Source: Halapricum salinum (GTDB lineage Archaea > Halobacteriota > Halobacteria > Halobacteriales > Haloarculaceae). Taken from it: 64,000 nt of DNA. The first letter of the stretch is position 1. Every line of letters starts with the position of its first letter. Under the pieces are notes generated by a model. It was not told where the DNA came from and made no database searches. It was given only the letters and a program-made list of their open reading frames with translations. Both the position numbers and the translations under genes were made by a program. Shown here piece by piece: positions 1-64,000 of the stretch. Location: assembly GCF_004799665.1 (NCBI RefSeq), contig NZ_CP031310.1, positions 3,030,887 through 3,094,886 on the forward strand, given 5' to 3'.

Positions 1-63
1 GGTGACGTGGGTGACGGAGCGCATACCGAAAGCTACGCCACCGCCCGGCGTGTAGGTGCGTGT

Positions 64-492
64 ATGTCCGACGACTCCGGGACGGTCGTCCCCGAGGAGC
101 GCCGCGAGGAGTTGCTCGAACGCATCTCGAAACGTGGCTCGACCATCGGCGAGCGAATCCCCGAGAAGATCACTATCGACGATCACGAGATCGCCCTGCG
201 ATCGTTCGTCTGGGAGACGAAGAAGCAGGGCGTCGTGCCGCCCGAACAGCGCGACGATGTCCAGCGCGTCCGCGCGACACTCAAACGTGAGCGTGATCGG
301 CTCAAAAAGCGTCTCAAGAACGACCCGCTCTCGACTGCAGAGGCCGAATCGATCGCCGAGACGATCGTCGGGATCGATCGTGCGATCTCGGCATTGAAGA
401 GTCTCCGTGAACCTGACCTCCGCGAGCACGCACACGAAGAGTACATCGCGAGCAACAAGCGATGGATGAACTTCATCAACCAGTTACGCTAG
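64..492 (+). CDS. Conserved haloarchaeal protein, DUF5788-like
   Basis: A 142-residue soluble, highly charged protein with no membrane segment. The middle (about residues 70-120) is rich in K, R and E in a helical pattern, and the protein ends in a short aromatic tail (RWMNFINQLR). The overall pattern resembles the haloarchaeal DUF5788 family, which has no known function. The frame is open upstream to a GTG at 7, but the ATG at 64 gives the usual family length and begins MSDDSG, a typical haloarchaeal N-terminus. It converges with the RAD55-like gene, overlapping its end by four bases. Function unknown. Confidence 0.75.
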   Translation: MSDDSGTVVPEERREELLERISKRGSTIGERIPEKITIDDHEIALRSFVWETKKQGVVPPEQRDDVQRVRATLKRERDRLKKRLKNDPLSTAEAESIAETIVGIDRAISALKSLREPDLREHAHEEYIASNKRWMNFINQLR

Positions 493-1169
493 ACTTCGAC
501 CCACTCCGACGGCGAGGACGTCAGCCCAACGACCCGTGCCTGCCGGGTCCCGCCCTGTTCGCGGACCTCGATCATCCCGTCGAACGCCTGTTTGATGACC
601 TGCAACGTCTGCTCGTCGTGCGCCGCAGAATCGATCGTGAACAGTCCCAGATACCCCGCCGCGTCCAGCCGCGATGAGAGGACGTGACAGAATTTGAAAA
701 CTGTCTTGCGATCGGTATAGGTGAGCATCGTCGACAGCGAGGAGAGCGCGAGTCGGCCCTGCTGTGCGCCGCTCTCGTGGAGGCCTTCGAGTGCCTTGGT
801 GATCCCGATGCCGATGCCAGTCAGATCCCCTGGCGAGGAGACGTGATGAACGTAGATGCCATCTCCCGAGCCGTCGTTCGCACTGTCGGAGACGCAGTCG
901 ACGACCCCCAGTCGGACGGCGTCCGTCCCGGTCCTGTCTCTGAAGTTCGCGATTACGTTGTCTGCGCGGTCACCGGTCGAGACGATGACAGCTCCCTGCC
1001 CCTGTCGCGTCCCGTCGGCCAGAATCTCGTACGCCAGGTCGTCTTTCCCCGTCATTGCTGGCCCCGAAATCAGGATATTCGATCCTGGGCGCACCGATTC
1101 CAGCGCCTCGATATCGAGTACGTTTGTGAGATCGTACATGGTCCCAGATTGATCAGTGTTCGTCGCCAT
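489..1169 (-). CDS. RAD55/KaiC-like RecA-superfamily ATPase (HTR-like)
   Basis: A 226-residue protein of the RecA/KaiC superfamily. Residues 29-45 carry a Walker A-like loop (ISGPAMTGKDD), and about residues 172-177 (LFTID) look like a Walker B strand. The family resembles the haloarchaeal RAD55-like or HTR-like proteins often found beside two-component genes. Its start lies 17 bases inside the 3' end of the HalX response regulator, so the two are almost certainly co-transcribed and translationally coupled. A signalling or regulatory role, rather than recombination, is inferred from that pairing and from the short length. ATP hydrolysis is not proven, because the P-loop departs from the RadA consensus. 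Confidence 0.78.
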   Translation of the reverse strand: MATNTDQSGTMYDLTNVLDIEALESVRPGSNILISGPAMTGKDDLAYEILADGTRQGQGAVIVSTGDRADNVIANFRDRTGTDAVRLGVVDCVSDSANDGSGDGIYVHHVSSPGDLTGIGIGITKALEGLHESGAQQGRLALSSLSTMLTYTDRKTVFKFCHVLSSRLDAAGYLGLFTIDSAAHDEQTLQVIKQAFDGMIEVREQGGTRQARVVGLTSSPSEWVEV

Positions 1170-1737
1170 TGCCTAGTCCCCGAAGGGTCGCGATGAAGTC
1201 TTCGTCGTCCTCGATTCCCCCGAGCGTCTGTGATAGGTCGTCCTGTAGTTCGTTGATTCGATCTGTCAGATCCGCGTACTCCTCGCTCTCGGCGAGTTCG
1301 GCGCTGCTCTTTGTCGCTTCGAGTGTCGCCTGTTTCTCTACCAACGAGTAGTATTCCTGGAGTAGGCCGTCGTACTCCGAGCGTTCGAGGAGGTTGCCGA
1401 CCGTCTCGTGAAGCTGTTCGCTTCGGATGGGCTTGGTGAGATACGAGTCGAAGCCCATCTCCAGAATATCGAAATCGGGCTCGACAGCTGTCACCATCGC
1501 GACACGGCACTCGAACCCACTGTCGCGGATCCGCGAGAGGACTTCGTCTCCGGAGAGGCCCGGCATCATGCGGTCTAGGAGTACCACGTCGACGTCTTCG
1601 TCGAGCATGTCGAGAGCTTCGTCACCGTTCTGTGCCATCCTGACTTCGTAATCGTCCCGAAGCCAGAGATTGTACGTCTCGGCGACGTCCGGTTCGTCTT
1701 CGACGATAAGTACGACGGGTGCGTCGGGATCTGACAT
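1153..1737 (-). CDS. Response regulator, receiver plus HalX domain
   Basis: A 194-residue two-component response regulator. The receiver domain (residues 7-120) has the acidic pair E13/D14, the phospho-acceptor D55 (LLDRMMPG), T83 and K102 (TKP). Residues 125-175 form the helical HalX-type output region found in haloarchaea, and there is no classical DNA-binding domain. The 3' end overlaps the start of the RAD55-like ATPase gene. The partner kinase is not adjacent. Two seven-helix kinases at 3690 and 32909 are candidates only by being in the same window. Output is probably through protein-protein contact. Confidence 0.9.
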   Translation of the reverse strand: MSDPDAPVVLIVEDEPDVAETYNLWLRDDYEVRMAQNGDEALDMLDEDVDVVLLDRMMPGLSGDEVLSRIRDSGFECRVAMVTAVEPDFDILEMGFDSYLTKPIRSEQLHETVGNLLERSEYDGLLQEYYSLVEKQATLEATKSSAELAESEEYADLTDRINELQDDLSQTLGGIEDDEDFIATLRGLGNGDEH

Positions 1738-1920
1738 CGGCTCTCTTCGATGTGTTTACCCTCCACGTACATATCACTGTGGGTCGCGTATCGGAATCGA
1801 TACCGGAACGTAATCGGCCGAATGCGGTGTCCCTTCACAGGTTTTGGTGGCGAATTAAAGCGTCTCGTCCAGCCAGTCTGGAGCGACACGCACATCCCGT
1901 CGGTCCCGTTAGATGTGGGC

Positions 1921-2499
1921 ATGATCACGAATCTCGCCGCGGGCCAGCAGGTGTTCACGAGTAACGTCTTTCTCGTGACCGGCGAGCGCACAGTGCTGGT
2001 CGACGTCGGCAACGACTTCGACGTCTGTTCGGCCGCCCGCGAGCACGTCGACGAAATCGACGCCGTCGTCCTCACCCACACCCACCCGGATCACGTCGGC
2101 AACCTCGATACCGTCGTCTCGGAATTCGACGTCGACGTCTGGGGGTTCGACCCCGACGTTTCGGGCGTCGATCACGCCATCGAAGACGGCGAGGACGTCC
2201 AGCTCGGCGACGACGTCTACACCGCGTTGCACACGCCGGGCCACAAGAACGACCACCTCTGTCTGTACGCCCGAGCCCCGGGGATCCTCATCGCTGGCGA
2301 CCTGATCTTCGCCAACGGCGGGTTCGGTCGGACCGACCTCGAAGAAGGTGATCGCCAGCAACTACTCGAGAGTATCGACCGCGTGCGCGAGACCGTCGAC
2401 GACACGCTCGGTGAACTCCACTGCGGCCACGGCCCGAGTGTTACCAATCAGCCGTTCGATCACGTCGAACTGGCCGCACAGGCTGCCCGATTCGGCTAG
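1921..2499 (+). CDS. Metallo-beta-lactamase fold hydrolase
   Basis: A 192-residue MBL-fold metal-dependent hydrolase with the full metal set: H53-x-H55-x-D57-H58 (THTHPDH), H108 in TPGH, D127 in AGD and H170 in CGHG. It is shorter than glyoxalase II proper and lacks a substrate-specific C-terminal domain, so the substrate (thioester, phosphodiester or lactone) is not predictable. The frame is open far upstream. The ATG at 1921, or a GTG at 1915, starts the first beta strand and lies about 65 nt downstream of a TATA-like AATTAAAG near 1852. It is divergent from the response regulator and converges on the P-loop ATPase with a four-base overlap. Confidence 0.85.
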   Translation: MITNLAAGQQVFTSNVFLVTGERTVLVDVGNDFDVCSAAREHVDEIDAVVLTHTHPDHVGNLDTVVSEFDVDVWGFDPDVSGVDHAIEDGEDVQLGDDVYTALHTPGHKNDHLCLYARAPGILIAGDLIFANGGFGRTDLEEGDRQQLLESIDRVRETVDDTLGELHCGHGPSVTNQPFDHVELAAQAARFG

Positions 2500-3308
2500 C
2501 GCTCCCCTGCGATCGACACCATGGCGTCGTAGGCCCTCTCGTAGGCTGCTGCGACCTGCGACGGATCGGCCCGTGCAGAATCTTCTACCGGCGGTAATTC
2601 CAGCGTCTCGACCGGATCGACGAGTTCGGTGACGTCCTCGACCCGCTCCTCGAGGGTCCCGTGATCGGACGCCGACGAGCCGCTGGCGACCGCACACCCC
2701 TTGTCGTAGCGTTCGCCATCGAACAACCGAACCCGACGCGGCTCGACGACAGCGACGGCGTCGTGTTCCAGCGACTGGAGGGGACGAGCGACGTCGCTGT
2801 AGGACTCGATCACCGACAGCGGCTGGGTAGCGATTTCCTCGCGGAGTGACTGCTGGGTCGGCTGGTGGTGGGTTTCCATCACGTCGTTGAACGCCGCCAG
2901 CGACGAGACGTCGATGGCGTCTTCGAGCGGGAACGCACCGCGAATGTGCTCTGGGAGGTCGACAGTCGCGTTGCGGACGTAGGTTTCGCCGACGCGATCC
3001 AGCAGGAACTCCCTGCCGTCCTGGCCGAGAACACTCCCGACACCGCCGGGTTTGGGTGACCAGAGTCGGTGAATGGCGTTGATGTCCGTCGGCGTGACCC
3101 CACTAGGTGTCGCGCTGGCGAGCCGTTTTGCGTCTTTCCCGTAGAGCACGCCCGAGTCAGCCGCACTCAGGACGTCCGAGTGGCTGTACCAGTAGTCGTT
3201 GCCGGCTCTGGGTTTGTAGCCGACTGCGCCTGTCCGGTGGACCAGTCCCGTCGAGAAGGTGGTCTTTCCGGCGTCGAGTTGCTCGGCGCCCGCGACGAGC
3301 AGATTCAT
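2496..3308 (-). CDS. Predicted P-loop ATPase/GTPase (dethiobiotin-synthetase-like fold)
   Basis: A 270-residue protein starting directly with a beta strand and a deviant P-loop (GAEQLDAGKTT, residues 7-17). The variant GxxxxxAGKTT is typical of the SIMIBI-class NTPases that include dethiobiotin synthetase, CobQ-like enzymes and relatives. No membrane segment or metal site is visible. The substrate is unknown. Its start overlaps the stop of the upstream DUF5827-like gene by four bases (ATGA), so the two form a small operon. Assignment to the NTPase superfamily is fairly secure; a reaction cannot be named. Confidence 0.72.
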   Translation of the reverse strand: MNLLVAGAEQLDAGKTTFSTGLVHRTGAVGYKPRAGNDYWYSHSDVLSAADSGVLYGKDAKRLASATPSGVTPTDINAIHRLWSPKPGGVGSVLGQDGREFLLDRVGETYVRNATVDLPEHIRGAFPLEDAIDVSSLAAFNDVMETHHQPTQQSLREEIATQPLSVIESYSDVARPLQSLEHDAVAVVEPRRVRLFDGERYDKGCAVASGSSASDHGTLEERVEDVTELVDPVETLELPPVEDSARADPSQVAAAYERAYDAMVSIAGER

Positions 3309-3574
3309 TCCTGCGCGAGACCGTAGTAGCCGGGTTCGTCCTCACTCTCGGGTTCGGCGAAGACGAACGCCTCGCTGTACTTGAGCATCCACGGTATCGC
3401 CCAGTCCAGCAGGACGTTTTCCGTCTCGACGTCGAGTTCTTCGCCGGAGTCGACGCCCTGTAACAGACGCGCGACCTCGTAGATCGTGTACAGTTTGTCA
3501 GCGTCGAGTACCTCCGCAGGCTCGCGAAACTCCAGGGCACGCAGATCCTCGAAGTCCTCACGTGGTCGTGGCAT
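3305..3574 (-). CDS. Small haloarchaeal protein, DUF5827-like
   Basis: An 89-residue acidic protein. The open frame extends upstream, but the ATG at 3574 (MPRPREDFEDL) fits the family pattern, and the extra upstream codons look non-coding. Conserved-looking blocks are LYTIYEVARLLQG and NVLLDWAIPWML, followed by a short acidic C-terminus ending GYYGLAQE. It resembles the DUF5827 family, whose function is unknown. It is the first gene of a two-gene unit with the P-loop ATPase, coupled through an ATGA overlap. Confidence 0.7.
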   Translation of the reverse strand: MPRPREDFEDLRALEFREPAEVLDADKLYTIYEVARLLQGVDSGEELDVETENVLLDWAIPWMLKYSEAFVFAEPESEDEPGYYGLAQE

Positions 3575-3689
3575 AGCTCCGGATACACGATTCTCACGCC
3601 TAAATGTCCCGAAACGGTCCCACTGTCCAGAAATCAACGCCTGATATGGGGCCCGAAGATTCATCAGGTAACTCGACAAATCAGGAACG

Positions 3690-5366
3690 ATGGCCGTCCG
3701 ATTCGGGCCCTACGAGGTCCTTCTCGTGGTGGCTGCGATCGCGACCGCGGTAGTCGCCGTCTACGCGTGGCGACGCCGGGACAAACCCGGGGCGCCGTTT
3801 CTCGCGCTGATCCTGGCGAGCAACTCCGCGTGGGCTGTCGTCTCGCTCGTCGGTTCGCTTGCCCGCGGGGAGGCACTTGCCCTCCTTTCGGCGAAGCTCG
3901 TCTACCTGTTCGTTCCGGTCACAGTCACTGGTGTCTTTCTGTTTGCGCTCACCTACACCGGCCGCGAGCACTGGCTCGGCCCACGGCTGTACGCTGCCCT
4001 CGCAGTCGAGCCGATACTCCTCAATGTCGCTGTCTGGACGAACGATGTCCACGGTGCGTTCTGGACAGTCGACGGCGTAAGCGAATCGTCACGGCTCGGC
4101 TGGGACATCACCTACGACGTCCTGTTCCACGCCCACATCGGCTACTCCTATCTGCTGATGGCGGCCGCGACAGTGTGGCTCGTCCAGTTCGCACTCGGTG
4201 CGGATCGTCTCTATCAGCGCCAGATACTCGGTCTCCTTGCGAGTCTCGTGCCGCCGTGGATCGCGAACGTCCTGTTCGTCGTAAGTGCCGTGGCGGTCGA
4301 CCCGACACCGATCGCGTTCGCGCTCACTGGCCTGGGCCTCACCTGGTCGATCCTCCGTGCACGACTGCTCGACATCACGCCGATCGCACGCGCAGCTGTC
4401 ATTCAGACGATTGCCGACGGTGTGATCGTCGTCGACGATACCGGACGGGTCGTCGACGCCAACGCGACCGCACGCGAGTTGTTCGACTGGCCCGAACAGA
4501 TCGTCGGGGCCAGCCTGGAGTCCGCACTGAGTGACGAGCCTGCTGTAGCCGCTCGGATCGAGCCTCTCCTGCACGACTCCGAAGAGCGATCGACCGAACT
4601 GGAGATCGAACATCGCTTCTACACGATCGATGCTTCCCCACTCGAGGACGTTCGAGGGGAGTTTATCGGGCACGCGCTGCTGGTCCACGACGTCACCGAC
4701 CGCAAGGATCGCGAACTCGAACTCAAACGCCGAAACGAACAGCTCGACCGCTTCGCTGGTGTCGTCTCTCACGACCTCCGGAATCCACTCCACGTCGCTT
4801 CCAGTGCGCTCCATCTGGCCAAAGAGACTGGCTCGGAGGCACACTTCCACCGTGTCGAGCGCGCACATCGCCGAATGGAGCAACTGATCCAGGACCTGCT
4901 CATGCTAGCCCGCGAGGGCGAAGAGATCGCAGATCGCGAATCAGTCTCGCTGGCCGAGATCGCGCGCACATCCTGGGACACTGTCTCGACGAACGGCGCA
5001 ACGCTCGAAATCGACGGTGACAGGACGCTCCTGGCGGATCCGAACCGCCTCCAGCAACTCCTGGAGAATCTCTATCGAAACAGCGTCGAGCATACCGAGT
5101 CCGACGTCACGGTTCGGATCGCCGCGACCGACGACGGATTTCTGGTCGCAGACGACGGCCCCGGGATTCCCCGATCCGTGCGTGAGAGCGTGCTCGAAGG
5201 CGATTACTCGACTGAAGACGGCGGTCTCGGGATCGGATTGATGGTCGTCGATCACGTCGCCAGTGCTCACGGCTGGGAGCTGACCATCGGTGACAGTACC
5301 GAGGGTGGCGCTTGCTTCCGATTTTCGAACGTCGAGACTGCCGATACCGAACGCTCGGTGAACTAG
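3690..5366 (+). CDS. Membrane sensor histidine kinase (7TM-PAS-HisKA-HATPase)
   Basis: A 558-residue sensor kinase. Residues 1-215 contain about seven hydrophobic helices of the N-terminal 7TM histidine-kinase sensor type. A PAS domain follows (about 230-335), then HisKA with the phospho-acceptor H361 (VSHDLRNPL) and a HATPase domain with the N-box near N460, a G1 box DDGPGIP and a G2 box GLGIGL. All kinase signature residues are present. The stimulus is unknown; this sensor class binds membrane or small-molecule ligands. It shares its architecture with the kinase at 32909. No response regulator is adjacent. Confidence 0.92.
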   Translation: MAVRFGPYEVLLVVAAIATAVVAVYAWRRRDKPGAPFLALILASNSAWAVVSLVGSLARGEALALLSAKLVYLFVPVTVTGVFLFALTYTGREHWLGPRLYAALAVEPILLNVAVWTNDVHGAFWTVDGVSESSRLGWDITYDVLFHAHIGYSYLLMAAATVWLVQFALGADRLYQRQILGLLASLVPPWIANVLFVVSAVAVDPTPIAFALTGLGLTWSILRARLLDITPIARAAVIQTIADGVIVVDDTGRVVDANATARELFDWPEQIVGASLESALSDEPAVAARIEPLLHDSEERSTELEIEHRFYTIDASPLEDVRGEFIGHALLVHDVTDRKDRELELKRRNEQLDRFAGVVSHDLRNPLHVASSALHLAKETGSEAHFHRVERAHRRMEQLIQDLLMLAREGEEIADRESVSLAEIARTSWDTVSTNGATLEIDGDRTLLADPNRLQQLLENLYRNSVEHTESDVTVRIAATDDGFLVADDGPGIPRSVRESVLEGDYSTEDGGLGIGLMVVDHVASAHGWELTIGDSTEGGACFRFSNVETADTERSVN

Positions 5367-5431
5367 TCTACCGAGTGGTGAAGCCGCTATCGAGCGCTGG
5401 ACGCGATAAAATCGACGATGGTGTGGTCGAC

Positions 5432-6043
5432 TTACTCGTGCTTGCCGACGGTCTTCTCGTACTGCTCGGCGACGTTGTCCCAGTCGACGACCTCGAAGAA
5501 GGCGTCGATGAAGCTGCCGCGGTCCGGGCCGTAGTCGTAGTAGTACGAGTGTTCCCAGACGTCCAGTGCGAGGATCGGGTGGGCACCCCACAGCGCGCCC
5601 TGGTCGTGCTTGTCGACTTTGACATTGCGCAGCTGCTTGGCGACCGGGTCGTATACGAGCAGGGCCCAGCCACCGGCAGCACCGGCAGCGGCCTTGAACT
5701 CGCCCTTCCAGCCCTCGTAGGAACCGAAGTCCTCCTCGATGCGGTCGGCGAGGTCACCGCTGGGTTCGCCGCCGCCGTTGGGATCCATGTTGTCCCAGAA
5801 CAGCGTGTGGAGATAGTGGCCACAGCCGTTGTGGGTTACGTTTCCGATCGCGGCGGCCGACGAGCCGAAGTCCCCGCTCTCGCGGTTCTCGGCGAGCGTC
5901 GCCTCGGCGCTCTCGAGCCCGTTGACGTAGCCCTGATGATGAGTGTCGTGGTGCCACGTCAGCACCTGCTCGGAGATGTGGGGTTCGAGGGCGTCGTAGT
6001 CGTACGGGAGTGGCGGCAGTTCGGGTTCTGAATGTTCTGGCAT
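5432..6043 (-). CDS. sod: Superoxide dismutase (Mn/Fe family)
   Basis: A 203-residue iron/manganese superoxide dismutase that converts superoxide to hydrogen peroxide and oxygen in the cytosol. The four metal ligands can be placed at H31 (WHHDTHHQ), H79 (HYLHTLFW), D161 and H165 (DVWEHSYY). The ATG at 6043 was chosen over an upstream in-frame start because it begins the typical N-terminus (LPPLPYDYDALEPHIS) and sits eight bases after a strong Shine-Dalgarno GGAGG. Metal preference (Mn or Fe) cannot be settled by eye, although haloarchaeal enzymes are usually Mn. It is the only gene between convergent and tandem neighbours, so it is probably monocistronic. Confidence 0.95.
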   Translation of the reverse strand: MPEHSEPELPPLPYDYDALEPHISEQVLTWHHDTHHQGYVNGLESAEATLAENRESGDFGSSAAAIGNVTHNGCGHYLHTLFWDNMDPNGGGEPSGDLADRIEEDFGSYEGWKGEFKAAAGAAGGWALLVYDPVAKQLRNVKVDKHDQGALWGAHPILALDVWEHSYYYDYGPDRGSFIDAFFEVVDWDNVAEQYEKTVGKHE

Positions 6044-6176
6044 GTGAAATTCCCTCCATCCGATCTGTCGGCCGGAGACCTGAAAAAGGTTGAGATGCCG
6101 AATGTGATCTCCTAGCACGAACTCCTCGACGAAAACGGTATCAGCTAGGATCGATCGGGGACTGTTCTTCGACTGT

Positions 6177-6204
6177 CAGCCCCCGCTTGCCTCTGCGAGG
6201 GCTG
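6177..6204 (-). terminator. Possible terminator hairpin downstream of photolyase gene
   Basis: Arms CAGCCC and GGGCTG (6177-6182 and 6199-6204) can pair, with more GC pairing inside. The hairpin lies 17 bases past the stop of the photolyase gene and before sod, both read on the minus strand. There is no T-tract, so intrinsic termination is only a possibility. Confidence 0.35.
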
Positions 6205-6220
6205 ATTCGTTCGCTAACGC

Positions 6221-7624
6221 TTACTCACCACCCCTCGCCATCTCGAACATCGTTATCGCTTCCTCCCGCCGCTCGCTGTGATCGACGATCGGATCGGGAT
6301 ACTCTGGCGCGGCCGACCGTCGCTGGGTCAGCGACGCCTCGTGCCAGGAGTGGATGATCTCCGGCCCTGCGTCCCGAAGTTCCGGGACGTATTTTTTGAT
6401 GTACTCGGCGTCGGGATCGTAGCGCTCGCCCTGGGTCATCGGGTTGAAGATTCTGAAATAGGGCTGGGCGTCGGTCCCCGTCGAGGCCGCCCACTGCCAG
6501 CCGCCGTTGTCGTTTGCGGTGTCGTGATCGACCAGTTTCTCGCGGAACCAGTCGTATCCCTCACGCCAGTCGATGTGGAGGTCTTTCGTCAGGAACGAGG
6601 CGACGATCATCCGCACGCGGTTGTGCATGAACGCCTCTTCTCGGAGTTGGCGCATCCCGGCGTCGACGATGGGATAGCCCGTCTCGCCGTCTTTCCATGC
6701 CTGGAGTGCCTCCGGATCGTCGCGCCACGCGATGGAGTTGTCGTACTCTTTGAAGTTCTCCGTGACGACCTGTGGATTCGCTTCGAGGACCTGCGTATAG
6801 AACTCACGCCAGGCCAACTGGTCCTGGAACTCGAAGACCGACTCGCGTGCGCCCTCGCTGGGGGCGTCGGCGTGCGCTCGGTCGGTCGTATCGTACACTT
6901 CCCGAATTCCGATGGTTCCGAACTTGAGATGGGACGAGAGCCGGGACGTACACTCGTCGGCGGGATAGTCTCGACGCTCCTCGTAGCGGTAGATCGCGTC
7001 TTCACAGAACGATTCGAGGCGCTCGCGGGCGGCCTCTGTACTCGCCGACGGAATTACGGCGTCGGGCTCCTCGAATCCAAGATCGCCCAGCGAAGGCACG
7101 GGCTCGTCGTCAGCCACGTCTGCAAGGTCGTCAGAACTCGGCGCGTCCACGGGCTCGCGCTTCTCGCGGTCGTGCCACTTCTTGCTGAAGTAGGTGAACA
7201 CCGAGTACGGGTCACCCGCGTTGGTCGTGATCGAGCCCGGTTCGTGATGGACGGCGTCGTGGACGGCCTCGCGAGCGACGCCGATCTCGTCCAATTCTCG
7301 GCGAACCGCGGCGTCGCGCTCGCGTGCCAGTCCGGAGTAATCGCGACACCACGAGACCGCCTCGGCGTCGAACTTCTCTGCGACCGCAGGGACGACGTCG
7401 CGCGGATCGCCGTGGCGGATCAGCAGGTCGCTGCCGCGCTCGCGGTAGGCGTCTCGGAGCGACTGGAGGGCGTCGAGCATGAACGCGACTCTGGGTGCGC
7501 CGGCGTGGTCGAGCACCTCCTGATCGAAGACGAACAGTGGGACGACGGACTCGGTCCCCTCGGTTCGCGTCACTCCGAGGTTGTCCGCGAGCCGGAGGTC
7601 CCGCCGATGCCAGTGGATGCGCAT
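6221..7624 (-). CDS. phr: Deoxyribodipyrimidine photolyase
   Basis: A 467-residue cryptochrome/photolyase family enzyme, the size of class I CPD photolyases. The N-terminal alpha/beta domain (residues 1-130) begins MRIHWHRRDLRL, typical of the antenna-binding fold. The C-terminal FAD domain carries HNRVRM, LTKDLHIDWREG and the block GGWQWAASTGTDAQPYFRIF, which contains residues that line the FAD and pyrimidine-dimer pocket. It repairs UV-induced dimers with blue light, relevant for an organism of sunlit brines. A cryptochrome without repair activity is less likely given the intact FAD-site blocks. It is divergent from the enoyl-CoA hydratase-like gene. Confidence 0.93.
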   Translation of the reverse strand: MRIHWHRRDLRLADNLGVTRTEGTESVVPLFVFDQEVLDHAGAPRVAFMLDALQSLRDAYRERGSDLLIRHGDPRDVVPAVAEKFDAEAVSWCRDYSGLARERDAAVRRELDEIGVAREAVHDAVHHEPGSITTNAGDPYSVFTYFSKKWHDREKREPVDAPSSDDLADVADDEPVPSLGDLGFEEPDAVIPSASTEAARERLESFCEDAIYRYEERRDYPADECTSRLSSHLKFGTIGIREVYDTTDRAHADAPSEGARESVFEFQDQLAWREFYTQVLEANPQVVTENFKEYDNSIAWRDDPEALQAWKDGETGYPIVDAGMRQLREEAFMHNRVRMIVASFLTKDLHIDWREGYDWFREKLVDHDTANDNGGWQWAASTGTDAQPYFRIFNPMTQGERYDPDAEYIKKYVPELRDAGPEIIHSWHEASLTQRRSAAPEYPDPIVDHSERREEAITMFEMARGGE

Positions 7625-7714
7625 ACACTACCTACCGACGGCCGGCCCCCTGAAAGAACCGCCCAACTGATTGGGGCGGAAAACGTTTTACCCGACAGCG
7701 ATGATCTCCAATCT

Positions 7715-8494
7715 ATGACCGACGCCCCGGTGTCGATCGAGCGCTCGGAGACGGTCGTGATCTGTTCGTTCGACAATCCCGACGCGCGAAACGCCCTCAC
7801 TGCCGAGGCTGCTACCCACCTCGTCGACGCGCTCGACGGGATCGAAGACACTGATGCCCGGTGTGTCCTCTTCCGTGGCGAAGGTGACACCTTCTGTGGG
7901 AGCGGTGACGTCGCCGCACACGTCGACCGCGTGCAGGGCTCGCTCGAAGAGTCCGAGTGGCGCGACAGGCTCGACGCGACCGCCGAGGCCGTCGCCGCCG
8001 TCTACGACTGTCCGCTCCCGACCGTGGCCGCGATCGAGGGGCCCGCGTTCAGTGAGGGTGCGTGTCTCGCGCTCGCCTGTGACCTCCGCCTCGCGAGTCC
8101 CGACGCATCGATCGGATTCGGCTTTCGTCGGTTCGGACTCGCCGCCGGCGCGGGCGTGACACAGCTCTTGCCCCGGGTCGTCGGGCCCGACGTCGCCATG
8201 GAACTGCTGTACACGGGCGAGTTGGTCGACGCACGGCGTGCAGCTGATCTCGGGTTGTTCACCCGACTCTATCCAGTAGCGACCTTCCAGGACGAACTGG
8301 CGTCGCTGCTGGCGACGCTATCGACTGGCCCCGCGGCAGCGATGCAGGAAACGAAGCGACTTTGCCGGGCTGAACACTGCGACTTGCGAGCAGCGATCGA
8401 ACGGGAGTGTGAGGTCCAGGCACGGCTGGCGACGGACGCGGACTTCGAAGAAGGTGTCACTGCGTTCGTCGAGCAGCGCGATCCACAGTTTTAG
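7715..8494 (+). CDS. Enoyl-CoA hydratase/isomerase family protein
   Basis: A 259-residue crotonase-fold protein. The N-terminal block (NPDARNALTAEA), the oxyanion-hole region GEGDTFCGSGDV and the block PTVAAIEGPAFSEGACLALACDLRLAS are intact in outline. The frame is open for more than 1.4 kb upstream only because it runs antisense through the photolyase gene; the ATG at 7715 gives the family length and follows a TATA-like GTTTTA near 7685, about 28 nt upstream, consistent with a leaderless message. The substrate is unknown: a 2-enoyl-CoA hydratase in fatty-acid or amino-acid breakdown is the default. It overlaps the converging UPF0058 gene by four bases. Confidence 0.85.
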   Translation: MTDAPVSIERSETVVICSFDNPDARNALTAEAATHLVDALDGIEDTDARCVLFRGEGDTFCGSGDVAAHVDRVQGSLEESEWRDRLDATAEAVAAVYDCPLPTVAAIEGPAFSEGACLALACDLRLASPDASIGFGFRRFGLAAGAGVTQLLPRVVGPDVAMELLYTGELVDARRAADLGLFTRLYPVATFQDELASLLATLSTGPAAAMQETKRLCRAEHCDLRAAIERECEVQARLATDADFEEGVTAFVEQRDPQF

Positions 8495-8769
8495 ATCTTG
8501 GACTCGGCGTCTTCGGCGAGTTCTTTCATCCGCTTGCCGACCCGGCCGGCGTCGGAGAACTCGTCTTCGCTCATCGCGTTCGCCAGCGCGTTGCCGAGGA
8601 CGAACACGGCGTGTTTGTGCTCGCTCTTTGACTTGTGGACGTCGTCTGGCGTCACGTCGAGTTCTCCATAGGGGTCGAACAGTGAGCTGTCGATCTCGTC
8701 CTGTTCACGGAAGTACTCCATGATGGTCACCATGTGCTCGTGGAGCTCCAGAAGCTCGTCTTTGTGCAT
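8491..8769 (-). CDS. UPF0058 family protein
   Basis: A 92-residue acidic helical protein of the archaeal UPF0058 family, recognised by MHKDELLELHEHMVTIMEYF at the start and by KSEHKHAVFVLGNALA in the middle. Histidines and acidic residues in the N-terminal helix could bind metal, but no activity is known. It is the expected length and stands alone, converging with the enoyl-CoA hydratase-like gene. Confidence 0.88.
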   Translation of the reverse strand: MHKDELLELHEHMVTIMEYFREQDEIDSSLFDPYGELDVTPDDVHKSKSEHKHAVFVLGNALANAMSEDEFSDAGRVGKRMKELAEDAESKI

Positions 8770-8924
8770 CTCTATGTAGCCATAAGTGGAGACGCTGGCT
8801 TAAGGATTGCCCGCCAGTGTGTACCAGACATCGCTCTCGCCAGTGATCACTGTTGCCGGCCATTGCGGGTCGATATTCGTCGCGCTCGGTGGCGAATCAG
8901 TTCGAAATGGGACCGCTGGAAGTG

Positions 8925-9140
8925 TCAGAACACGTATTCGTCGTCGTGACCCATCATCCCGTCTTCGCCGAGTCCTGGGTCCTCCTCTTCCTCGATCGGA
9001 CCACTCGTCTTGTACGCCTTCAGCCCTGTCGAGAGCAAGTCCTCGATTGCTTCCTCACGATTGAGAAACTCCCCTTTCTCGACCAGTTGGGCGATCTGCA
9101 TCTCCAGATGCTCCGGAACGGTTATCTCTACTTTCGGCAT
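8925..9140 (-). CDS. Ribbon-helix-helix protein (CopG-like)
   Basis: A 71-residue protein. Residues 1-45 fit a ribbon-helix-helix DNA-binding fold: a short beta strand (PKVEITVPE), then two helices (LEMQIAQLVEKGEF and NREEAIEDLLSTGLKAY). The remainder is an acidic tail with GEDGMMGHDDEYVF. The ATG at 9140 is chosen because the ribbon strand starts there. It probably acts as a small transcription regulator or an antitoxin-like DNA binder, but no toxin gene is adjacent, so single-gene regulation is the simpler reading. It resembles a common haloarchaeal single-domain family. Confidence 0.72.
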   Translation of the reverse strand: MPKVEITVPEHLEMQIAQLVEKGEFLNREEAIEDLLSTGLKAYKTSGPIEEEEDPGLGEDGMMGHDDEYVF

Positions 9141-9237
9141 CGAGTTATTCCCCGCTTCGCCTGAGGGGCATTTAAGCCTGTCGGGGGGGTGACCGGTCGC
9201 CTCGAAACTCACTTCGAGGGCGTTCGAAACACATCCA

Positions 9238-9489
9238 TCAGGACGGCCGATATCGGAACGTGACCACGGTCGTCAGTTGGTCCTGTCCGCCGGACGATTC
9301 GGTCGTCACTTCGAGTCCGAGGACGTCGTCTTCGTCGACGACGTCGTTGGCGATTGCACGCAACTCCTCGGCGTTTGCGCCCGCTTCCCGAAGGACCACC
9401 CGCACTTGCGAACGGTTACGGGTCACGTCCGCAACGTCGTAGTCGTTCTCTTCGTAGGCATCTCTCAATGTCTCCAGCACGTCGTCCAT
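9238..9489 (-). CDS. Small conserved hypothetical protein
   Basis: An 83-residue acidic protein starting at the ATG at 9489 (MDDVLETLRDAYEENDYDVA). It alternates helix and beta strands (QVRVVLREAG, LGLEVTTESS, LTTVVTFRYRPS) and looks like a small alpha/beta domain. No catalytic motif, cysteine cluster or membrane segment is visible, and I do not recognise the family. A longer upstream start exists, but its translation is not protein-like. Confidence 0.6.
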   Translation of the reverse strand: MDDVLETLRDAYEENDYDVADVTRNRSQVRVVLREAGANAEELRAIANDVVDEDDVLGLEVTTESSGGQDQLTTVVTFRYRPS

Positions 9490-9611
9490 ATCTCGTGAGA
9501 CTCCGTGATGGTTGAAAAAACCCCCTGCCCAAACCCTGGTTGAATCACGTAAATTCGGCTTCGGGGTCGTTCCCGTTCTTATTGGTGCCACCCGTCCAGT
9601 CGACTGGAGCT

Positions 9612-10130
9612 ATGACACGCACATCAACCGGAAAAGAATTTACAGTCAGTCATGCGACAGCGCGCTCGGTGGCGAAGCTCCTGCTCGGAGCTGTCGGGGG
9701 CGTGTTCGTCTTGTGGCTGTTCACACTCCTCCCCGGAGTGGGTCGGTCGATCCCGGGGACCGCGGTCTCGATCGCGCTCGTCCTCAGAGCTGTTGCCACG
9801 ATTCTGGCCGCGGGCCTACTCGTCTACGCGGCGTTCGGTGTCGCGACGCTTGTTGCGACCTCCGTGGATCGCTCTCGCGAGTTTGCCGGCCACGTCGCCT
9901 CCATCGCGTTCTGGTTGGTCGCGCTGGCGGCCGTCCTCGTTACCCACTGGGGGCTGGCACCGCTGGCTGCAATCGTATTCGATGGATTCGCGTGGGTCTA
10001 CGATACGGTATTCCTGCTGCTCGCGCTGGGCCCACTCGTAGTCATTGCGGCGCGCATCTACGCCGCGATCGATCCTGCTGCGGGCCTGTTCGCAGACAAA
10101 CTTGCGGGTGAACGCAAACACGATTCTTGA
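9612..10130 (+). CDS. Four-helix integral membrane protein of unknown function
   Basis: A 172-residue protein with about four transmembrane helices (roughly residues 24-45, 52-82, 95-118 and 125-150) and a short charged C-terminus. The ATG at 9612 lies just before a hydrophilic lead (TRTSTGKEFTVSHATARS). No motif for transport or catalysis is visible. It stands alone between the divergent small gene and the PAPS-reductase-like gene. Confidence 0.6.
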   Translation: MTRTSTGKEFTVSHATARSVAKLLLGAVGGVFVLWLFTLLPGVGRSIPGTAVSIALVLRAVATILAAGLLVYAAFGVATLVATSVDRSREFAGHVASIAFWLVALAAVLVTHWGLAPLAAIVFDGFAWVYDTVFLLLALGPLVVIAARIYAAIDPAAGLFADKLAGERKHDS

Positions 10131-10261
10131 CGCTGCGGCCCCCGGGAACACTCCGCCGACTGCAATGTCTCCCCTCAGGAATTGTTGTGTGATACCACAC
10201 GTCGTGGAGGGTGTCTCCCGAAAAGCACTTACTACATGCTCTAATTATATCTCATTACACG

Positions 10262-11239
10262 ATGTCCAAAACAGCCGAGTTCCCCGAGTATCTCGACGTC
10301 GATTACACCGACGGCGAGGGCGAAGATCCGGAAGACTACCCGACGGTCGAAGACAAGATCGAGAAAGCCATCGAGGTCACCAAGGAAGGCCTCGAACAGT
10401 ACGAGAACCCGGTCGTCATGTGGACCGGTGGCAAAGACTCGACGCTCACCCTCTACTTCGTCAAGGAGGTCGCCGACCGCTTCGATCTGGAAGTCCCGCC
10501 GGTCGTGTTCATCGACCACTACCAGCACTTCGACGAGCTTATCGACTTCGTCGAGTTCTGGGCCGAGGAGTGGGATCTGGAGGTCATCTGGGCGCGCAAC
10601 ACTGACGTCGGTGAGTACGTCGACGAGAACGATCTCGAACCGGGCGACGACATCCCCGTCGACGCCCTCTCAGAGCACAACCAGCACCACGTCCGCAACA
10701 TCCTCGAGTACGAGGACGAGGACTTCCCGTTCCTGCTGGACACCTACGTCGGCAACCACCTCCTGAAGACGGTGGCGCTGAACGACGCCATCGAGGAGTA
10801 CGACGTCGACGGCATCCTCAGCGGTATCCGCTGGGACGAACAGGAGTCCCGCGCCGACGAGACGTTCTTCTCGCCACGTCACGACCCCGACATCTACCCG
10901 CCGCACGACCGCATCCAGCCGATTCTCCAGTTCATGGAAGCCGACGTCTGGGAGGCGTTCTGGAACTTCGTCGTGCCGGACACCGTCGAAGGGTTCCCCG
11001 AGGACGGCTACGTTCCCCAGGGCCAGGACGACCTGCCCGAGGGTGTCGAAAAAGAGGACGTGCCGGTCTCGCCGAAGTACTTCGCCGGGTTCCGATCGCT
11101 CGGCAGTGAAGTCTCGACCGACAAGTCCGCCGAGGAGCCTGCCTGGCTGCAGGACATGGCCAACACGACCGAGCGCGCGGGCCGCGCCCAGGACAAAGAG
11201 GACCTGATGGAGCGCCTGCGCGACCTCGGTTACATGTAG
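10262..11239 (+). CDS. Phosphoadenosine phosphosulfate reductase family protein
   Basis: A 325-residue protein of the adenine-nucleotide alpha-hydrolase superfamily. The PP-loop is clear near residue 60 (MWTGGKDSTLTLYF). The central region (GNHLLKTVALNDAI, ILSGIRWDEQESRADE) and the C-terminal block match PAPS/APS reductase-like enzymes. The catalytic cysteine motif (ECG-LH) of true assimilatory PAPS reductases is not visible, so it may act instead as an AMP-forming sulfurtransferase-like or tRNA-thiolation-like enzyme. The ATG at 10262 follows a TATA-like stretch near 10230. It is the last plus-strand gene before a strongly structured convergent intergenic region. Confidence 0.85.
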   Translation: MSKTAEFPEYLDVDYTDGEGEDPEDYPTVEDKIEKAIEVTKEGLEQYENPVVMWTGGKDSTLTLYFVKEVADRFDLEVPPVVFIDHYQHFDELIDFVEFWAEEWDLEVIWARNTDVGEYVDENDLEPGDDIPVDALSEHNQHHVRNILEYEDEDFPFLLDTYVGNHLLKTVALNDAIEEYDVDGILSGIRWDEQESRADETFFSPRHDPDIYPPHDRIQPILQFMEADVWEAFWNFVVPDTVEGFPEDGYVPQGQDDLPEGVEKEDVPVSPKYFAGFRSLGSEVSTDKSAEEPAWLQDMANTTERAGRAQDKEDLMERLRDLGYM

Positions 11240-11242
11240 AAA

Positions 11243-11367
11243 CTAAAGTTTTTCCGCTCAGGTTCGCCGGAGGCGAACCACTCGCGCAAAAACTTTAGCG
11301 ATCCAAAAAGGCCGGACGCTCAGCCTTCGGCTTCACGTCCGGGGAAACCGCTCGCTTCGCTCGCGGT
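11243..11367. terminator. Nested hairpins between convergent genes
   Basis: An 11-base perfect inverted repeat (CTAAAGTTTTT at 11243-11253, AAAAACTTTAG at 11288-11298) encloses a second stem (GGTTCGCC at 11261-11268, GGCGAACC at 11272-11279). A third stem follows (CCGGACG 11312-11318 with CGTCCGG 11336-11342, itself enclosing AGCC/GGCT), then a weaker ACCGC/GCGGT pair (11347-11367). The outer stem gives a T-run on either strand. This is a plausible bidirectional terminator for the PAPS-like gene and the ArsR-like gene. Confidence 0.6.
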
Positions 11368-11379
11368 ACGATCGTTTCG

Positions 11380-12252
11380 CTACCGCCGCGTCACACGCTC
11401 GGTTTCGACCACTCGCGCCTGCTCGTCGACGGTTACGCGAAGCGTCTCGTCACCATACGAGATGGGAACGACCACGCGCAGCGGATCTTCACTCTCTATC
11501 CAGGCGTCGCTGTCGTCGATACAGAACTCGAACTCCCAGAACGGGCGGCCGTCGACGTACTCGCCGTGGTCGTGCAAGAAGGCGACCACTTCGGGATCGG
11601 TCAGCAGTCGGACGCCGATCGTCGTCCCGATCTCGACCTGACAGTTCTGACAGTTGCTCATCGCGGGATACTGGAGGTGCCAGTCGGGATCGACGTCGAT
11701 TGCCGTGTCCATCCGACCGCTACAGTGCGGGCAGATCCCTTCACGAGCGAGCGTAAACTCCCGCCAGGTCTGTTTGGCGTAGGCCTCGAAGAACTCCGTC
11801 GGATCGCGGTCGAGTCGGCCGCGCGGCGGGAAGTATCCGAGGTTGACGTCGACCTGACAGTCGGTACACCCGATGACGACCCGTCCGTCGTCGTAACTGG
11901 CGTGGAGTCCGGCGCCACATTCGGGACAGGCGGCGTCCAGATCGATGTCGACCGACGGCGGTGACTCGCCGAAGCGTTCGTCGAAGACCACGTCGATCGC
12001 CGACGCACCGGGCGTCCGGAGGCGATACTTGCCAGCGGCCTTCTCGACGAAGCGATCCAGCAGCTTGTCCAGGTGATAATTGAAGTGTCCGCTGTCCTCG
12101 AAGCCGGCCGCAGACTGCAACTCCGCGAACGACAGCGGCCCGGACTCCCATAGCGCGAGGAGGATGGCGATCCGGTTCTCGTCGGCGAGCGAGCCGAACG
12201 CCGACGCTGCTCGCTCGATATTGACGTCGGATTCGGGGCGCTGCTCGGTCAT
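11380..12252 (-). CDS. ArsR-like winged-helix regulator with zinc-ribbon domains
   Basis: A 290-residue regulator. Residues 12-85 form a winged helix-turn-helix of ArsR type (ALADENRIAILLALWESGPLS is its recognisable start, from about residue 23). Two zinc-ribbon-like cysteine sets follow: CPEC with CTDC (about residues 110-135) and CPHC with CQNC (about residues 178-210). The C-terminal part is beta-rich. The fusion of a DNA-binding domain to a two-ribbon domain is common in haloarchaeal regulators of unknown ligand. It is divergent from the cytosolic GH13 amylase, whose promoter contains a perfect inverted repeat, so control of that gene and of itself is a reasonable guess. Confidence 0.82.
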   Translation of the reverse strand: MTEQRPESDVNIERAASAFGSLADENRIAILLALWESGPLSFAELQSAAGFEDSGHFNYHLDKLLDRFVEKAAGKYRLRTPGASAIDVVFDERFGESPPSVDIDLDAACPECGAGLHASYDDGRVVIGCTDCQVDVNLGYFPPRGRLDRDPTEFFEAYAKQTWREFTLAREGICPHCSGRMDTAIDVDPDWHLQYPAMSNCQNCQVEIGTTIGVRLLTDPEVVAFLHDHGEYVDGRPFWEFEFCIDDSDAWIESEDPLRVVVPISYGDETLRVTVDEQARVVETERVTRR

Positions 12253-12420
12253 TACCCTCCAGTAGCCACGCCGACCCATTTATTTCCACGGGGTAAGGCA
12301 GCACAAACCTTCACCATCGTTCCTGGCTTTCGGCGGCGCACGGCCACAGGTCGTCGTGCGCGCCCCCCTGAGACCGCCACCACGCACACGTCCTCTTCGA
12401 CTGGCAGAAGAGACCTTCAG

Positions 12421-12446
12421 CGGAGGTTTTTCCCTCTCCACCTCCG
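12421..12446. promoter_or_regulatory. Candidate operator, CGGAGGT-N12-ACCTCCG
   Basis: Perfect 7-base arms (12421-12427 and 12440-12446) flank a T-rich core with TTTTTCCCTC. The T-rich core is 26-30 nt before the amylase ATG at 12458, where a haloarchaeal TATA box would lie for a leaderless message. The dyad would therefore overlap the promoter. The bound protein may be the divergent ArsR-like regulator. Confidence 0.45.
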
Positions 12447-12457
12447 ACGATAGGTCA

Positions 12458-14485
12458 ATGCACCACCCCGGTCCACCTCGATTTGCCACTGTGGGCACAC
12501 CAGTCGAACTAGCACCGCGTGACCCCGATCCCGATGTGGAAGACACAATCTCGTGGTCGGTCCTCGACTCCCCGTTGGGAAGTTCTGTCTCGCTCGGCGA
12601 CGACGCCGTCGAGGAGCTACTCCCGGACGAACCCGGCGTCTACACCCTGGAGATGACTGCACCGGACGGTCCCCACGAACTGACCGTCCGTGCGTATCCC
12701 GACGTCACACGTGAAGTGACGTTCAGCGTCGACGCCCACGAACTCCCGGAGGCCGAGGACGTGTTCGTCTCCGCGCCGTTCAACGAACACCTGCTCGGCC
12801 GCGATCGACCATCCTACGAGGACGGCACCTTCTCCTTCGAGACGGAACTGGAACCGGGCGTTCACTCCGCGATGTTCGTCCCCGACGGTGACTACCGCTC
12901 GTCGGCCCGGGACACGATCGAGGTCGACGGGCCGGAACGACCCCGTGTGACCCTTGACGCAACTGTCTCCGAGGGCGTCGTCCGGTTCGAGGCGGACCCT
13001 CGCCCCGGGCCGAACACCGACGAGGCTCTCGATGTCGAGTTCTTCGTCGACGATCGCGACACCCTCGATGGGCGGCTGGAAATCTCGGACCGGACTGCCA
13101 CGTGCCCGCTAGCAGCGATCGACGATTCAGTCCGCGTTCACGCGGTCGCCGTCGGGGCGCGCCACTCGATCGCCGACGCCGTCGAGGTTTCCAACGACGG
13201 TTCGGTGACGCGACTCTACGAGTCACCCGAGTGGGTCGCCGACGCGACGATGTACGAGATCTTCACACGCTCGTTCACCGGACAGGCAGACGCCAGTTTC
13301 GAGGCGCTCGAATCACGCGTTCCCTACCTCGAATGGCTCGGCGTCGACACGCTGTGGATGACGCCCATCCTCGAATCCTACGCCCCTCAGCGCGACGACG
13401 ACGGCTACGAACGCGGCGGTCCCCACGGCTATCACACGCTCGATTACTTCCGAACTGCCAGCGACCTCGGGACCCGCGAAGAGTTCGAGTCATTCGTCGA
13501 GACGTGTCACGACCACGGCGTCAGGGTGATCTTCGACCTCGTGGTCAATCACACGTCGATCCATCACCCCCACTTCCAGATGGCCAGTGCCGGCCTTCCA
13601 GCGTACGAGGACTGGTACGTCTTCGAAGACGGTGGCCCACAGCACTACTTCGCCTGGCGGTCGATCCCGAACCTCGACTACACCTCACTGGCTGTCCGCG
13701 AGCACATCCTCTCGGTCGTCGACGAGTGGGCCGAGGTCGTCGACGGCTTCCGGTGTGACGTCGCCTGGGGCGTCCCCCACGGCTTCTGGCAGGAGGTCTA
13801 CGACAGCGTCAAATCCCGAGACGCCGAGTTCCTGATGCTCGACGAGACGATTCCCCGCGACCCGCTCGCCGGCGAAGGCGGTTTCGACTTGCATTACGAT
13901 ACCACGCTATACGGACAGTTTCGGAAGATCGGCGACGGTGACGCACCAGCCAGTACGTTGCTCGACGCCGTCGAGGCCGCGGACCGGGAGGGTTTCTCCC
14001 CACGCTCGAACCACCTCCGATACATCGAGAACCACGACGAAGACCGGTATCTCGACGAGTTCGGTCGTGCACGTCAGCGCGCGGCCGCCGCGGCGACGCT
14101 CACGCTTCCTGGCATGCCGATGCTCTACTACGGCCAGGAGACGGGCATGACTCACTTCCGCAAGCCGATGGAGTGGGGCGGCGACCCCGAACTAACACGG
14201 TTTCATCGCCGCCTCGTGCAGACGCGAAACGAACTGACCGCCCTCAGTCGCGGTGACCTCCAGAAAGTATCGTGGGCCGGTGACGACGATATCGTCGCGT
14301 TCGCTCGCGAGTACGAGGGCGAGCGCGTCGTCGTCGCACTGCACTTCGGCGACGGCCACTCCGAGGTTACGATCGACGAGCCGGTCGAGACGGTCGACCG
14401 GCTCAGCGGCGACGAGGTCGCCGTCGATACCGACGAGGACGGCACCACTGTCTCGGTCGATAGCGTCGTCGTGCTCGACGTCTGA
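12458..14485 (+). CDS. GH13 alpha-amylase/neopullulanase-type glycosidase, cytosolic
   Basis: A 675-residue glycoside hydrolase family 13 enzyme. Residues 1-250 hold beta-rich accessory domains, including an immunoglobulin-like or N-terminal carbohydrate-binding module (DVFVSAPFNEHLLG). The catalytic barrel follows. Region I is DLVVNHTS, the nucleophile is D434 (GFRCDVAWG), the acid/base is E463 (LMLDETI) and the transition-state stabiliser is D527 (IENHDED). There is no Sec or Tat signal, so it acts on intracellular maltodextrins, cyclodextrins or imported starch fragments. The ATG at 12458 is preferred over an upstream frame extension that lacks protein character. It lies divergent to an ArsR-like regulator. 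Confidence 0.9.
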   Translation: MHHPGPPRFATVGTPVELAPRDPDPDVEDTISWSVLDSPLGSSVSLGDDAVEELLPDEPGVYTLEMTAPDGPHELTVRAYPDVTREVTFSVDAHELPEAEDVFVSAPFNEHLLGRDRPSYEDGTFSFETELEPGVHSAMFVPDGDYRSSARDTIEVDGPERPRVTLDATVSEGVVRFEADPRPGPNTDEALDVEFFVDDRDTLDGRLEISDRTATCPLAAIDDSVRVHAVAVGARHSIADAVEVSNDGSVTRLYESPEWVADATMYEIFTRSFTGQADASFEALESRVPYLEWLGVDTLWMTPILESYAPQRDDDGYERGGPHGYHTLDYFRTASDLGTREEFESFVETCHDHGVRVIFDLVVNHTSIHHPHFQMASAGLPAYEDWYVFEDGGPQHYFAWRSIPNLDYTSLAVREHILSVVDEWAEVVDGFRCDVAWGVPHGFWQEVYDSVKSRDAEFLMLDETIPRDPLAGEGGFDLHYDTTLYGQFRKIGDGDAPASTLLDAVEAADREGFSPRSNHLRYIENHDEDRYLDEFGRARQRAAAAATLTLPGMPMLYYGQETGMTHFRKPMEWGGDPELTRFHRRLVQTRNELTALSRGDLQKVSWAGDDDIVAFAREYEGERVVVALHFGDGHSEVTIDEPVETVDRLSGDEVAVDTDEDGTTVSVDSVVVLDV

Positions 14486-14489
14486 CCCG

Positions 14490-15386
14490 TCAGCTGTCGG
14501 GTGCAATCCTGTTCAATACCGCATCCAGGCCAAGCTCCTCGCGTTCGAGCCGCCGGAGTGACTCCAGCAGTCCGGAATCGAGTCCCGGGCCGAGAATCAG
14601 GGCGCCGACGCCCAGCGCCGTCGTCCGCAACAGCCACCGGGCGTAGGTGTCGACCAGCGGCCAGCCGACGTCCGTCCTGACGCAGGCGACGCGCCAGGCC
14701 TGTTCGCGCCCCTCGGTCATCGAGAGCAGCGTCAGCACTTCGTCGAACGGCCCGAAGACCGCGTCGACGTTCTCGACGCCGGGGGCGTAGAGCCTCGCGA
14801 GCATCTCTTGCTGGCGGTCGACCAGCCCCGACAACACGTCGTTGATCTCGCAGTGATCGCGGTACTTCGCCTCTCGGTTCGGATCGATCCCGACGTCGTC
14901 GAGCGCGAGCGCCAGGTCGAAGTTGATGTGAGCGTTGACGCCCAGAAAGGCGTCCTGCATCACGAGCGTGTCGCCGCCGATGGCCTGGCCGAACGCGACC
15001 TGCCAGGGGTCCGGGACTGCCTCGACGTCTCCCTGTTCGAAGTGCACAAACGCACGACGGTAGTGCTCTGCGAACGATCGCACGTACGAGCGCATCCACT
15101 CCGGGTCTTCGAACTGGTCGTTTTCGATCCCGTCCCGAACCTCGCTGGTCATCTTGACGTAGATCGATAGAAAGACGGATCGGCGGTCGCCGCGGTCGCG
15201 AAGTCGCTGTTCGAGTCGCGACAGCCGCGTCTCGGTATCGGGGAGTGACTCGAACGGTCGCTGGACGACCTCGGTGAGCGCCGAGTCCGGCGACTCGGGC
15301 GGATCGGTCGGCTCGAAGTTCCCGCGGAGTGCTCGCCAGAGCGCGCGGCGATTGCGCCGATCGAGCAGGTCCAGGGCACTCGTCAT
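14490..15386 (-). CDS. Conserved DUF5995 family protein
   Basis: A 298-residue, mostly helical soluble protein. The block FLGVNAHINFDLALAL (about residues 147-162) with RDHCEINDVL matches the DUF5995 family, whose conserved histidine and asparagine suggest a helical metal or hydrolase site. No activity is known. It converges with the amylase gene, five bases from its stop, and is followed by sdhA in the opposite sense of flow (same strand upstream). Confidence 0.78.
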   Translation of the reverse strand: MTSALDLLDRRNRRALWRALRGNFEPTDPPESPDSALTEVVQRPFESLPDTETRLSRLEQRLRDRGDRRSVFLSIYVKMTSEVRDGIENDQFEDPEWMRSYVRSFAEHYRRAFVHFEQGDVEAVPDPWQVAFGQAIGGDTLVMQDAFLGVNAHINFDLALALDDVGIDPNREAKYRDHCEINDVLSGLVDRQQEMLARLYAPGVENVDAVFGPFDEVLTLLSMTEGREQAWRVACVRTDVGWPLVDTYARWLLRTTALGVGALILGPGLDSGLLESLRRLEREELGLDAVLNRIAPDS

Positions 15387-15440
15387 TGGACGGTATTCTC
15401 GGCCAAGTCCAAAATAGCTACCTGCAGAACAGCGGCCAGG

Positions 15441-17270
15441 TCAGTAGCTACGCTCTTTGGGTTCGTAGGTCTGCTCGTCGCCTTCGAGGACGACCGGTTT
15501 GTAGTAGAGGTCGGGATCGCCGCCGTTCCAGGCGAGCATCGTGTGTTTGATCCACTCGTCGTCCTTGCGCTCCTGGTGTTCCTTGCGCCAGTGGGCCCCA
15601 CGGAACTCCTCACGGGCGAGAGCACCGATGGTGATTGCCTCGGCCACGTCGATGACGTTGCGCGTCTCGATCGTGTGGATCAGGTCGGTGTTGAACGTCC
15701 GCGAGAGATCGGCGACCGCGACATCCTGGTAATCTTCCCGAGCCTGTTTGAGGTCTTCGAGCGCGCGCTTGAGTGCCCCTTCCTCCCGGAAGACGTTGAC
15801 GTTCTCGGTCATCGTCTCCTGCACCTCCGCGCGGACCTCCGCGTGGTTGATACCGTCCGACTCCAGGAGCGTCTCGACGCGTTCGCGCTCGCGGCCGACC
15901 GCGTCCTCGAGCACGGTGTCCGGATCCGCGACGGCTCCCCCGTCAGCAGCGACGTCACTGTCGCCACCGCTCAGCGCGCCGGGTTCGACCGGCGAGTCGA
16001 ACTCGCCGGCTTCGCTCCGGGCGGAGGGGCCGGTATCGATCCGGGCCGCGGCCATGTCGCCGCCGGCGGCGTGTTTGCCGGCGCGTGCACCGAAGACCAG
16101 CAGTTCGGGCAACGCGTTGCCGCCGAGGCGGTTCGCGCCGTGCAGCGAGACACAGGCCGCCTCGCCGGCGGCGTAGAGCCCGTCGACGCAGGTGTGGCCG
16201 TTCTCGTCGCACTCGATGCCGCCCATGTGGTAGTGCTGGCCGGGCTTGACCGGCATCGGCTCGTCCAGGCCGTCGACGCCCTCGAAGTCCTCCGCGAGGT
16301 GGAGGATGTTCTCCAGGCGGTCGATGATCCGCTCCTCGCCGAGATGGCGCATGTCGAGGTGGACGTATTCGTCCTCGATGCCGCGACCCTCGTTGACTTC
16401 CGTGAGTTCGGCCCGAGAGACGACGTCACGCGAGGCGAGTTCGCCGTCGTTGTTGGCGTACCCGTACTCGAACATGAACCGCTCTTTGTCGTCGTTGTAG
16501 AGGATGCCGCCCTCGCCGCGGACGCCCTCGGAGATCAGCACACCCGTCGAAGGGAGGGTCGTCGGGTGGAACTGGACCATCTCCATATCTTCGAGCGGGA
16601 CGCCGGCGCGGTAGGCGATGGCCGGCCCGTCGCCCGTGTTGGCCACGGCGTTCGTCGTATGGTCGTACACCTGGCCCGTCCCGCCCGTCGCCAGGATGAC
16701 GCCGTTGCGTGCGCGGAATCCGTCGATCTCGCCGGACTTGATGTCGTAGGCGACGACGCCGTGACACTCCCGGTCTTCGGGATCCTCGTGGTCTGTGACG
16801 GCCGCGTTGAGGACGTACCACTCGTCGTAGACGTCGATCCCACGCTTGACGACCTGCTCGTACATCGTGTGCAGCAGGTGGTGGCCGGTCTCTGCACCTG
16901 CGTAGGTCGTCCGCGGGAAAGAGAGCCCGCCGAACGGTCGCTGGGAGACGCGACCGTCGTCCTCGCGGGAGAACGGCATCCCCCAGTGTTCGAGCTGGAC
17001 GACCTCTTTCGGGGCGTCCTTCGCGAAGGTATCGATGGCCGGGGCGTCTCCCAGATAGTCCGACCCTTTCATCGTGTCGTAGGCGTGCAGTTCCCAGTCG
17101 TCGCCCTCCCGGAGTGCCGCGTTGATGCCACCCTCCGCGGCGCCAGTGTGGCTCCGGACTGGGTGGAGTTTCGTGACGAGCGCGACGTCCGCGCCCTCCT
17201 CGTGCGCTGCGATAGCCGCTCTGAGACCGGCGCCGCCCGCGCCGACCACGATCACGTCGTATTCGTACAT
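15441..17270 (-). CDS. sdhA: Succinate dehydrogenase flavoprotein subunit
   Basis: A 609-residue FAD subunit of succinate dehydrogenase (complex II). The Rossmann motif VVGAGGAGLRAAIAA is at residues 8-22, followed by HPVRSHTGAAEGGIN, which includes the histidine for covalent FAD. The substrate-site block HANRLGGNALPELL-like (GANRLGGNALPELLVFG) is present, and the C-terminal domain ends EPKERSY. It oxidises succinate to fumarate in the TCA cycle on the cytosolic face of the membrane and passes electrons to SdhB. It is the last gene of sdhCDBA, 67 bases after sdhB. Confidence 0.97.
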   Translation of the reverse strand: MYEYDVIVVGAGGAGLRAAIAAHEEGADVALVTKLHPVRSHTGAAEGGINAALREGDDWELHAYDTMKGSDYLGDAPAIDTFAKDAPKEVVQLEHWGMPFSREDDGRVSQRPFGGLSFPRTTYAGAETGHHLLHTMYEQVVKRGIDVYDEWYVLNAAVTDHEDPEDRECHGVVAYDIKSGEIDGFRARNGVILATGGTGQVYDHTTNAVANTGDGPAIAYRAGVPLEDMEMVQFHPTTLPSTGVLISEGVRGEGGILYNDDKERFMFEYGYANNDGELASRDVVSRAELTEVNEGRGIEDEYVHLDMRHLGEERIIDRLENILHLAEDFEGVDGLDEPMPVKPGQHYHMGGIECDENGHTCVDGLYAAGEAACVSLHGANRLGGNALPELLVFGARAGKHAAGGDMAAARIDTGPSARSEAGEFDSPVEPGALSGGDSDVAADGGAVADPDTVLEDAVGRERERVETLLESDGINHAEVRAEVQETMTENVNVFREEGALKRALEDLKQAREDYQDVAVADLSRTFNTDLIHTIETRNVIDVAEAITIGALAREEFRGAHWRKEHQERKDDEWIKHTMLAWNGGDPDLYYKPVVLEGDEQTYEPKERSY

Positions 17271-17337
17271 AGTTGAGTTAGCGTTTGTTAGGGTTTGGCG
17301 AACTTGTGCGCGTTGCTCGTGTGTCTGTCATCCGTGT

Positions 17338-18222
17338 TCACCAGAACTTGAGGTTGCTCTTGACGGCCTCGCGTTTGAGTTCCTGGATGTGCTCGGTCAG
17401 CGGAATGTCTTTCGGACAGACCTCGGTGCAGGAGAACTGGGTCTGACACCGCCAGACGCCGTGTTCCTGCTCGACGATCCGCATCCGCTCTTCCTTGCGG
17501 TCCTCGCCTTCGCGCTCGTCCATCGCGAAGCGATAGGCCTTGTTGATCGCTGCCGGCCCGAGGTACTGGTTGTCCCCGGCGGCGATGTTACACGAGGACA
17601 TACACGCGCCACACCAGATGCAACGGGTGGACATCTTGACCTTCTCGCGGTTCTCGCGACTCTGGCGCTGCTCTTCGAGTTCGTCGTCGGGCGTCTCGTC
17701 GGGATCGAAGAACGGCTCGACGGCCTCCATCTGGTCGTAGAAGTGCTCCATGTCCACGACGAGGTCCTTGACGACCTCCTGGTGGGGGAGCGGTTCGATC
17801 CGAACGGGGTCGTCCAGATCCGCGAGTTGGGTCTTGCAGCCCAGTCGCTGGCGACCGTTGACGAACAGGGCGTCAGAGCCACAGATCGCCTGCTGGCAGG
17901 AGTGCCGGAACGTGAGCGAGGAGTCGTAATGGTCCCGCGCGTAGATGAGCGCGTCCAGCACCGTCATCCCCTTGTGATACGGGACGACGAACGTGTCGAA
18001 CCGGGGTTCCTCTTTGCCCTCGATCTCGGGGTCGTAGCGGAAGACTTTGAGTTCGTAGGTCTCCTCGTCCTCCAGCGACTCGGCCTGGGCCTTCTCTGCG
18101 GCCTCGCGCTCGCTCTTGCGAGTCGCCTTCTCTTCGATCCGACGCTGCTGGTGACTGCTCGTCTGTGGCAGGTTCTCGGCGCTCGATTCCTCTTCGATCT
18201 CTGTTTCGGGTTCTGTACTCAT
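17338..18222 (-). CDS. sdhB: Succinate dehydrogenase iron-sulfur subunit
   Basis: A 294-residue iron-sulfur subunit. The [2Fe-2S] region reads HSCQQAICGSDALFVNG with GC further on; an aspartate stands where some enzymes have the third cysteine, as in Escherichia coli SdhB. The [4Fe-4S]/[3Fe-4S] region has CIWCGACMSSCN and CTEVCPKDIPL. A charged N-terminal extension of about 55 residues (rich in E, K, R and Q) precedes the domain and is an acidic or coiled haloarchaeal addition. It relays electrons from SdhA to the membrane quinone site. It starts one base after sdhD ends. Confidence 0.96.
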   Translation of the reverse strand: MSTEPETEIEEESSAENLPQTSSHQQRRIEEKATRKSEREAAEKAQAESLEDEETYELKVFRYDPEIEGKEEPRFDTFVVPYHKGMTVLDALIYARDHYDSSLTFRHSCQQAICGSDALFVNGRQRLGCKTQLADLDDPVRIEPLPHQEVVKDLVVDMEHFYDQMEAVEPFFDPDETPDDELEEQRQSRENREKVKMSTRCIWCGACMSSCNIAAGDNQYLGPAAINKAYRFAMDEREGEDRKEERMRIVEQEHGVWRCQTQFSCTEVCPKDIPLTEHIQELKREAVKSNLKFW

Positions 18223-18223
18223 G

Positions 18224-18595
18224 TTAGATCACCGTGATTCCGGCCATCGCGAGCGCGACGCGGATCCCCTGTGCGATCAGGAGGATGCTCGCAAGCGTCA
18301 GGACCGCACCGACTGCTTTCTTCTGGGTTCCGTCGAGACCCTGGTTGACCAGGGCGTTGTAGACGCCGTTGACGCCGTGGAACGTCGCCGCGATCAGAAA
18401 GAGGATCATCGTCGCGAAGTAGCCCCACTGACTCATCCGAGCCTGTGTGCCCGCGAACGTGATCTCCGCCGCGTGGTTGACGAAGTGCAGCAGGAAGAAG
18501 TGAAACGTCAGTGCACCGATCAGGAAGACCGCGGTCACTCGCTGGAGCAGCCAGCGAGTCCCGCCGCGGTCGAACGAGGTGTAGTGTTCAGCCAT
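18224..18595 (-). CDS. sdhD: Succinate dehydrogenase membrane anchor subunit D
   Basis: A 123-residue protein with three transmembrane helices (about 17-38, 55-76 and 88-112). H25 and H29/H33 in FHFFLLHFVNHA and the FHGVNGVYN block are candidates for haem b or quinone contacts. It anchors the SdhAB dimer and binds menaquinone together with SdhC. It lies between sdhC and sdhB with single-base spacing, so all four are on one mRNA. Confidence 0.9.
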   Translation of the reverse strand: MAEHYTSFDRGGTRWLLQRVTAVFLIGALTFHFFLLHFVNHAAEITFAGTQARMSQWGYFATMILFLIAATFHGVNGVYNALVNQGLDGTQKKAVGAVLTLASILLIAQGIRVALAMAGITVI

Positions 18596-18596
18596 C

Positions 18597-18992
18597 TTAG
18601 AACGCCCCCGCGAGGAAGGTCGGCACGCTGGCGACCGTGATCGCGCCGGTCAACACCAGCGACGCGTAGAAACTCTTGTCCTGTGCCTCCAGCCCGACAC
18701 CGAGATCAACGAACAGGAGTCGGATCCCGTTCAAGATGTGAAAGACGGCGACTGCGAGCAGTCCGACTTCGAGGAGTCTGACGATGAGCAAGTCTTCGAG
18801 CCCCTGGAGCGTATTCGTGTAGGTCGCCGGATCCGGGGCCGTCGCCGTGCTCAACACGGCGATGTGGGTGAAGAGGTAGCCCACGAGCACCCAGCCGGTG
18901 AACTTGTGGAAGATCCAGGCCCACATCCCGGCCGAGAACTCCTTCCACCGTCCGAAGTCCTCGACTTTCCCGCGATTGTATGTGTCAGCCAT
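18597..18992 (-). CDS. sdhC: Succinate dehydrogenase cytochrome b subunit C
   Basis: A 131-residue cytochrome b556-type subunit with three transmembrane helices. [19 protein letters not shown] (about residues 26-44) and [13 protein letters not shown] carry the conserved histidines that ligate haem b. The start at 18992 ([13 protein letters not shown]) gives the family length; a longer frame upstream is promoter DNA. It heads sdhCDBA. Its promoter region is shared with the divergent alpha-glucosidase-like gene and contains two perfect palindromes. Confidence 0.92.
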
Positions 18993-19291
18993 ACTCGGGG
19001 CCAAGGGTGGCTGTGGTTTATCTGTTATGGAGCACGCGACGCAACCCCCGCTCCCTTCGAAATCTTGCTGTGAAGATATCTTCCTCTCCTGTATCGACGG
19101 GTCAGAAATTACTTGACAGCCATCCCGATTCGAGCAGTGATTATTAACGATATCGAAATCCAGGGGGCGCCGTGAATTCTTCGGTGAACGATCTTTCACA
19201 CTGGGATTTCGAAATCGGCCGTTTCGACGCGAGTACGGGCCCGTATCAACAGGTATAATAACAGCCGGTAGTTACCGTGAGAGAAGCCCCC
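18993..19291. promoter_or_regulatory. Divergent promoter region with two 12-bp perfect palindromes
   Basis: About 300 bases without a gene, between sdhC and the GH13 gene. It holds GAAGATATCTTC (19072-19083) and GATTTCGAAATC (19205-19216), both perfect dyads, 80 and 76 bases from the respective start codons. The half-site TTCGAAATC recurs at 19056-19064 and TCGAAATC at 19153-19160. A TATA-like GGTATAATA (19252-19260) precedes the GH13 start by about 35 bases. The AT-rich stretch 19140-19150 (TTATTAACGA) is another candidate promoter element. Confidence 0.55.
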
Positions 19292-21055
19292 ATGGACGCA
19301 GATACGCAGCACGAGGATGACCTCGATCGCGAGTGGTGGAAGGAGGCTGTCGTCTATCAGATCTATCCGCGGAGTTTCAACGACTCTAACGGCGACGGTG
19401 TCGGCGATATCCGAGGCGTCATCGAGAAGGTACCGTATCTCGACGACCTCGGCGTCGACGTCGTGTGGCTCTGTCCCGTCTACGATTCGCCGAACGCCGA
19501 CAACGGCTACGACATCCGGGACTATCACGCCATCATGGACGAGATGGGCACGATGGACGACTGGGAGGAGCTCCTCGCGGAGGTCCACGACCGAGACATG
19601 CGCCTCATCATGGACATGGTGCTCAACCACACCTCGGACGAGCACGAGTGGTTCCTCAAGTCCAAAGACGCCGACAGCGAGTACGGCGACTACTACTACT
19701 GGATGGACGGCCACGACGACAACGAGCACCCACCGAACAACTGGACCTCGATCTTCGGCGGGAAAGCCTGGAAGTTCGACGAGGAGCGCGGCCAGTTCTA
19801 TCTCCACGTCTTCGACGAGAAACAGCCTGACCTGAACTGGCGCAACGAGGATGTCCGCGAGGACGTCTACGAGATGCTCCACTGGTGGCTCCAGAAGGGC
19901 ATCGACGGCTTCCGGCTGGACGTCATCAACCTCATTTCAAAGACAGAGGGGCTACCGGACGGCGAACCGAATCCCGGCTGGGTCGGCTGGGAGCACGTGA
20001 TCAACGGGCCGCGCGTCCACGAGTACATCCGGGAGATGTACGACGACGTCTTCTCGGAGTACGACATCATGACCGTCGGCGAGATGCCGGGCTGTGGCGT
20101 CACCGACGCCCAGCAGTACTGCGGCGAGGACGGCGACGGGATCAACATGATCGTCCACTTCGAGCACGCGGACATCCCCTACAAGCCCGGCGGCAAGTGG
20201 GATCTGGAAGACGTCGACGTGGAGCTAGACGACCTCGACGACCTCACCGATCCGGATACGGTGTTCAACGACTGGAACCTCGACGAACTCCGGGACGTCC
20301 TGACGCGCTGGCAGATCGGTCTGGAGGGCGAGGGCTGGAACGCCAACTACCTCGGCAATCACGATCATCCCCGGACCGTCTCTCGGTTCGGCGACGCCGG
20401 GGCCTACCGCAAGAAGTCCGCGAAGATGCTCGCGACGCTGCAGTTCACGCTGCAGGGGACGCCGTTCATCTACCAGGGCGAGGAGATCGGGATGACGAAC
20501 GTCGAGTGGAACTCCTTCGACGAACTTCGGGACGTCGAGGCGATCCAGCAGACCGAGGAACTGATGGAGCGTCACGACGCCGACTTCGAGGACGTCCGCC
20601 ACGTCGTCAAACACCGGAGTCGGGACAACGCCCGGACGCCGGTCCAGTGGTCCGACGCGGACAACGCCGGGTTCACGACTGGCGAGCCCTGGATCAAGGT
20701 CAATCCCAACTACGAAGAGATCAACGTCGAGGACGACCGCGCCGACGACGACTCGATCTGGCAATACTACCAGGAGTTGATCGACCTGCGCTCGGGCAAC
20801 GACGTGCTGGTCTACGGCGACTATCACCTGCTGTACGAGGACCACCCCGAGATATACGCCTACCTCCGAACGATCGACGAGCACGGCGTCCTCGTGGTGC
20901 TCAACTGTTTCGCCCACGAGACGACGTTCTCGCTGCCACACCACCTCGACGCCCCCGATCCGGAACTGCTCATCAGCAACTACGACGACGCCGGCGACGA
21001 TCCCGAGGAGTTCGACCTGCGCCCATTCGAGGCCCGCGTCTACCGGATCTCCTGA
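19292..21055 (+). CDS. GH13 alpha-glucosidase / oligo-1,6-glucosidase type
   Basis: A 587-residue GH13 enzyme of the oligo-1,6-glucosidase/trehalose-hydrolase group: it opens WWKEAVVYQIYPRSFNDSN and has region I MDMVLNHTSDEH. The nucleophile is D210 (GFRLDVINL), the acid/base E264 (TVGEMPG) and the stabiliser D358 (GNHDHPR). There is no signal peptide, so it cleaves short alpha-glucosides in the cytosol. After region II, KTEGLPDG and the absence of an extra domain fit an exo-acting alpha-glucosidase; a sucrose or trehalose preference is possible. The ATG at 19292 is chosen; a GTG at 19277 is also in frame. It is divergent from sdhC. Confidence 0.9.
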   Translation: MDADTQHEDDLDREWWKEAVVYQIYPRSFNDSNGDGVGDIRGVIEKVPYLDDLGVDVVWLCPVYDSPNADNGYDIRDYHAIMDEMGTMDDWEELLAEVHDRDMRLIMDMVLNHTSDEHEWFLKSKDADSEYGDYYYWMDGHDDNEHPPNNWTSIFGGKAWKFDEERGQFYLHVFDEKQPDLNWRNEDVREDVYEMLHWWLQKGIDGFRLDVINLISKTEGLPDGEPNPGWVGWEHVINGPRVHEYIREMYDDVFSEYDIMTVGEMPGCGVTDAQQYCGEDGDGINMIVHFEHADIPYKPGGKWDLEDVDVELDDLDDLTDPDTVFNDWNLDELRDVLTRWQIGLEGEGWNANYLGNHDHPRTVSRFGDAGAYRKKSAKMLATLQFTLQGTPFIYQGEEIGMTNVEWNSFDELRDVEAIQQTEELMERHDADFEDVRHVVKHRSRDNARTPVQWSDADNAGFTTGEPWIKVNPNYEEINVEDDRADDDSIWQYYQELIDLRSGNDVLVYGDYHLLYEDHPEIYAYLRTIDEHGVLVVLNCFAHETTFSLPHHLDAPDPELLISNYDDAGDDPEEFDLRPFEARVYRIS

Positions 21056-21265
21056 CTAGCGGTAGTTCGATCCCGAGGGGAAGATATACCACGCGAGTAC
21101 CGCGCCGACGAGCGTTCCAACGACTACTGCCGCCCCAACCACCGGGAGCGACGCCTCGCCTTGCAGCGCGACGAGGCCACCCGAGACGCCGACGAGCAGG
21201 GCGATGCCGAGTTTCAGCCGGACCATCCCGGACTGACGCTCTTCGGGGGACATCGGTCCAACCAT
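21056..21265 (-). CDS. Small two-helix membrane protein
   Basis: A 69-residue protein with two hydrophobic helices (about 16-33 and 40-61) joined by QGEASLPVV, ending FPSGSNYR. The start ATG at 21265 overlaps the stop of the upstream NTF2-like gene (TGATG), so translation is probably coupled. An alternative ATG at 21253 removes four residues. Unknown function. It converges on the GH13 gene with no gap. Confidence 0.6.
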   Translation of the reverse strand: MVGPMSPEERQSGMVRLKLGIALLVGVSGGLVALQGEASLPVVGAAVVVGTLVGAVLAWYIFPSGSNYR

Positions 21266-21657
21266 CAGTCGAGATCCCCCGCGGTGCTGACGTGCAGCGT
21301 GACGAACTGCCAGTCGTCGTCGGCTCTGAGTGAGCCACTCCAGCGTGTCTCGAAGTCGTAGTTGCGGCCCGATGCGGTGTCACGCCAGCCCAGGCTGACG
21401 TCGTCGTGATACCACGCGAAGTCCTCACGTTCGGTCACGTGCCGGTCGCGGCTCTCGACTGTCCAGTCGGTCGTCGTCGCGGTCTGGTCGGCCAGTCCCT
21501 CGACGATGGCGTCGTGTCCCACGAGTGTCTCGGAGATACCGACCTTCACCATTTCTGGTTCCTCAGCGAAGAAGGGTCCGAGCGGATCGCCGTTGCGGAG
21601 GGCCTGATAGTAGGCCTCGACGGTTTCGCTGGCAGAAGAGGCCTGATCGTCGCTCAT
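21265..21657 (-). CDS. NTF2-like / SnoaL-like domain protein
   Basis: A 130-residue single-domain protein. It opens with a helix ETVEAYYQALRNGD, then EMVKVGISETLVGHDAIVEGL and alternating strands ending in DDDWQFVTLHVS, the typical alpha+beta cone of the NTF2/SnoaL superfamily. Such domains bind small hydrophobic ligands or act as isomerases or hydrolases, and also occur in ketosteroid-isomerase-like proteins of unknown role. No catalytic residue can be assigned. It is followed by a coupled small membrane protein. Confidence 0.72.
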   Translation of the reverse strand: MSDDQASSASETVEAYYQALRNGDPLGPFFAEEPEMVKVGISETLVGHDAIVEGLADQTATTTDWTVESRDRHVTEREDFAWYHDDVSLGWRDTASGRNYDFETRWSGSLRADDDWQFVTLHVSTAGDLD

Positions 21658-21800
21658 ATCTCCCGAGGAGTTCGCGCGAGCTATAAGCGGGACGGTTGCG
21701 GTCAGATGGCCCGGGAGAACAGGCGGAGAGCGGAGGCGATCGAAGCGATAGCGGGTTGCGGTCGAAAATTCGCGGTGACGGCCTGCGGTCAGGAAGCCAG

Positions 21801-22005
21801 CGCGCGGGTTTTATCCCGCGCGCCGGGGAGGAGTGGTGTTCTCGCGAGCAACGCGAGCGAGAGCTCGTCAGAGCTTGCTCTGACGGCGGAATCGTCGCGG
21901 CCAACTCGGCCGCGACTACAGAAAGCGTCGGCGTAACCCCACGAGCGGCCGGCGATCGCCGGCCGTCTCGCGGCGGGCCTTAGCGACCTGCCGCTCGCGG
22001 CAGGT
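21801..22005. repeat. Cluster of six GC-rich hairpins
   Basis: Six separate perfect inverted repeats lie end to end in a gene-free stretch (21658-22058). The stems are CGCGCGGG/CCCGCGCG (21801-21822), CTCGCG/CGCGAG (21841-21857), CGTCAGAGC/GCTCTGACG (21866-21885), GTCGCGGCC/GGCCGCGAC (21894-21916), a 20-base perfect palindrome with CGGCCGGCGA as its left half (21946-21965) and ACCTGCCG/CGGCAGGT (21986-22005). The stem sequences differ, so this is not a copied repeat. It lies downstream of PAN and upstream of the NTF2-like gene. Terminators, an RNA-stability element or an unannotated structured RNA are possible. Confidence 0.7.
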
Positions 22006-22058
22006 GGCGGCGGACATGAAAAGGGCGAACGCGTCCCGCCAGGGCCGCGTGAGGGCTT

Positions 22059-23273
22059 TCAGTGGAAGGTCCGAGAGACGTCTTCGCCGTCTTCTTCTTC
22101 CTGCTGAATCTTCTCCCAGGCGTCGTAGAAGTCCTGTTCGACGACCTCCGTGCGGTCGTCGCGGATGGCGAACATCCCGGCCTCGGTACAGATGGCCTTG
22201 ATGTCGGCACCTGACGCTTCCGTGGTCTGCTCGGACAGCGAGGCGAAGTCCACGGTCTCGGCGAGGTTCATGTCGCGGGTGTGGATCTGGAAGATCTGCT
22301 CGCGGCCTTCCTGGTCGGGCTTGGGCACCTCGATGAGGCGGTCGAAGCGACCCGGGCGAAGGATGGCGCGGTCGAGCATGTCGAAGCGGTTGGTGGCGGC
22401 GATGATCCGGATCTCGCCGCGGTCCTCGAAGCCGTCCATCTCCGAGAGGAGCTGCATCATCGTCCGCTGGACTTCGGCGTCGCCGGAAGTCTTCGATTCG
22501 GTTCGCTTGGCGGCGATCGCGTCGATCTCGTCGATGAAGATGACCGCGGGTTCGTGCTGGCGGGCCAGATCGAACAGATCCCGCACCAGTTTCGCGCCCT
22601 CGCCGATGAACTTGTGGACCAACTCGGAGCCGGCCATCTTGATGAAGGTGGCGTCGGTCTGGTTGGCGACGGCCTTGGCCATCATCGTCTTGCCGGTGCC
22701 GGGCGGGCCGTGCAACAGGACGCCGCTCGGCGGGTCGATCCCGACGTCGACGAACATGTCGGGATTTTTGAGGGGCATCTCGACGGTTTCGCGGACTTCC
22801 TCGATCTGCTCGTGGATGCCGCCGATGTCTTCGTAGCCGACGTCAGGGCTCTGGTCGACCTGCATCACGCGAGCGCGGACGTCCGTCTCGTCGTCGAGCG
22901 CCTTGACGATAGACAGCGAGTTGTTGACCGCGACGCGGGCGTCCGGCTCCAGGCCCTCGCGCATCTCGTCGGTGACCTCGGTCAGCGCTTCCTGGTTGTT
23001 GCCGTGCTGTTTGATGATCACGCCCTCGCTGGTGATCTCCTGGACGGTAGCGATAAACAGCGGCGACTGCTTGAGTTTCTTGTTCTCGTGGGTGAGCCGT
23101 TCGAGCTTCTGCTGGTACTTGTTGTTCTCGGCGTTGGCGTCGAGGAGCTTGTCCCGCATCTCCTCGTTCTGGGTCTCCAGGACCTCCAGACGCTCCTGCA
23201 GGGCTTCGATCTTCTCCTGCTGGGAGGCGTCCTCGTCGTAGGGAAGATCGACGTTGTCCACGGTATCCGTCAT
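22059..23273 (-). CDS. pan: Proteasome-activating nucleotidase (PAN)
   Basis: A 404-residue AAA ATPase that unfolds substrates for the 20S proteasome. The N-terminal coiled coil (about residues 15-65) and OB domain precede the AAA module with Walker A GPPGTGKTMMAKA, Walker B VIFIDEIDAI and the arginine fingers in RPGRFDRLIEVP. The C-terminus ends SRTFH, so the last three residues are T-F-H rather than a canonical hydrophobic-Tyr-X; phenylalanine may substitute. The ATG at 23273 is preferred because it has GAGGGGG just before it and matches the usual haloarchaeal N-terminus (MTDTVDNVDLPYD); an ATG at 23300 adds nine residues. It is divergent from a small HTH gene. Confidence 0.94.
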   Translation of the reverse strand: MTDTVDNVDLPYDEDASQQEKIEALQERLEVLETQNEEMRDKLLDANAENNKYQQKLERLTHENKKLKQSPLFIATVQEITSEGVIIKQHGNNQEALTEVTDEMREGLEPDARVAVNNSLSIVKALDDETDVRARVMQVDQSPDVGYEDIGGIHEQIEEVRETVEMPLKNPDMFVDVGIDPPSGVLLHGPPGTGKTMMAKAVANQTDATFIKMAGSELVHKFIGEGAKLVRDLFDLARQHEPAVIFIDEIDAIAAKRTESKTSGDAEVQRTMMQLLSEMDGFEDRGEIRIIAATNRFDMLDRAILRPGRFDRLIEVPKPDQEGREQIFQIHTRDMNLAETVDFASLSEQTTEASGADIKAICTEAGMFAIRDDRTEVVEQDFYDAWEKIQQEEEDGEDVSRTFH

Positions 23274-23369
23274 TACCCCCTCAGTAGTGGATGTGCTCAT
23301 AAGAGGTTTCGGGTGGGGTCAGGACCTGCCGACCGCTTTCGAAATTCCCGACGGTAATATTCTTAAGCC

Positions 23370-23384
23370 GATAATATTATTATC
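23370..23384. promoter_or_regulatory. AT-rich dyad in the pan / HTH divergent promoter
   Basis: GATAAT-ATT-ATTATC (23370-23384) includes the 10-base palindrome ATAATATTAT and would be the TATA box of the HTH gene, whose ATG at 23409 is about 30 bases away (leaderless). On the other strand CTTAAGAATATT near 23358-23367 is a likely TATA for pan. A regulator bound here could control both. Confidence 0.5.
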
Positions 23385-23408
23385 CTGTATCCGTTCGGTA
23401 GAGGTACG

Positions 23409-23675
23409 ATGAGTGCAACCGAGACTGCATCTACGGAGGTACCGAACGAGAGCGGCTGGGACGCGGTGGCGGAGCTGCCGCCGAGTGCCAAGCTCGTCGC
23501 GAAGGTGTTGGAGTACAACGAGCAACTTACCCAGAGTCAGCTGGCCGAGGAGACGCTGTTACCATCGCGAACGGTTCGCTACGCGCTGAATAGGCTCGAA
23601 GAGGTCGGGGTCGTCGATTCCCGGTTCTCGTTCACGGACGCCCGAAAGCGCGTCTATACGTTGTCGATAGAGTGA
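23409..23675 (+). CDS. Small winged-helix transcription regulator
   Basis: An 88-residue protein that is essentially one winged helix (residues 25-88). SAKLVAKVLEYNEQLTQSQL leads into the recognition helix region LPSRTVRYALNRLEEVGVV, and the wing is FSFTDARKRVYTLSIE. The pattern matches MarR- or TrmB-like archaeal HTH proteins. The N-terminus (22 residues) is polar and probably disordered. It starts about 30 bases after an AT-rich dyad, so leaderless translation and autoregulation are plausible. Its position opposite pan suggests a role in proteasome control, which is inference. Confidence 0.83.
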   Translation: MSATETASTEVPNESGWDAVAELPPSAKLVAKVLEYNEQLTQSQLAEETLLPSRTVRYALNRLEEVGVVDSRFSFTDARKRVYTLSIE

Positions 23676-23760
23676 CGCTGTGTAGCTGAACGCCGACTGC
23701 CATTTCACTTTCACTGCCCTCTCGGAATCCCTTTAGGACGTGGTGACCTACGGAGGGGCA

Positions 23761-24948
23761 ATGACGCGAGTTATCCACACCGGGGATACACATCTGGGCT
23801 ATCAACAGTATCACGAGCCCGCCCGGCGCGAGGATTTTCTCGACGCGTTTCGGCAGGTGATCGACGACGCCGTCGCCGAGACTGTCGACGCCGTGGTCCA
23901 CGCCGGCGACCTCTTTCACGACCGTAAACCGGGTCTCCGAGACATCATGGGGACCCTGGACGTGTTGCGGACGCTCGAGGACGCCGACATACCCTTTCTG
24001 GCGATCGTCGGCAACCACGAGACCAAGCGCGACGCCCAGTGGCTGGATCTGTTCGAGTCGCTCGGGCTGGCGTCGCGGCTCGGCTCCTCGCCCGTGACGA
24101 TCGGAAACACGGCCTTCTACGGCCTGGACTTCGTCCCGCGATCCCAGCGTGAGGATCTCGACTACGACTTCCAAGCCCACGACACCGACCACGCCGCACT
24201 GGTCGCCCACGGGCTCTTCCAGCCGTTCGACCACGGCGACTGGGACGCCGAGGTCGTCCTCTCGGAGGCGTCGGTCGACTTCGACGCCATGTTGCTCGGC
24301 GACGACCACGAGCCAAAGCGGACGCAGACAGAGGGCGCGTGGGTGACTTACTGCGGATCGACCGAGCGCGCGAGCGCCTCCGAGCGCGATGATCGAGGAT
24401 ACAACCTCGTCACGTTCGATGGCGAGGTGGACATCCGACGTCGCGGGCTCCCCACGCGGGAGTTCGTCTTCGTCGACGTCGACCTCGGCGATGGTGAGGG
24501 CTACCAGCGCGTCCGTGAACGGATCGAACAGCACGACCTCGACGGTGCAGTCGTCATCGTCGCCATCGACGGCGGCGGCGACCCGATCACGCCCGCCGAA
24601 CTGGAGACGGTCGCGCTCGACGGCGGCGCACTCGTCGCGCGAGTCAACGACCGCCGGGAAATCGAGACGACCCAGGACGTCTCGGTCAGTTTCGCCGATC
24701 CGGACGACGCCGTCCGTGAGCGGATTCGAGAGCTAGGATTGAGTCCCGCGGCCCGGGACCTCGACGAGACGATACGGGCGAGCAAAGTCGCGGATTCGAA
24801 GGTCGCCGACACGGTCGAGCAGCGCGTCGCCGATATCGTCGACGACGCCGACGACGGGGCATTCGAGAGCGCGAGCGACGAGGACGAGTCAACCGCCTCG
24901 CCGAACGCGGACGGCGACGGACAGGCGACCATGGAGGAGTACCTGTGA
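23761..24948 (+). CDS. mre11: DNA double-strand break repair protein Mre11
   Basis: A 395-residue calcineurin-like phosphoesterase. Metal motifs are visible: GDTHLGYQ (motif I), HAGDLFHD (II), GNHETKR (III), with HGLF and GDDH further on. The C-terminus is acidic and low-complexity (DDADDGAFESASDEDES) before the end. With Rad50 it resects DNA ends as a 3'-5' exonuclease and endonuclease. The ATG at 23761 was chosen over an upstream frame extension because it starts directly at the first strand (MTRVIHTGD). It forms an operon with rad50. Confidence 0.95.
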   Translation: MTRVIHTGDTHLGYQQYHEPARREDFLDAFRQVIDDAVAETVDAVVHAGDLFHDRKPGLRDIMGTLDVLRTLEDADIPFLAIVGNHETKRDAQWLDLFESLGLASRLGSSPVTIGNTAFYGLDFVPRSQREDLDYDFQAHDTDHAALVAHGLFQPFDHGDWDAEVVLSEASVDFDAMLLGDDHEPKRTQTEGAWVTYCGSTERASASERDDRGYNLVTFDGEVDIRRRGLPTREFVFVDVDLGDGEGYQRVRERIEQHDLDGAVVIVAIDGGGDPITPAELETVALDGGALVARVNDRREIETTQDVSVSFADPDDAVRERIRELGLSPAARDLDETIRASKVADSKVADTVEQRVADIVDDADDGAFESASDEDESTASPNADGDGQATMEEYL

Positions 24949-24989
24949 TGGGAGACGATTCGATCACTGGGACGGGGGGTATCCGATGA
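24948..24989 (+). CDS. Thirteen-codon micro-ORF linking mre11 and rad50
   Basis: ATG at 24948 overlaps the mre11 stop (TGATG) and its TGA at 24987-24989 overlaps the rad50 start (ATGA). The predicted peptide is MGDDSITGTGGIR. This could relay terminating ribosomes from mre11 to rad50. It may be chance, but both overlaps are perfect and the spacing is exact. Confidence 0.4.
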   Translation: MGDDSITGTGGIR

Positions 24990-27658
24990 GGTTCACACGC
25001 GTCCGCCTGAAGAACTTCAAGTGCTACGGCGACGCAGACCTCCGGCTCGACTCCGGTGTGACGGTCATCCACGGCGTCAACGGCAGCGGCAAGTCCTCGC
25101 TGCTGGAGGCGTGTTTCTTTGCGCTGTATGGGGCACGAGCCCTCGACGCGACACTCGACGATGTCGTCACGACGGGGGCCGACGAGACGATCGTCGAACT
25201 GTGGTTCACGCACGCGGGCGGCGACTATCACCTCAAGCGCCGGCTCCGCGCGACTGGTGAGCGCCCGACGACCGCCGAGTGTGTGCTCGACGCGCCTGGC
25301 GCGACCTACGAGGGTGCTCAAGATGTCCGCGCACACGTGACCGAACTGCTCCGGATGGACGACGACGCGTTCGTCAACTGCGCGTACGTCCGTCAGGGCG
25401 AGGTCAACAAGCTCATCAACGCGACCCCGAGCGAGCGCCAGGACATGCTCGACGACCTCCTGCAACTGGGGAAACTGGAGGAGTACCGCCAGCGAGCCAG
25501 CGACGCGCGCGTAGGAGTCGGCCGCGTCCGCGACGACAAGCAGGGCGCCCTCTCACAGGTCGCAGCCCAGATCGAAGCCAAGGAAGACCAGAATCTGCAC
25601 GCGACGCTGAACGACCTGCAGACCGAACTCTCCGACGCCGAGAGCGACATCGAGCGGTATGAAGACCAGCGCGAGACGGCCGCACAGACGCTCGAAGACG
25701 CCGAATCGATCCTCGAAGAGTACGAGGAGAAACGCGCGGAGTTAGACGAGATCGAGTCCGAGATCGAGTCGCTCCAGGAGACGATCGCCGAGACCGAGCG
25801 CAAACGAGAGCGCCTCGGCGACCAGATCAGCGAGCACCGTGACACGATCTCAGAGTGCGAGTCGACGATCGCGGAGGCACTTTCGGACTCGGAACTCGAG
25901 ACTGATAGCGGCCAGGACGCCGTCGTGACGCGGATCGAGACGCTCGAATCGAAGGACGACCAGCTTCGTGACGAACTGGAAGAGCACAGACTCGAAGCCA
26001 GTGAGCACGCAAGCGAGGCCGAGAACCACCACGAGCGCGCCGAATCGCTCGAACAGCAGGCCGAAGAGAAACGTGAGCGACTATCCGAACTCGAAGCCGA
26101 AATCGAGAAAACCGAGTCAAGGCTCGAAGAGCGCCGGGAGAAGGTCGAGTCGCTCACGAAAGCGGTCGAATCACAACGCGAACGGTTCGAGGAGGCGCCG
26201 ATCGATCCGGGAGCCGCTGACGTCCACTGTGAAGAAGTCGCGGGCGAACTCGACTCCGTGCGCGAGGAACTGGCCGAGTTATCAGCGACGATCGAACAGA
26301 AACGGGACTCGATCTCGGAGGCCGAGTCCCTCCTTGAAGCCGGCAAGTGTCCCGAGTGCGGGCAGGATGTAGCGGGCGCACCACACGTCGAGTCGATCGA
26401 AGACGACCGGGAGGAACTCGCGGAACTGGAGGCTGAGCACGAGGAGCTCGTCGACCGTCGAGAGACGCTCGAAACCAGCCTGGAGCGGGCAGAGGAACTG
26501 GTCGAGGCCGAGAGCGAGATCGAGCGGCTGACAGAGCAGCGCGACACCGTCTCACAGCTGATCGACGAGAAGGCCGAAGACGTCGAGCGAAAGCGCGAGC
26601 GTGTCGCTGAGCTCGAAGCGAATATCGAGAGGCTCGAAACCGACGCCGAGGAGGCACGAGAAGCCGCCGCCGAGGCCGAAGCCGAGGCAGCGGCATGCCG
26701 GGAGTCGATCGGCGAGGTCAACGAGAAACGCGGTGAGATCAAGGACAGGCGCCAGCGACTGGAGCGCGCGCTTGACGCTCTGGAGGCGACTGCGGATGCA
26801 GAGGCCGAGATCGAGCGCCTGCGGGAGCGGCGCGCGGACCTGGCCGACACGAACGACGAGCGTCGCCAGCGGCTGGCGGACAAGCGCGAGCGCAAGGCCG
26901 ACCTCGCCGGGGCTGTCGACGAGAGCCAGATCGAGTCGGCACGAGAGGAGAAAGACCGCGCCGCCGACTACATCGAGCAAGTCGACGGCAAGCTCGAGGA
27001 GTTGCGCGAGCGTCGGGACACACTACAGAGCCGGATTGGCGGCGTAAATCGGGAGATCGAGGAGCTCGAAGAACTGCGCGAACAGCACGGGGAGTTACAG
27101 GCCACGGTCGAGCGTCTCGATTCGCTGTACGAGGAGACCGAGGAACTCGAACGAATGTACGGCACGCTCAGAGCGGAATTGCGCCAGCGCAACGTCGAGA
27201 CGCTCGAACGGATGCTCAACGATACCTTCGAGTTGATCTATCAGAACGCCTCTTACGCGCGGATCGAACTCGACGGCGACTACGAGCTGACGATCTTCCA
27301 GAAGAACGGCGACGCGCTCGATCCCGAGCAGCTCTCGGGCGGTGAGCGCGCGCTGTTCAACCTCTCTCTTAGATGCGCGATCTACCGATTGCTCGCCGAA
27401 GGGATCGACGGGGCCGCACCGATGCCGCCACTCGTGCTGGACGAACCGACGGTGTTTCTCGATTCGGGGCACGTCTCACAGCTGGTCGCGCTGGTCGAGC
27501 GGATGCGCGAGTTGGGCGTCGAGCAGATTATCGTCGTCAGTCACGACGAGGAACTGATCGGCGCGGCTGACGACCTCGTGCACGTCGAGAAGGACCCGAC
27601 GACCAACCGCTCGCGAGTCGATCGGATGGACGCGGCTGCGCTGGTCGAACCGACTTAA
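24986..27658 (+). CDS. rad50: DNA double-strand break repair ATPase Rad50
   Basis: An 890-residue SMC-like ATPase. The N-terminal Walker A is VIHGVNGSGKSSLLEA and the C-terminal half has the signature LSGGERALFNLSL and the Walker B LVLDEPTVFLD. Between them lie two long coiled coils, rich in E, R and L heptads, split by a zinc hook CPEC at residues 455-458. It clamps DNA ends and activates Mre11. Its ATG overlaps the stop of a 13-codon ORF that in turn overlaps mre11. It converges with the small winged-helix gene, overlapping four bases. Confidence 0.95.
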   Translation: MRFTRVRLKNFKCYGDADLRLDSGVTVIHGVNGSGKSSLLEACFFALYGARALDATLDDVVTTGADETIVELWFTHAGGDYHLKRRLRATGERPTTAECVLDAPGATYEGAQDVRAHVTELLRMDDDAFVNCAYVRQGEVNKLINATPSERQDMLDDLLQLGKLEEYRQRASDARVGVGRVRDDKQGALSQVAAQIEAKEDQNLHATLNDLQTELSDAESDIERYEDQRETAAQTLEDAESILEEYEEKRAELDEIESEIESLQETIAETERKRERLGDQISEHRDTISECESTIAEALSDSELETDSGQDAVVTRIETLESKDDQLRDELEEHRLEASEHASEAENHHERAESLEQQAEEKRERLSELEAEIEKTESRLEERREKVESLTKAVESQRERFEEAPIDPGAADVHCEEVAGELDSVREELAELSATIEQKRDSISEAESLLEAGKCPECGQDVAGAPHVESIEDDREELAELEAEHEELVDRRETLETSLERAEELVEAESEIERLTEQRDTVSQLIDEKAEDVERKRERVAELEANIERLETDAEEAREAAAEAEAEAAACRESIGEVNEKRGEIKDRRQRLERALDALEATADAEAEIERLRERRADLADTNDERRQRLADKRERKADLAGAVDESQIESAREEKDRAADYIEQVDGKLEELRERRDTLQSRIGGVNREIEELEELREQHGELQATVERLDSLYEETEELERMYGTLRAELRQRNVETLERMLNDTFELIYQNASYARIELDGDYELTIFQKNGDALDPEQLSGGERALFNLSLRCAIYRLLAEGIDGAAPMPPLVLDEPTVFLDSGHVSQLVALVERMRELGVEQIIVVSHDEELIGAADDLVHVEKDPTTNRSRVDRMDAAALVEPT

Positions 27659-28050
27659 TTGTCCTGTCGCTGTTCCGCGATTCGGCTGGTCGCACGGTAG
27701 CCCCGCTCGCCGTAGACGGTCGTCGGTTCGAGCAGCCCCGCCGACCTGAGTTCGGTCGCCACGCCGTGGAGGTCACTCTCGCAGACGTCGAAACGATCGA
27801 GGAGTTCTCGCGCCGAGGTCGGTCCGTCGACTGTGAGTTCGAGCAACAGTGCTGCCGCCTGATTCGAGGTGACTGACTCGTCTTTGAGACTCCCTGCAAC
27901 TACCCCGAGCGCCGCCTCGGCGGTTGCCGGAGAGAGCGATTCACAGGGTTGTGTCGTCGTTTCTCCAGACGATACCCCACGAAGCTGGCAGTCCTCACCG
28001 AGCACTCGCTGCAGCACGAAGTAGGCGTCACCGTCGGTGACGACTCGCAT
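27655..28050 (-). CDS. Haloarchaeal winged-helix protein, DUF7346-like
   Basis: A 131-residue protein. The N-terminal half (MRVVTDGDAYFVLQRV) is a small beta-rich region with an irregular cysteine-containing loop, and residues 70-125 fit a winged helix (TSARELLDRFDVCESDLHGV and a wing around YGERGYRAT). This pattern resembles the haloarchaeal DUF7346 family, which sits beside DUF7322 genes in other haloarchaea, as it does here. Starts at 28050 or 28056 are equally possible. Regulatory function is a guess. Confidence 0.6.
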   Translation of the reverse strand: MRVVTDGDAYFVLQRVLGEDCQLRGVSSGETTTQPCESLSPATAEAALGVVAGSLKDESVTSNQAAALLLELTVDGPTSARELLDRFDVCESDLHGVATELRSAGLLEPTTVYGERGYRATSRIAEQRQDN

Positions 28051-28100
28051 GTTCATCGAGAGGGTCCGCGTCTGGAAAGCGGTTGCGATAGTGGAGGCGG

Positions 28101-28403
28101 TCAGTCCGACTGGAATGTTTTGACTCGATAGTAGACGTAGCCACCGAGGATCACCCCTGCGAGGACCAGTTGGCCCCCGAAGAGCCACTGGTCGCGAAAG
28201 ACGGCGAACATCACGCCCAGGCTGGCAGCCATGAGCGCGACGTTCGCGACGAGGACGAGTCCCCAGAAGAGCCCGCGAACTGCCGAATCGATGTCGCTAG
28301 CCTGTGACGTCGGATCCGGCGCTTTCGGGATGTCGGGGCCGAGCGAGTTCGGATCGAACTCCTCGGGCTCGTGTGGTGACTTCTCGCCGGACCCGTCGAA
28401 CAT
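28101..28403 (-). CDS. Two-helix membrane protein, DUF7322-like
   Basis: A 100-residue protein. The N-terminal 40 residues are acidic and proline-rich (DPNSLGPDIPKAPDP), then two transmembrane helices follow (about residues 44-65 and 72-92) with a short cytosolic tail VKTFQSD. It starts at the ATG at 28403 rather than at an upstream in-frame start. It lies 50 bases upstream of the winged-helix gene on the same strand, so co-transcription is likely. The function is unknown. Confidence 0.6.
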   Translation of the reverse strand: MFDGSGEKSPHEPEEFDPNSLGPDIPKAPDPTSQASDIDSAVRGLFWGLVLVANVALMAASLGVMFAVFRDQWLFGGQLVLAGVILGGYVYYRVKTFQSD

Positions 28404-28454
28404 GGACTCCGGTAGGCGAGGCGGCGCAAAAAGCGTTCCGTGCTGACTTTCCAC

Positions 28455-28634
28455 TCAGACTGCGTCGGCGATCTCGACAGCCGTGTCCGCCTGGATCCAG
28501 GCGAGGGGGTTCTCGGCGTCGTACATTACGAGATCGTTGTCGTCTTCGTAACATTCGATTGTCTCCGCGCCGGGCATCGTCTCGGGGGTTGCCGCACGAT
28601 CCGACTCACCTGCTGCGTTGACGCGGTTCGACAT
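28455..28634 (-). CDS. Tiny DUF7331-like protein, copy 1
   Basis: A 59-residue acidic protein that would be missed with a 60-residue length cut-off. Its conserved core is DLVMYDAENPLAWIQADTAVE, with a short N-terminal polar lead. A paralogue lies at 62581-62751 with core EFVIYDRENHQAWIQSTVAV. The match over more than 20 positions and the identical order of Y-D-x-E-N and A-W-I-Q argue that both are real genes. It resembles the haloarchaeal DUF7331 family; the function is unknown. Confidence 0.72.
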   Translation of the reverse strand: MSNRVNAAGESDRAATPETMPGAETIECYEDDNDLVMYDAENPLAWIQADTAVEIADAV

Positions 28635-28726
28635 GACTTCAATACGCTGGTATGCCACCACATACCAAAAAGGTTCCCCAACCGTCAGACCTTGCGCGAC
28701 CGGGTTGGTCGCACAGGAGCGTTCGT

Positions 28727-28919
28727 GAGCCGGCCGTCGACAATACACGTCTCCCGGCTGGACTATTCGCACATGAACATGCTCACGAGCCGGCCGTCGA
28801 CAATACACGTCTCCCGGCTGGACTATTCGCACATGAACATGCTCACGAGCCGGCCGTCGACAATACCCGGCTGGACTGGCTGCGCAAAGACGCGCAGCCG
28901 TGCCGCCGTCGACAATACA
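28727..28919. repeat. Tandem 60-bp repeats upstream of polB
   Basis: Bases 28741-28800 and 28801-28860 are identical, and 28727-28740 and 28861-28866 continue the pattern, giving about 2.3 units. A core CCGTCGACAATAC recurs four times (about 28734, 28794, 28854 and 28907). Each unit contains CCGGCT and AGCCGG, which can pair around a loop that holds CATGAACATG. The spacers are identical, so it is not a CRISPR. The rest of the gap 28635-28971 shows no gene. Confidence 0.85.
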
Positions 28920-28939
28920 CACGCCGCCCGACCGCGGAT

Positions 28940-28948
28940 GTTTTTACC
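28940..28948 (+). promoter_or_regulatory. TATA-like element for polB
   Basis: GTTTTTACC (28940-28948) is about 28 bases before the polB ATG at 28972, the spacing of a leaderless haloarchaeal promoter. Confidence 0.45.
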
Positions 28949-28971
28949 CACCCTATCGAAGCAAAGCTAAC

Positions 28972-31900
28972 ATGAGTGAAGACGCGCAGGCGACCCTTAC
29001 CGGGTTCGGTGACGGCGACGACAATCGCCCGGATGGCGAAGCCGAGGCGGTCGCCGGAAGCGATCGTGTCACGGCAGACGTCGTCGACGCCGACGAGTTT
29101 CGCTATCCCGACGCCGACGGAACGATCGAGCTCTCGGTGACCCAGGTCGACTACACCATCGACGGCTACGGCGACGAGGAGTTCCCAATCGTCCACGTTT
29201 TCGGCCGAACGCCCGATCGTGAACTGGTGCACGTCGAAGTCTACGAATTCCGTCCCTACTTCTACGCCCCGACCGCGAATCTGGACTTCGACGACCTCGA
29301 ATCCCGGGATCGAATCACGGGCTGGGAGGCCGGCTACGAGTCGATCCGCGGCGAGGAGCTGACCAAAATCTTCGGCCAGACCCCACGCGACGTCGGGCAG
29401 ATCCGCGACGAATTCGACCACTACGAGGCCGACATCCTCTTCCCGAACCGCCTGCTCATCGACAAGGACATCACCAGCGGGATCCGCGTCCCCGAGCGAC
29501 GGACGGACGAGGAGACGATCCGCGTTCCACACGACGAGATCGAGACCGTCGACGTCGAGGTCGAACCCCGCGTCTCGACGTTCGACATCGAGGTCGACGA
29601 CCGCTCCGGATTTCCCGAGGACGGCGAAGAGAAAATCATCTGTATCGCCAGCCACGATTCCTACCGCGACGAGTACGTCCTCTGGCTAGTCGACGCCGAC
29701 GAGGGCGGTGCGATCCCCGACCGGCTCGACGGCTACGATCCACTCGAAGCTGATTTCGAGCCCGACATCCGGGTCTTCGACGAGGAGCCCGCCATGCTCG
29801 ATGCGTTCGTCTCGTATCTCGAAGATACCGATCCGGACATAACGACTGGGTGGAATTTCGCCGACTTCGACGCACCCTATCTCATCGACCGGCTCGAAGT
29901 GCTCGACCCGACGACCGACTACAATCTGGATTACAATCGCCTCTCGCGAGTAAACGAGGTCTGGCAGAGCGACTGGCAGGGGCCGGACGTGAAAGGTCGT
30001 GTGGTTTTCGACCTCCTGCGGGCCTACAAACGGACGCAGTTCACCGAACTCGAATCCTACCGACTCGAAGCCGTCGGCGAACAGGAACTCGGTGCCGGCA
30101 AGGAGACCTACACTGGGGATATCGGCGACCTCTGGGAAGACGACCCCGAGCGCCTGCTGGAGTACAACCTCCGGGACGTCGAGTTGTGTGTCGAACTCGA
30201 TCGCAAACAGGACATCATTGCCTTCTTCGAAGAGATTGCCTCGTTCGTGGGGTGTAAACTCGAAGACGCGCCCACGCCCGGCGACGCCGTCGACATGTAC
30301 GTCCTACACAAGGCCCACGGCCGGTTCGCCCTGCCCTCGAAAGGCACCGTCGAGTCCGGCGAAGAGTTCGAAGGCGGCGCCGTCTTCGACCCCATCACCG
30401 GCGTCGAGGAGATGGTCTCGGTGCTTGACCTGAAGTCGCTGTACCCGATGTGCATGGTGACGATCAACGCTTCACCGGAGACGAAAGTCGACTCCGAGAG
30501 TTACGACGGCGACACCTTCGTCGCACCCAACGGCCAGCACTTCCGAACGGAACCGGACGGGATCATCCGGGAGATGGTTACGGAATTACTATCAGAGCGT
30601 GAAGAGAAAAAGAAACTCCGAAACAAGCACGAGCCTGAAACACAGGATTACGAGCAATATGACCGTCAGCAGGCTAGTGTCAAAGTTGTTATGAATTGTT
30701 TCACTCCAGACACCGACGTATTGACCCCGGACGGTGTCAGGAATATCAGGGCGCTGGACGTCGGAGATCAGGTGTACTCTCTTGATCCGGACACCCTGGA
30801 AATGGAGTGCAAACCGGTGGTCGAGACGCAGGCCTATCCAGACTATCGCGAAGAATTGGTCGATATCGAGACGAGCAAGATAGATTTCAGTGTGACTCCC
30901 AACCACCGGATGCTAGTGCGCAAGGACGACAAAAACGGCGCTACGTGGGACGGATTCCGGTTCGTCGAGGCCGGTAATCTCAACGAAGCATCCCACTACG
31001 AGATGCCCCACGACTGGGACGGTCCTGATGGGGAACGGCTCGACTCCGTCGACATCACTGAGTTCCTAGACAGCGAGTACGAAGTGTGGGTCGACAACGA
31101 CGACCATGGTCATACCCTTGCCGCAGAAGTCGGGTGGTATCCGGACAAGATGCAGAAACAGGGTGAGGACGGAACTGGGTACGTGTTCTCCGCCGACGAG
31201 TTCGAAGAGAATCGCTCGTATCTCGACGAAAACTGTTCGGGATTCTACGTTCACGCCGAACGGGGCCGGAAGTGGATTCCACGCTTCTACGACGGTGACG
31301 ATTTCCTCGACCTGCTAGCCTGGTACATCACTGAAGGATCTGTCTACACCTCCGAAGACAAACAGTTCGGAGAGAACTTCCGGGGGAGTGCAACGACTAT
31401 CCAACTGGCACAGGAAGCACTTCCAGACGGTGGTAGAGACGACGACCACGCGGCTATCAGGGCGTTGCTCGACAGAATCGGATTCGACCCATACACAGAT
31501 GACCGAGGCTACCAGTTCACCTCGAAGCTTCTCGGCGACTGGTTGCGAAAGCAGTGCGGGGCCGACAGCTTCGAGAAGCGGATCCCTGAGTTCGTTTTCG
31601 AGTTGAGCCACGAACAGAAAGAACGATTCCTGCACACGCTGATCGACGGCGATGGTGACCGACAGCCCAACAGCTGGCGCTACACGACGTCCAGCGAACA
31701 GCTTCGGGACGATGTGTTACGTCTCTGTGCGCATCTCGGACTCACTGCGAGCGTCAATCACGATAGCGGGTCCTGGAGAATCTACTGCACCGAGAACGCC
31801 AAGAACAGTTTCCGGATGCACCGCTCTGGAGGAACAAGTACAGCCGATGACGGAGTGTACTGCGTAACTGTCGCGGACAACAATACGCTTCTGGCGGGCC

Positions 31901-32901
31901 GTAACGGGAAATTCCAGTGGGTTGGCCAGTCGCTCTACGGCGTTTCGGGCTGGGATCGATTCCGCCTGTACGACAAGGACAACGCTGCCGCCGTGACGGC
32001 GACCGGACGGGCCGTCATCGACCACACTGAAGACGCTGTCGAGGACCTGGGCTACGAGGTGGCCTACGGAGACACCGACTCCGTCATGATCAGTCTCAAA
32101 GACGAGGCATCCTCGGTACAGGACGCCATCGATCAGTCCTTCGAGATTGAGAAGGCGATCAACGCTTCGTACGACGAGTTCGCCCGCGAGAATCTGGATG
32201 CCGAGGAACACCGCTTCCAGATCGAGTTCGAGAAGCTCTACCGACGCTTCTTCCAGGCCGGCAAGAAGAAACGCTACGCCGGCCACATCGTCTGGAAAGA
32301 GGGGAAAGAGGTCGACGACGTCGACATCACGGGCTTCGAGTACCAGCGCTCGGACATCGCGGGCATCACGAAGGAGGTCCAGCTCAAGGTACTCGAGATG
32401 ATCGTCAAAGAGGGTGATATCGAGGGCGTGACCGACTATCTCAACGGCGTCATCGAGGATTTCCTGACGGGCAACATGGACTACGAGAAGGTTGCGATTC
32501 CGGGCGGCATCGGCAAGCGCCTGGACAACTACGATACCGACACGGCGCAGGTCCGAGGCGCGAAGTACGCCAATCTCCTGCTGGGGACGAACTTCCAGCG
32601 CGGGAGCAAGCCAAAACGACTCTACCTGCAGAAGGTCCACCCCGAGTTCTTCCGCCGCGTCGAGCGCGAGATGGGGCTCGATCCCGCCGAGGACGTCCTC
32701 TACGGGGAGTTCAAACGCGACCCCGACGTGATCTGCTTCGAGTACGACGAGCAGATTCCCGAGGAGTTCGAGGTCGACTGGGAGAAGATGCTCGACAAGA
32801 CTCTGAAGGGGCCGATCGCCAGGGTCATCGAGGCACTTGGAATCTCGTGGGACGAGGTCAAGAGCGGCCAGGAGCAGACCGGACTCGGCCAGTTCATGTA
32901 A
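28972..32901 (+). CDS. polB: Family B DNA polymerase with intein
   Basis: A 1309-residue precursor, about 898 residues after intein removal, the usual size for haloarchaeal PolB. Exonuclease motifs are visible (FDIEVDD, TGWNFADFDAPY, YNLRDVE). Polymerase motif A is DLKSLYPM, motif B is KVVMN plus SLYGV (split by the intein), and motif C is YGDTDSVMI. It is the replicative or repair polymerase with proofreading. The C-terminus QTGLGQFM fits a PCNA-interacting peptide. The ATG at 28972 is preferred over a start 24 codons upstream. It lies downstream of a tandem repeat. It converges on the histidine kinase at 32909, seven bases away. Confidence 0.96.
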   Translation: MSEDAQATLTGFGDGDDNRPDGEAEAVAGSDRVTADVVDADEFRYPDADGTIELSVTQVDYTIDGYGDEEFPIVHVFGRTPDRELVHVEVYEFRPYFYAPTANLDFDDLESRDRITGWEAGYESIRGEELTKIFGQTPRDVGQIRDEFDHYEADILFPNRLLIDKDITSGIRVPERRTDEETIRVPHDEIETVDVEVEPRVSTFDIEVDDRSGFPEDGEEKIICIASHDSYRDEYVLWLVDADEGGAIPDRLDGYDPLEADFEPDIRVFDEEPAMLDAFVSYLEDTDPDITTGWNFADFDAPYLIDRLEVLDPTTDYNLDYNRLSRVNEVWQSDWQGPDVKGRVVFDLLRAYKRTQFTELESYRLEAVGEQELGAGKETYTGDIGDLWEDDPERLLEYNLRDVELCVELDRKQDIIAFFEEIASFVGCKLEDAPTPGDAVDMYVLHKAHGRFALPSKGTVESGEEFEGGAVFDPITGVEEMVSVLDLKSLYPMCMVTINASPETKVDSESYDGDTFVAPNGQHFRTEPDGIIREMVTELLSEREEKKKLRNKHEPETQDYEQYDRQQASVKVVMNCFTPDTDVLTPDGVRNIRALDVGDQVYSLDPDTLEMECKPVVETQAYPDYREELVDIETSKIDFSVTPNHRMLVRKDDKNGATWDGFRFVEAGNLNEASHYEMPHDWDGPDGERLDSVDITEFLDSEYEVWVDNDDHGHTLAAEVGWYPDKMQKQGEDGTGYVFSADEFEENRSYLDENCSGFYVHAERGRKWIPRFYDGDDFLDLLAWYITEGSVYTSEDKQFGENFRGSATTIQLAQEALPDGGRDDDHAAIRALLDRIGFDPYTDDRGYQFTSKLLGDWLRKQCGADSFEKRIPEFVFELSHEQKERFLHTLIDGDGDRQPNSWRYTTSSEQLRDDVLRLCAHLGLTASVNHDSGSWRIYCTENAKNSFRMHRSGGTSTADDGVYCVTVADNNTLLAGRNGKFQWVGQSLYGVSGWDRFRLYDKDNAAAVTATGRAVIDHTEDAVEDLGYEVAYGDTDSVMISLKDEASSVQDAIDQSFEIEKAINASYDEFARENLDAEEHRFQIEFEKLYRRFFQAGKKKRYAGHIVWKEGKEVDDVDITGFEYQRSDIAGITKEVQLKVLEMIVKEGDIEGVTDYLNGVIEDFLTGNMDYEKVAIPGGIGKRLDNYDTDTAQVRGAKYANLLLGTNFQRGSKPKRLYLQKVHPEFFRRVEREMGLDPAEDVLYGEFKRDPDVICFEYDEQIPEEFEVDWEKMLDKTLKGPIARVIEALGISWDEVKSGQEQTGLGQFM
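30697..31929 (+). other. Intein in PolB motif B (411 residues)
   Basis: The insertion splits motif B: VVMN-C(intein start) and Q(intein end)-SLYGV. Block A is CFTPDTDVLTPDG, block B TPNHRM, and block F VYCVTVADNNTLLAGRNGK. A LAGLIDADG (DOD-type) homing endonuclease is present, with LLAWYITEG and LHTLIDGDGD. The terminal residue is Gln preceded by Gly instead of His-Asn. The first extein residue after it is Ser, the usual +1 nucleophile. By eye the intein and about 100 bases of N-extein before it are richer in A/T than the rest of polB. Splicing activity is inferred. Confidence 0.93.
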
Positions 32902-32908
32902 CTGCGAG

Positions 32909-34597
32909 TCACTCGAACCGGATTTCGAAGCGGGCGCCACCGTCCTCGGAGTCGGTCACGCCGACCGACCAGCCGTGAGCCTCTACGACGTCCCGGACGA
33001 TCGAGAGTCCGAATCCCGTCCCGTCGTCACTCGTCGAGTAGCCGTGTTCGAAGACCGTCTCGTGCTCGGCTCCCGGAATCCCACGCCCGTCGTCTTCGAC
33101 GTATATTCCCGAGACTGGATTGCCACTGAGTTGGCCGATCGTGACGGACACAGCCGAGTCGTTGTGCTCGAAGGCGTTCCGAATCAGATTTTCGAACACT
33201 TGCTGCAGCCTGGTCGGATCGGCTTCGACGCTCGGCAGCGGCGATTGGACGTTCACACGCCCCCTGTCTGTCGGGACGTGCTGGCGTGCTTCGATCGCGA
33301 GTTGTTCGAGGTCGATACAGCCGTCGGGTTCGACGTCCTCACTCGCCTGTGCGAGGGCCAGCAGGTCGTCGATGATCGCTTCCATTCGATCGACCGACCG
33401 CTGGGCTCGCTCGATCTCTTCGAAGTCCTCGTTCGATCGAGCCAGTTCGAGCGATGCACTGACGATCTGTAACGGGTTTCGAAGGTCGTGACTGACTGTC
33501 GAGGCGAACTCGTCGAGGCGTTCGTTCTGCCTCCGCAATCGTTCTGTCTTCCGTTTGAGTCGTTCCGCCTGGCGTCGTCGATCGGTGACGTCAGTGAATA
33601 TTACGACGCGGCCGAGATAGCTGTCCATCGACCCGTAGACCGGTGAAAACGTCACATCGAACGTGCGACGGTCACCATCGACGGTGGTTTCGACCGTCGT
33701 CTGAATCTCTCGGGTACCTTCGAATAGCCCTTCGAAGTCGACGTCCTCTGGCACGATCGTCTCTAGGTCTTGGCCCTGGAGAGACGTGTCGTCGAGGATC
33801 TGTTTGGCCCGCCGATTCGCGTCGACGACAGTCCCCTCCCGATCGAGAACGAGCACGCCGCTGTTCATATTTGCGAGGACGACGTCCCGAGCGATCGGCG
33901 TGACGTCGAGTAACCGATACCGGAACATCGCGATGGCGTAGGCGACGCCGAGTGGAACGAAACTGATCGCAGACGGGTCGAACGCGACCACATCGAGGAT
34001 GAACAGGAGCACGATGCCAGCCCCAAACGTCGACCCGATCAGTACTAGCCCGATCTGCATCCGATGAGTGTGTGAGCGGCCGTTCTCTACGAGTTCCTGC
34101 AGGAGGAAGTACAGCATCAGCGTGGCAAACCCATAGACGTAGGCAGCCCAACCGTACCAGAGCGGACCGCGATGTTCCTCGAGGACAGGTGGTTGGGTAT
34201 GTAGTGTGATGGTCTCACCAGCCCGCCAGAGGTTGGCCGGATTCGTGAGGACGATCAGGAGTGTCGCTCCCGATATCACGACCATGCCGACGATGTAGGG
34301 GCGTTTCAGCCAACGCTCACGGTTGGTCAGCGAGAGGACGAACGTGAAAAACGCCGGTGGCACGGTGACGATTCCGACGTACGCCACTTTGTTCCAGAAG
34401 AGGACGTGGGTGGCCGTCGGCGCGGCGATCCGGAGCCCGTCTGCGATCGCCCAGATTCCAGTCCCAGCCATCATTACTGCTAACGAGATAGCCGTCCGTT
34501 TCGACCGATGCCTCGCTGCGACCGCGGCAATTCCGAACGACAGGAGCCCGAAGACGACGTAGAGAACCGTGAACGTGTTCCCGAGACGATACACCAT
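32909..34597 (-). CDS. Membrane sensor histidine kinase (7TM-PAS-HisKA-HATPase)
   Basis: A 562-residue kinase. About seven transmembrane helices occupy residues 8-225. A PAS domain follows (about 240-340), then a coiled region RRRQAERLKRKTERLRRQNERL (337-361), HisKA with H370 (VSHDLRNPL) and HATPase with N470 or N474, DDGRGIP (502-508) and GTGFGLSIV (526-534). The PAS-to-kinase coiled coil is longer than in the kinase at 3690, but the order of domains is the same, so the two are paralogues. No response regulator is adjacent. It is divergent from sufC across 154 bases. Confidence 0.92.
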   Translation of the reverse strand: MVYRLGNTFTVLYVVFGLLSFGIAAVAARHRSKRTAISLAVMMAGTGIWAIADGLRIAAPTATHVLFWNKVAYVGIVTVPPAFFTFVLSLTNRERWLKRPYIVGMVVISGATLLIVLTNPANLWRAGETITLHTQPPVLEEHRGPLWYGWAAYVYGFATLMLYFLLQELVENGRSHTHRMQIGLVLIGSTFGAGIVLLFILDVVAFDPSAISFVPLGVAYAIAMFRYRLLDVTPIARDVVLANMNSGVLVLDREGTVVDANRRAKQILDDTSLQGQDLETIVPEDVDFEGLFEGTREIQTTVETTVDGDRRTFDVTFSPVYGSMDSYLGRVVIFTDVTDRRRQAERLKRKTERLRRQNERLDEFASTVSHDLRNPLQIVSASLELARSNEDFEEIERAQRSVDRMEAIIDDLLALAQASEDVEPDGCIDLEQLAIEARQHVPTDRGRVNVQSPLPSVEADPTRLQQVFENLIRNAFEHNDSAVSVTIGQLSGNPVSGIYVEDDGRGIPGAEHETVFEHGYSTSDDGTGFGLSIVRDVVEAHGWSVGVTDSEDGGARFEIRFE

Positions 34598-34751
34598 TGC
34601 TCGTACTGTTAGGATGCACTCATGTAAAACGTACTGTCGATTCGTTGAGTTCTGGTGGAAAGAAGATATTTTTCTATTCTACGAACTTTCCTAACCGAGA
34701 ATGCGAAAAGGTTATGGGTACGACGACCTGACTTTCGGTTGACCTAGATAC

Positions 34752-35678
34752 ATGGCAGTGCTCGAAATTTCCAATCTCCACGCAGAGGTAGCTGAAGAGG
34801 GCGGCGAGACGATTCTCGAAGGGGTCGACCTCGAAGTCGAGTCCGGCGAGATCCACGCCCTGATGGGACCGAACGGTAGCGGGAAGTCGACGACGGCGAA
34901 AGTTATCGCTGGCCATCCCGCCTACGAAGTGACAGGTGGCGAGGTCCTGATCCACCTCGAAGACGGCGACTTCGGTGAGGACTTCGAGATTCCCGCGGAC
35001 AAGCGGACCTGGAATCTCCTGGACCTCGAACCGAACGAGCGGGCCGCGCTCGGTGTCTTCCTCGGTTTCCAGTACCCCGCCGAAATCGAAGGCGTCACGA
35101 TGGTGAACTTCCTCCGCACGGCGCTGAACGCCAAGCTCGAAGAGCGCGACGAACTGTTCGAAGACGAAGACGAGGCGGAAGCCGAATCCGAGGACACCAA
35201 CGAGGACGCAGCGGGCTACGACACCTCGCCGATGGAAGGTCCCGCCGACGAGGGCGAGGTCAGCGTCGCCGAGTTCCAGCAGCTCCTCCAGGAGAAGATG
35301 GAGCAGCTCGACATGGACGAGTCCTTCGCGAACCGCTATCTCAACGCCGGCTTCTCCGGCGGGGAGAAAAAGCAGAACGAGGTCCTCCAGGCCGCAATCC
35401 TCGAACCGTCGATCGCCGTGCTCGACGAGATCGACTCCGGGCTGGACATCGACCGACTCCAGGACGTCTCGAAGGGGATCAATGCACTCCGGGACGAGCA
35501 GGGGACCGGCATCCTCCAGATCACGCACTACCAGCGCATCCTCGACTACGTCGAGCCGGACCACGTCCACGTCATGCTCGACGGCCAGATCGCCAAGAGT
35601 GGCGGTCCCGAACTCGCCGAAAAGCTCGAGGACGAGGGCTACGACTGGGTTCGCGAGGACGTCTTCGAGGCAGCGTAA
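34752..35678 (+). CDS. sufC: Fe-S cluster assembly ATPase SufC
   Basis: A 308-residue ABC-type ATPase. Walker A is GPNGSGKST (38-46), the signature is FSGGEKKQNE and the Walker B is AVLDEIDSGLD. It drives SufBD scaffold cycling for iron-sulfur cluster assembly. It is longer than the roughly 250-residue bacterial protein because of an acidic insert between NAKLEERDELFEDEDEAEA and FQQLLQEKM (about 45 residues). It starts the sufCBD operon. The upstream 154-base gap has GGTTATGGG near 34713 as a candidate promoter element. Confidence 0.96.
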   Translation: MAVLEISNLHAEVAEEGGETILEGVDLEVESGEIHALMGPNGSGKSTTAKVIAGHPAYEVTGGEVLIHLEDGDFGEDFEIPADKRTWNLLDLEPNERAALGVFLGFQYPAEIEGVTMVNFLRTALNAKLEERDELFEDEDEAEAESEDTNEDAAGYDTSPMEGPADEGEVSVAEFQQLLQEKMEQLDMDESFANRYLNAGFSGGEKKQNEVLQAAILEPSIAVLDEIDSGLDIDRLQDVSKGINALRDEQGTGILQITHYQRILDYVEPDHVHVMLDGQIAKSGGPELAEKLEDEGYDWVREDVFEAA

Positions 35679-35729
35679 TCAATACCAGCTAGGACAGCGT
35701 TTACCCGTAAGCCAACACAACAACGATAC

Positions 35730-37154
35730 ATGAGTTCAGAAGACCTCAAAGATACCGACACTGAAGCCCGCTTCGAGTTCAAGAAGGAAGAGAAGTCCGC
35801 CTTCGAGACCGAGAAGGGCCTCACAGAAGAGACCGTCCGCCTCATCTCCGAGGACAAGGACGAACCAGAGTGGATGCTCGAGCGCCGTCTCCGTGCCCTG
35901 CAGCAGTGGCAGGAGATGCCGATGCCGACCGACTGGCCCGGCCAGCCCGACCTCTCGGAGGTCGACATCGACGAGATCGTTCCGTACATCCGACCCGACA
36001 TCGAGACCCGCGGTGGCGCCGAGTCCTGGGAAGACCTCCCCGAGGAGATCCAGGACACCTTCGACAAACTGGGCATCCCGGAGGCCGAGAAGAACGCCCT
36101 CTCGGGCGTCGGCGCCCAGTACGAGTCCGAGATCGTCTATCAGAACATGCAGGAGCGCTGGGAGGAGAAAGGCGTCATCTTCTGTGACATGGACAAGGCC
36201 GTCCAGGAACACGAAGAGATCGTCAAAGAGCACTTCATGACGAAGTGTGTGCCACCGAGCGACAACAAGTTCGCCGCACTCCACGGTGCCATCTGGTCCG
36301 GCGGGTCGTTCGTCTACGTCCCCGAGGACACGACTGTCAACATGCCCGTCCAGGCGTACTTCCGGATGAACTCCGAGGGGATGGGCCAGTTCGAGCACAC
36401 GCTCATCATCGCCGAGGAGAACTCCGAAGTCCACTACATCGAGGGCTGTTCCGCGCCGAAGTACTCGGCGTTCAACCTCCACAGCGGTGGCGTCGAAGTC
36501 TTCGTCGGCGAGAACGCCCACGTCCAGTACTCGACGGTGCAGAACTGGTCGAAGAACACCTACAACCTCAACACCAAGCGCGCCATCGTCGAGGCAGACG
36601 GCACGATGGAGTGGGTCTCCGGATCGATGGGCTCGAAGGCCACGATGCTGTACCCGGCCACGATCCTCAAGGGCCCCGGCGCGACGGACAACCACATCAC
36701 CATCGCCTTCGCGGGCGAGGGCCAGAACATCGACACCGGCGCGAAGGTCTACCACAACGCGCCCGACACGAAGTCGACCATCGAGTCCAAGTCCATCTCC
36801 AAGGACGGCGGCCGCACGAACTACCGCGGGCTCGTCCACATCTCCGACGGCGCGGAGGATTCGAAGACCAACGTCGAGTGTGACGCGCTCATGTTCGACA
36901 ACGAGTCCACCTCCGACACGATGCCGTACATGGAGATCCAGGAGAACAAGGTCGACGTCGCTCACGAAGCGACCGTCGGCAAGATCGGCGACGAGGACGT
37001 CTTCTACCTCCAGAGCCGCGGCCTGGACGACGACGACGCCAAGCAGATGATCGTCGCCGGCTTCATCGAGCCGATCACCGAGGAACTGCCCATCGAATAC
37101 GCGGTCGAACTGAACCGTCTCATCGAACTGGAGATGGAGGGTTCGCTCGGGTAA
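35730..37154 (+). CDS. sufB: Fe-S cluster assembly scaffold SufB
   Basis: A 474-residue SufB family protein. The N-terminal part has WMLERRLRALQQW, and the beta-helix core has HYIEGCSAPKYSAFNLH and the C-terminal YLQSRGLDDDDAKQMIVAGF block. The cysteine in EGCSAP is the conserved cluster/sulfur residue. It forms the SufBC2D scaffold. It lies 51 bases after sufC and 15 bases before sufD, so all three are co-transcribed. Confidence 0.97.
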   Translation: MSSEDLKDTDTEARFEFKKEEKSAFETEKGLTEETVRLISEDKDEPEWMLERRLRALQQWQEMPMPTDWPGQPDLSEVDIDEIVPYIRPDIETRGGAESWEDLPEEIQDTFDKLGIPEAEKNALSGVGAQYESEIVYQNMQERWEEKGVIFCDMDKAVQEHEEIVKEHFMTKCVPPSDNKFAALHGAIWSGGSFVYVPEDTTVNMPVQAYFRMNSEGMGQFEHTLIIAEENSEVHYIEGCSAPKYSAFNLHSGGVEVFVGENAHVQYSTVQNWSKNTYNLNTKRAIVEADGTMEWVSGSMGSKATMLYPATILKGPGATDNHITIAFAGEGQNIDTGAKVYHNAPDTKSTIESKSISKDGGRTNYRGLVHISDGAEDSKTNVECDALMFDNESTSDTMPYMEIQENKVDVAHEATVGKIGDEDVFYLQSRGLDDDDAKQMIVAGFIEPITEELPIEYAVELNRLIELEMEGSLG

Positions 37155-37169
37155 TCCCCGGTGCATACA

Positions 37170-38381
37170 ATGAGTACGCAGGTACACGCCAATCTCACAG
37201 CAGAGCAGGTACGGACGATCAGCGAGGACCTCGGCGAGCCCGAGTGGCTCCTCGAAACACGTCTCGAGGCGCTCGAGGCGCTCGAAACGCTCGACATGCC
37301 GAAGGTCATCCGGACGCCAGGCCGCGACTGGACGAACCTCGACGCCCTGGAGTACGAGCGGATCGTCGATCCGCTCGACCGAAGCCAGGAAAAGGATCGC
37401 GTCGAAGCCGAGGGCGTCGACGTGCTGGAGTGGTCCGAGGCGCTCGCCGAGCACGGCGATCTGATCGAAGAGAAATTCGGCAGCGTCGTCGACCCCCAGC
37501 GCAACTACCTCACCGCGCTCTCGACTGCGCTGTTCAGCGCCGGCACGGTCATCTACGTCCCCGAGGGCGTCGACGCAGAAGACGTCAAGATCCGGACGCG
37601 GATGAACAGCCAGTCGCTGTTCAATTACACGCTCGTGATCGCCGAGGAATCGTCCTCGGTCACGATCCTCGAACGACAATCCAACGGCGACGACGTCGAG
37701 GGCAAGCAGTACTACTCCGGCGTCGTCGAGGTCGACGCTGGCGAAAACGCCCACGTCCAGTACGGAGCGCTCCAAAACCTGAGCGAGGAGACGTACAACT
37801 TCTCGGTCAAGCGCGGCCACGCCGATACCTACGCGACCGTGGACTGGATCGAGGGCAACATCGGCTCTCGACTCACGAAGACCAGCGTCGAAACGCGACT
37901 CCTGGGTGACTCCTCGGAATCGCAGATCGTCGGCGCGTTCTTCGGGCACAACGACCAGCACTTCGACCTCAACAGCCGGGTCTGGCACGAGGCCGAACAC
38001 ACCGTCGCCGACCTCGTGACTCGCGGTGTGCTCGACGACAAGGCTCGCTCGGTCTACGAGGGCGTTCAGGACGTCGGCCGCGAGGCCTGGGACACCTCTT
38101 CGTACCAGCGTGAGAACACCCTGATGCTCTCCGACGAGAGCGAGGCCGACGCCTCCCCGAAACTCATCATCAACAACCACGACACCGAGGCCAGCCACTC
38201 CGCGACGGTGGGTCAGGTCGACCAGCAAGACCTGTTCTACATGACTTCCCGCGGTGTCGACGAGGAGCGCGCGAAGAACATGCTCGTCGAGGGTTTCTTC
38301 GTACCAGTCCTCGAAGAGGTCGCCGTCGACGAACTCCGCGAAGATATGGACGACATGATCGTTCAGCGGCTGACTACGTAG
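37170..38381 (+). CDS. sufD: Fe-S cluster assembly protein SufD
   Basis: A 403-residue SufD, paralogue of SufB. The beta-helix blocks NAHVQYGALQNLSEETYNF and the C-terminal block MTSRGVDEERAKNMLVEGFF are present, and a histidine-containing HHDQH-like region is seen as GHNDQHFDLNSRVWH. It partners SufB in the scaffold. The ATG at 37170 was preferred to a GTG nine bases earlier. It ends the operon. Confidence 0.95.
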   Translation: MSTQVHANLTAEQVRTISEDLGEPEWLLETRLEALEALETLDMPKVIRTPGRDWTNLDALEYERIVDPLDRSQEKDRVEAEGVDVLEWSEALAEHGDLIEEKFGSVVDPQRNYLTALSTALFSAGTVIYVPEGVDAEDVKIRTRMNSQSLFNYTLVIAEESSSVTILERQSNGDDVEGKQYYSGVVEVDAGENAHVQYGALQNLSEETYNFSVKRGHADTYATVDWIEGNIGSRLTKTSVETRLLGDSSESQIVGAFFGHNDQHFDLNSRVWHEAEHTVADLVTRGVLDDKARSVYEGVQDVGREAWDTSSYQRENTLMLSDESEADASPKLIINNHDTEASHSATVGQVDQQDLFYMTSRGVDEERAKNMLVEGFFVPVLEEVAVDELREDMDDMIVQRLTT

Positions 38382-38482
38382 TAGGACACTCTTATCCGAC
38401 GATTTTCGTTGCTTTCTCTCCGAGTGGGTGCCACGAAAAGCGATTAGCCAGTGCGCCGTGCCGTCGAGCGGCCAGGTGGGAC

Positions 38483-38809
38483 TTAGTCCCCACCGTCGGC
38501 GAGTAGGTCAGGTTCCACAGCCTCGTCCGATCGCCCGTCTGATTTCCCACGCAGCTCTCGTTCTCCTCGCAGTTCTTTCTCCCATTCCACCGCGTCCGCG
38601 TCGTCCGTGTGGAAGTGACACACGATCGCTCCAGTCGAGCCTTTTCGGTGGGACTCAAAAATACCTCGGGGACGTTGGCACGAACCGGGAACAGACCCCG
38701 ACCGCCCTCCCTCGCTGGCCACTATCGACAGTGATCTGCCGTCTGATCCCTCGAAAATCGTATCTTTCGGTCGATCGTCAGTAACCGCTGACAGTGAGTT
38801 GCTCACCAT
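38483..38809 (-). CDS. Uncertain hypothetical ORF
   Basis: A 108-codon frame starting at ATG 38809 (MVSNSLSAVTDDRPKDTIFE) lies in the 504-base gap between sufD and the CBM20 gene. The second half (AIVCHFHTDDADAVEWEKEL) has haloarchaeal amino-acid composition, but no domain is recognised and the first half is weak. It could be a real short gene or a remnant. The remaining parts of the gap (38382-38482 and 38810-38885) show no gene apart from the promoter of the next gene. Confidence 0.3.
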   Translation of the reverse strand: MVSNSLSAVTDDRPKDTIFEGSDGRSLSIVASEGGRSGSVPGSCQRPRGIFESHRKGSTGAIVCHFHTDDADAVEWEKELRGERELRGKSDGRSDEAVEPDLLADGGD

Positions 38810-38856
38810 CGTCCAGGGTATATCTTGATTGTCTGTCAAGAATATGTGATAAATCC

Positions 38857-38863
38857 TATATAT
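38857..38863 (+). promoter_or_regulatory. TATA box of the exported CBM20 gene
   Basis: TATATAT (38857-38863), preceded by AAATCC, lies 26 bases before the ATG at 38886. This spacing predicts a leaderless transcript. Confidence 0.65.
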
Positions 38864-38885
38864 CTGTCCACGGAAGCTCCAGTCG

Positions 38886-39275
38886 ATGCCAAAGACATCA
38901 CGACGCGAGTTCGTCACGGGTGGTTGTGCAGCGATCGCAGGTGCGGGGATTCTCGGGTCGACAGGTACAGTGGCGGCGTCAGACACGCAGGCGCTGACGA
39001 TCTACGCCAGCGACGTGACCCAGGTCGGCGAGGCGGCCTACATCACCGGTGATATCGAGGCGCTGGGCAACTGGGAGACGGCCTACAAGATGTACCCGCA
39101 GAGTTCCTACTGGAAGCACGAGACCGAACTCCCGGTCGGGACCGAGTACAAGATCGTCAAAGACGAGTGGGTCGACGGCGTCGAGGTCTCCACCGATGGC
39201 GTCACCTGGGAGACTGGCGAGAATCACGTCGTCGAAGACGGCCAGACGATCGCGAACCTCTATCCCGACTTCTAG
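38886..39275 (+). CDS. Tat-exported stand-alone CBM20 starch-binding protein
   Basis: A 129-residue protein. Residues 1-31 are a Tat signal: SRREFVTGG is the twin-arginine motif, followed by a hydrophobic helix and a cleavage-like VAASDT. The rest is one beta-rich domain with YITGDIEALGNWETAYKM and later WKHETELPVG and EYKIVK, the core of the CBM20 starch-binding fold (loop WETA and W in SYWKHE). No catalytic domain follows. Function: binds starch outside the cell and may tether substrate or the cell to granules. The two GH13 enzymes in this window have no signal, so this is the only exported starch-related gene here. Confidence 0.82.
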   Translation: MPKTSRREFVTGGCAAIAGAGILGSTGTVAASDTQALTIYASDVTQVGEAAYITGDIEALGNWETAYKMYPQSSYWKHETELPVGTEYKIVKDEWVDGVEVSTDGVTWETGENHVVEDGQTIANLYPDF

Positions 39276-39322
39276 GGGCAGTACTGCTGTTTTTCCGTTA
39301 GGTGGGGCCCGACAGGGACGGG

Positions 39323-39328
39323 CTTAAG
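39323..39328 (+). promoter_or_regulatory. TATA-like CTTAAG for the micro-ORF/ferritin-like transcript
   Basis: CTTAAG at 39323-39328 lies about 27 bases before the ATG at 39353 of a 12-codon ORF, which would then be translated without a leader, followed by the coupled ferritin-like gene. Confidence 0.4.
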
Positions 39329-39352
39329 TCACCGCCTGCCTCACGTTCGAAT

Positions 39353-39391
39353 ATGACTACGTATCGCTGTGAAGGGAGGTGTCGACTGTGA
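39353..39391 (+). CDS. Twelve-codon leader-like ORF with two cysteines
   Basis: ATG at 39353 encodes MTTYRCEGRCRL and stops at TGA 39389-39391, overlapping the GTG start (39388) of the ferritin-like gene by GTGA. It lies in a strong position after a TATA-like element. Two cysteines could bind metal. It could be a leader peptide, or a chance frame; coupling to the next gene is suggestive. Confidence 0.35.
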   Translation: MTTYRCEGRCRL

Positions 39392-39873
39392 GTGTCGGGA
39401 AACCAGTCTCCTCGGACCACGAGTTGGCGCGTCTCCTGCAGATCGGCGTCGTCCTCGAGGAGGTCGTCGAAGCCAGGGCGGCCCGCCACGCCGAAGAACT
39501 GGTCGGTGAGGGCAACACCGCTGTCCGGCAGTTCCTCAAGGAAGCGTCGGCGGAGTCGGCCGAGCATCGACGACAGCTCGAAGGATTGATCGACGATCTC
39601 GACGCCGAGACGGTCCCGTTCGAGGAAATCAAGATGCTCGTCGAGGCGCGCTACGAGAGCGACACGGACTTCGACGACGTCCTGTACGACCAGTTGTGTA
39701 ACGAGGAGACGGCCTACAAGTTTTACGACGACTTGATCGAGGCGATCACGGGCAGCGACGCCAGTTTCTCGGTCAATCGCGAGCGGCTCTTGCGGGTCCT
39801 CGGAGAGATTCGCGAGGAGGAGGCCGACGGCGTACAGGACGTGACCGAACTGATGGAGGAGGGAGCGACGTGA
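39388..39873 (+). CDS. Ferritin-like domain protein
   Basis: A 161-residue four-helix-type protein. It starts at GTG 39388, ten bases after a strong Shine-Dalgarno (GGGAGG at 39374-39379). Helices contain VVLEEVVEARAARHAEELV, EASAESAEHRRQLEGLI and CNEETAYKFYDDLIEAI, which place E and H residues as in the ferritin/rubrerythrin-like superfamily. It may store or oxidise iron or manganese, or act as a peroxidase-like protein. It is followed, 31 bases later, by a SirR/DtxR-type regulator, and this pairing supports a metal-related role. Confidence 0.72.
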   Translation: MSVGKPVSSDHELARLLQIGVVLEEVVEARAARHAEELVGEGNTAVRQFLKEASAESAEHRRQLEGLIDDLDAETVPFEEIKMLVEARYESDTDFDDVLYDQLCNEETAYKFYDDLIEAITGSDASFSVNRERLLRVLGEIREEEADGVQDVTELMEEGAT

Positions 39874-39904
39874 GTCGAGCGCAGTTCCGAACGGAGGGTT
39901 GGAC

Positions 39905-40336
39905 ATGAACACCGCAGATCAATATCTCAAGGCAATCTATCTGGTGCAGCAACTCGAAGACGGCCCGGCCTCGACCGGAAAAATCGCTGACCGGCTGGAC
40001 GTCAGCCCGGCCAGTGCCAACGAGATGGTCGGCAAGCTCGAATCCCAGGACCTCCTCGAACACGAGAAGTACAAAGGAGTCGACCTCACCGACGATGGGA
40101 TTCGTCAGGCCAGAGCAGCCTTGCAAAATTACTGTATCATCGAGCGATTCCTCCTCCAGGTGCTGGAAGTCGAGAACTTCCGTGAGGAAGCACGCACGCT
40201 CGAAAGCGTCATCGACGAGACTGTCGCCGAGCGACTCGACACGATCATCGACCGAGAATCCGACTGCCCGGATTGCTTCGACGCCGAGGGCGACGTCTGC
40301 GAACGTCTCGAAACCGAGATCGAAGCGATGGACTGA
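39905..40336 (+). CDS. sirR: Metal-dependent transcription regulator (DtxR/SirR family)
   Basis: A 143-residue DtxR-like regulator. Residues 1-60 form the winged helix (NTADQYLKAIYLVQQ, then VSPASANEMVGKLE), followed by the dimerisation/metal domain (ERFLLQVLEVENF, with E, H and C residues later). The C-terminus has CPDCFDAEGDVC, a cysteine set not found in all family members. It senses Mn or Fe and controls uptake or storage genes. The ATG at 39905 lies eight bases after GGAGG, and the gene follows the ferritin-like gene on one transcript. Confidence 0.86.
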   Translation: MNTADQYLKAIYLVQQLEDGPASTGKIADRLDVSPASANEMVGKLESQDLLEHEKYKGVDLTDDGIRQARAALQNYCIIERFLLQVLEVENFREEARTLESVIDETVAERLDTIIDRESDCPDCFDAEGDVCERLETEIEAMD

Positions 40337-40427
40337 TAACAGCTCCTGTCGGTCTGATCCACACCGACCGCACGACATCGTGCAGTCGTCGTGGCTCATA
40401 GCGACAGCAATCACCCCGAAACGCCCG

Positions 40428-41444
40428 TTATACCGCTACGACTCTGATGCTCCCGCCCCAAGTCGGGGCGTAGATCGTCGACCCGACCACCGTGGGTGTC
40501 ATGATACGGCCACCGAGTTGCCAGCGATCCGTCTCGGTTCCAGTCTCGGGATCGATCGCGACGAGATCACCATCGTCAGTACCGACATAGAGAATGCCAT
40601 CGTTGAGCAAGGGTGTCGCGTGGACAGTCGAACCGAGTGTGAGTGTCCAGTCTGCCTGTCCCGAATCCACCGCGACCGCTCTGAGAATCCCTGACTCGTC
40701 AGTCGCATAGATCGTTCCGTCTGCGACCAGCGGTGTCGTCTCGCCGGAGCCGGCGGCTGTGAGCGTCCAGAGCGCGTCACCAGTCTCGGTATCGAGCAAC
40801 TGGAGATCGCTGCCAGCAACGACGACACCGGCAGTCGTCACTATTGGATTGGCCCGCAGAGTGTCTGCAGTCACAGCCACGCTCCAGATCTCGTCGCCGT
40901 CCGAAACTGACAGTGCGGCGACTGTCCCGTCCGCCGCAGTAACGTAGACGGTTGCTCCATCTGTAGCCGGTGCGGAGTAGACGCTCGCGCCGACAACGGC
41001 GCTCCAGATTTCGGCTCCCGACGTGGCGTCGATCGCACATATCTGTCCGTCGTTCGTGCCGACGAAGACCGTCCCCGAAGCGACCGTGGGCGAGGATGCG
41101 ACCGCACTGTCGATATCGGCGGTCCACTCCGGCGCCCCATCGTCGAGTCCGAGGGCGTAGACGGTCCCACTTCCGCTGCCGACGTACAGCCGCTCGGTGT
41201 CTATCGTGGGTGTCGAGTCGACCAGGCTCCCCTGGCGGTCGAATCGCCACGTAGGTGATCCGGAAAGTTTATTTACGGCTGCGACAGCCGTCCCGAGACC
41301 AGCGGCGTAAACGGCGTCGCTATCGCTGGCGATCGCGGCGTACTGGAAGCGTTCGTCATCGGTCGTCGACCAGAAGAAATTCGAGGTCGCTGTACCATAT
41401 CCATCTGCGCCAAAACCACCTGCCCCGTATTTGCTACGTATCAA
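40428..41444 (-). CDS. PQQ-like beta-propeller repeat protein without signal peptide
   Basis: A 338-residue protein made of about seven repeats of the pattern V-x-x-G-x-x-D-G-x-V-x-A-L-D (for example TVYVTAADGTVAALSVSDG), a PQQ-like eight-blade propeller. No signal peptide, Tat motif or lipobox is visible, although such haloarchaeal propellers are usually exported. The only in-frame start is TTG at 41444, and the N-terminus begins YGAGGFGADGYG. It may be cytosolic or N-terminally truncated. It lies next to a tRNA gene on the other strand. Confidence 0.68.
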   Translation of the reverse strand: MIRSKYGAGGFGADGYGTATSNFFWSTTDDERFQYAAIASDSDAVYAAGLGTAVAAVNKLSGSPTWRFDRQGSLVDSTPTIDTERLYVGSGSGTVYALGLDDGAPEWTADIDSAVASSPTVASGTVFVGTNDGQICAIDATSGAEIWSAVVGASVYSAPATDGATVYVTAADGTVAALSVSDGDEIWSVAVTADTLRANPIVTTAGVVVAGSDLQLLDTETGDALWTLTAAGSGETTPLVADGTIYATDESGILRAVAVDSGQADWTLTLGSTVHATPLLNDGILYVGTDDGDLVAIDPETGTETDRWQLGGRIMTPTVVGSTIYAPTWGGSIRVVAV

Positions 41445-41553
41445 GGATATCCTGAGATCTGTCGATATACACTGCAGGAATAAAAGCGTCGCGCTCGGGT
41501 GATCGGTGAGAACCCGGAACTACTATACCCACGAATCGAGTAGCGTCGCGTGT

Positions 41554-41566
41554 AGTCCCGTGGTGT
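41554..41566 (+). repeat. Partial copy of the tRNA-Gln 5' end
   Basis: AGTCCCGTGGTGT (41554-41566) repeats exactly the first 13 bases of the tRNA at 41614. GTCCCGTG (41555-41562) can also pair with CACGGGAC (41595-41602), so this copy may be part of a hairpin between the propeller gene and the tRNA. The remaining 41445-41613 shows no gene. Confidence 0.6.
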
Positions 41567-41613
41567 CGAGCGTGATCGATAGATCCGCGAGAGTCACGGG
41601 ACGAGCGACGCGG

Positions 41614-41686
41614 AGTCCCGTGGTGTAGTGGCCAATCATATGGGCCTTTGGAGCCTATGACGGCGGTTCGAATCCGCCCGGGACTA
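41614..41686 (+). tRNA. tRNA-Gln (anticodon TTG)
   Basis: A 73-nt cloverleaf. The acceptor stem pairs AGTCCCG (41614-41620) with CGGGACT (41679-41685), with discriminator A. The anticodon stem pairs TGGGC (41641-41645) with GCCTA (41653-41657), leaving loop CTTTGGA with anticodon TTG (glutamine, CAA). The T arm is GGCGG-TTCGAAT-CCGCC. No intron is seen. CCA is not encoded. The AT-rich 41687-41829 downstream shows no gene. Confidence 0.95.
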
Positions 41687-41829
41687 CTCCTGCTGGCGAA
41701 TAGAATCCTCGATTAGCCCTATATACACTATTTAAAATAGACCCCCTTAGAACTTACCCCCTAGATCACCCATTTGCGACCTACCTGCGCGCGCCAAAAA
41801 CTCTGAATATGTCGTACTGATTGCAGTCG

Positions 41830-42582
41830 CTAACTGTGTTGTATCTCATCGTCATCAAGGGTCTGAGAACGCGCTTCGGAGCCAGCACTGATTTTAAAGT
41901 CGCAGCTGGCGGCGACGGTGTACAGCGGTCGATCGTCGATTTCGACGGCGGCGAGGTGTTGGCCAACAGGATGCGCGCCGAATCGCAGGGTTGCGCGGTG
42001 TCTGGGCCAGATTCCGGCACGGCCGGACAATCGCGTCTCCTCTCGAAGGAGCTGGTCGTGCTTAACAGTGTAGTTATAGCCGGACAGCTTGGCCGGTACT
42101 GTCGGTGGGCGTCGCGCTTCGAACGACAGCACGTGCCGGCTATCGGCAGTGACTGTCGCGTGTCGTGTTTTACCTTCGTCTCTGAGGTCGATATCGGCGA
42201 CGAGTTTCGGATATCCCCAGATATCGACGCCGAACGCGCGTGCTTGTTCGGTCGAAACCGGGAGCGTGTAGACGTAGCCACTGACGCCACGTCGTAGCGC
42301 GGAGAGATAGGGCCACGTTCGCGTCCCTGTCTCGACTGCTGGAAGAAGGACACCGACTTCGTCATACGGATCGATCGTGTCGTCACCGACGCGGTCGTAG
42401 CTGACGGCCAGCACTGTCACCGCCGCTTGCGTCCGTGTCGCCCGGATCGGCTCCAGCCCGGTGGGTAGAAGTGCAGCGACATCACCGCTATCTGCGGGAA
42501 AGACAGCACCGACGATCGAGGCTGACAGTTTGGCCGGTAGCTCGAACGTGTGGCCGGTCGAAATCGTTTCCTTTTGCGTCAT
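41830..42582 (-). CDS. Acetoacetate decarboxylase-like protein
   Basis: A 250-residue protein of the acetoacetate decarboxylase fold. The block FGVDIWGYPKLVADIDL resembles the family's GYPK motif that carries the Schiff-base lysine, and the N-terminus has TFELPAKLSASIVGAVFPAD. Functions of the family range from decarboxylation to unknown aldolase-like reactions. It starts within the SDR stop by an ATGA overlap, so it is translated with the SDR. A pathway for oxidised or keto compounds is possible. By eye the codon use is less GC-rich than in flanking genes. Confidence 0.75.
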   Translation of the reverse strand: MTQKETISTGHTFELPAKLSASIVGAVFPADSGDVAALLPTGLEPIRATRTQAAVTVLAVSYDRVGDDTIDPYDEVGVLLPAVETGTRTWPYLSALRRGVSGYVYTLPVSTEQARAFGVDIWGYPKLVADIDLRDEGKTRHATVTADSRHVLSFEARRPPTVPAKLSGYNYTVKHDQLLREETRLSGRAGIWPRHRATLRFGAHPVGQHLAAVEIDDRPLYTVAASCDFKISAGSEARSQTLDDDEIQHS

Positions 42583-43421
42583 CGATCACGCCCTCGCAGT
42601 CGGTGTAGTAAGGCGCATATTTTGATGGCTGATCGCTGGCCGAGAGACTGGAGTGGTTGGGGGAGCCACCGGGTCGCGAGAATCAGCTTGGCTGGCCAGC
42701 CGACCGGGTGGCGCAGCCCAGGATTGTCGGTGGTCGCGATATCGTGGATCTGAGCTGCGACCCGATCTGGCGTCACTGCCAGTGGCCCGCGACCGCCTAC
42801 GAGTGTTCCTTCAGCCATCGCGTCGTAGACGTCCGCAAAGCGCTCGTCGCGGTCTGTGTTTTCGAGTCGTTGCTGGGCTGTATCGGAGAAATCAGTGGTG
42901 ACCCAGGCGGGTTCGATCACGGCTACATCGACGCCGAGATCGGTGACCTCCATACGAAGTGTTTCGGCTAAGGCTTCGATAGCGTGTTTCGAGGCAGCGT
43001 ACGCGCCCATGCCCGGTGTCGTGACGCGACCGTGGGTGCTGGACACGATGATTACAATCCCGTCGCGCTCTGTCAGCAGTGGGAGCATCGACCGCACGGT
43101 TCGGTGGACGCCATGGACGTTGACGTTGAACTGCTCTTCGAGATTCTCGGGCGAGATGTCGGCGACTGGGCCAAGTTGGGCGATCCCCGCGTTGGCGACC
43201 ACGCAATCCAGCCCGCCGACTTCGTCGGCAATCTGTGCCCGAAGGCGCTCGATTTCGTCCGGATTGGTGACGTCCATTGTCTCTGTGACACAGCCGGAAA
43301 CAGTTTGGAGCGCGTCAGCGTTGCTGTCGGTGGCGTAGACGTGCCATCCATTGGTGGCCAACAACTCGGCGGTGGCTCGCCCAATCCCTGAGCCAGCACC
43401 AGTCACGAGCACCGTCTTCAT
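42579..43421 (-). CDS. Short-chain dehydrogenase/reductase
   Basis: A 280-residue classical SDR. Cofactor motif TGAGSGIG is at residues 7-14 and VVANAG near residue 70. The catalytic block has S in VSSTHG and Y-x-x-x-K in AYAASKHA. The C-terminus (PLQSLGQRSAIKICALLHRLRGR) is an amphipathic tail. It oxidises or reduces a lipid-like alcohol or ketone with NAD(P). It is paired with the acetoacetate decarboxylase-like gene through a four-base overlap and is preceded by a possible double operator. Confidence 0.87.
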   Translation of the reverse strand: MKTVLVTGAGSGIGRATAELLATNGWHVYATDSNADALQTVSGCVTETMDVTNPDEIERLRAQIADEVGGLDCVVANAGIAQLGPVADISPENLEEQFNVNVHGVHRTVRSMLPLLTERDGIVIIVSSTHGRVTTPGMGAYAASKHAIEALAETLRMEVTDLGVDVAVIEPAWVTTDFSDTAQQRLENTDRDERFADVYDAMAEGTLVGGRGPLAVTPDRVAAQIHDIATTDNPGLRHPVGWPAKLILATRWLPQPLQSLGQRSAIKICALLHRLRGRDR

Positions 43422-44215
43422 CAACTCTTTCTCCGTAGGGAACTGAGGAAACCGTTCCGACTTCCAGTAGTGGTCCGTACGCCGTTGGCACAGCAAGAGC
43501 CCGATATACCGATAATAATACTTCTAAGTATGATACTCTGAAGTACGATAATTGAGCGTGTCAAACTGGGTGGTAAGGCGGATTCTTCGCCCCACCGTGG
43601 GCGGAGTTGAATAAGGCCTGCTGATTTTCTTGTTGGTCGGCTTGAGGAGTTCTCAGCACAACAAGAGATAAGCCAGAACGGTAGTTCGATGACGCCCTCC
43701 TCTCGCTCAATCACCGGGTCAAGACGGTTACTCGTATCTCCGCTCACCAGCAGGCCAACTGGTGCCTGGTACTGATTGCGGAACTCAGCGAGCGCATCGA
43801 GCTTGGTTTGGTAGGTACTGGACCGATACGAGAGTGCGATAGGCACGGGCGTGTCACCGGCTTCGAACACATAATCGACTTCTCCGTTGCGGCCTCGCCA
43901 GTACTGGACGGATGGCGCCTCGGTGTGTCCTTGCGCGGCGTTGATCCCGTAGGCGAGCCGCATCGTGTGGTCGAACCCCGCGATCCGGGCGAGGTCAGCC
44001 TCGTAATCCAGATCGTTCAGAGCTGCACCGGGTGCCTTGTTTTCCAGCGCCGAGACCAGGCCCGTATCGCTGAGGTATAGTCGTGTCGACCGTGGGCGTT
44101 GGTTGTCGTGTTCGTCACTGACCTGTTCGGCCGCCCCGGCCGCGACGACGACGTTGCGCCCCTGTTCGTCGTCGAGGGTATTGCGGACAACGCTGCCCCA
44201 GCCATCGACACCTGG
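43421..44215 (-). pseudogene. Decayed AAA/DUF4143 ATPase C-terminal fragment
   Basis: The minus-strand frame reads, from about 44110 to 43660, RLYLSDTGLVSALE ... VQYWRGRNGEVDYVFE ... PVPIALSYRSS ... LLVSGDTSNRLD ... ELPFWL. These are hallmarks of the DUF4143 C-terminal domain of archaeal AAA ATPases, but no Walker motifs are present anywhere. The frame begins after a TGA at 44216-44218 and has no good start before an ATG at 43963. The 3' end (after LPFWLISCC) runs on into unrelated codons. It is a truncated remnant. The adjacent gap to 44431 shows nothing but a hairpin. Confidence 0.75.
43519..43545. promoter_or_regulatory. Two adjacent TACT-N4-AGTA dyads
   Basis: TACTTCTAAGTA (43519-43530) and TACTCTGAAGTA (43534-43545) are two dyads with the same arms TACT and AGTA, 15 bases apart centre to centre. 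They lie about 100-125 bases upstream of the SDR start and inside a decayed ATPase gene region. A regulator could bind both on the same face of the DNA. TATTATTATC (43511-43520 on the minus strand) is a possible TATA. Confidence 0.5.
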
Positions 44216-44416
44216 TCACTGTTCTCCCTCCACGACATGGAGTCTCTGCTGTAGCCAAAGGTGATGACAGCGAATACAGCTCGGACAAAAACCCATCCCA
44301 GAGAAACGTACGATGTCGGCGGCCCCAGCGTCACCGACACACGCTCAGACCGAGAGTCTCTCATTCCTGAATTGTACGGCTCTCAATGCCGAGTTCACCG
44401 ACAAGCCCTACCTTCA

Positions 44417-44433
44417 AAGCGCCGAAGGCGCTT
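44417..44433 (-). terminator. Hairpin at the end of the dms operon
   Basis: AAGCGCC (44417-44423) pairs with GGCGCTT (44427-44433) with a three-base loop. It overlaps the stop codon of the TorD-like gene, the last gene of the minus-strand operon. No T-tract follows. Confidence 0.45.
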
Positions 44434-44980
44434 AGGGTGGGGTAGTTGATTCCAGCGGCTCAATCACGCGTTCCGTTGTGTCAGCCAGCGCGGCGTAGAA
44501 CGGCTCGTCGGTGGCTTCGCGTACTTCGTTGAGGAACTGACCAATCCATTCCCGGGGATGTTCTTCGAGGAACTGCTTTGCGGCCTCAGTCTCGTTTTCT
44601 CGATAGAGACAGCCGAGAAACTCCAGTTCAGTCCCGATGTGATCTGGGAGTTCCGGAACTTCGACATCTGGCTCTAGGTCGTAGCTCCGGTACCAGGTTA
44701 CCACAGCTCTAGTCATCGGGCCGAGAACTTGGCCGCCTTCGTCGCGATAGACGCTTTCGTAGGGTGGACATGGTGGTTCCGCGGGACCGACAAACAACCG
44801 TGTGTATTCGATCCGGAGTGCATCGAGCGAGACCGTGTCAATGTCAGTCGCGACCTCATCAAGGTCGCCGGTTTCGATCGCCGCGACAAGGTCGGCATCG
44901 GGTTCGCGCCAGCAGCGCGCCAGTACTGCGTAGCCGGCAGCCAACTGTTTCTCGTTGTCGTTGGTGCTCGTTGTGTTCAT
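44432..44980 (-). CDS. dmsD: TorD/DmsD-type molybdoenzyme chaperone
   Basis: A 182-residue all-helical protein. The family motif is EYTRLFVGPAEPPCPPYESVY (about residues 58-78, with the Y/E/P signature), followed by GTELEFLGCLYRENET. It binds the Tat signal and apo-form of the DMSO-reductase-type catalytic subunit to help cofactor insertion before export. It overlaps the end of the NrfD-like gene by four bases (ATGA), so it belongs to the operon. Confidence 0.87.
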   Translation of the reverse strand: MNTTSTNDNEKQLAAGYAVLARCWREPDADLVAAIETGDLDEVATDIDTVSLDALRIEYTRLFVGPAEPPCPPYESVYRDEGGQVLGPMTRAVVTWYRSYDLEPDVEVPELPDHIGTELEFLGCLYRENETEAAKQFLEEHPREWIGQFLNEVREATDEPFYAALADTTERVIEPLESTTPP

Positions 44981-46326
44981 TGAGTTGACTCCGTCGCATC
45001 GTCTGTTCCTGTCCCACCGTCAGCCACAGCTCCGGTCGCTTCAGGTGTTTCTCTGGACGTCCGCGACAGGGACTCACTGGGCTGCATCGGTAGGTATTTC
45101 ACACCGAGCGTCACGATCAACGCACCCAGCGCGACCAGCCCGAGCGAGATCAGTAACTCGACGATAGTCGGGGTGTACGAGCCTGTTGTCGCCCAGACAT
45201 CCGAGCCGAATCCGGCGTAATCAGTCCCGGTCGTGACACCGGGTGCTGCATCGATATTGAGTTGATCGTAGCCGGTGAAGATGAGATTTACACCCTCGAA
45301 GAGGATGCCGACGATGGCGAACACGCTCGCGGTGAATACTGCCCATAGCCTTCGACGAAGCGACGGTACAGCTAGCAGTGCGAGCGGAATTACTCCGCCG
45401 ACGAGTGTCCACAGCCAAAAGTAGATCGAGTCGCCAACGAGGAAGCCGCTGGTGATCGACCAGAACCCGAAGCTGTCTGCCCAGGCGTGCGGGAGGCGCT
45501 CGGCCGCCAGCAGGTAGACGATGTGGACCGCGACGAAGATCCCGAGTACCTTCGCGAGCTCAGTGACCTGGGATCTCGGCAATTCGAAGCTCGTGTACCT
45601 ATCTGCGAGAATCGCGACGACGAGCAACAGCGCCAGCCCGGAGACCAGCGCCTTCATGATGAACATCGGCGCGACCAGCGGGCTGAACCAGTCACCGCGA
45701 CCGATCTGCAGCGCGAAGATCCAACCGGTGATCGAGTGCAGCGCGACCGCCAGCGGGATCGCGACCGCAGCCGCCCAGAAGCTCAGCTTCTTGTCGCGCT
45801 CGCGGCCGGCCTCGGTGTCCTCGACACCGAAGGCCAGTCGCGAGCCGCGGGCGGCCAGATCGCGCCGGGTCAGCAGCCAGAGGTAGACCGCGCTGAACAA
45901 CCCGTATACGAGGACGATCCCGAAGTCCCAGACCATCGGTGACCGGAAGTCCGGCGAGAGGAGGAAGCCTACCGCTCGTAATGGCCGACCGAGGTCGGGT
46001 AGGATCAGCAGCCCTGCAACGACGATACTCGCGAAGCTGAGCAACACACCTAGCGTCGCGAAGGAGTCGTAGCGATCGCTGTGGAAGAACTTGGGCACGC
46101 TGGAGATGATCAGTCCGCCCGCCGAGAGGCCGACGAAGAACACGAACAGCATGATGTACAGCCCCCAGGAGAACACGTTGTTCATCCCGGTGACAATAAG
46201 GCCCTCGCTGAGCTGGTAGGCCCAGGCGAGCAGTCCGGCTGCAACTAGAACGACAAGCGTGCCGAGCCAGACTTTTCCAGGCGTACCGAACCCGCTGGAC
46301 GTCGAATCATAGGTTTCGCTGCTCAT
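44977..46326 (-). CDS. dmsC: NrfD/PsrC-type membrane subunit
   Basis: A 449-residue polytopic protein with about ten hydrophobic segments (WLGTLVVLVAAGLLAWAYQL, MLFVFFVGLSAGGLIISS and others), as in NrfD/PsrC quinol-oxidising subunits of polysulfide or DMSO reductase complexes. The C-terminus is a polar tail of about 40 residues. It anchors the complex and links it to menaquinone. It is coupled to the iron-sulfur gene by a four-base overlap. The symbol dmsC is by position and family, not by proven substrate. Confidence 0.88.
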   Translation of the reverse strand: MSSETYDSTSSGFGTPGKVWLGTLVVLVAAGLLAWAYQLSEGLIVTGMNNVFSWGLYIMLFVFFVGLSAGGLIISSVPKFFHSDRYDSFATLGVLLSFASIVVAGLLILPDLGRPLRAVGFLLSPDFRSPMVWDFGIVLVYGLFSAVYLWLLTRRDLAARGSRLAFGVEDTEAGRERDKKLSFWAAAVAIPLAVALHSITGWIFALQIGRGDWFSPLVAPMFIMKALVSGLALLLVVAILADRYTSFELPRSQVTELAKVLGIFVAVHIVYLLAAERLPHAWADSFGFWSITSGFLVGDSIYFWLWTLVGGVIPLALLAVPSLRRRLWAVFTASVFAIVGILFEGVNLIFTGYDQLNIDAAPGVTTGTDYAGFGSDVWATTGSYTPTIVELLISLGLVALGALIVTLGVKYLPMQPSESLSRTSRETPEATGAVADGGTGTDDATESTQ

Positions 46327-47060
46327 GCGTCCTCACCACCGTTGGCTACGCCAGCACCATCCATGAGTGTCTCTTTCTTTTCGGTACCTTCGAGTTCGTT
46401 GCCGCTTCGCGTCCGTCCGGGGCTCATTTCACCCCGGATGTAGTACGTGTTCGGATCGGTTTCGAGGTCGTCGAGAAGCTGATCTGTGCTGTATTTATCG
46501 ACGTATTTTGAGACTGTGCTCGTCTCATCGTCGAAGTCTCCGAATATTCGGGCGTCGGCGGGACAGCCAACGACACAGGCTGGATCGAGGTCCGCTTCGA
46601 CGCGGTGGCTACAGAACGTACACTTCTCGACGACGCCCGTAGGCCGCTGTTCAACGTGGCCCGTCCCCTCAGCGGGGTGGGTGGTCGGTTCGTCCCAGTT
46701 GAATACCCGTGCGTTGTACGGACAGGCTGCCATGCAGTACCGGCAACCCATACACTTGTCGTAGTCGATTTCGACGATTCCGTCATCGCGTTTGTAGGTC
46801 GCGTTGACCGGGCACACTTTCACGCAGGGTGCGTTCTGGCAGTGCTGACAAGCCATCGGTAGATGGTTCATCTGCAGTGTCCCGTCCCGGCCATCTTCGG
46901 GATACGCACCAGCGGCGGTATCCATTCCGTCACCGCCCTCGGTCAGGACGCGGTTCCACTGCTTGTCGAGTGCGACGTTGTTCTCCTGGCTGCAGTTGAT
47001 TGCGCAGGCTTGACAACCGATACAGCGTTCAAGATCGATCACAAGGCCGTAGTTCGTCAT
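46323..47060 (-). CDS. dmsB: Four-cluster ferredoxin subunit (DmsB-like)
   Basis: A 245-residue protein with four cysteine sets of the DmsB/PsrB type: CIGCQACAINC, CQHCQNAPCVKVC, CMGCRYCMAAC and CTFCSHRV with C-x-x-x-C downstream (PACVVGC). They hold four [4Fe-4S] clusters. It transfers electrons from the membrane subunit to the molybdenum subunit. It begins with MTNYGLVIDLERC and has no Tat motif, so it is exported only with DmsA or stays associated at the membrane. Both neighbours overlap it by four bases. Confidence 0.93.
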   Translation of the reverse strand: MTNYGLVIDLERCIGCQACAINCSQENNVALDKQWNRVLTEGGDGMDTAAGAYPEDGRDGTLQMNHLPMACQHCQNAPCVKVCPVNATYKRDDGIVEIDYDKCMGCRYCMAACPYNARVFNWDEPTTHPAEGTGHVEQRPTGVVEKCTFCSHRVEADLDPACVVGCPADARIFGDFDDETSTVSKYVDKYSTDQLLDDLETDPNTYYIRGEMSPGRTRSGNELEGTEKKETLMDGAGVANGGEDA

Positions 47061-49537
47061 CGGTTCTCACCTCCTTCGATGCTGTCCCCAAGCCATCCGG
47101 CCTGGTCCTGATCGGTGTACATGCTCGTGTCGATTTCTGCAGGTGCGGACTCAACTTCAACACGGACGTCGTAGAACGCGAAAGTCGGCGCGAGCTTGTT
47201 CACGTCGGTGTGAGTCAGGTCTTGAAGATTCCCCTCGATGAAGTCTTCCGTCCACCAGCCCTGATCGGTGTTGACCAGCCCTGGCTGCATGCCCTCATTA
47301 TATTTCGCTTTGACGACCATCTCACCGCGGTCGTTGTACACGCGCACGTACTCTCCGTCGTCAATATTCCGCTCGGCAGCGTCGTCGGGATGGATATCGA
47401 GACGCGGTTCAGGATCGAACTTCCTGACCATTGTGTTGTCAGCCCACTGGGAGTGGATCCGCCACTTCGAGTGCTTCTGCATGAACATCAGCGGGTAGTC
47501 GTCTGCTAATTCGTGATCGTCGGCAGTCCGAGATTCGATTGGCCGCGGGAACTCCAGACTCGTCCCCTCATCTTCGACCGGTTTGTCTTCATCGTAGATC
47601 TCTATGCGCCCGGAATCAGTGGGGAACGGCTCCGTGTACTTGATCACGTTGTCAGAGACACGGATGTTCCCCTTCTCGCGGAGCTCTTCGAAGTCGAAGC
47701 GTGGATCGTTTGCCGCCACTTTCTCAAGTTCCGCCCGCTTGTCACCGAGGAAGAGGTCCTCGTAACCGAGTTTCTCGGCGAGATCATTGATCATGAAGTA
47801 ATCATCGCGGGCTTCCCAGAGCGGTTCGTGTGCTTGCTGTCTGTAACTGATGTGCGGGTGTGAACCCCAAGCGTCTGAGATGTCCTCGCGTTCGAACCAG
47901 TGTGCTGCCGGCAGGATGATGTCGGCATGCTGGACCGTCGGGGTCTTGTGGAAGTCAGCCATCACAAACAGGTCGACGTTTTCCAATACGTCGATCCATT
48001 GCTGACGGTCTGGGAACTGGTTGACGAGCATGTTCGACTCCATCCCGTAGACGACTTTCAACGGGTGCGGGTCACCGTTCTCGAAAGCATCAGGCAATTC
48101 GTGCATCCGAAGGTATGCGCTGCCTTCGGCGCCTTCAGGTGACCCGTAGTCACCGGACCACATAGAGGTCCCAGACGGATGTTGGGAATGGAGCGTCCCG
48201 GACTTGCCGTAGTCTCCGGTCAGCCCCATCAAGATGGCGTACGTCTGTCCGAACACGTGGCCGTACTTGTATCGACCGACAGCGTAACTAGGACAGACGC
48301 CACCCGGACCACGGGTTGCGAGCCACCGTGCAGTAGTCCGAATGTCCTCGGCAGCAAGACCGGTGGTCTCCGCAACACTCTCAGGGGTGTATTCCGAGAC
48401 GTGGTTTTCGAGCAACGTGAGGCCCGTCGAACCCTCGATGCCGCCTACTTCATATTCGCCGAACAGTTCGACGTCAGCATACGTGTCAGGCTCCAGAGCG
48501 ACCGGTTCACCGCTCTCTCGGTCAACGCCGACAAACCGCTCGTCTTCCTCTCCGCCATCGGGGAGGTCCTTCATTCGGAGCCACTTCCCAGTGTCTTTTC
48601 TGACGAGTGCACCCGCAGTCGTCCGCTCACGGAGGAACTCAGCGTCATAGATTTCCTCCTCGAGGACAGTGTGGATCATTCCAAGGCCAAGATGGACGTC
48701 CTTGCCTGGTTTGATCGGAAGCCACAGATCAGCCTTCGAAGCCGTCATCGTGTACACAGGATCGACGACTACGAGTTTGGCACCTGCCTCGACAGCATCA
48801 AGTATCTTAGAGGCGTCGTGCTGGAATTGGCTCGCAAGAATGTCCGATCCCCAGACGATGATCGTCTTCGCGTTAACCCAGTCTTCGGATTCGTTCGTTG
48901 GTGGCAGGAAGTACCCATAGCCAGTTACACGATTGAATCCGACACCAACGTTGGAGTCTATCGACCAACCCTGTCCCGTGCCGCCGAACATGTTCCGGAG
49001 CCGTCCGAACCAGGTTGTCCCAAGTCCATTATCCCCAGAGCCAGTGTGGAAGAAGACGCTCTCTGGACCGTATTCCTGACGTACGCGTTTCATTTCGTCA
49101 GCAATGTAGTCAAGAGCCTCGTCCCAGGAGATCCGCTGGAATTCTGCGTCTTCACCCCGTCCCTCGGGGTTTGGATTCTCCGGCGACCAATCAGCCCGCT
49201 TCATTGGGTACTTCAGTCGCTTCGGGCTGTATACTCGCTGGATGTGGGATTGCCCGAGCAGGCACGCTCGCCGATATTGCTCGTCGTCCGTCATCTGCGG
49301 CTCCACGAACTTGACTTGCCCATCCCGGACGTACACGTTCAGTGGACATTTGCCGCGACAATTTGGCGCACAAGATGTTGTTACGACCGATGTTTCGTCC
49401 AGTAAGCTTTGGGGCTGTGCAGAACTGTTTTCAGTCAGCGCCCACCGCAAGCCGGCACCGCTGACTCCAAGTGTACCGGCGGCTGCTCCCGCTCCGATCA
49501 GGACCGAACGGCGGCTGACGCCCTCCTGTTCACTCAT
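47057..49537 (-). CDS. dmsA: DMSO-reductase family molybdopterin oxidoreductase, Tat-exported
   Basis: An 826-residue catalytic subunit. The N-terminus has a Tat signal (SRRSVLIG, hydrophobic stretch to about residue 28). The [4Fe-4S] cysteines are C56, C60, C64 and C92 (SCAPNCRGKC and RACLLG). The molybdopterin-binding domains show RISWDEALDYIA, IVWGSDI and HPDDAAERNIDDGEY. The order and motifs follow the DmsA/PsrA group. The metal ligand could be the Ser/Asp in SIDSNVG but is not certain. It probably uses DMSO, TMAO or a sulfur or oxyanion acceptor outside the cytosol. The ATG at 49537 was chosen over an earlier in-frame start. Confidence 0.9.
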   Translation of the reverse strand: MSEQEGVSRRSVLIGAGAAAGTLGVSGAGLRWALTENSSAQPQSLLDETSVVTTSCAPNCRGKCPLNVYVRDGQVKFVEPQMTDDEQYRRACLLGQSHIQRVYSPKRLKYPMKRADWSPENPNPEGRGEDAEFQRISWDEALDYIADEMKRVRQEYGPESVFFHTGSGDNGLGTTWFGRLRNMFGGTGQGWSIDSNVGVGFNRVTGYGYFLPPTNESEDWVNAKTIIVWGSDILASQFQHDASKILDAVEAGAKLVVVDPVYTMTASKADLWLPIKPGKDVHLGLGMIHTVLEEEIYDAEFLRERTTAGALVRKDTGKWLRMKDLPDGGEEDERFVGVDRESGEPVALEPDTYADVELFGEYEVGGIEGSTGLTLLENHVSEYTPESVAETTGLAAEDIRTTARWLATRGPGGVCPSYAVGRYKYGHVFGQTYAILMGLTGDYGKSGTLHSQHPSGTSMWSGDYGSPEGAEGSAYLRMHELPDAFENGDPHPLKVVYGMESNMLVNQFPDRQQWIDVLENVDLFVMADFHKTPTVQHADIILPAAHWFEREDISDAWGSHPHISYRQQAHEPLWEARDDYFMINDLAEKLGYEDLFLGDKRAELEKVAANDPRFDFEELREKGNIRVSDNVIKYTEPFPTDSGRIEIYDEDKPVEDEGTSLEFPRPIESRTADDHELADDYPLMFMQKHSKWRIHSQWADNTMVRKFDPEPRLDIHPDDAAERNIDDGEYVRVYNDRGEMVVKAKYNEGMQPGLVNTDQGWWTEDFIEGNLQDLTHTDVNKLAPTFAFYDVRVEVESAPAEIDTSMYTDQDQAGWLGDSIEGGENR

Positions 49538-49784
49538 CGAACCCCTCCGGTTCGGTCGGCCGATCGTCGACTCCGAACTCCTCAACAACCGCCTCGTGGT
49601 ATTTTTCGTGGAATTCGGCCTCGGTCATCTTGCCTATACTTACCCGGATCGCATCTCGCCCCATCATCCTGCCCAGCTCTGTGTCATGGGTACTTCCCTC
49701 CAGCATCGCCTCCGTAGTCTCCTCCCAGTCGGCGCCGAGATCGTCGATCGAGTCAGCCTCGATATCGTTTGTCGGTGTTGGCAA
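49530..49784 (-). CDS. Small acidic protein preceding dmsA
   Basis: An 84-residue soluble acidic protein. It has the helical blocks MMGRDAIRVSIGKMTEAEFHEKY and HEAVVEEFGVDDRP. Its stop overlaps the dmsA start by eight bases, so it heads the operon. It has no cysteine, membrane segment or signal. It is a candidate accessory or assembly factor for the reductase; I recognise a conserved look but no function. Confidence 0.65.
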   Translation of the reverse strand: MPTPTNDIEADSIDDLGADWEETTEAMLEGSTHDTELGRMMGRDAIRVSIGKMTEAEFHEKYHEAVVEEFGVDDRPTEPEGFDE

Positions 49785-49877
49785 TTCTTCTCACCACAAA
49801 TGAATATTTGAGTGATATCTACCAGCCAATAGTGGTGTATAGTTGACGTCTTTTTCAGGGGGGTGCTATCAGCAATC

Positions 49878-50654
49878 TCAAATAACGCCGGCAGTCATGA
49901 GTGCGCCGACGAAAAGCAGTACCGCCGTCACAACACCGCCGACAGCCAAGGGCTGGTTTTCCATTGCTTTCTCGTGGAGCGCCATCGCCTCGTACTCTCG
50001 ACGGAACGATTCGAGGTTGTCATCGTCGTAGAAGTACTTCGTTTTCAGCGCGAATCGATCGGTCACCGCACAGCCAGTACACACCGGTTCACCTTCCAGG
50101 CGCTCGGTCTTCGTGTGATCGCTACAGCTGATGCTGCCACAATTCGCACAATAGGTATACGTCTCGTTGCTACCGCTGGTGTCGCAGTGGACACAGCGGT
50201 GAATCCTGTCCTCGACCGTGACTCGTGACGGCCCGGCCGCGAAATACTCGTAGGGATAGGTGTACTGCTGGAGATTAGTTGTCTGCCGGACTTCCGGGAG
50301 ATACACGGGTTCGATCGATTGCACCGAAATGTCTGAGAGGTTCGGCTCGCAGGTCTTGGTGTAGGTGACGTTGTTGTCGCCGGTGTACTGCACCGTTGTC
50401 GTATGATGCTCCTGAAGACGATCTACTGCCCAGTCTTTGTACGCTGTCTGGGTCTGCCCGAAGCGTTTCTCCTCGAGTTCATCGAACACATCGCCGAACC
50501 GATCGGTGTCCAGTTCGACCGCTGCGTGCCTGTTCTCCGAGACAAGCCGCGCCACAGTGTCGTCAGCGACCGACGGCTGGCCCCGATCTGCATGCACGAC
50601 GAACCAGGTGCGCTCGTCAATCCGATGGATCACGCCGACACTCGTCTCGAACAC
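49878..50654 (-). CDS. Zinc-ribbon and C-terminal membrane-helix protein, unknown
   Basis: A 258-residue protein starting at GTG 50654. The N-terminal 60 residues (RTWFVVHADRGQPSVADDTV) look like a small alpha/beta domain cut short. A zinc-ribbon region (HRCVHC, YCANCGSISCSDH, PVCTGC, about residues 152-196) follows, then a helix and one transmembrane helix at the C-terminus (AVGGVVTAVLLFVGALM). Reading continues upstream without a stop into the regulator region, so a longer form is possible. It may be part of the ABC operon by position, but 42 bases separate them. Confidence 0.55.
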   Translation of the reverse strand: MFETSVGVIHRIDERTWFVVHADRGQPSVADDTVARLVSENRHAAVELDTDRFGDVFDELEEKRFGQTQTAYKDWAVDRLQEHHTTTVQYTGDNNVTYTKTCEPNLSDISVQSIEPVYLPEVRQTTNLQQYTYPYEYFAAGPSRVTVEDRIHRCVHCDTSGSNETYTYCANCGSISCSDHTKTERLEGEPVCTGCAVTDRFALKTKYFYDDDNLESFRREYEAMALHEKAMENQPLAVGGVVTAVLLFVGALMTAGVI

Positions 50655-50695
50655 CGCGTCCGTGTCAGCCGTGATTTCGGCGACCCCACCTATGC

Positions 50696-50986
50696 CTACG
50701 AGTCGTCGAGATTGTCGATAAGTGATTCGAGCGTCTCGACGTGGTTTTCGAACAATTCTCGGCCGTCGTCGGTCAGTTCGTACGTCGTCTGGGGGCGGCG
50801 GTCGACGAACTGTTTCTGCATTGCGACCGCGTCGGCGTCTTCCATCTTGCGGAGGTGACTCGCCAGGTTGCCCTCGGTGACGTCGAGGTCGTCTTTGAGC
50901 GTCGGGAAACTCGTCTCGCCGTGCCGGTAGAGATACGCGAAGATTTGCAGTCGCGTCGGCTGGTGGACGAGTTTGTCGAGATCCAT
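50696..50986 (-). CDS. Winged-helix regulator of the ABC exporter operon
   Basis: A 96-residue winged-helix protein. LVHQPTRLQIFAYLYRHGET leads to the recognition helix VTEGNLASHLRKMEDADAV and the wing RPQTTYELTDDGREL. This matches the wHTH_34/PadR-like single-domain regulators that often sit in exporter operons. It is three bases after the membrane protein gene, so it is transcribed with it. It probably senses the substrate or the operon's state. Confidence 0.82.
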   Translation of the reverse strand: MDLDKLVHQPTRLQIFAYLYRHGETSFPTLKDDLDVTEGNLASHLRKMEDADAVAMQKQFVDRRPQTTYELTDDGRELFENHVETLESLIDNLDDS

Positions 50987-50988
50987 GA

Positions 50989-51618
50989 TCAGGTTCGTGA
51001 GAGGACGAGGTAGGTCACGATGGCGTACGCGAAGTACAGCGTCCCGAAGACGGCGTAGCCCCAGGTCCAGAGGATGTCGACGTAGGGCATCGCCGCGCCG
51101 AGGCCGATCAGCATGATCCCCCCGACGTAGAAGGCGTAGCGATCCCGCGCCCGAATGTGGTACGCCCGGAGCGCGTTGGCGGTGACGAGATACGCCAGCC
51201 CGACGAACACGAGGATAATCGACTGGGTGAACACGGCTTCAGCCTGGTAGCCGAGGTCCTCCACGAACCGCGAGGTGATCAGCCCGATCGGCAGCGACGT
51301 GAGGTAAGTGACGACGAAGATGAACCAGATGCCCGGTTTGCCGGCTGGCGTCCCCAGCGAGGACTGATCGTCAAGCAACCAGAACCCGAGGAATCCACCG
51401 CCAAACAGCAGCCCGATCCAGATGATGCCGTGCCAGTAGCCCGGCAGTTCCTCGAGGTGAACGTACTGGGAAGCTGCGGCGGCCACCAGCACGAGGACGC
51501 CGAACAGCAGCCACTGCCCAGCCGCTCCCTCGTAGCGCTCGTACAGGCCCATGGCGTCTTTGATCTGTTCGAGCTGGGCCTCCAGTTCCGCCGGATCGAC
51601 GTCCGTGTCTTCGCTCAT
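50989..51618 (-). CDS. Six-helix membrane protein in the ABC operon
   Basis: A 209-residue protein with a short charged N-terminus (EDTDVDPAELEAQLEQIKDAM) and six transmembrane helices, starting at about residue 38 and ending LVLSRT. It overlaps the ATPase gene by four bases and may be an accessory permease or sensor. Family not recognised. Confidence 0.7.
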   Translation of the reverse strand: MSEDTDVDPAELEAQLEQIKDAMGLYERYEGAAGQWLLFGVLVLVAAAASQYVHLEELPGYWHGIIWIGLLFGGGFLGFWLLDDQSSLGTPAGKPGIWFIFVVTYLTSLPIGLITSRFVEDLGYQAEAVFTQSIILVFVGLAYLVTANALRAYHIRARDRYAFYVGGIMLIGLGAAMPYVDILWTWGYAVFGTLYFAYAIVTYLVLSRT

Positions 51619-52571
51619 GGTTCGACAACTGCCTCTATCGAATCGTCGTTCGGCGTCCCGCCGGACGTTCTTTGCGGTTCGACGACGTGCACGTAGAAGT
51701 TGAAGAGGTCGGTGTGGGTCGCGTCGTCGCGCTCGATTCGGACGCCTTCGACGTCGGTGTCGACGGCGGCTTCGAGCTCCTCGAATTCAACGTCTGGCTT
51801 CAGGAACCCGCGTGCCGTAGCGCCCGTCCGGAACAGCCGGCCGCCCCTGACGAACGATTCGGCGGTGCGCATCGCTCCGGACCCGGAAACGCGGATGACT
51901 GGCGGCACGGCATCCATGAGCTCCGAGGGCGCGCCAACTGCTGTAATCGTTCCGTCGCGCATGAACGCCAGTCGATCGGCGAGTTCGGCATCGAGCGGAC
52001 GATGACTCGTGATGACGAACGTCGAGCCGCCGTCGTACCGATCGAGGATGATATCGTGAAACCGCTGGATCATCGAGAGGTCGACGCCGGCCGTCGGTTC
52101 GTCGAGCAGGTAGAGCGGCGCGTCGACGCTCATCGTCAGCGAGAGTTCGAGTTTGCGTGTCATGCCGGCGGAGTAATCGTCGACGGCTTTGTCGAGGTCC
52201 TCGGAGAGATCAAGTCGGTCGAGATACTGCTCCCAGCGGTCGGTGAATCCGGGGTGCATCCGTCGGTAGAAGTCGATGTTTTCACGGCCGGTGAGCGTCT
52301 CGATGGCCATCGTATCCTGCAGGAGAAAGCTCAGGTTCCGACCGCCGTCTTCGGAGACGTCTCGACCGAATATCTCCACGTCCCCCTTAGTCGGCCGGCT
52401 GCTGCCCGCGAGACATTCGAGCAAGACGGTCTTTCCAACGCCGTTCGGACCCAGAAGGACGAGAATCTCGTTGCCAGCGACTGAGAGATCGATTCCGTCG
52501 AGGACGCCCTCGGTCCCGAACGATTTCTCGATCCCCGCCGCTCGGACGGCAGGCACGTGCTCGCCACTCAT
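51615..52571 (-). CDS. ABC transporter ATP-binding protein
   Basis: A 318-residue ATPase. Walker A is GPNGVGKTVLLE (about 38-49), the signature YSAGMTRKLELS and Walker B LYLLDEPTAGVD. Residues 220-318 form a regulatory C-terminal extension. It powers the ABC-2 permease encoded upstream. It overlaps both neighbours by four bases, so it is translated as part of one operon. The cargo is not predictable; exporters of this class carry lipids, drugs or antimicrobial peptides. Confidence 0.92.
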   Translation of the reverse strand: MSGEHVPAVRAAGIEKSFGTEGVLDGIDLSVAGNEILVLLGPNGVGKTVLLECLAGSSRPTKGDVEIFGRDVSEDGGRNLSFLLQDTMAIETLTGRENIDFYRRMHPGFTDRWEQYLDRLDLSEDLDKAVDDYSAGMTRKLELSLTMSVDAPLYLLDEPTAGVDLSMIQRFHDIILDRYDGGSTFVITSHRPLDAELADRLAFMRDGTITAVGAPSELMDAVPPVIRVSGSGAMRTAESFVRGGRLFRTGATARGFLKPDVEFEELEAAVDTDVEGVRIERDDATHTDLFNFYVHVVEPQRTSGGTPNDDSIEAVVEP

Positions 52572-53437
52572 GCCAGCACCCCCGTTCCGTAGATCCGAGT
52601 ACGGACGACGACAATCCCGACGCCGAGTGCCAGCGCGGTGTACAGCGTCAGCGTTCCGACCGACCAGATCGTGCTCGGAAGCGCGGGTGGGGCAAGCGAA
52701 CTCGCCGGGGCGTCGACGAACTGGTAAACGAGCACGCGAGAGGGTAGTGTGTTCGGGAGGTAGTTCAACAGGACATCCGGGCCGGTGTAGCTCCCGGGGT
52801 CGGTCCCGTTGTAGCCGGTAAGCATGTACGCCAGTAGTGCGACAGCGACGGTGAGCAGCGCCGCGTAGCGTTCGTCGGTGATCGCGCTCGCGACGGCCAT
52901 CGCCAGGACCATCCAGATGACGGCGAAGCCGACGAACGCCAGCATGGCGATCGGAACCGACGCAATCGACCGGAGCGTGTAGGACGCACCTGTTCCCAGA
53001 CTCACGACGACGACCGCAAGGAACGAGACGGTTGCGAGCAGCAGGCCGGCCAGCATCCGGCCAGCCATATCGGCAGTCGGCGCAATCGGGAGCGCCCGGA
53101 ACTGCTTGTAGCGGTCGGCTTCGAGGTCGGCCGCGAGTTGCTGCCCGAAACTACTCAGACAGACGATAATCGCGCCGAAGGTCCCGTAGCTGATCGCCGT
53201 CGCTGCGAATATGTACGGCCGCTCGTTTGCGGGAATCTCTTCGACCGGGACGAACACCGTGATCGTCAGGAGGTAGAACCCGACCGGAAACGCGATTGAC
53301 CAGAACAGGACGGTCTTGTTCCGAAACAGTTCTCTGGCGTACCGTTCAAAAAAGGACTTCGCCTGGGCGATCCAGTGTCGAGTACCCGGCGTTTCCGCCA
53401 TTTTATTCGATCGACGAATCGCAGTGTCGGTTGCCAT
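52568..53437 (-). CDS. ABC-2 type permease
   Basis: A 289-residue protein with about six transmembrane helices of the ABC-2 type: TVLFWSIAFPVGFYLLTITV is the first, then a cluster near residues 85-110, 145-165, 170-200, 205-225 and 255-280. The N-terminus is a basic amphipathic stretch. The ATG at 53437 is preferred; ATG 53401 is possible. The TATA-like TTTATATATTAA near 53499-53510 lies upstream in the AT-rich gap. It is the first gene of a four-gene operon (permease, ATPase, membrane protein, regulator). Confidence 0.86.
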   Translation of the reverse strand: MATDTAIRRSNKMAETPGTRHWIAQAKSFFERYARELFRNKTVLFWSIAFPVGFYLLTITVFVPVEEIPANERPYIFAATAISYGTFGAIIVCLSSFGQQLAADLEADRYKQFRALPIAPTADMAGRMLAGLLLATVSFLAVVVVSLGTGASYTLRSIASVPIAMLAFVGFAVIWMVLAMAVASAITDERYAALLTVAVALLAYMLTGYNGTDPGSYTGPDVLLNYLPNTLPSRVLVYQFVDAPASSLAPPALPSTIWSVGTLTLYTALALGVGIVVVRTRIYGTGVLA

Positions 53438-53565
53438 TGCTCTGTTCGAAAATTTGTTTCCATCCCAATAGAGTTTGCGATCCAAAGTATACCAAAGATT
53501 TATATATTAAATGGACTCGCTCGTTCGAATCGCTCGTCGGAAGACGGACGGTCGCACCGCGATTC

Positions 53566-53739
53566 TCACTCGATCAATGGATACTCGTTGATGTCGACGA
53601 AGTCGTCGCTGCCGCAGGCGGCGCATTCGTCCGGAGCTTCGTAGTGACGGTCGCCGGGCTGGCCGTGGACGACGGCAGCGTGGACGCTCAGACAGTCTTC
53701 ACACACGTACTCTCGTGGTCGGTCTGGTTGGTGGGACAT
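53566..53739 (-). CDS. Small zinc-ribbon protein (57 aa)
   Basis: A 57-residue ORF below common length limits. It starts MSHQPDRPREYVCEDCLSVH and has a second pair CAACGSDDF. Four cysteines (C13, C16, C39 and C42) form a clear zinc-ribbon, and the ends (DINEYPLIE) are compact. It lies divergent to the permease, with 59 bases to the next gene. It looks like a small metal-binding protein with a possible regulatory or RNA/DNA-binding role. Confidence 0.75.
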   Translation of the reverse strand: MSHQPDRPREYVCEDCLSVHAAVVHGQPGDRHYEAPDECAACGSDDFVDINEYPLIE

Positions 53740-53797
53740 GCACGTCTCCGTGGAGTTTGCTGACTGAAAAGTGGCCGTCCTACGTATGAAAGAGTCT

Positions 53798-55804
53798 CTA
53801 GCGAGCGTTTTCTATCGCGTCCAGGGCGTCTGGATTCTCGATGCTACTCAGATCCCCCATGTCTTCGCCCGTGTGGACGGCCTGGATAGCTCGGCGGATG
53901 ATCTTGCCAGACTGGGTCTTCGGGAACTGCTCGACGAATCTGATCTCCTGGGGACGGAACGGTTTGCCGAGTTCCGTACCGACGAGACTGGTGAGTTCCT
54001 CACGCAATTCGTCGCTCGGTTCCACGCGGGGTTCGAGGACGATGTAGGCGACGACGGCCGTCCCGGTCGTCTCATCGGGGACGCCGATCGCCGCCGCCTG
54101 ATTGACGGCCTCGTGATCGATCAGCGCACCCTCGACCTCGGCCGGGCCGACTTTGCGCCCGGCGACGTTCAGTGCGTCGTCGGCCCGGCCGTGGAGGAAC
54201 CAGAAACCATCCGTATCTTTCTGGGCCCAGTCGCCGTGGTTCCACAGACCCTCCCAGCGCGACCAGTACTCCTCGAGATAGCGCTCGTCACCGCTCCAGA
54301 GGCTCTTGGTCGTGCTCGGACAGGAATCCCGAGCGACGAGATACCCTCGCTCGTGCTCGTCGGCGATGGATTCGCCATCCTCGTCGACGATATCGATGGC
54401 CATCCCCAGTCCCGGACCGCCGAGCGTGCAGGGTTTGAGCGACTGGATCGGCATCGGCATCAGGAAGCAGCCGCAGATCTCGGTCCCGCCGGAGATGTTG
54501 ATGATCGGCGTGTCTCCGCCGCCGACGTGTTCGAGGAACCACTGCCAGGACTCGGGGTCCCAGGGCTCGCCGGTCGAGCCCAGCAGCCGGAGGCTGGAGA
54601 GGTCGTGGCCTTCGAGCCAGTCGTCGCCGTACTTCCGCAGAGCGCGGATCGCGGTCGGCGAGATTCCGAAGACAGTCAGCCCGTGGTCGTCGATCAGCTT
54701 CCAGAAGCGATCCGGTTCGGGGTAGTCGGGCGCACCCTCGTACATGAAGATCGTCCCGCCGAAGGTGTGGTTGCCGATCAGCGTCCAGGGGCCCATCATC
54801 CAGCCGATGTCGCTCACCCAGAAGAAGCGATCGCTGGGCTTGTGGTCGAAGCCGAAGTAGATCTCCTTGGCACACTGGACCTGCACGCCGGCGTGGGTGT
54901 GGACGATCCCCTTTGGCTGGCCCGTCGTGCCCGACGAATACAGCAGCATCGACTCCTGGTCGCTCGGGAGCGATTTCGTCTCGTAGGCGTCGTCGGCCCT
55001 CGGGATCACGTCGTCCCACCACTCGTCGCGACTGATCGTCCACGGGATCGATTTGTCGATACTGTCTCGCGTGTCCAATCGATCGTAGACGATGGTGTGT
55101 TCGACGTGGCCGGCCTGTTCGATCGCCTCGTCGGCAGTGTCCTTGAGATAGATCGGCTCACCCCGGCGATAGAAGCCATCGCCTGTGAACAGAACCGAAC
55201 ACTCGCTGTCTTCGATCCGTGTGGCGACTGCGTCGACGCCGAACCCCGAGAAGATGGGGACGGCGATCGCGCCCACCTTGAAACAGCCGTAGAGGATCGA
55301 GACGACCTCGGGGACCATCGGCATGTACAATCCCACTGTATCGCCGGTCTCGATCCCGCGCTCTTCCAAGGCGTTGGCGACCCGGTTTGCCTCCCGGTGG
55401 AGATCGTGGAACGTCTGTTCTCGCACTTCGCCGTCCTCGCCCTCCCAGATCGTCGCGACGTGGTTGCGTGTCCCGCTGTCGACGGCGGCGTGCCTGTCGA
55501 GGACGTTGTGCGCGAGGTTGATCTCCCCCCCGGAATACCAGCGGCTGAACTGTGGCCCCTCTGTGTCGTCCCTGACTGTGTCGTAGTCTTCGAAAAAGTC
55601 GATCCCCAGGTAGTCGACCACTTCGTCCCAGAACCACTCGATCCCCGACTCCTCGACGCCTGCGACTTCTCCTGTGGTCCGCTCGATCAGTTCGTCGTAG
55701 TCCTCGATGTCGTAGGCCTGCATGAACTGCCAGACGTTGGTCGACTCGACGAACTCCTGGCTGGGTTCGTAGACGATCTCGTCGATGTCTTCGAGAGACT
55801 GCAT
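53798..55804 (-). CDS. Acetyl-CoA-synthetase-like AMP-forming ligase
   Basis: A 668-residue ANL-superfamily enzyme. The N-terminal part is Acs-like (FSRWYSGGEINLAHNVLDRH), then the core AMP motif LLYSSGTTGQPKGIVHTH, SDIGWMMG and the hinge GRADDALNVAGRKVGP. The C-terminal KTQSGKIIRR holds the lysine for adenylation. It makes an acyl-CoA from a short or branched fatty acid, CoA and ATP. Substrate specificity is open; acetate is possible but propionate-like acids fit too. No acetyl-CoA-linked gene lies next to it. Confidence 0.89.
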   Translation of the reverse strand: MQSLEDIDEIVYEPSQEFVESTNVWQFMQAYDIEDYDELIERTTGEVAGVEESGIEWFWDEVVDYLGIDFFEDYDTVRDDTEGPQFSRWYSGGEINLAHNVLDRHAAVDSGTRNHVATIWEGEDGEVREQTFHDLHREANRVANALEERGIETGDTVGLYMPMVPEVVSILYGCFKVGAIAVPIFSGFGVDAVATRIEDSECSVLFTGDGFYRRGEPIYLKDTADEAIEQAGHVEHTIVYDRLDTRDSIDKSIPWTISRDEWWDDVIPRADDAYETKSLPSDQESMLLYSSGTTGQPKGIVHTHAGVQVQCAKEIYFGFDHKPSDRFFWVSDIGWMMGPWTLIGNHTFGGTIFMYEGAPDYPEPDRFWKLIDDHGLTVFGISPTAIRALRKYGDDWLEGHDLSSLRLLGSTGEPWDPESWQWFLEHVGGGDTPIINISGGTEICGCFLMPMPIQSLKPCTLGGPGLGMAIDIVDEDGESIADEHERGYLVARDSCPSTTKSLWSGDERYLEEYWSRWEGLWNHGDWAQKDTDGFWFLHGRADDALNVAGRKVGPAEVEGALIDHEAVNQAAAIGVPDETTGTAVVAYIVLEPRVEPSDELREELTSLVGTELGKPFRPQEIRFVEQFPKTQSGKIIRRAIQAVHTGEDMGDLSSIENPDALDAIENAR

Positions 55805-55858
55805 AGATTAATCATGCACGACCAGCGGCTTAGCAGTTTGGCGGTCGTTGGCGTCCAG

Positions 55859-58588
55859 TTATCGCGCCCACGCGACCATCTCGGCGTACGTGTCGTCGCT
55901 CGACAGCGCTGCTGCGTCACCGACGAGCACGAGCGACTTCTTCGCTCGGGTCAACGCGACGTTGATCCGTCGGTAGTCCTCGAAGATCGGCCCCTCTAGC
56001 TCGCCCGTGGCGACGAACGACACGAGGATGACTTCTTTGCTCGACCCCTGGAAGCGATCGACCGTGTCGACCGCCACTGAATCGTCGAGTCGCTGGCCGA
56101 TCTCGGCGACCTGTGCACGGAACGGTGCGATCACGCCGATGTCCTCCCGTGAAACCCCCGCCGCGGCGAACTGCTCGACGGTTTCGGTGACGGCGTCGGC
56201 CTCGGCAGGATTCGTGTTTCCGCGAGCGCTCCCGCCGGGATCGACTAACGCCACCCGCTCGCGGAGGTGTTCGGGCAATGCCGGCAGTGAAACGCCAGCG
56301 AGATCGTCGATTCGCTGGGCCGCGACGTCGCCAGTTGCAGGTCGCAACTGCCCGTCGTAGAACGCCTTCGACGGGAACGCCTGGATCTGCTGGGCCATCC
56401 GATACTGTCGGTCGAGCATGACTCCTGCCTCTGGGTGGGCCTCGATCAGGCGCTCGAACAGCGACTCCTGCAGGTCGTTTTCGGCGCGGACGACGGGCGG
56501 CAGCTGCTGATGATCACCGATCAGGACGAACCGCTCGGCGAGATTGGTGGCGGCGAGCGTCCCCGGCTCGGTCAGCTGGCCGGCTTCGTCGACCACGGCG
56601 ACGTCGAACTCCTGTTCGCGGACGATCCGCGAGCCACACGACGCCGTCGTGGCGGCGACGACCGAGGCGTCACGGAGTTTCGACGCCAGTTCGTCGGGGT
56701 CGCCCGACTGTTCCAGCCGGAAGGGCTGCATGTCGTCGCGGACGCCGCTCTCGGTTCCGACCCGGACGATGTCTTCGAATCCCTGCTCGACCAGCGCCTC
56801 CATGGCATTGTCGACGGCGCGATTGGTGAACGCCGACAGCAGGACGCGTTCGCCCCGGTCTACGAGGGTTCGAATGATCGTCGCGAGCGTGTAGGTCTTG
56901 CCCGTCCCGGGCGGCCCGTGGACGAGCGCGAAGTCCTCGGCCCCCACTGCGAGTTCGACAGCCTCGTTCTGGGCTGCGTTGTTGTCGATGAACGTCTCCG
57001 AAACAGGCGAGAATCCGGGATATCGCCGGCCGAACAGGACGTCTTTCTTCGGCTGGGGTTGCTTGAGAACGGCGTCGTGCAAGGCTGTGAGCATCCGATC
57101 TGTCGACAGCTCGGAGGGATAGATGTCGAGTCGCCGGAGTTCCACTGGCTCGTCAGCAGTGACGATCACCTCCTCGGCTGTCAGGCGTTCGACTCGCGCC
57201 AGTTCCGCATCGCCGCGAATCGGATGGCCGTCGCTGGCGAGCACGACGTCTCCCTCGCGGATCTTCGAAGTCGCACCTGTCCCCTTTGCCCGGATTTCCC
57301 ACCGCCCGCCGTCGATCTCTCGCTGGCCCGTGGGTTCGAGGTCGACCAGCGCGCGGTCGTCGTCAGCCCGTTCGTCCGCGCCCTGCTCCCACAATTTGGC
57401 GTACTCGCGGTGGACTTCGCGGCGTTCCTCCTCGATCGCCCGGTAGAACCGATCGAAGTACTCGCGTTCTTCCTCGGGGATCGGGCTGCCGACCTGGCCG
57501 GCCTTCGACTCCTGGTCGAGTCGGCCCGAGACGGCCATGCAGGTGTCCTGTTCGAAACAGTACTCACACTTGGCATCGGCCTCGTAGCCAGTCGGGACGT
57601 CACTGTCGAACTCCATGGCAGCGATGGCGTTGCGCTGTCGCAGGACGTACTGCAACAGTCCGGAACCGATCGAGAACTCCTTCGCCGGCGAGAGGTCGCC
57701 GCTCTCCTCGTTCCGTTCGACGGCCGCGTTCTTGGTGTAGAGGAGTGTGCCAGTATCGGGGGCGGCGGCCAGTGCCGACTCGGTCCCGCCGTCGCCGGCC
57801 ATCATGTCCGCCGCGGAAGTTTCGCGGGCCGCACGCTCGCCGAGGACGAGCGCGTAAGCTGCGGCCTGGATCTTGTCGTGGAATCTGGGCTCACGACGGG
57901 TGTTCTTGCCCGTCTTGAGTTCGACTGGCATCCCGCGACGGATCGCGTCGGCCCGGCCTTTGATCCCGTAGCGCTCGCTGACCAGCGTCATCTCCGAGCG
58001 CCACTCGTCCGTCTCGGTGAGTGTGCCCTGAGCCAGCCAGCCCTCGATGGCGCTGGCGTGATCGCGGACCTCCTGGGTGACTTCCTCGACACTGCGGCCG
58101 AGCAGGCCGAGTTCGAGTCCTGCGGCGTCGACCTGTTCTTCGACCGCTGCGTCGAGGTCCTGCCCGCGGAGGAGGTCCGCGAACACCTCGTGGACGATGG
58201 TCCCCTTTACCACCGGATAGACGAGCGGCAGACCGTCGATTTTGTTGAGATAGTACATCCGGGGGCACTGGACCCACGAGCGGACGTCGGTCACGTCGAC
58301 GATGAAATCGGGTTCGACGACGACCATCGTGTCGCTGCCGGTCGTGTACTGCTGTTCGCCCTGGTAGGTCCGTTCCTCGGCGTCGTAGAGGGCCAGTTCC
58401 ATCCCCGTCTCGATCTGGCGGGCGTTCTCGACCCAGTCGCCCCACAGCGTCACCGTGATGGGCTCGTCTCTACCCCTGTCGGGGCGGATCGTCACTTCAC
58501 AGAGCTCGCGCTCGCCGTACTGCGTGCTGACGGTTTTCGGGTCTTCGAGGTCGACGACGACGCCGCGGACGTTCACGAGACCAGTCAC
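55859..58588 (-). CDS. Dna2-like nuclease-helicase
   Basis: A 909-residue multi-domain protein. The N-terminal region (1-90) is an OB-like fold; next comes a PD-(D/E)xK (Cas4/RecB-like) nuclease with a cysteine near residue 107 (VQCPRMYYL) and C339, C342 and C348 (CEYCFEQDTC) for a [4Fe-4S] cluster, plus VELKTGKN and QAAAY. The C-terminal helicase is superfamily 1 with Walker A GPPGTGKTYTLA (from about 557), DEAG, and the later motifs VDRFQGSSKEVIL and VALTRAKKSLVLVGD. It resembles Dna2/eukaryotic end-processing nuclease. It should unwind and cut flaps or resect ends. Confidence 0.9.
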   Translation of the reverse strand: MTGLVNVRGVVVDLEDPKTVSTQYGERELCEVTIRPDRGRDEPITVTLWGDWVENARQIETGMELALYDAEERTYQGEQQYTTGSDTMVVVEPDFIVDVTDVRSWVQCPRMYYLNKIDGLPLVYPVVKGTIVHEVFADLLRGQDLDAAVEEQVDAAGLELGLLGRSVEEVTQEVRDHASAIEGWLAQGTLTETDEWRSEMTLVSERYGIKGRADAIRRGMPVELKTGKNTRREPRFHDKIQAAAYALVLGERAARETSAADMMAGDGGTESALAAAPDTGTLLYTKNAAVERNEESGDLSPAKEFSIGSGLLQYVLRQRNAIAAMEFDSDVPTGYEADAKCEYCFEQDTCMAVSGRLDQESKAGQVGSPIPEEEREYFDRFYRAIEEERREVHREYAKLWEQGADERADDDRALVDLEPTGQREIDGGRWEIRAKGTGATSKIREGDVVLASDGHPIRGDAELARVERLTAEEVIVTADEPVELRRLDIYPSELSTDRMLTALHDAVLKQPQPKKDVLFGRRYPGFSPVSETFIDNNAAQNEAVELAVGAEDFALVHGPPGTGKTYTLATIIRTLVDRGERVLLSAFTNRAVDNAMEALVEQGFEDIVRVGTESGVRDDMQPFRLEQSGDPDELASKLRDASVVAATTASCGSRIVREQEFDVAVVDEAGQLTEPGTLAATNLAERFVLIGDHQQLPPVVRAENDLQESLFERLIEAHPEAGVMLDRQYRMAQQIQAFPSKAFYDGQLRPATGDVAAQRIDDLAGVSLPALPEHLRERVALVDPGGSARGNTNPAEADAVTETVEQFAAAGVSREDIGVIAPFRAQVAEIGQRLDDSVAVDTVDRFQGSSKEVILVSFVATGELEGPIFEDYRRINVALTRAKKSLVLVGDAAALSSDDTYAEMVAWAR

Positions 58589-58618
58589 GAGCGCGGGGTG
58601 AAAAACGCTGTCGGTGCC

Positions 58619-59095
58619 TCACGTCCCGATCGGGACGCTCGCGTTCCCGACCGAACGTGCGGCCAGCGTCTCGATCGTCCGACCGTTCGGGCAGAAGCCC
58701 GCCACGTCGGGATCCTTGCCGTACCATCTGACGCGGACTGTGTCGCGTTCGTCGAAGGCGAAGCCGGCCTCGGTTTCGGAGAGTCTCACTGTGCCGTTCT
58801 CGACCGGCCAGCGCGTACTCGCGGCCGTCGGCGAGTCGGCGTCGCGGACGACCAGCACGACGCGATCGGTCGTCTCGCTATCGAGAGCGTCACCGCCGAC
58901 GTGGACGGCCAGTACCGACGAATCCGTGGCTGCGATCTCGATCTGACTCTGGGGCGCAGTGAGATCGCCGCCGCCGTGACAGGGACCGCCCGGCACGGCG
59001 AACAGCGCGCCGTAGCTCACCAGAGCGAGGACGATCAGTGCGACTACCGGGCCGAAGACCACGAGTGCCCAGCGCCGCCCCTCGACTGGTGCCAT
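58619..59095 (-). CDS. Membrane-anchored protein of unknown function
   Basis: A 158-residue protein. One transmembrane helix at residues 9-33 (ALVVFGPVVALIVLALVSY) is followed by a beta-rich domain (SQIEIAATDSSVLAVHVGGD, VRVRWYGKDP) outside or inside the cell. Cysteines at about residues 39 and 137 could form a disulfide. It is located between fen and the Dna2-like gene, close to both, so co-transcription is likely. A type IV pilin-like processing site is not evident. Confidence 0.55.
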   Translation of the reverse strand: MAPVEGRRWALVVFGPVVALIVLALVSYGALFAVPGGPCHGGGDLTAPQSQIEIAATDSSVLAVHVGGDALDSETTDRVVLVVRDADSPTAASTRWPVENGTVRLSETEAGFAFDERDTVRVRWYGKDPDVAGFCPNGRTIETLAARSVGNASVPIGT

Positions 59096-59102
59096 CAGTC
59101 GA

Positions 59103-60083
59103 TCACGACCACTGATCGAGCCCGGTCTGGACCTGTGCGTCCTCGATCCGCTGGAATCCCCGCGCGACCTCGTCGGGATCGACTTCCCACGTCTCGGTGA
59201 CGAACGTTCGGGCTGCGTCGACGTCGGGCGAGACGTCCAGATCCAGGTCGGGCGTCTCGGTCACCGGCGGATCGCGAAAGAGGTCTCGGATCCGGTCGGC
59301 GTTCGGGACCCCTACTCCCTCGGCTTCGATGACGCCCCAGAGATCGCCGTGTTCCCTGATCGCTTTCACCGACGTCTTCGGGCCGTACCCGGAGACGCCT
59401 TCGTTGAAGTCCGTCCCGCAGAGGATGGCGACGTCGATCAACTGCTCCCAGGTGAGATCGTGTTTTTCGAGCGTCGCGTCGAGATCCATCAGTTCGGGAT
59501 TGCCCTTGCTGGTGAGCTGGCGTAGCGTCAGCGGCGCGCCAAAGAGGAGCGAATCGTAGTCCTCGGTCCCGGCGTAGTCGACGTCACCGCGTCGGGCCAT
59601 CACGGCCGCCTGCGCCTCGCCCTCGGCCGGGGCGTCGACGATCGGCACGTCCAGCAGTTCGAGCAACTCGCGGGTGGTCTCGATGATCGTCTCGGTCAGT
59701 CGCTGGGTCCGTGATTCGAGGCGCGCGGCCGCAATGTCGTCGCCTGCTTCGCGTGCCTCTTCGAGACGCTCCTCGGCCGCTTCGCGTTTCTCGCGGCGTT
59801 CCTGTACTTCGTCTTCTTTGAGGTCGGTGACGGCCCCGTCGAAGACGAACACGGGCGTCAGATCGTGCTCGAAGAACTTGGGCAGTCCCTGGACGATCCC
59901 GACCAGATTGGCGACTTCCTCACCCTCGCTCGTCGTGTAGACGTCGTCGCTGGTCCACTTCACCGTCGTCGTCAGGTAGCGATACAGCCAGTTGTGGGCG
60001 TCGACGGCGACGACTGATCCCTCCAGATCCGCGAAGGGGACGTCCTCGATCACCGCCAGGTCCCGGAGTGCCGCGTTTCCCAT
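59103..60083 (-). CDS. fen: Flap endonuclease FEN1
   Basis: A 326-residue XPG/FEN1-family nuclease. The N-terminal part is [26 protein letters not shown] and later [13 protein letters not shown] and [13 protein letters not shown], which hold metal-binding acidic residues. The H3TH block is [16 protein letters not shown]. The C-terminus QTGLDQWS fits a PCNA-binding PIP box. It removes 5' flaps at Okazaki fragments and in repair. It is upstream of a small membrane-protein gene and the Dna2-like gene on the same strand. Confidence 0.95.
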
Positions 60084-60193
60084 CGATGCACCGTTGGGGC
60101 GACGGTGGTTTGAATCGTTCGGGGAGAGATCCTCTTCCGGCTGTGATGGGATTAATTTACAAGTACCGGTGACTAACCGACGGGCGAATACCC

Positions 60194-60808
60194 ATGTCCG
60201 ACCACGGTGGACCCGCGGCCCCAGAGGATGGAACGCACAACCGAGTCGTCACCGACGGCGGGACAGCAGACGTCGAGCAACCGTCCGTCCAGAATCCCGA
60301 AGCCACGCTCGTCTCGGTCGGCGCCCTCGAAGAAGCTCCGTCTGGCGATCTCCGTTTGACCGAGGAGTTCGAGTCAGCCTGGGACGAGGCCATCGCCGAC
60401 GTCAAAGCCGACGAGGACGCCAATCGAGAGGAACTGGTGACGGTCATGGGGATCGATTCTGAGGGCGACGTCGAACTGGAGCCGGTCAAGGACGCCTTCC
60501 GAATCACCATCGACGGCAATCTGGTGGGCGCGCTCGAATCCGAGGCTGCCTTCTACGCCGACCTGGCCGGCGCACGCCTGCTCTCGAACCGTCTCGACGA
60601 GTGGGACGAGTTCCCCGTGGCCGACCGGAGTCGGCTCCTCAAGGGCCTGCGGCTGTTCCTCGAAACCTGCCCCGAATGCGGCAACGACGTGGTCTTCGAC
60701 ACCAAGGAAGTCGAGTCCTGCTGTGGCAGCCATCAGGTGGCGGCCGTCGACTGTGACGAGTGTGGCTCGCGGCTGTTCGAGTCGGGTCCGATCGATCAGG
60801 ACCTGTGA
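60194..60808 (+). CDS. Conserved hypothetical with zinc-ribbon tail
   Basis: A 204-residue protein. The first 60 residues are polar and low-complexity. The middle ([35 protein letters not shown]) is helical, and the end has two cysteine pairs, CPEC and, after CCG, CDEC (about residues 158-195). These could bind one zinc. It converges on a GNAT gene, overlapping 13 bases. Function unknown; DNA or RNA binding is possible. Confidence 0.68.
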
Positions 60809-61323
60809 GGATCGACGACTGCCGGTGGCTCTTCTCGGCTCCGAATAAACGTCGCTTCGGTATCCGATAGATCACGCTCCAGAAAGCTCTCCAGCCCCTC
60901 GCGATATCGAGAGTCGCGCTCCTCGCTCGGCCACACCAACACTCGTTCGGCGACGCCAGTCCGTTCGCCACTATAGCCGAATCCCGCTTTTGTGGCCGCC
61001 TCGTAGGCGAAGGGATTGTTCACGGCGATCACTACGCGGTCGAACCCCTGATCGGCCGCCCGCTGGCGGACTGTTCGCAACAATCGGGCACCGATCCCCT
61101 CTCCTCGACAGTCCCGACGGACGGTCACGTACCGAATCCGGAGCGTGGCGTCGTCGGTTCGATCGGGGTCGAACGCGGCCGCGGCCACGATTCCGTGGCC
61201 GTCGGCTCGCACGACAGCCTTGCCCGTGCTCGACATCACGAACTTCCCGGCGTAGCTGAACTGCTCGTAGTCGAGTTGGAGTGTCGGCCCGTCCTCGGAC
61301 CAGCCCAGCAGTTCGAACTCCAT
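60796..61323 (-). CDS. GNAT-family N-acetyltransferase
   Basis: A 175-residue acetyltransferase. The acetyl-CoA motif is RDCRGEGIGARLLRTV (about residues 70-85), followed by VIAVNNPFAYEAATKAGFGY, the usual motif B. The C-terminus ([15 protein letters not shown]) is polar. It transfers an acetyl group to an amine of a small molecule or protein, but the acceptor is unknown. It is divergent from the methyltransferase across 97 bases. Confidence 0.87.
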   Translation of the reverse strand: MEFELLGWSEDGPTLQLDYEQFSYAGKFVMSSTGKAVVRADGHGIVAAAAFDPDRTDDATLRIRYVTVRRDCRGEGIGARLLRTVRQRAADQGFDRVVIAVNNPFAYEAATKAGFGYSGERTGVAERVLVWPSEERDSRYREGLESFLERDLSDTEATFIRSREEPPAVVDPHRS

Positions 61324-61420
61324 ACACGAACGAGCAACGCCAGCGGCATGACGGTGGCGCTCGGACCGCTCCTGCGTCGCGGGCCGGCCGCTTTTTCACA
61401 CCGGCGCGCCGAGTGTGGCT

Positions 61421-62029
61421 ATGGTCGGGGTCAGCGACGTCAGTACGTTCGATCGGTTCGCCCGAGTCTACGACCTCGTCATGCCCGGCGCGGACGCGAC
61501 CCAGCTCGGCCGGGCACTCGAACGTAGCGAGCGCCCAGTCGACCGCCTCCTCGACCTCGGGGGCGGGACGGGCCGTGCCGCCCGGGCGCTCGACGCCAAC
61601 CAGCGGATCGTCCTCGACGCGGCCCGCGGAATGCTCGTCCGGGCTCGCGACCACGGGTTAGCCACGATCCAGGGCGACGCGAGTCGACTGCCGGTGGCCC
61701 CCGCGTCGGTCGACGCGGTCACGATCGTCGACGCGCTCCACCACGTCCACGGCTGGGACAGCCTCTTCGAGGAGGTGTTTCGCGTGCTTCGTCCCGGTGG
61801 CGTGCTGGCGATCAGCGACTTCGACCCGACGACGCTGCTCGGTCGATTGCTCGTCACGGGCGAACACCTGATCGGCTTCGAGTCGCAGTTCGTCTCGCCC
61901 CAGGTGCTCTGTGACCACCTCGAACGGGTCGGATTCGAGACCATCGTCGTGGACGACGGTTTCGGCTACACGGTCGCTGGCGTCGTCCCGAAACGGGAAA
62001 ACAAAAGCCGCTCGACGCAGAGAGAGTGA
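61421..62029 (+). CDS. SAM-dependent methyltransferase (class I)
   Basis: A 202-residue methyltransferase. Motif I is LDLGGGTGRAA (about residues 45-55), followed by IQGDASRLPV and VDALHHVHGWDSLFEEVFRVL, typical of the Methyltransf_11 fold. The acceptor is unknown: ubiquinone/menaquinone-like or small molecules are possible. The ATG at 61421 gives the expected length; a TATA-like CTTTTTCAC near 61391 is 28-30 bases upstream. It is two bases before the DUF3054 gene. Confidence 0.86.
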   Translation: MVGVSDVSTFDRFARVYDLVMPGADATQLGRALERSERPVDRLLDLGGGTGRAARALDANQRIVLDAARGMLVRARDHGLATIQGDASRLPVAPASVDAVTIVDALHHVHGWDSLFEEVFRVLRPGGVLAISDFDPTTLLGRLLVTGEHLIGFESQFVSPQVLCDHLERVGFETIVVDDGFGYTVAGVVPKRENKSRSTQRE

Positions 62030-62031
62030 GT

Positions 62032-62454
62032 ATGGAGCAGGTGGTTTCACTGTTCGATCGACGGCTCGACCCGTCGCCGCTGACGGCGCTGGTCGCAGTC
62101 GGTGACGTCGTCTTGATCGGATTGTTCGTCGCGGTGGGGGAGATCAATCACGGCACGCCCCCGTGGGAGTACCCTCTCTGGGCGCTGGAGACGTTCGCGA
62201 CATTCCTGATCGGGTGGGTCCTCGTCGCGTTCGTCGGCGGCCTCTACACGCGGGACGCCTGGCAGTTCCCGCTCAGAGCGATCTCCTGGACGACGCCAGC
62301 GTGGATCACTGCCGTCCTGATTGCCATGGCAATTCGAGCGACGCCGCTGGTCCACGGGGGCGTCCAGTTGACGTTCGTCGTCGTCTCTATGGCGGTCGGA
62401 CTGGTGCTGTTGCTCCCCTGGCGGAGCGCCGTCGCGTACTACGACAGCCGCTAG
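62032..62454 (+). CDS. DUF3054 membrane protein
   Basis: A 140-residue protein with about four transmembrane helices (17-37, 56-78, 88-106 and 112-131). It matches the DUF3054 family by TALVAVGDVVLIGLFVAVG and the start of the third helix, WTTPAWITAVLIAMAI. The function is not known. It starts two bases after the methyltransferase stop, so it is probably translated from the same mRNA. Confidence 0.85.
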   Translation: MEQVVSLFDRRLDPSPLTALVAVGDVVLIGLFVAVGEINHGTPPWEYPLWALETFATFLIGWVLVAFVGGLYTRDAWQFPLRAISWTTPAWITAVLIAMAIRATPLVHGGVQLTFVVVSMAVGLVLLLPWRSAVAYYDSR

Positions 62455-62547
62455 AAGTCACCGAGGCTGGATACTACCGACTCGTCAAGATATTCGAACG
62501 ACACTGAAGAAGTGGGTGTTCACACCACTGGCAGGAGCCCAATGGAG

Positions 62548-62568
62548 GAACGCCACCTGTCGGCGTTC
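62548..62568. terminator. GC hairpin between convergent genes
   Basis: GAACGCC (62548-62554) pairs with GGCGTTC (62562-62568) around ACCTGTC. It lies between the DUF3054 gene and the converging DUF7331-like gene and can terminate both. No T-run on either side. Confidence 0.45.
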
Positions 62569-62580
62569 TCGCGTCCCGTC

Positions 62581-62751
62581 CTACCGGTACTCGTCGATCG
62601 TCACCGCCACGGTCGACTGAATCCAGGCCTGGTGGTTCTCCCGATCGTAGATTACGAACTCGTCGTCACCGATTGTGAGTTCGGCGTACCGTTGCGCCTG
62701 GTTGTCATCAGTGGCCTGCTCGTTCGTGTTGTCCGTGGCGTTCGTACTCAT
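62581..62751 (-). CDS. Tiny DUF7331-like protein, copy 2
   Basis: A 56-residue protein with core DDEFVIYDRENHQAWIQSTVA. It is a paralogue of the protein at 28455-28634. The N-terminal 25 residues are polar and N/T-rich. Start ATG 62751. The family is unknown in function, and the repeated core suggests a small beta-hairpin domain. It converges on DUF3054 and is divergent from the ornithine cyclodeaminase-like gene. Confidence 0.72.
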   Translation of the reverse strand: MSTNATDNTNEQATDDNQAQRYAELTIGDDEFVIYDRENHQAWIQSTVAVTIDEYR

Positions 62752-63072
62752 GTTCGACGTGGACGGGTGAACCCGTCTCACTGTCCCTCCAAGTGAGACT
62801 GAGAGGCACACCTGTATAAGTCCTCCCACCCGATTATCATTCGATAAAACGACTCGTTCGGGCCGGCACGTCGGTCGATTTTCACCTGATTCCCAATATG
62901 ATTGACAGACTGGAAGTTTGTTCCGGGAGAACATACTATATTTTTATTTCTAATCGGTTCATTTACCGACACCGCCTCAGCAGACATTCGACCCTATTAT
63001 CAGGATAGATAATATCTGGGGAGGCAGCAACAGAGCCACCAGACAGAAGCCTCCGACGGACGAACGGCCGGT
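62752..63072. promoter_or_regulatory. Divergent AT-rich promoter region with ATTATC-N6-GATAAT
   Basis: 321 bases without a gene. It contains TATATTTTTATTTC (near 62937-62950) and a dyad ATTATC (62996-63001) and GATAAT (63008-63013), about 60 bases before the ATG at 63073. It may be an operator for the cyclodeaminase gene. GGGGAGG near 63018-63024 is too far upstream for a Shine-Dalgarno of that gene. Confidence 0.5.
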
Positions 63073-64000
63073 ATGGTCGACGTTCCATACTATCGGAGTC
63101 ACGAGATCCAGGGATTCGCCCCGCCCGAGGCCTACGTTGCTGCGGTACGTGAGGGGTATCGCGAGCGAGGCCACGGCGCGCCCGCCGAACCGCGGACGCT
63201 CCTGACGAACGCCGACCCGCCAGGACTGTTGACGGGCTACATGGCCATCCTTCCGGAGCGGGGCGTGATGGGTGGGTACACCTACGCCGCCGGATTCGGA
63301 GACCGAGACGCCCACTTCGTCCTCCCACTGTTCGACAGCGAGAGTGGTCGGCCGCTGGCGGTCTTCGACGGCGCGAGTCTCAACCCGTTCAAGACCGGCG
63401 CGGCGGGGGCTGTCGGCGTCGATACACTCGCACGCGACGACGTCACCACTGTGGGCCTATTCGGCAGCGGGGCGCAGGCTCGCGGGCAGCTCCGGGCGAT
63501 CTCGACGGTCAGGGATGTCGAGCGCGTGAACGTCTACTCGCCGACGAGCGACCACCGCGAGACCTTCGCCGCCCGGATGAACGACGAACTCGACGCGACC
63601 GTCGCCGCCGTCGCCTCGCCCGCAGCCGCCGTCGAGGGTTCGGACGTCGTGATCACCGCGACGGACGCGAGCGAGCCGGTCTTCGACGGCGACTTGCTCG
63701 AACCCGGCACCCACGTCACCGCGATGGGCCAGTACCACCCCGAAAAGCGTGAGGTCGACGCCACGACGGTCGAGCGCGCGACGTACGTCCCCGACCTTCG
63801 GGCGCGCATTCACCAGGACGCCGGCGCGTTCATGCTCGCTCGCGAGGAGGGTGTGATCGACGACGAGCACGTCCACGCCGAACTGGGCGAGGTCGTCGCC
63901 GGTACTGTCGAGGGCCGGACCAGCGAGGACGAGATCACGCTGTTCGACAGCGGTGGGACGGCGATAGAGACCGTCGCCGCTGCACACATGCTCTACGAGC
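63073..64000 (+). CDS. Ornithine cyclodeaminase/mu-crystallin family protein (partial)
   Basis: An open frame from ATG 63073 to the window's edge, 309 codons with no stop. The family blocks are present: GASLNPFKTGAAGAVG and the NAD(P) motif GLFGSGAQARGQL, with later HVTAMGQYHPEKREVD. It is an ornithine cyclodeaminase, alanine dehydrogenase or ketimine reductase-like enzyme, and the substrate is uncertain. The gene is cut by the end of the window, so length and C-terminus are unknown. Confidence 0.9.
   Translation, partial: MVDVPYYRSHEIQGFAPPEAYVAAVREGYRERGHGAPAEPRTLLTNADPPGLLTGYMAILPERGVMGGYTYAAGFGDRDAHFVLPLFDSESGRPLAVFDGASLNPFKTGAAGAVGVDTLARDDVTTVGLFGSGAQARGQLRAISTVRDVERVNVYSPTSDHRETFAARMNDELDATVAAVASPAAAVEGSDVVITATDASEPVFDGDLLEPGTHVTAMGQYHPEKREVDATTVERATYVPDLRARIHQDAGAFMLAREEGVIDDEHVHAELGEVVAGTVEGRTSEDEITLFDSGGTAIETVAAAHMLYE

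Follow-up and report, generated by a model that had tools for sequence, protein, structure and literature searches.

The tandem repeat upstream of polB in Halapricum salinum is probably a member of a genus-specific family of hairpin-forming intergenic repeats

The tandem array that lies upstream of polB in H. salinum is, with a probability of about 0.8, one member of a Halapricum-specific, REP/PATE-like family of short, non-coding, hairpin-forming intergenic repeats, and no function specific to polB is needed to explain it. The family is named REP/PATE-like, and not assigned to either class, because several defining features of each fail.

Within the window, by which we mean the whole 64-kb stretch of DNA analysed, the polB array is the top-scoring tandem array (TRF score 280). 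The 60-bp units at 28727-28786 and 28787-28846 match each other at 100% identity, a third copy, divergent and partial, begins at 28847, and four copies of a 13-base core, CCGTCGACAATAC, follow one another at spacings of 60, 60, and 52 (Table 1). A search of the 3.45-Mb genome for this core, as suggested in a sequence-only reading of the same DNA, returned four forward and no reverse matches, all in the polB array, and a reversed-pattern control returned none. The repeat is real and far beyond chance, and the identical units, partial copies and four cores described in that reading all lie where it had placed them. Its estimate of the length of the array was too short, as the insertion also takes in a decayed first unit and a fourth unit, the hairpin type of which is also present in other arrays. 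The downstream polB gene itself contains an intein-like insert with weak Hint and LAGLIDADG matches, situated between polymerase motifs.

Table 1. Features of the polB array and its downstream flank (positions within the window).
Feature	Position	Strand	Basis or remark
Whole inserted array, ~231 bp	28696..28926	+	between promoter of minus-strand upstream gene and polB promoter
Unit 1, decayed (CCGGGTTGG..TCGCACAGGAGCG..GTGAGCCGGCC)	28698..28735	+	by eye against family consensus; lower confidence
Unit 2 element: CCGGCTGGACT + inner hairpin + AGCCGGCC	28750..28795	+	covariance model match 28736-28802, 86.5 bits, E 1.4e-21
Unit 3 element, same as unit 2	28810..28855	+	covariance model, genome 3059682-3059748, 86.5 bits; identical 60-mer
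Unit 4 element, variant, 8-bp inner stem GGCTGCGC/GCGCAGCC (28878-28899)	28866..28907	+	covariance model 28863-28914, 31.3 bits
Core copy 1, CCGTCGACAATAC	28734..28746	+	exact search
Core copy 2, CCGTCGACAATAC	28794..28806	+	exact search
Core copy 3, CCGTCGACAATAC	28854..28866	+	exact search
Core copy 4, CCGTCGACAATAC, terminal, closes array	28906..28918	+	nearly all arrays close likewise
Putative polB core-promoter segment CCCGACCGCGGATGTTTTTACC, TATA-like TTTTTA	28927..28948	+	kept beside polB in the four relatives without the array; role inferred from its spacing to the ATG
polB, family B DNA polymerase, in-frame intein-like insert	28972..32901	+	

Comparison of the polB region with 148 genomes of the family revealed tandem arrays elsewhere in the same genome, with ~80% identity and other linkers, and arrays in same-genus genomes too, at other loci. 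A covariance model built from 28 units scored 61 units at ~21 mostly intergenic sites in the H. salinum genome (G000), and among the other Halapricum genomes (G001-G005) it gave 17 matches in G001, four in G002, two in G003, five in G005 and none in G004. The repeat is present in four of the five other Halapricum species checked, with 0-3 arrays in sister species versus ~21 in H. salinum; arrays are carried, for example, by contig G003:C112 and by contig NZ_WPCA01000050.1 of Halapricum sp. CBA1109. Across 394 genomes sampled from the order, only single weak matches were found outside the genus (28-32 bits, E 5e-5 to 7e-4 per genome), which were taken as chance, the core count having been inspected in six of them. 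A BLAST search of plasmid and phage collections gave no match to the repeat; the one-off matches of a pattern scan of GTDB and viral contigs outside Halapricum sp. CBA1109 look like chance, and a Halosimplex match (L128) holds no tandem array of the polB-repeat kind. The arrays of H. salinum are unevenly placed, 18 of 21 lying in one 40% arc of the genome (~2.67 Mb through 0 to 0.57 Mb; P 0.0004 against random placement, with the arc size picked after the data had been viewed), and most TnpB genes of this genome lie outside that arc.

The family element is ~45-50 bp long and comprises TCTCCCGGCTGGACT, an inner hairpin and AGYCGGCC, followed by a 7-nt core, GTCGWCA, and a linker of a few bases, through which units are joined head to tail. 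The core reads GTCGTCA at hemL and in G001, G002, and G005, and otherwise GTCGACA. Three paired parts are predicted: an inner stem, which is either 4 or 8 bp long, the outer stem CCGGCT/AGCCGG and a third, small one, GAC-N7-GTC. The inner stem of the family has 4 bp and a 6-nt loop, with a C-A mismatch in the innermost pair of two polB copies, in which the outer stem is intact. The proposal of the sequence-only reading that each unit can form a stem holds in kind, complementarity being kept by compensatory change, but the palindrome on which it was based, CATGAACATG, is not foldable as drawn because its loop would be 2 nt. Compensatory variants of the 4-bp inner stem include GCGC/GCGC, GCGG/CCGC, GCAC/GTGC, GCAG/CTGC, and ACAC/GTGT, while the 8-bp versions (GGCTGCGC/GCGCAGCC, GACTGCGC/GCGCAGTC, GGCCACGC/GCGTGGCC, and GGCCGCGC/GCGCGGCC) each have an exact complement, and the small stem is GAC-N7-GTC in one set of arrays and GTC-N7-GAC in the other. 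In the 28 units 95.6% of cells are paired versus 84.8% after shuffling, a comparison that overstates significance because the units are related, and at most 43% in slid registers; double-changed cells number 43 versus 15. The pairing result was repeated on 58 units. This covariation supports the predicted stems, though it was read partly from alignments fitted to a structure drawn from the same sequences. G-U cells outnumber A-C cells (36 versus 21), a mild asymmetry that falls mostly in one column and does not set the folding strand, and folding the polB array by itself as a single strand gives only moderate information (RNA z -3.3 for the plus and -1.4 for the minus strand; DNA z -1.3 for the plus strand). 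An alternative outer pairing, GGCT-G-GACT/AGTCGGCC, fits units of G001, G002, and G005 but over the full set two of its pairs have 13 unpaired cells each. Shorter unit variants also occur, one of 33 nt without the inner hairpin in G002 (L085 2546-2655) and others of 35 nt in G003 and G000 (L086, L064), where the hairpin is a simple GGTCGGC/GCCGACC.

At polB, the flanks CCGTCAGACCTTGC and CCCGACCGCGGATGTTTTTA are contiguous, with a 3-nt filler, in G001, G002, G004, and G005, where the 231-bp array is absent. The array at this site is therefore specific to H. salinum among the species checked, which leaves no argument for a conserved element controlling polB. Downstream of the insertion the TATA-like TTTTTA is preserved together with the flank upstream of it, both untouched, and no clear target-site duplication is visible at the polB site. 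At seven other arrays, sister species have the orthologous right flank but no array beside it; some of these are weaker empty sites because the left neighbour differs too. The site upstream of hemL is filled in G000, G001, G002, G003, and G005 and empty in G004. The repeat-number comparison proposed in the sequence-only reading for strains was made here between species, and at hemL the number of units ranges from 1 to 6 or more. GTCGTCANNTWCTTTC is found upstream of hemL without any array in G004 and in G071, a genome of another genus of the same family. Since the last core exists array-free in G004 and this outgroup, the terminal core at hemL most probably belongs to the host, and the internal cores of the array seem to have been copied from it. 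The G004 site could instead have lost its array secondarily, with one core remaining, but the copy in the outgroup argues for a native core. Across the six Halapricum genomes read, hemL is constant but no two seem to have the same left neighbour there, and the site may be a rearrangement hotspot.

The arrays are closely tied to gene ends. In H. salinum 14-15 of them run up to the stop codon of an opposing gene, and six close upstream of a co-directional start. Ten arrays have 2 nt between the last GTCGACA and the stop codon, nine of them judged from open reading frames and one from reading, and three have 3 nt, so that at 13 of ~21 sites the right end lies 2-3 nt away from an opposing stop; some other arrays abut promoters. 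Right ends are fixed and left ends variable, often truncated. At the sites compared, the proteins of sister species terminate at the same or nearly the same point, and the stop codons adjoining the arrays are judged to be native. Genes ending in GAC-stop flank eight of 15 stop-flanked arrays (14 from H. salinum and one from G002) versus two of the 37 genes called in the window, a background limited to these 37 mechanical gene calls, and TCA is often found at the same offset in internal linkers. We infer from this that units are guided to where they land by short matches at TCAGTC-like gene ends.

How the family spreads can be proposed tentatively, at somewhat below even odds. A folded single strand would provoke slippage or template switching during replication or repair, the unit would be copied to new sites via short matches at the core/linker (TCAGTC-like gene ends), a landed unit would then expand through tandem duplication, and insertions would persist in gaps where no gene is harmed. 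Of the mechanisms that fit both local duplication and occasional transfer between sites, such slippage or template switching at hairpins is the simplest. Units are more alike within arrays than between them, both in the inner hairpin (0.72 versus 0.65; 3/1000 shuffles) and in the linker (0.57 versus 0.46; 32/1000 shuffles), a modest effect in a comparison of alternate units only, and this likeness fits local tandem duplication with occasional transfer between sites. An array also lies at a synteny break, where the dhaK-array flank is common to G001 and G005 and different genes lie beyond the array: G005 has dhaK-array-hemL (L083), and G001 has dhaK-array-(kinase-like gene) and hemL-array-(other gene) (L080, L081), its two arrays being inverted relative to each other, the arrangement expected after an inversion. 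This hints at recombinogenicity, as a single event that could have run in either direction. Among the three roles considered in the sequence-only reading, a recombinogenic repeat agrees best with the within-array likeness, the variation in unit number at hemL and the G001/G005 synteny break. The exact placement two nucleotides past the stop is more precise than simple slippage predicts and counts against this mode of spread. No transposase fitting the family was found by the Y1 search or in the flanks of TnpB genes.

Of the systems compared, REPs and CGTC-REPs share with the Halapricum family a short hairpin repeat located in intergenic regions near 3' ends, often between convergent genes, and a family size that depends on the species. 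This placement is described for bacterial REPs in a survey (PMC3733652) that reports the CGTC-tagged ones, which occur without a dedicated transposase, only from bacterial phyla. The 61 units at ~21 sites form a set of short palindromic units with many intergenic copies, as in REPs, and as in CGTC-REPs no dedicated transposase is identifiable and CGTC stands at the stem foot (GGC-CGTCGACA). Unlike REPs, which are mainly head-to-head dimers, the Halapricum arrays are all head-to-tail, and the Y1 (RAYT, PF01797) gene expected of REPs with a RAYT is missing from the H. salinum genome. CGTC-REPs have an 8-9 bp stem with A-T first pairs, a 4-5 nt loop, a CGTC/TGTC/CCTC tag and a CCA tail; the Halapricum unit has CGTC after the stem but lacks the A-T foot and CCA tail, and differs further in its compound stem with an inner stem and CCGGCT/AGCCGG foot, its greater length and its archaeal host. 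The tandem repeats of Borgs (PMC9879509) are likewise fast-evolving, intergenic and archaeal, have flanking partial copies and sometimes begin at gene ends, but they arise independently per locus and are A-rich and perfect, whereas the Halapricum repeats form one family with covarying stems at ~21 loci.

The closest haloarchaeal parallels are the PATEs and SMRs of Haloquadratum, which are short, transposase-free mobile repeats, the PATEs with palindromes (PMC3119063). That the repeats are PATEs proper, terminal-only derivatives of IS200/IS605 moved by a Y1 transposase that is supplied in trans and acts on their hairpin, is unlikely, although some PATEs of haloarchaea are terminal-only, at 52 bp and with palindromes near the termini, and resemble the unit in size and hairpin (PMC3119063), and Y1 transposases are present in G001, G002, G004, and G005. 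Their distribution runs opposite to unit numbers, and the Y1 transposase was rejected as mobiliser: H. salinum, the genome richest in units, has none (no PF01797 match, control genomes being positive), and G004 has five and no array. The 11 TnpB genes of H. salinum lie ~9 kb or more from any array, have only short chance matches to the unit and show no unit-like sequence of the kind expected for IS605-type ends around them. The palindromes of PATEs match IS605 termini and no such match was found in H. salinum; SMRs, the mobiliser of which is unknown (PMC3119063), carry inverted terminal repeats, and tandem arrays are not described there for either. Regarding MITE features, the unit ends are not mutual inverted repeats, and the hemL cores duplicate host sequence with no left-hand copy seen.

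A functional RNA, such as a structured 3' UTR hairpin or a terminator directly after stop codons, is a slightly poorer candidate still. It would account for the maintained complementarity and for most arrays beginning 2-3 nt past a minus-strand stop codon, but the direction of transcription across arrays is inconsistent, as arrays lie upstream of promoters at polB, hemL and elsewhere; the arrays are absent from orthologous gene ends of sister species, and an Rfam scan of the repeat gave no match up to E=1. Doubtful too, and less probable than an RNA, is a hitherto unrecognised site-directed process that adds a hairpin unit beside a short host sequence, copying that sequence each time (polarised core growth) and targeting gene ends just past stops, without any known transposase. 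Very improbable is the view, offered in the sequence-only reading, of an operator array or iterons, recurring sites at which a protein would bind to control either polB or the local initiation of replication: the cores are near-regularly spaced (60, 60, 52) and end ~20 bp upstream of the TATA-like box, but the array is missing at polB in four relatives, the outcome which that reading had itself set against its proposals, the same unit type occurs beside ~20 unrelated genes, mostly past their ends, core and linker sequences vary between sites, and the polB array at 3.06 Mb is far from the Cdc6_C matches at 1.386, 1.655, and 0.073 Mb. A CRISPR was rejected, as the 50-bp segments between cores are themselves family members, identical or ~80% alike, and not unique spacers.

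REP-type elements are well described in bacteria. A limited literature search found no earlier description of the Halapricum family, nor of any archaeal REP-like family that is arranged in tandem and conserves its structure. The array is a little-described kind of archaeal repeat element, and its reading as a polB control switch is not supported; repeats before replication genes should not be taken for regulators by default. With ~21 arrays in one species against 0-3 in its sisters, with clean empty sites, and with a hemL target that can be seen both with and without an array, the family offers a natural experiment in close relatives, which makes the spread of transposase-less REP-like repeats testable. 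The significance of the finding is moderate, and lies mainly in this clean comparative setting.
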